Below, one piece after another: positions 1-13,340 of a DNA stretch of 13,340 bases. The notes under the pieces were generated by a model. It had not been told where the DNA came from, did not search any database, and saw nothing but the letters and a program-made list of their open reading frames with translations. This DNA is from Microcaldota archaeon. Lineage in GTDB: Archaea; Micrarchaeota; Micrarchaeia; Norongarragalinales; UBA8480. The stretch is from the NCBI GenBank assembly GCA_023247085.1, contig JAHFHC010000009.1, positions 28,424 to 41,763 on the forward strand, read 5' to 3'. Made by a program: the position numbers and the translations under genes. The first letter of the stretch is position 1. Each line of letters opens with the position of its first letter.

Positions 1-1
1 T

Positions 2-1786
2 TTTTTTAAAACACCTAGTTACAGGTGGACAACTGCTTGGCTTGTAATAGTTTCTTTCATCTTTGGCTTAGTTGCGCGCCTAGACTCTGGTAAAATAGAA
101 AGTTTAGTTGAATCGTTTCTCTACGGCGGTACAGATGGAATACTTATACTCGCGCTACCTGCTTTGCTAGCAGCGTTATTAGCTACGTTTTTTGTCTCGC
201 GCAAGCAATTCAAGCAAGGGTTCAAGTATTTTTCTTTTATTTCATTTGCGTGTGCAGTTGTTTATGGTATTACTATATTATTTGGTTTAATTGCAGGTAA
301 ACGAATTTTTCCATTAGTTGAATTAAACTCCTACGTTATTGTTGGCAATGCGCTTGTTTTGGTTATTTGGCTTGCCGCTACGTGGATTGCTTTGGCGTAT
401 AAGAAAAAGTCGTTTGTATTATGCCCAATTCACCCGTTGACAAACTTGGCGTTTATAGTGTTGTGGAACAAATTTGCATTTATTGAATCAAGCGTTGCGC
501 TTGGCTATTCGCCCGTAATTGCAATTGTTAAACTCGCAATTGCTTCGCTTATACTTTTGATGGCAATGGCGGCGTTGGTGTTCATTATTAATGCGCCAAC
601 AAAACGTAATTTCGGCATATCTACAATTGACACGGTTACAATGTTTTTTGCACAGTGGGTAAGTGGAAATAAGGGATTGGAAACTATTTTAGCTGAAACT
701 GGAGAAGTTATAACAACTCCAGTTGGCATTGTGTCCTTCAAGCATGGAAAGCAAACAAAAGCAACGTTCGTTGTGCCACAAGTACATTATGGCCCAATTG
801 GTAACTTAGGTGGCAGTGAATACCCTGGGCTGCTAAGCGAGTGGCTGAAACAAGAGACTGGCGCACCCTGTTTTGTATTTAAAGGTGCTGCAAATCACGA
901 CTTTAACCCGATTTATTCAAGCGACTTGAAATTAATTCAAGACGCGACACTAGAAGCAATCCGAGAGCAGAAAAAACGCACGGGCATTTCACAAGCAGCG
1001 TTTCTTCAAGGAAGAAAAGACTATTCTCAAGTGTTTGGCTTGAGCGTTGACAACACTGCATTTTTGACTTTATCCCGTCAACCACAAAATACCGAGGACA
1101 TCAACCAAGCACTGGGCATAGCACTTACTAATAAAGTGGTTTCAAAGGGCTTCGCAAACGCGATTATAGTAGATAGGCACAATTGCAAAGTTGACGGCTC
1201 TTTATTTGGCCCGGGCTCCAAAGCATATAGAGATTATGAAAAAGCAATTGATTCAATGACAGCACACAAGGGAACGCTTTTGCTTGGTATTGCAGAGTCA
1301 CCACACGCGTTTGGCGTGGAAGAGGGAATTGCAAAAGGCGGATTAAAAGCAGCTGTGTTTAGCATTCGCGGAAAAACGGCTTGTTTTTTAGTTATAGATG
1401 CAAATAACTGCGACCCACGATTTAGAGAAATGATACTAAAAAATATAAAAGAAAAATATAGTTTTGACTTTCTTGATATTTTAACAACAGATTCACATGC
1501 AGTTAACAGCATAAGTGGAGTACACAATCCACTTGGCGAACGCGTAAACAAAGAAGTGTTTTTAAGCGAAGCACTAGCAACAATTGAATCTGCTATTAAG
1601 AATATCACACCTTGCACTGCAACTGCAAGTGTAAAAGAAATTGAAATCGAAGTGCTTGGTCCACAGCGTTCAAGCGAATTAGTTATAACCGTTAACTCGC
1701 TTTTTGCTATTTTGAAAATCCTTGCGCCACTGATATTCGTTGGTTCAATTATACTTGCATTTTTAGCGCTTATAATGGTGAAATGA
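2..1786 (+). CDS. DUF2070 family archaeal membrane protein (5' partial)
   Basis: Function unknown; DUF2070 proteins are archaeal polytopic membrane proteins. The frame is open from base 2 with no stop, so the gene is cut by the window edge: 594 codons are visible and only a few N-terminal residues are probably missing. A TTG at 164 is internal, because the frame upstream of it encodes a hydrophobic helix. Numbering from base 2, about six membrane helices fill residues 12-200, a soluble domain spans about 205-560, and one more helix lies at about 567-593. The soluble domain is rich in His/Asp motifs: VHYGP (261-265), NHD (298-300), DRHN (391-394), PHAFG (434-438), DANN (466-469), TTDSHAVN (495-502). 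These resemble metal-binding or catalytic positions, which is inference. The stop overlaps the next gene's start (ATGA), so the two are probably cotranscribed. Confidence 0.88.
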   Translation, partial: FFKTPSYRWTTAWLVIVSFIFGLVARLDSGKIESLVESFLYGGTDGILILALPALLAALLATFFVSRKQFKQGFKYFSFISFACAVVYGITILFGLIAGKRIFPLVELNSYVIVGNALVLVIWLAATWIALAYKKKSFVLCPIHPLTNLAFIVLWNKFAFIESSVALGYSPVIAIVKLAIASLILLMAMAALVFIINAPTKRNFGISTIDTVTMFFAQWVSGNKGLETILAETGEVITTPVGIVSFKHGKQTKATFVVPQVHYGPIGNLGGSEYPGLLSEWLKQETGAPCFVFKGAANHDFNPIYSSDLKLIQDATLEAIREQKKRTGISQAAFLQGRKDYSQVFGLSVDNTAFLTLSRQPQNTEDINQALGIALTNKVVSKGFANAIIVDRHNCKVDGSLFGPGSKAYRDYEKAIDSMTAHKGTLLLGIAESPHAFGVEEGIAKGGLKAAVFSIRGKTACFLVIDANNCDPRFREMILKNIKEKYSFDFLDILTTDSHAVNSISGVHNPLGERVNKEVFLSEALATIESAIKNITPCTATASVKEIEIEVLGPQRSSELVITVNSLFAILKILAPLIFVGSIILAFLALIMVK

Positions 1787-2955
1787 AAACAATGCGCATT
1801 GCATTTTACACAGACACTTATCTTCCCAACATAGATGGAGTAGTATCGCAAGTAATTGCCAGTAAACAAGAACTGGAAAGGAGAAGGCATTACGTGCATG
1901 TTTTTACACCTGGCACGCGAAAAGAAAAATTGAAATTTCAATCACCTACAGTTACTTATTATGAGGGAGTGAAGTTTCCACTTTACCCGGCGTATAAACT
2001 GGCAATTTTTCCATATTCGTCGATTCTAAAATGCAGGCAAACCGAAATTGAAATAATTCATTGCCATGCATTGGCTACAATGAGTTTGGCAAGTATTGCA
2101 AGCGCAAAAGCATTAAATTTGCCGCTTATAGGCACGTTTCACACTATGATTCCACTAGCCGCGCATTATTTAACACAAAACAAAGAATACCAAAAAATGT
2201 TAACTAATGCATCGTGGAAAGCAATTAAAACTTTATACAAGCCATTTGACGTTGTTACTGCGCCATCAAACACAATCGCCCATTTGCTCGAAGAACACGG
2301 CGTGGAGAACGTGAAGGTTGTTTCAAATGGAATCAGCACACACTCATTCAACTCACGCGATGCAAATGCCGAACGAGAAAAGAGCCGAAAGAGATTAGGC
2401 ATACAAAAAAATGAACTCGTATTTTTATTCGTTGGTCGGATTACAGAAGAAAAAAATGTCAATGTGGTCGTCAAAGCGTTTGATATAATCAACGCAATTT
2501 ATCCAAACACGAAGTTGCTAATAGTTGGTGATGGCCCTGCGTTTTCACCACTTAAACAATTTGTCGTCAAGGTGAAAGCAAAGAAAAGTATAACTCTTGT
2601 TGGCCAAGTTAATCACAGCGAAATGTTAGGTTACTATGCCGCTTGCGATTGGCAAGTAACCGCGTCTACGTTTGAAACTCAAGGGCTGGGGATATTAGAG
2701 GGAATGGCTTGTGGGAAGCCATGTATTGGCGCAAATGCATTAGCTATTCCAGAGACGGTGAAAAATAATTTGACTGGCTACTTGTTTCCGGCTTATGATG
2801 TAGAAAAATGTGTTGAAAAAATGGAAGCTGCCATTGCATTGAATGACAGTAGCAAATATAGTAAAATGTGTCGAAATGCTGGAACAATGGGTGAAAAACA
2901 CTCTATTCAACGCACTACAATAAAATGGGAGAAGCTCTATCGTTCGGTTTTATAG
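1783..2955 (+). CDS. GT4-family (GT-B fold) glycosyltransferase
   Basis: A cytosolic or membrane-peripheral retaining glycosyltransferase that would move a sugar from a nucleotide donor to a lipid or glycan acceptor. At 390 residues it has the normal length. The N-terminal Rossmann half begins MRIAFYTDTYLPN with the glycine-containing IDGV loop, and TFHT lies at 118-121. The C-terminal donor half has SNG (181-183), VGRITEEKN (217-225), GDGP (249-252) and the EX7E motif E298-E306 in FETQGLGILE. The opening and the EX7E region resemble diacylglycerol glucosyltransferases and mannosyltransferases such as PimB, but the acceptor cannot be read from sequence. The ATG at 1783 overlaps the upstream stop as ATGA. 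An in-frame ATG at 1792 is a serious alternative: GGTGA at 1777-1781 is ten bases upstream and the family often starts MRIA. Coupled to the DUF2070 gene. Confidence 0.93.
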   Translation: MKTMRIAFYTDTYLPNIDGVVSQVIASKQELERRRHYVHVFTPGTRKEKLKFQSPTVTYYEGVKFPLYPAYKLAIFPYSSILKCRQTEIEIIHCHALATMSLASIASAKALNLPLIGTFHTMIPLAAHYLTQNKEYQKMLTNASWKAIKTLYKPFDVVTAPSNTIAHLLEEHGVENVKVVSNGISTHSFNSRDANAEREKSRKRLGIQKNELVFLFVGRITEEKNVNVVVKAFDIINAIYPNTKLLIVGDGPAFSPLKQFVVKVKAKKSITLVGQVNHSEMLGYYAACDWQVTASTFETQGLGILEGMACGKPCIGANALAIPETVKNNLTGYLFPAYDVEKCVEKMEAAIALNDSSKYSKMCRNAGTMGEKHSIQRTTIKWEKLYRSVL

Positions 2956-2968
2956 TTGCATCACTAGG

Positions 2969-2976
2969 TTTATAAT
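2969..2976 (+). promoter_or_regulatory. TATA box of the 503-residue protein gene
   Basis: TTTATAAT lies in the 49-base gap after the glycosyltransferase stop. Its centre is about 32 bases before the ATG at 3005, and the rest of the gap is AT-rich with no Shine-Dalgarno-like site. This fits an archaeal TATA box giving a very short leader, so the gene can be transcribed separately from the pair upstream. Inferred from position and composition only. Confidence 0.5.
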
Positions 2977-3004
2977 TTCTTTTACAAAATATTCTGTATA
3001 TTAT

Positions 3005-4516
3005 ATGTCAAATATCCGTCAAGAAGAAGCTGAACGTTTTTACATGCGTTTTCGTCAACACGGCGAATTCGCACTCGCTACTTATGGATTAGACATTCCA
3101 AAGCCAATTGAACAGCTATTGCTAAAAGGAAGAAACGAAGATGCGCTCAATATATACTTACAATCTGGAAAGTACGATGACGACCCTGAATCAGTTATGA
3201 CTGCGATGCGGCGTAGCCGGCACCTAAAAAGCATTTTAAAATTAACAGAAGGACCAACTTATCGCGCGCAAGGAACGCGGATAGTTACGTATTATCCAGT
3301 GTTTCGAAAACACACAGTAAATGCAATTGCAATGACTGCTCACTTGCCAGAAGAAAGAATTGACAAAGCGGTTCAAGTAATTAAGGGACTGCACGTGCCA
3401 CACGCGCATAGGCCCGACTTGTTAGGTATGCTTACAGCTATGCCAGATATGCAAAAAGCGCTAGAATTGTATCGAACTGCCAGACCAAGCGAAAAAGCAC
3501 ACGTATATGATATTCGGCGGCTACCGGAAAAATTCAAAAAAGCATTACGCAAACAACGCATACCTACTGCTAAATGGTATAAAATAGCAGAAATTATAAC
3601 GCACAAAGGACTAACACCTCATTTGCAATTTACGCTGCATAACTTGAAAGATATAATTGAGCTTCCGGATTTTTATCCACAGGATTTAGGTAAATTACGC
3701 GAATTAGGAATAGCACGCGTAAAAGGATTTATTGATCAGTTTTCTGAAGAAAATAAAAAAGCTGCGTTTGATTTTATACTCGGCTGTCACACAAAATTTC
3801 CAGACGTATGGCACGATACACGATTAGCTGTAGCAGTGAAACAATACGGATTAAAATTGAAAAGTTATGAGGCATTAGTTGACATACAAAAAGAAATCGT
3901 TTCTCCATCTGGCTATGATTTTGAAGAATTAATGCGATTACGTAAAAAATATGGACAATATATAAGTGCTATTGTTCTTGAAGCTAAAGCAACAAAAGAA
4001 AGAGATTTAGAAAAAGTAGCTAGAATGCGCGATTGCGGCAGGGGTGGCGAATATCCTCAACAAATAATTAGAGCGAATGCAAATCATGTTGAGTTTCCAG
4101 TGGAAATTCGAAGTTGGAAAAACCCAGAAGACTTCTACTCTAGAGAGGAAGTGCACACTTTAGCGCATGCAGTTGACGGTAGGGCAATTGGTTGGATACG
4201 CACTCAACAAAGTCAAGGCAGGTTGTTTATTGATAATATTCAACATAGTGACCATAAGCTTCCAACTAAACTACGTAAAGAAACTGATAATTGGGATGAA
4301 GAGGCAATTGCATTTGCAGAGGAAAAAGCACGAGAAAAAGGGTTGAAAACAATTGTAATGAACACACCGCACGAAATGATACAGCGGTCACGCGGATTAG
4401 GGATAAATCAAGATACATTAAAGCGCTTTTATTATGATTTGCCTAAGAAAATGGGTTACGAGTTACAATATTTCCCAGATAAAAAAGGGTTTTACTGGAC
4501 AAAAGAACTAAACTAG
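3005..4516 (+). CDS. Unrecognised 503-residue protein with helical body and GNAT/polyvalent-like C-terminal domain
   Basis: I do not recognise the whole protein. It is soluble, with no signal peptide or membrane helix. Residues 1-340 look almost entirely alpha-helical with many short helix pairs and basic loops, suggesting a repeat-type scaffold; this is inference. Residues about 385-495 look like a separate domain: GWIRT and LFIDNIQHSD (396-416), then W430 and an amphipathic helix EEAIAFAEEKAREKGLKTI, then FYYDLPKKMGYE (475-486). That order of a strand with FIDxIQxSD, a helix ending AxExG, and a Y-x-lP-k-GY ending resembles a domain I recall from phage and mobile-element polyvalent proteins (IEEIQSDW). 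It also resembles the last half of GNAT acetyltransferases. No catalytic residue can be assigned. The ATG at 3005 follows a TATA box. The stop overlaps the convergent gene by nine bases. Confidence 0.8.
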   Translation: MSNIRQEEAERFYMRFRQHGEFALATYGLDIPKPIEQLLLKGRNEDALNIYLQSGKYDDDPESVMTAMRRSRHLKSILKLTEGPTYRAQGTRIVTYYPVFRKHTVNAIAMTAHLPEERIDKAVQVIKGLHVPHAHRPDLLGMLTAMPDMQKALELYRTARPSEKAHVYDIRRLPEKFKKALRKQRIPTAKWYKIAEIITHKGLTPHLQFTLHNLKDIIELPDFYPQDLGKLRELGIARVKGFIDQFSEENKKAAFDFILGCHTKFPDVWHDTRLAVAVKQYGLKLKSYEALVDIQKEIVSPSGYDFEELMRLRKKYGQYISAIVLEAKATKERDLEKVARMRDCGRGGEYPQQIIRANANHVEFPVEIRSWKNPEDFYSREEVHTLAHAVDGRAIGWIRTQQSQGRLFIDNIQHSDHKLPTKLRKETDNWDEEAIAFAEEKAREKGLKTIVMNTPHEMIQRSRGLGINQDTLKRFYYDLPKKMGYELQYFPDKKGFYWTKELN

Positions 4517-5185
4517 TTTATTGAGCTCTTCTACGGTAGTGTTTCCATTTAGCTTTTTGTCGTTTATTATTATCGCTGGAGCGGCGTCTACTTTGTAAAT
4601 TGATGATAGCATTGAAGTTGACGGAGTTGTAGGTGCGTAGTCTAGGTTAAAAGAATAGATGAGTATTCCTGGCGGGTCTTGTTTCTTGAAATCAGCTAGC
4701 ACAGTATCAAAAGGAGTGCATTCATTGCACTCTGTTTTAAAGAAGTAAACCACGAGAGTCAAATTCGTGTTGCACAGGGTTTTCAAGCGCTTCCAGAACA
4801 AGTAGTCGCGTGCCTCAAGGGCAAAATAGCGTTGTTCAAGAGCAAGTACATCAGCGCCTTGGCCGCGTTTTTGTTCAAACAAACGCAATCTTCTGCCAAC
4901 ATCAGCGGTTTGTACTCCTAAACTATGGGCGCTTTGTTCAACCGCATTACACATTTGAGTGTGGAGAATTGCATTGCTCGTTACGCTGGGGTCGCTTTCA
5001 AGAAGGGATAAAAACTCTAAATTCACGTTGCTTGTTTGTAATGAGTCAATTTCAGTGTAAAATGAATTGTTAACTTGTCCAGCAAGATAGTTTCCAATGC
5101 CAATGCCAAAAACGAAAACTATTATCGAAAGTATCAATGCTGTTACGTGTAGGGAAATTGAAAACGGTTTGCGGGGTTCTTCCAT
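4508..5185 (-). CDS. Membrane-anchored thioredoxin-fold protein (CNEC)
   Basis: Probably a thiol-disulfide oxidoreductase tethered to the membrane with its catalytic domain outside. Starting at the ATG at 5185 it has 225 residues: a short basic N-terminus, one membrane helix at about 13-35, a helical linker with a coiled-coil-like stretch (about 90-130), and a thioredoxin-like domain with VVYFFKTE then C153-N-E-C156, and AAP with the expected cis-Pro near 203. Two more cysteines, near 79 and 138, could form a second disulfide. The linker is longer than in plain thioredoxins. The frame is open for 18 more codons to 5239, but that extension overlaps the upstream glycosyltransferase by 38 bases and would put an odd polar and isoleucine run before the helix. 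The gene follows the family 2 glycosyltransferase by 16 bases, so the two are likely one transcript. Partner proteins are unknown. Confidence 0.8.
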   Translation of the reverse strand: MEEPRKPFSISLHVTALILSIIVFVFGIGIGNYLAGQVNNSFYTEIDSLQTSNVNLEFLSLLESDPSVTSNAILHTQMCNAVEQSAHSLGVQTADVGRRLRLFEQKRGQGADVLALEQRYFALEARDYLFWKRLKTLCNTNLTLVVYFFKTECNECTPFDTVLADFKKQDPPGILIYSFNLDYAPTTPSTSMLSSIYKVDAAPAIIINDKKLNGNTTVEELNKLV

Positions 5186-5201
5186 TATAATGATAATCAA
5201 C

Positions 5202-6398
5202 TCACCATTTTTGCTTTTTACCGAACAATTCTTCTCCAATGGTCGCTATCCAAAAAATTGAAGTGAAGTAAGTATATGCAAAGAGAAAAGCAAACAAGCG
5301 AGGTAGTGACACGAGTTGTTTGTCTTCGAATAACTTTCTGCCAATCAACAGCCAAGCTATTCCTATTAACAGGAGGATAGCTGACACTACTTGTATGCCG
5401 CCAAGAGTATAAATAAATGCTTCTAATGAAAACCAAGAAAAGAATTGTCCGGATATGATTTGCCATATAACCGAAGCAAAAATAGCAAATATGAGGATAA
5501 CGGTAAGTAAACTCATTGGAAGAATAACTATGCCCAAGTCTCCATAACGCGGGTTTAGCAACTTGCGGTGCTTGAAAACATTGCGCATGCCCCCGCGGTT
5601 CCATCTCACACGTTGGCGTAGTAAATCAGAAAACTTTGCTGGAACTTGCGTGTAGACTTCTGCAGATAAAGAGCTTAATATTTTGTAATTACGCGCTTGC
5701 AAGCGATAAGCCATCTCTTGGTCTTCCAAAATGCTAGTTTCGTCAAACAACCCCACTTTATCGAACACATTTTTTCTAAACACACTCATTGGACCAGGCG
5801 TAACAGTTACACTGTCAACAAATGACAATAACCTACGCGTGAAAAAAACAAATAAGTACTCTACACTTTGGAGTTTTTCAAGCCAATTTCTTGGCGAATA
5901 CACTTTAACTGCAGCAGTAACTGCGGTTATTGAATTATCTGCAAAAAAAGAGGCTAGCCGTCTCAGCGAGTCGCGAGATGGAAAAGAATCAGAGTCAAGT
6001 GTAGCTATTAACTCTCCAGTCGCTATGCGTATTCCTGCGTTTAATGCACTGCTTTTTCCAACTCCACAGTGCACGTGCCTAACTAGCTTTACGCCATATT
6101 TGGCAAACGATTGCACTTCGTTGACAGTATCGTCTGTACTTTCGTCGTCAACAACGATTATTTCCAGTTTAGATTTTGGGTAATTGAGATTTAGCACTGA
6201 GTCGAGCGTTTTAGAAATAGTGCCTGCTTCGTTTAAAACCGGAATTACAATTGAAACACTTGGGAGCGTACTATCTGGCAATAGTGAAGGCTCGCTGTAT
6301 AATTTACGTCGGCTTTGGAACAAGAGTAAAAAGTAGAAAATCGTAGCGTACAACGCTACAAATACCGTCACGTATTCTACAATAGGAAGAGAAGTCAT
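5202..6398 (-). CDS. Processive-type GT2 glycosyltransferase, membrane-bound
   Basis: An inverting family 2 glycosyltransferase of the cellulose/hyaluronan/poly-GlcNAc synthase type, likely making or extending an envelope polysaccharide at the cytoplasmic membrane. From the ATG at 6398 it has 398 residues: one N-terminal helix (about 9-28), a GT-A domain with VSIVIPVLNE, VVDDESTDDT (Asp pair 84-85), DSD (135-137), TPGP, the catalytic ED (225-226) and QRVRW (QxxRW, 262-266), then three or four C-terminal helices (about 288-316, 325-354, 366-388). All expected catalytic motifs are intact. A TTG ten codons upstream at 6428 is in frame, but its neighbourhood contains the TATA-like CCTATATAC, placing the promoter about 22 bases before the ATG; this favours a leaderless transcript from 6398. 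The next gene is a thioredoxin-fold protein 16 bases downstream. The polymer made cannot be deduced. Confidence 0.92.
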   Translation of the reverse strand: MTSLPIVEYVTVFVALYATIFYFLLLFQSRRKLYSEPSLLPDSTLPSVSIVIPVLNEAGTISKTLDSVLNLNYPKSKLEIIVVDDESTDDTVNEVQSFAKYGVKLVRHVHCGVGKSSALNAGIRIATGELIATLDSDSFPSRDSLRRLASFFADNSITAVTAAVKVYSPRNWLEKLQSVEYLFVFFTRRLLSFVDSVTVTPGPMSVFRKNVFDKVGLFDETSILEDQEMAYRLQARNYKILSSLSAEVYTQVPAKFSDLLRQRVRWNRGGMRNVFKHRKLLNPRYGDLGIVILPMSLLTVILIFAIFASVIWQIISGQFFSWFSLEAFIYTLGGIQVVSAILLLIGIAWLLIGRKLFEDKQLVSLPRLFAFLFAYTYFTSIFWIATIGEELFGKKQKW

Positions 6399-6416
6399 AA
6401 ACTGGACAACCAAAGA

Positions 6417-6425
6417 GTATATAGG
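6417..6425 (-). promoter_or_regulatory. TATA box of the GT2 gene
   Basis: Read on the minus strand this is CCTATATAC, centred about 22 bases before the ATG at 6398 and just downstream of the EF-2 terminator. The spacing fits a leaderless archaeal transcript and decides the start codon of the glycosyltransferase against the upstream TTG at 6428. Confidence 0.5.
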
Positions 6426-6437
6426 CAAAAGGAAGTT

Positions 6438-6463
6438 AAAAACTAGCCTCTAGTCAAAAAAAA
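6438..6463 (-). terminator. Terminator after EF-2
   Basis: On the minus strand the EF-2 stop at 6497 is followed by a run of eight T (6463-6456) and then by the inverted repeat ACTAG-AGG-CTAGT (6454-6442) running into five T. T-runs terminate archaeal RNA polymerase, and the hairpin may add to this. It separates the translation cluster from the glycosyltransferase gene, which has its own TATA box. Confidence 0.55.
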
Positions 6464-6496
6464 TCTTAGCAACTGTGCTTAGCTAGAGAAGTAAAA

Positions 6497-8683
6497 CTAG
6501 TCCATAAAGAACTGTGCAGTTGGCAGTTGTTCTGGTTCGCCTTTGCGTTTGCGAATAGAGAGTATTGTTTTGTTTTGTAACTCGCTTGGCATTTTTTCGT
6601 ACCCAGCATATTCAGTGTACCATACAGCTCTGCCTTGTGAAGCGCCGCGCATTTCACTTGCGAATCCAAACATTTCACTGACTGGCACTTTAGCATTTAG
6701 AGTAACTGATTCTCCTTCTTGTTGCATGTCTACTATTTGTCCACGTCGGCCTTGCACTTGGCTGATTACACCGCTCATGTATTCACTTGGCGTATTAACA
6801 ACTAGTTTTTGCTTTGGCTCAAGTAACATTGGCTTAGCGGTTAAGAAAGAAGCATAAATTGGGCGTTTAATTGCAGGCAAAATTTGCGCCGGACCACGGT
6901 GAGCTGGGTCAACGTGAATAGACGCATCTTCAAGTTTAACTTTAACGCGCACACATTCTTCTTTTGCCATTGGACCTTGTTTTACTGCTTCTGTAAAGCC
7001 TTGGACAATTAACTCTTGAATGTCTTGCAAGTATTGTACCCCTTTTGTCACGTCTATGAACAAGTTATTTTCATAAACTGACAACACTTTACGCGCTTCT
7101 TCACGAGGTAAACCTGCTTTAATTAAACGTTCTTGAAGGTCTTTGCCTTTCATTTTATCGTGCAATTCTCCTTCTTCAAAAGCTTTTACAACTGACTCTT
7201 CAAGTGGCTCAACGCTTATCTTGAATTTGTTGTGCTTGTTCGGCGATTTTCCATCAATAGTTGGCCCACCGGTTGTGACGGTCTCGTGGTAAACTACAAT
7301 TGGGGGCGAAGTTGTAATTGCAACGCCGCGTTCTTTTTCAATTTTGTATTCAATGATTTCTAAATGGAGTTCTCCCATTCCAGAAAGTAAGTGTTCGCCG
7401 GTTTGCTGGTTGATTTCAACTCGAATCGTGGGGTCTTCTTTTGCAATTTTGTGTAACACTTCTACAAGTTTTACAAGGTCTTTTGGATTCTTTGCTTCAA
7501 TTGACTTAGTGACAACTGGCTCAGAATGGTGTTTGATTTTCTCAAACGGAGTAATTTCGCCTTCGGAAATAGTTTCTCCAGCATAAACATCATGTAGCCC
7601 AACAAGCGCAACTATGTTACCTGCAATTGCCGTATCTACCAGCACTCGATCTGGCCCCATGTAAAGGGCAACTTGCTGTACTTTTTCAGTTTTAAATTTA
7701 GAAGCAACCCAAAGTTCAGTGCCTTTAGAAATTTTTCCACTGTACAATCTACCAACAGCAACTTCTCCTGCATGTGGGTCGTTTTGAATAGCAGTTATGA
7801 CAAAACAAGCTCTGCCGCTTGGGTCGCAGTTAACCATTGATTTTCCAACTTCGCTTTCTGGTTCACCGTGCCAAATAGTTGGAATCCGGTACTTCTGTGC
7901 ATTAATTGGCGAAGGCAAGTGAGCAACTACCATGTCAAGAACAATGTCATCAAGGGGCGCTATTTTTTGTAATGAGGCATGTTCAGCGTTTTGGCATTTT
8001 TCGTACATTTGTTTAAATGACAAGTTATTCTTTTTCATAACTGGATACGAAATAGCCCATTTGTTATAAGCAGTGCCAAAACACACGTTTCCTGCTTCTA
8101 CATTGATTTTCCAACTTTCTTTAAATTCAGCTGGGCCAAAGCCATCAATTAGCTTGTTGACTCCGGAGATAATTTTTATGAAACGTTGCTGCATGGCGTT
8201 GCTGTCCAATTTTAATTCATTAATAAAACGGTCGATCTTGTTGATGAACAAAACAGGCTTAACTTTTTCTTTTAATGCTTGGCGAAGCACAGTTTCAGTT
8301 TGTGGCATTATCCCTTCAACACAATCAACTACTAGGATAACCCCGTCAACTGCACGAAGTGCACGGGTAACGTGCCCGCCGAAATCAACGTGGCCAGGAG
8401 TGTCGATTAAATTAATTAAAAAATCTTCATTGTTCACTTTAGCTGGAACGGAAATATTAGCGGCTTTAATTGTAATTCCACGCGCTTGTTCTTGCTCATC
8501 GTAATCAGTAACTCGTTGTTCTCCAGCAAGTTCTTTGGAAATTAACCCCGCGCGTGCAATAAAGGAATCTGAAAGGGTACTCTTACCGTGGTCTACATGT
8601 GCAACAATTCCCATGTTGCGGATGTTCTTTTGGTTGTACATTAGTTTCTGAACGTGTTCAGCCACTGCTTCTTTAGTTGCCAT
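6497..8683 (-). CDS. fusA: Translation elongation factor 2 (aEF-2)
   Basis: The GTPase that drives ribosomal translocation, the archaeal counterpart of EF-G. At 728 residues it is full length. The G domain has G1 AHVDHGKST (28-36), G2 RGIT (68-71), G3 DTPGH (94-98) and G4 NKID (148-151). Domain II includes the GRLYSGKISKG region (311-321), domain III has GMGELHLE (435-442), and domain IV carries DPAHRGPAQ (592-600), in which H595 is the residue expected to be converted to diphthamide. The diphthamide histidine is intact, so dependence on the dph pathway is likely, though no dph gene is in the window. The ATG at 8683 follows a TATA-like TTTAAAAT by about 24 bases, so the gene may have its own promoter as well as readthrough from S7 (47-base gap). 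A terminator follows; EF-1A does not. Confidence 0.98.
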   Translation of the reverse strand: MATKEAVAEHVQKLMYNQKNIRNMGIVAHVDHGKSTLSDSFIARAGLISKELAGEQRVTDYDEQEQARGITIKAANISVPAKVNNEDFLINLIDTPGHVDFGGHVTRALRAVDGVILVVDCVEGIMPQTETVLRQALKEKVKPVLFINKIDRFINELKLDSNAMQQRFIKIISGVNKLIDGFGPAEFKESWKINVEAGNVCFGTAYNKWAISYPVMKKNNLSFKQMYEKCQNAEHASLQKIAPLDDIVLDMVVAHLPSPINAQKYRIPTIWHGEPESEVGKSMVNCDPSGRACFVITAIQNDPHAGEVAVGRLYSGKISKGTELWVASKFKTEKVQQVALYMGPDRVLVDTAIAGNIVALVGLHDVYAGETISEGEITPFEKIKHHSEPVVTKSIEAKNPKDLVKLVEVLHKIAKEDPTIRVEINQQTGEHLLSGMGELHLEIIEYKIEKERGVAITTSPPIVVYHETVTTGGPTIDGKSPNKHNKFKISVEPLEESVVKAFEEGELHDKMKGKDLQERLIKAGLPREEARKVLSVYENNLFIDVTKGVQYLQDIQELIVQGFTEAVKQGPMAKEECVRVKVKLEDASIHVDPAHRGPAQILPAIKRPIYASFLTAKPMLLEPKQKLVVNTPSEYMSGVISQVQGRRGQIVDMQQEGESVTLNAKVPVSEMFGFASEMRGASQGRAVWYTEYAGYEKMPSELQNKTILSIRKRKGEPEQLPTAQFFMD

Positions 8684-8702
8684 ATATTACCACTAATTAT
8701 GA

Positions 8703-8710
8703 ATTTTAAA
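8703..8710 (-). promoter_or_regulatory. Internal TATA box before EF-2
   Basis: Minus-strand TTTAAAAT in the 47-base S7/EF-2 gap, centred about 24 bases before the EF-2 ATG. The position fits a leaderless promoter that would give EF-2 extra transcription beyond the cluster transcript. The gap is AT-rich anyway, so this is moderate evidence. Confidence 0.42.
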
Positions 8711-8730
8711 TCTCGAAATTTTCAAAGGAA

Positions 8731-9339
8731 CTACCTGGCGGATTTGGCCATTCTTTCAGCTTCGTTCTTTCTCTTTACTGAGAAGGAGTCTTGAGAGTTC
8801 TTTGAAGCGAGTATAATTTCATTTGCAAGTGCATCTGCTACACTGGCTTTTTTGTCAAACGCTTGAATAATAGCAGCTAGACAAATGTTGCGAAGTGCTG
8901 TGTCTAACCTGCGTTGTGGAGCAGAGTCAACTGCAACTTGATAAGCAATTCCACCCATTCGCACACGAGTAACTTCTTCTTTTGGAGCACTGAATTCAAT
9001 TGCCTTTACAAGTAATTGAATTGGATTTTGATGAGATTGTTTTTCAACAACGGCAAAAGCATCTTTTACGATTTTAATCGCTTTAGATTTTTTGCCTTGT
9101 AGTTTTCCATGAGTGCGAATGATTTTTCCACCGGTTTTTTCACCAGTTCCACCACGCATTAGCTTGTTCACTAAACGCTCAACAACGTTTACCCCTTGCT
9201 TAGCAAATTGTTTATTTGCATGGCGGGCATACGAGTGAGGGATTAAAACGGGCTTTAAGCTAAGCACCTGGTTTATGCTAGGGTCGTTTATCGTTATTCC
9301 ATCGTACGAATATATTCCAAACAACTTTATTTCTGTCAT
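8731..9339 (-). CDS. rps7: 30S ribosomal protein S7 (uS7)
   Basis: A primary 16S rRNA-binding protein of the 30S head, contacting the E-site tRNA. It has 202 residues, the usual archaeal length, which is longer than bacterial S7. Family landmarks are the archaeal N-terminal extension IKLFGIYSYDG, the LKPVLIPHSYARHANKQF stretch (28-45), VERLVNKLMR (53-62), NPIQLLVKAIEF (105-116), a near-invariant EEVTRVRMGGIAYQVAV (121-137) with PQRR following, and an archaeal C-terminus ending KRKNEAERMAKSAR. The ATG at 9339 is preceded by a 74-base purine-rich leader after S12 without an evident TATA box, so it is most likely read from the S12 transcript. Confidence 0.97.
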   Translation of the reverse strand: MTEIKLFGIYSYDGITINDPSINQVLSLKPVLIPHSYARHANKQFAKQGVNVVERLVNKLMRGGTGEKTGGKIIRTHGKLQGKKSKAIKIVKDAFAVVEKQSHQNPIQLLVKAIEFSAPKEEVTRVRMGGIAYQVAVDSAPQRRLDTALRNICLAAIIQAFDKKASVADALANEIILASKNSQDSFSVKRKNEAERMAKSAR

Positions 9340-9413
9340 AAACCTTCAAATCATCTCGCTTTCTCTCTTTCGTTTCTTATTTTCTGTCGCGTGTTTCTTT
9401 CTCCTTAATTTAC
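9340..9413 (-). other. Purine-rich S12/S7 spacer with a two-codon upstream ORF
   Basis: Read toward S7, this 74-base spacer is dominated by A and G. Close to the S7 start it contains ATG ATT TGA, a start, one codon and a stop, ending six bases before the S7 ATG, with AAGG in between. It is unusually long for this cluster, where other gaps are 2, 16 and 47 bases. It may be an S7 binding/autoregulation leader or a translational coupling element; neither can be shown from sequence. Confidence 0.35.
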
Positions 9414-9842
9414 TTACCTCTTTGGTTTCTCTTTTCTGCCAAGTCGAAGTTCTTCTAAGGATACTCCATTTACGGCAATTACTTTATAACGAACTCCCGG
9501 AATTGACCCCATTTGTCCACGTTGTGAACCGCCAAGTCCAGCAATTGTCACTTCGTCGTGTTCGTCGATTTTTTCAACTGCCTTGTCGCGCGGGCAATGC
9601 GCTGCAACTTTTTTACCGTTCTTGAGAAGTTGGACAACTACACATTTAATGATTCCAGAGTGAGGCTGCTTTTGTTCCATTCCTTTTTTCTTAATAACAA
9701 TACCTTTGGCCATTGGCGCGCCTTCAAGTGGATCGTATTTGGCTTTTAAACCAAGGGCTTTGCGCTTCCATGGCTTCTTTAGCCAACGGTGCTTCTGGCG
9801 CTTTCTTTTCAATAACCTGCCTGCGTACATTCCACGTGCCAT
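9414..9842 (-). CDS. rps12: 30S ribosomal protein S12 (uS12) with altered decoding loop
   Basis: The small-subunit protein that lines the decoding centre and influences accuracy. At 142 residues it is full length for archaea. Clear family segments are KRKRQKHRW (12-20), KYDPLEGAPMAKGIV (35-49), IDEHDEV (92-98), PGVRYKVIAVNGVSLEEL and a C-terminal GRKEKPKR. The loop that is normally KQPNSAIRKC reads KQPHSGIIKC (58-67): Asn to His61, Ala to Gly63, Arg to Ile65. The GDIPGVRY segment reads GSIPGVRY, with Ser113 replacing the conserved Asp. Pro60 and Ser62, whose equivalents touch the codon-anticodon minor groove, are kept. The bases are unambiguous and the frame is intact, so this is not a frameshift. 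The start is supported by GAGGT nine bases upstream; the NusA-like stop lies 16 bases before the ATG. Confidence 0.97.
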   Translation of the reverse strand: MARGMYAGRLLKRKRQKHRWLKKPWKRKALGLKAKYDPLEGAPMAKGIVIKKKGMEQKQPHSGIIKCVVVQLLKNGKKVAAHCPRDKAVEKIDEHDEVTIAGLGGSQRGQMGSIPGVRYKVIAVNGVSLEELRLGRKEKPKR

Positions 9843-9851
9843 TAAATCATT

Positions 9852-9856
9852 ACCTC
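9852..9856 (-). promoter_or_regulatory. Shine-Dalgarno site of rps12
   Basis: GAGGT on the minus strand, nine bases before the rps12 ATG at 9842 and just after the TAG of the upstream KH-domain gene. It supports this start and internal translation initiation within a polycistronic mRNA. Confidence 0.5.
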
Positions 9857-9858
9857 AT

Positions 9859-10272
9859 CTATAGAATCCTAGTGTCGTCTATTCCGAATTTCCTCTTAAT
9901 TGCCATTTTTAATTTTTTTATGTTTGAACCGCCTTTGCCAATTGCTATGCCTCGCGTTTCAGGCGAAACACTAATGGCGATTTTTGTTTCTTCTTGTGAA
10001 ATATTTTTAATTTCTGCACCGCGCAGGGTCTTCTCAATCATCGTCTTTGCATCAGACGCATCTTCAATTACTTCTACGTTTTTAGGCTTAAAAGCCTCTC
10101 GGAGTCGCATTAAAGTCGAACCGCCTTTGCCAATTGCTTTGCCAATCTCCCCTTCTGCAACAATGAACAATAAATTGTTCTCGTCTTGAACAACATCGTT
10201 AACTTTTGCGTGCGTACGTTGTTCGAATATAGCCATTGTTTCAAGTAATGCGCTGTCCAACGTGTTCGACAT
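9859..10272 (-). CDS. nusA: NusA-like transcription factor with two KH domains
   Basis: The archaeal short NusA: RNA-binding KH domains only, without the bacterial polymerase-binding N-terminal domain or S1 domain. It is thought to act in transcription termination/antitermination or rRNA synthesis. At 137 residues the length is normal. KH1 carries GKAIGKGGSTL with the GxxG loop at 48-51; KH2 carries GIAIGKGGSNIKKL with GxxG at 112-115. Both loops are the canonical GKGG. It lies between L30e (two-base gap, so probably translationally coupled) and S12, exactly as in most archaeal rpo/str clusters, which confirms the assignment. It ends TRIL, close to the usual family end. Confidence 0.95.
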   Translation of the reverse strand: MSNTLDSALLETMAIFEQRTHAKVNDVVQDENNLLFIVAEGEIGKAIGKGGSTLMRLREAFKPKNVEVIEDASDAKTMIEKTLRGAEIKNISQEETKIAISVSPETRGIAIGKGGSNIKKLKMAIKRKFGIDDTRIL

Positions 10273-10274
10273 TT

Positions 10275-10580
10275 TTAACGATTTTCCTCTGCTAATTTTA
10301 ATATATCCGAGTTACCAGCGTCAATAACTGACAATGCACTTACTGGAAAAGGTTTTCCACATATAACTCCCAGTTCGGAACTTGAACCCGCGAACGTAAG
10401 AATTGGAACACTTGAAAGTGCAGCGTAGTGAACTATATCTTGTTTAACGCTTGGCTGACAATTACGGGCAACTACGATTGCCTTTACTTCACCTAACATT
10501 GCGAGCTTCTTAGCGCTATCGCTGCCAAGGATAGTTTTACCAGTGTCAACTGCCATTCTAATAGCCGTGTTTAAATCCAT
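10275..10580 (-). CDS. rpl30e: 50S ribosomal protein L30e (eL30)
   Basis: An RNA-binding ribosomal protein of the L7Ae/L30e fold. It has 101 residues, as expected. Visible family features are DLNTAIRMAVDTGKTILGS (2-20), the K(L)AMLGEVKAIVVARNC nucleic-acid-binding segment (25-41), DIVHYAALSSVPI (48-60), and GSSSELGVICGKPFPVSALSVID (65-87), ending SDILKLAEE. It heads the translation cluster; the KH-domain gene begins two bases after its stop. In many archaea this gene directly follows rpoA2, but here a 200-base gap and a transporter lie upstream. A TATA-like TTTTTAAA centred about 31 bases upstream of the ATG is the likely promoter of the cluster. Confidence 0.94.
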   Translation of the reverse strand: MDLNTAIRMAVDTGKTILGSDSAKKLAMLGEVKAIVVARNCQPSVKQDIVHYAALSSVPILTFAGSSSELGVICGKPFPVSALSVIDAGNSDILKLAEENR

Positions 10581-10780
10581 ATGTGATTAACAACTCAATT
10601 ACTACAATTTAAAAATCTAAAACCTAAATTTAAGACTTGGTTCTCCACCACAAAAAGAAGCACGGACAAAATCCCTAAAGAATTTCAACGCCGTATATTT
10701 CGTGACTTCCCAAGCTTATTATTTAAGAGCAAAACAGGTTTAAAAACCCTTTTGAACATTATTTTCTCTTTTCTATTTTA
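10581..10780 (-). other. 200-base gap between EamA transporter and L30e: promoter region, no firm gene
   Basis: The L30e-proximal part holds the cluster promoter. In the rest, one minus-strand frame is open for about 32 codons (roughly 10623-10718) without a convincing start, ending in FCGGEPSLKFRF and a stop. A 24-codon ATG frame lies just upstream in another frame. Neither resembles a protein I know. An imperfect palindrome around GGTTTAAAAACC (10738-10749) is AT-rich and short. No tRNA cloverleaf is visible. It may be degraded coding sequence left by the transporter insertion or a structured leader; neither is established. Confidence 0.35.
10608..10615 (-). promoter_or_regulatory. TATA box of the L30e-nusA-S12-S7 cluster
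   Basis: Minus-strand TTTTTAAA, centred about 31 bases before the L30e ATG, with no Shine-Dalgarno-like site between. This is a plausible archaeal TATA box giving a leader of only a few bases. The region is AT-rich, so the exact element is uncertain. Confidence 0.45.
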
Positions 10781-11653
10781 TTATTTAGCTAATATTGCAT
10801 TTAGTCCAATGATAATTAATATTACACTAACAATCATCGGCAAAGTCAAAGCTTCTTTGAAAAATAAGAAAGATAGGATTGCAACAAAAACAGGAACTTG
10901 GCTATAAACTAAACTAGACGTTTTTGTTGGGCCTAAATCTTTAATCCCATAATTATAAAGCAAATAACCTAATCCAGAACCAAATATTCCCATATACAAT
11001 ACTGAAAGGATCGATGCAAGAGATATTGCTTGAATTTGTGCAACACCACCTTCTAAGATTGCCAAGAAAAAAAGCATTACAACTGCAGAAGCAGTTGCAT
11101 AAAAAGTTAACGTAAAACTGTCATATTTCTTGCTGAGATTTTTGATAATCACCGAATATACTGCCCAACTAAGAACCGCAAGCAACATCAAAATATCTCC
11201 ATAATTAAAATTTAAGCCAATTATTGTTTGAATTTTACCACTAGTAATAAGAATTAATACACCAACAAAAGCAAGAAAAATTCCAAGATAGTTCTTTTTT
11301 GATAATCTTTCTTTTATGAAAATGGCAGCTAATAATCCAGTCGCAAGAGGGCCAAATGCACCAATTATCGCAGTATTTGCAACCGATGTATGTTTGAGGC
11401 TGCTAAAGAAGAAAAAATGATAACCGATGATTCCAAAGATGCCTAATAGCGCCATTTTGTAAATATCTTCTTTTTTAATTTGTAATGAAGATGGCCTATA
11501 GCAGAAGATTAGTAAGGTTAGAAATACAAGCGCAACGGCATATCTCAAAAAGGTGGTTGTTAATGGTTCTAAGTCAAACGTCGTATATTTTGCAGCAATA
11601 TAACTTCCTGAAAATAATATTGCGGTTATTATTGGGATATAAAACTTTTTCAT
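10781..11653 (-). CDS. DMT-superfamily EamA transporter
   Basis: A ten-helix inner-membrane permease of the drug/metabolite transporter superfamily, probably an exporter of an amino acid or other small metabolite; the substrate cannot be told. At 290 residues it shows two EamA repeats. The first ends GPLATGLLAAIFIKERLS (101-118) followed by GIFLAFVGVLILI, and the second ends QVPVFVAILSFLFFKEALT (252-270) followed by VSVILIIIGL. The paired Glu of KERLS and FKEALT are the family hallmark. Base use differs from its neighbours: by hand count about 16 CG dinucleotides in 873 bases, against about 29 in 600 bases of the PRPP synthetase region. It also interrupts the usual rpo-L30e order. Both facts suggest horizontal acquisition. 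A TATA-like TTTAAATA lies about 26 bases before the ATG. Confidence 0.93.
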   Translation of the reverse strand: MKKFYIPIITAILFSGSYIAAKYTTFDLEPLTTTFLRYAVALVFLTLLIFCYRPSSLQIKKEDIYKMALLGIFGIIGYHFFFFSSLKHTSVANTAIIGAFGPLATGLLAAIFIKERLSKKNYLGIFLAFVGVLILITSGKIQTIIGLNFNYGDILMLLAVLSWAVYSVIIKNLSKKYDSFTLTFYATASAVVMLFFLAILEGGVAQIQAISLASILSVLYMGIFGSGLGYLLYNYGIKDLGPTKTSSLVYSQVPVFVAILSFLFFKEALTLPMIVSVILIIIGLNAILAK

Positions 11654-11675
11654 CGGAATTCAATAAGTTAAAAAT

Positions 11676-11683
11676 TATTTAAA
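11676..11683 (-). promoter_or_regulatory. TATA box of the EamA transporter
   Basis: Minus-strand TTTAAATA, centred about 26 bases before the ATG at 11653, the spacing expected for a leaderless archaeal transcript. It gives the transporter an independent promoter, consistent with it being a separately acquired unit. Confidence 0.5.
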
Positions 11684-11715
11684 GAAGCAAAAAGAAATTG
11701 CCAATTCAGTTTAAT

Positions 11716-11746
11716 AAAAAACAAATCAAAAAAATAAAACAAAAAA
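11716..11746 (-). terminator. Poly-T terminator after the DsbA-like gene
   Basis: About 20 bases past the stop of the DsbA-like gene the minus strand has three successive T-runs of six, seven and six bases (complements of A-runs at 11741-11746, 11728-11734 and 11716-11721). Clustered T-runs without a strong hairpin are typical archaeal terminators. It ends the dsbA-like transcript before the transporter promoter. Confidence 0.55.
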
Positions 11747-11767
11747 TATAAGAAATAATTTATGGTT

Positions 11768-12586
11768 TTAGCCAGCGAGTGCAGCGTCGATTGCTTGTTT
11801 CATTTCAGGGTATGAAACGGCTCCTTCAACTAACTTGCCGTTTACGACAAATCCAGGTGTTCCGCTTATTCTTGCTGCGCTGCCTTGAGCAGTTTCACTT
11901 TGTAAACGACTATTGTACTTACCGCTTGCTAAGCAGGTTTCAAGTGCAGCTGAGTCAACGCCCTTGCTCGTAGCAACTGCCTTTAAGCCAGCTAGATTAC
12001 CTGCTTCCATTAAACTTTGGCTTGCGTACATATCTTCAAGCAAATCCCAGAATTTACCTTGTTCATTTGAACACCATAATATCTTCATTGCATCTTCACC
12101 CTTACCGTGACCAGGGAAGAATTTGTAAACAAGTTTAACTTTTCCGCTTGCAACGTAGTCAGCCTTTACTTGTGGCATTGGAGCTTGCCAGGATGGATCG
12201 CGTTGTTTTAAGTAATCAATAACTTGTTGGTTTTTTCCATGTGCAGCTGCACAGAATGGACAAGATGGGTCTTCAAATTCAATAATCGTAACTGGGGCAT
12301 TTGCACTGCCAGTTGTTGGCGAGTCGCCAATATCAACTTTAATGTTTTGTAGTTGTCCAGCACCTTGTGCGCCTTGAACATCAGCCGTACCGCCAGCGGG
12401 GTTTGTGCCAGCGACAACTGCGCCCGTTGTTGGGCCAGCAGATAAACGTGATAAAATAGCTGCATTAGTGCTAGATAAGCTGCCAAAAGAAACAAACATT
12501 GTGCTTGAGACTAAAAGTGCGGCAACTAGAATCGTGATTTCAAGCGAATACGCCTTAAATATATTACCAGAATTTTGATTATCCAA
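11768..12586 (-). CDS. Membrane-anchored DsbA-like thiol-disulfide oxidoreductase
   Basis: A thioredoxin-fold oxidoreductase likely introducing or isomerising disulfides in extracytoplasmic proteins. It has 272 residues: a short cytoplasmic N-terminus, one uncleaved-looking membrane helix (about 16-38), a Gly/Ala/Thr-rich linker (about 50-80), then the catalytic domain with FEDPSCPFC (CPFC at 109-112), the inserted helical domain with YKFFPGHGKG (154-163), and the cis-Pro loop SGTPGFVVNGK (P244). C172 and C218 are placed like the second cysteine pair of related archaeal and Gram-positive DsbA/thioredoxin_4 proteins. The start is TTG at 12586; GGGGTG seven bases upstream supports it, and no nearer in-frame ATG precedes the helix. 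It has its own promoter with two palindromes and a downstream poly-T terminator, so it is probably monocistronic. Confidence 0.93.
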   Translation of the reverse strand: MDNQNSGNIFKAYSLEITILVAALLVSSTMFVSFGSLSSTNAAILSRLSAGPTTGAVVAGTNPAGGTADVQGAQGAGQLQNIKVDIGDSPTTGSANAPVTIIEFEDPSCPFCAAAHGKNQQVIDYLKQRDPSWQAPMPQVKADYVASGKVKLVYKFFPGHGKGEDAMKILWCSNEQGKFWDLLEDMYASQSLMEAGNLAGLKAVATSKGVDSAALETCLASGKYNSRLQSETAQGSAARISGTPGFVVNGKLVEGAVSYPEMKQAIDAALAG

Positions 12587-12593
12587 AACAACA

Positions 12594-12599
12594 CACCCC
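12594..12599 (-). promoter_or_regulatory. Shine-Dalgarno site supporting a TTG start
   Basis: GGGGTG on the minus strand, seven bases before TTG at 12586. It matches the archaeal GGTG core and explains use of a non-ATG start for the DsbA-like gene. This gene is therefore led by a real 5' leader, unlike the apparently leaderless genes elsewhere in the window. Confidence 0.55.
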
Positions 12600-12620
12600 T
12601 TGTTACTACTAAATAGTTAC

Positions 12621-12632
12621 AAATACGTATTT
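12621..12632. repeat. Perfect palindrome AAATACGTATTT in the dsbA-like promoter
   Basis: A 12-base perfect inverted repeat overlapping the downstream edge of the TATA box (12628-12637). Bound protein here would block TATA-binding protein or the polymerase, so it is a candidate repressor operator. AT-rich palindromes also occur by chance. Confidence 0.45.
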
Positions 12633-12637
12633 AAAGG
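12628..12637 (-). promoter_or_regulatory. TATA box/BRE of the DsbA-like gene
   Basis: Minus-strand CCTTTAAATA, centred about 46 bases before the TTG start. Transcription would start near 12606, giving a leader of about 20 bases that includes the GGGGTG ribosome site. The arrangement TATA box, leader, ribosome site, start is internally consistent. Confidence 0.55.
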
Positions 12638-12638
12638 T

Positions 12639-12650
12639 TAGCTCGAGCTA
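12639..12650. repeat. Perfect palindrome TAGCTCGAGCTA upstream of the dsbA-like TATA box
   Basis: A second 12-base perfect inverted repeat, one base upstream of the TATA/BRE element. Its GC-containing core makes chance less likely than for the AT-rich palindrome 18 bases away (centre to centre). It is a candidate operator for a dimeric regulator. Confidence 0.45.
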
Positions 12651-12712
12651 TTTTTGAACCTTTTTTTAATGATTATAATGTAAAAGACCACCAGATATTT
12701 AATCCCTTGGTT

Positions 12713-13339
12713 TTATTTAGAACCAGAAAGTATTGCATTTGCAATAGCTGGAGAAGCATCAAGAACCGAGTATTTTGTATGTACTGTGTTCGATGCGGCT
12801 ACAAAACGAAGGCCATTGCGCCGCAGTTTATCTCCGGCCGCATCACTCATTAAATGCACGCACAAGGCAGAAACGCTTTTGGCACCCATTTTTTTCAAAT
12901 GTTTAGCAGCGCCTATAATAGTGCCACCAGTTGAAACTATATCATCTATAATCACTACATCGCACCCTTTGCAATCAATTGTTGCTAGCGCAGTGTGTTT
13001 TATTTTGCTGCCAGAAACTCTCTTTTTAAGAAACGTATCATACTTGCAGCCAACAAGTTGCGCAACGTGTTTGCCAACCCTCCAAGACTCAATATCTGGC
13101 CCAATCACAATTGCATTGGTGCCGAACTTTTTCTTTACCCACACCGCCATTTCTTCGTGAATAGAAAAATTTCGCGCTGGAATTTTGAACAATTCAGTCA
13201 TTGAATTTACCCGGTGTAAATGCCCGGCTACAGTGTAAAACGAATCTGCACCAGCGAATTCTATTAAGCGAGATACAATCGTATTGCTTTTAACTTCGCC
13301 TGGATGGAATCGCCTGTCTTGCCTCATGTACCCAAAATA
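12713..13339 (-). CDS. prs: Ribose-phosphate pyrophosphokinase (PRPP synthetase), 5' partial
   Basis: Makes PRPP from ribose 5-phosphate and ATP for nucleotide, His and Trp synthesis. The gene runs off the window: an ATG at 13325-13327 exists, but upstream codons read YFGY, giving the family motif YFGYMRQDRRFHPGE, so that Met is internal and roughly 80-100 residues are outside. Numbering from that Met: RQDRRFHPGE (2-11, ATP site), TVAGHLHR (32-39), GPDIES (76-81), FLKKRVSGS (99-107, catalytic Lys/Arg flexible loop), and the PRPP loop VIIDDIVSTGGTI (125-137). The HLHR form belongs to the archaeal-type subfamily that normally reads DPHLHR; here the Asp is Ala34. The C-terminus HTKYSVLDASPAIANAI is normal. 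Cytosolic. The promoter is outside; 126 bases separate it from the DsbA-like gene. Confidence 0.92.
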   Translation of the reverse strand, partial: YFGYMRQDRRFHPGEVKSNTIVSRLIEFAGADSFYTVAGHLHRVNSMTELFKIPARNFSIHEEMAVWVKKKFGTNAIVIGPDIESWRVGKHVAQLVGCKYDTFLKKRVSGSKIKHTALATIDCKGCDVVIIDDIVSTGGTIIGAAKHLKKMGAKSVSALCVHLMSDAAGDKLRRNGLRFVAASNTVHTKYSVLDASPAIANAILSGSK

Positions 13340-13340
13340 A

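Follow-up and report, generated by a model that had tools for sequence, protein, structure and literature searches.

The closest described counterpart of the protein considered here is the canonical archaeal/eukaryal uS12 (S12p/RPS23; TIGR00982, PRK04211). In the E. coli protein, Asn45, Arg49, and Asp88 (residue numbers that count without Met) were found by molecular dynamics to lie in a single hydrogen-bond network that connects the PNSA loop with the PGVR loop and in which the carboxylate of D88 hydrogen-bonds the side chains of N45 and R49 (PMC4224418). According to a review, the D88 pocket consists of 16S rRNA nucleotides 522-528 and S12 residues 44-51, D88 is present in all known homologues, and D88 mutants of E. 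coli have been unobtainable (PMC3347575). The accuracy and streptomycin mutants of bacterial rpsL affect the same two loops but mostly involve K42, K87, P90, and their neighbors. As for natural variation, the accessible part of a phylogenetic survey of RPS23 gives the archaeal variation in the KQPNSA region as Lys to Arg, and that part makes no mention of the variant described below (PMC8570412).

The uS12 of the Micrarchaeota shares with the canonical protein its length, fold, gene neighborhood, and residues K58, Q59, P60, S62, and K66, but it has N61, R65, and D113 replaced and Q57 and a GGSQRGQMG run added. The K60R uS12 of thermophilic archaea is likewise a natural, lineage-specific change within the KQPNSA region; it exchanges Lys for Arg with other regions conserved (PMC8570412), whereas in Micrarchaeota it is N, R, and D that are exchanged, with the Lys unaltered. 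The disease variant R67K of human RPS23 (PMC9912815) affects the site that equals I65 but is one conservative replacement in an otherwise canonical protein, whereas the Micrarchaeota have a fixed Arg to Ile change plus changes in both partners. We found no publication on this uS12 variant in the open-access literature, which does not prove that there is none.

The window, that is, the whole stretch of 13,340 nucleotides that was analyzed, contains the gene in the following cluster.

6497..8683, minus strand: aEF-2, downstream of rps12, with GTP_EFTU and EFG domains
8731..9339, minus strand: rps7 (uS7), downstream of rps12, with a match to PF00177
9414..9842, minus strand: rps12 (ribosomal protein uS12), an uninterrupted open reading frame of 142 amino acids, the sole copy in the genome
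9859..10272, minus strand: NusA-like KH protein, upstream of rps12, with KH_2 and KH_5
10275..10580, minus strand: L30e/L7Ae-family protein, upstream of rps12, with a match to PF01248

The order L30e-nusA-rps12-rps7-EF2 places rps12 at its resident locus, and the original prediction, which had taken it for the resident copy from gene order, is confirmed by the rps12-rps7-EF2 cluster. The search for a second rps12 that it had called for came back empty, with no other S12 gene, canonical or otherwise, in the 892,562 bases of the host genome, which is 92% complete. The translated protein passes both archaeal/eukaryal models, NF003254 (202.3 bits; cut-off 196) and TIGR00982 (186.1 bits; cut-off 140.2), and scores 125.4 bits with PF00164 (cut-off 22.3). 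Its predicted structure (pLDDT 81.5) has the uS12 fold, with an N-terminal extension and a globular domain, and the best structural matches are uS12 chains from solved ribosomes, the top one being an archaeal uS12 chain (Z 18.6, rmsd 8.5 over 137 residues); no solved Micrarchaeota ribosome turned up. The window gene is the resident single-copy uS12 of a Micrarchaeota archaeon. No uS12 was found when it was sought in viral contigs. Elsewhere in the window, the open reading frames at 3005-4516 (plus strand, 503 amino acids) and 4508-5239 (minus strand, 243 amino acids) are without a Pfam match and are flanked by glycosyltransferase genes, and an EamA transporter gene lies upstream of L30e (window 10275-11653), a position often occupied by RNA polymerase genes in other archaea.

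The translated uS12 includes EQKQPHSGIIKCV and GGSQRGQMGSIPGVRY, and the codons that concern us here, all on the minus strand, are as follows.

9504-9506, minus strand: TCA, Ser113, equivalent to E. coli D88, usual residue D, third member of the changed network
9513..9524, minus strand: codons of Q107-R108-G109-Q110, within the phylum-specific run GGSQRGQMG that precedes the GSIPG loop
9648-9650, minus strand: ATT, Ile65, equivalent to E. coli R49 and human R67, usual residue R, second member of the changed network
9654-9656, minus strand: GGA, Gly63, equivalent to E. coli A47, usual residue A
9660-9662, minus strand: CAC, His61, equivalent to E. coli N45, usual residue N, first member of the changed network
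9663..9674, minus strand: codons of Q57-K58-Q59-P60, of which Q57 is fixed in Micrarchaeota and K58 and P60 are conserved

These codons bear out the four substitutions originally read from the sequence (N to H61, A to G63, R to I65, and D to S113), and the accompanying claim of an intact frame with Pro60 and Ser62 kept also holds, as the reading frame is uninterrupted and P60, S62, K58, and K66 are all present. Where a canonical loop has N61, R65, and D113, the window protein has H61, I65, and S113. The Asp at the D88 position that marks a substrate for methylthiolation by RimO, an enzyme described as restricted to bacteria (PMC10702137), is Ser113 here. There is also no Arg for the Lys of KQPNSA as in the thermophile K60R type, since K58 (K42 of E. 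coli, K60 of human) is retained, as it is in nearly all Micrarchaeota sequences. The near-invariance ascribed to the loop is borne out for N and R in the other archaea sampled, which also keep D113, but not for Ala63, as PNSG also occurs in Pyrococcus (4v4n), a Nitrosopumilus (L100), and one Altiarchaeote (L394). Ala63Gly was accordingly dropped as a lineage marker and is regarded as incidental. Each of the listed substitutions is real, but because N45, R49, and D88 belong to one published network (PMC4224418), the three replacements among them are better read as one concerted change in one structural unit than as separate items. Q57 and the GGSQRGQMG run had been missed by the original prediction.

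The changes extend far beyond this genome. S12 is present in 58 of 60 near relatives and in 142 of 146 genomes sampled across Micrarchaeota, with one match per genome and a single exception in which there are two partial matches on separate contigs. Genomes of the same genus, whose S12 proteins are 93-99% identical, share the changes, and the closest S12 proteins among named genomes are those of Micrarchaeota from metagenomes, the top one being 99% identical. Among 161 distinct Micrarchaeota uS12 sequences, positions 57 and 63 are Gln and Gly in all 161 (position 57 is Ala or Ser elsewhere), and position 65 is only Ile, Leu, or Val, with Arg in none. Position 113 is Ser (87), Cys (62), Ala (8), His (2), Arg (1), or Trp (1) and never Asp, and position 61 is His (143), Asn (13), Ser (4), or Thr (1). 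N, R, and D are found together in all 26 distinct sequences from outside Micrarchaeota (haloarchaea, Nitrosopumilus, Thermoproteota, and Altiarchaeota) and in all 26 Altiarchaeota genomes where S12 was found, while the codon pattern for QPNS(A/G)xRKC occurs in at least 153 of 196 genomes in the phylum of Salinarchaeum, a floor because the pattern also requires Cys67. On this sampling, loss of R65 and D113 is a mark of the whole phylum Micrarchaeota. The divergence is hence real, as originally claimed: the same-genus proteins agree, the archaeal alignment that had been proposed sets the Micrarchaeota apart, as a monophyletic lineage with the changes in common, from the other archaea sampled, and the canonical relatives that would have spoken against it did not appear, R65 and D113 being absent from every Micrarchaeota S12 read. 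Codons 57, 61, 63, 65, and 113 differ synonymously among Micrarchaeota while the residue classes persist, which indicates that the residues and not the DNA are held and fits selection on the protein. One sequence labeled 'Candidatus ainarchaeum sp.' (L081, JAQTMJ010000002.1) has a typical Micrarchaeota S12, which means that its label is wrong or that the trait extends past Micrarchaeota.

Positions 61 and 113 do not vary freely with respect to each other. The pairs in 159 genomes are H-S (77), H-C (62), N-A (8), N-C (6), S-H (2), and one each of S-R, S-C, N-W, and T-C; His61 always occurs with Ser or Cys at 113 and never with Ala, His, Arg, or Trp, and the latter four are all accompanied by Asn or Ser at 61. 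The genus-level split is 87:0 versus 5:8 (Fisher 7e-9, a value that ignores relatedness), and on a 16S tree from which the decoding columns were masked out, the two positions never change jointly in opposite directions, although with 3 to 6 independent pairs no sign test could be significant. The most suggestive single case of coupling is genus g25, where the alignment has His and Ser swapped between the two positions, from PHSG...GSIPG to PSSG...GHIPG. Position 61 is unusually variable in genus g58 of family f10 (e.g., L222, L224, and L226), with His, Ser, Asn, and Thr all in one genus.

The original prediction had also suggested a compensating change in 16S rRNA, and here the window genome and some of its relatives give different answers. 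The 16S rRNA of the window genome (L052) has the canonical C518, G527, U1406, U1495, A1408, A1492, A1493, and G530, it matches other archaea in h18, h27, and the decoding core of h44, and no compensating changes at 518, 527, 1406, or 1495 were found in it. Hence the uS12 change can exist without those rRNA changes. The suggestion does hold for two sister families of Micrarchaeota, which we label f10 (probably Micrarchaeaceae) and f14, in which nearly all genomes have G518 and A527 in h18; a third family, f12, has A518. In the sampled Micrarchaeota the U1406-U1495 pair is retained in 38 genomes and is C-G in 62 and G-C in one (G064), and the Watson-Crick pairs belong to f10 and f14, with the replaced nucleotides to be seen, for example, in loci L161, L163, L164, L167, L173, L175, and L297. 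The C1406-G1495 pair tested in bacterial A-site mutants at U1406/U1495 (PMC3140962) is therefore a natural state in these two families, though not in the window's genome. Both sides of the neighboring pairs also change together, 1405-1496 being GC in 89 and AU in 12 and 1404-1497 being UA in 53 and CG in 47 with one mismatch, while G530, C519, A1408, A1492, and A1493 are invariant across the sampled Micrarchaeota.

Two of the rRNA positions can be related to the protein. Every one of the 30 G527 genomes has H61/S113, and Cys, Ala, His, or Arg at 113 is found exclusively with A527, position 527 being part of the D88 pocket; the 527 change is one event on the tree, so the link between 527 and 113 is a single observation. 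Among genomes of the A527 clade, the two that combine Ser61 with a basic residue at 113 (G049 and G062) both have C518, versus none of the 53 others. These two are on separate branches of the tree, and the link between 518 and Ser61 rests on these two lineages, which are too few independent events for a tree-based sign test. For the S61/C113 genome G073, a potential third case for the link to 518, no 16S was found in its assembly. Both links would fit direct contact, as far as the few events on which they rest can indicate.

Several further features of these 16S genes were noted. In 8 Micrarchaeota genomes, U replaces C1400, the nucleotide that stacks beneath the P-site wobble pair (16S loci L155, L172, L175, L300, and others). 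A1410G, which seemed phylum-wide in the first set, was rejected because this base pair varies freely once more sequences are included. Genome G009 has two 16S matches (G009:C77); the one that the tree puts outside the phylum was left out, keeps G1417, and probably represents a contaminant contig. Many Micrarchaeota 16S genes have large insertions at several positions (e.g., L158, L165, L170, and L176) that are probably introns, which have been reported for Mia14 and relatives (PMC5498576). Outside the core, nearly all of the first set of Micrarchaeota 16S sequences differ from E. coli and the sampled archaea at several positions, for example by C to U at 817, G to A at 1061, C to G at 1366, and G to A at 1417. 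DPANN 16S genes have been reported to mismatch commonly used primers (PMC8407392), and part of the rRNA divergence is thus already known in that form.

We propose, and consider probable, that the N-D-R joint was replaced in a concerted, phylum-ancestral change by an uncharged H-I-S joint that still supports ordinary decoding. The ancestor of Micrarchaeota would have swapped the charged N45-D88-R49 network as a set, and the joint loss of the Arg and Asp charges would leave the pocket neutral. The replacement joint would be smaller and uncharged, with H61 opposite S113 (Ser or Cys) in a putative contact and with the aliphatic I65 perhaps filling the room vacated by the Arg side chain. P60, S62, and K58, which contact the codon-anticodon helix, were retained, as were the rRNA monitors A1492, A1493, and G530, such that decoding should proceed as usual with a differently built loop-loop joint. 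The new joint may later have eased the rRNA changes (518, 527, and 1404-1406 with 1495-1497) in two families. Whether this amounts to a stepwise alternative decoding center, with N-D-R replaced phylum-wide and 518, 527, and U1406-U1495 then rebuilt in concert in f10 and f14, is a proposition for which we would give equal weight to yes and no.

An unlikely alternative explanation of the concerted replacement is relaxed selection in small-genome, partner-dependent archaea, in which mildly harmful loop changes are tolerated and an old accident was frozen in one ancestor. The genomes of Micrarchaeota are indeed small (about 0.5-1.7 Mb), and the rRNA of two families also diverges at sites that are usually fixed, but relaxation predicts scatter, and it is contradicted by the paired rRNA changes (1404-1497, 1405-1496, and 1406-1495), by the covariation of 61 and 113, and by sites that are tightly held after the change, with Q57 and G63 universal in the phylum and 65 restricted to three aliphatic residues. 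Selection of the new loop for altered decoding fidelity or escape from an inhibitor would be in keeping with the many S12 mutations of bacteria and yeast that alter accuracy (PMC4224418) and with the disease link of human R67K at the site of I65 (PMC9912815). Yet accuracy and streptomycin response are most firmly tied to K58 (E. coli K42), which nearly all sequences retain, and no inhibitor is implicated, and such an adaptive origin would seem quite improbable.

With haloarchaea, Nitrosopumilus, Thermoproteota, and Altiarchaeota as the archaea compared, the changed uS12 can be traced to the base of the Micrarchaeota or below it, not more exactly. That leaves some room for a deeper DPANN origin, in which the change would be shared with other DPANN phyla (Nanoarchaeota, Iainarchaeota, Aenigmarchaeota, and Nanohaloarchaeota), but the 26 Altiarchaeota, which are near DPANN in some trees, are canonical, and we think this rather unlikely. 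An artefact of sequencing, assembly, or paralogy might be suspected since most of the genomes are metagenome assemblies; the data already refute it to the point where its chance is practically nil, as the same changes occur in well over a hundred independent assemblies that come from many sites and all genomes but one have a single S12 match. They also occur in sampled genome G056, which is very probably that of the co-cultured 'Ca. Mancarchaeum acidiphilum' Mia14. The complete Mia14 chromosome has 952,257 bases (PMC5498576). G056 has both kinds of change, with PHSGQIK/GCIPG in uS12 and G518, A527, and C1406-G1495 in 16S rRNA, and their presence in a co-cultured organism makes the finding experimentally reachable and excludes an assembly artefact.

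The three lost residues are regarded as near-universal and are located where the ribosome checks the genetic code. A whole archaeal phylum, a cultured species included, lives without D88, for which no mutant of E. coli could be obtained (PMC3347575). The divergence helps to explain why 'universal' decoding-site alignments or primers can fail for Micrarchaeota. Moreover, the Micrarchaeota offer a natural experiment that separates the fixed parts of the decoding site (P60, S62, A1492, A1493, and G530) from those that are exchangeable as a set, and their loops provide a direct test of whether the N-R-D network must change together.
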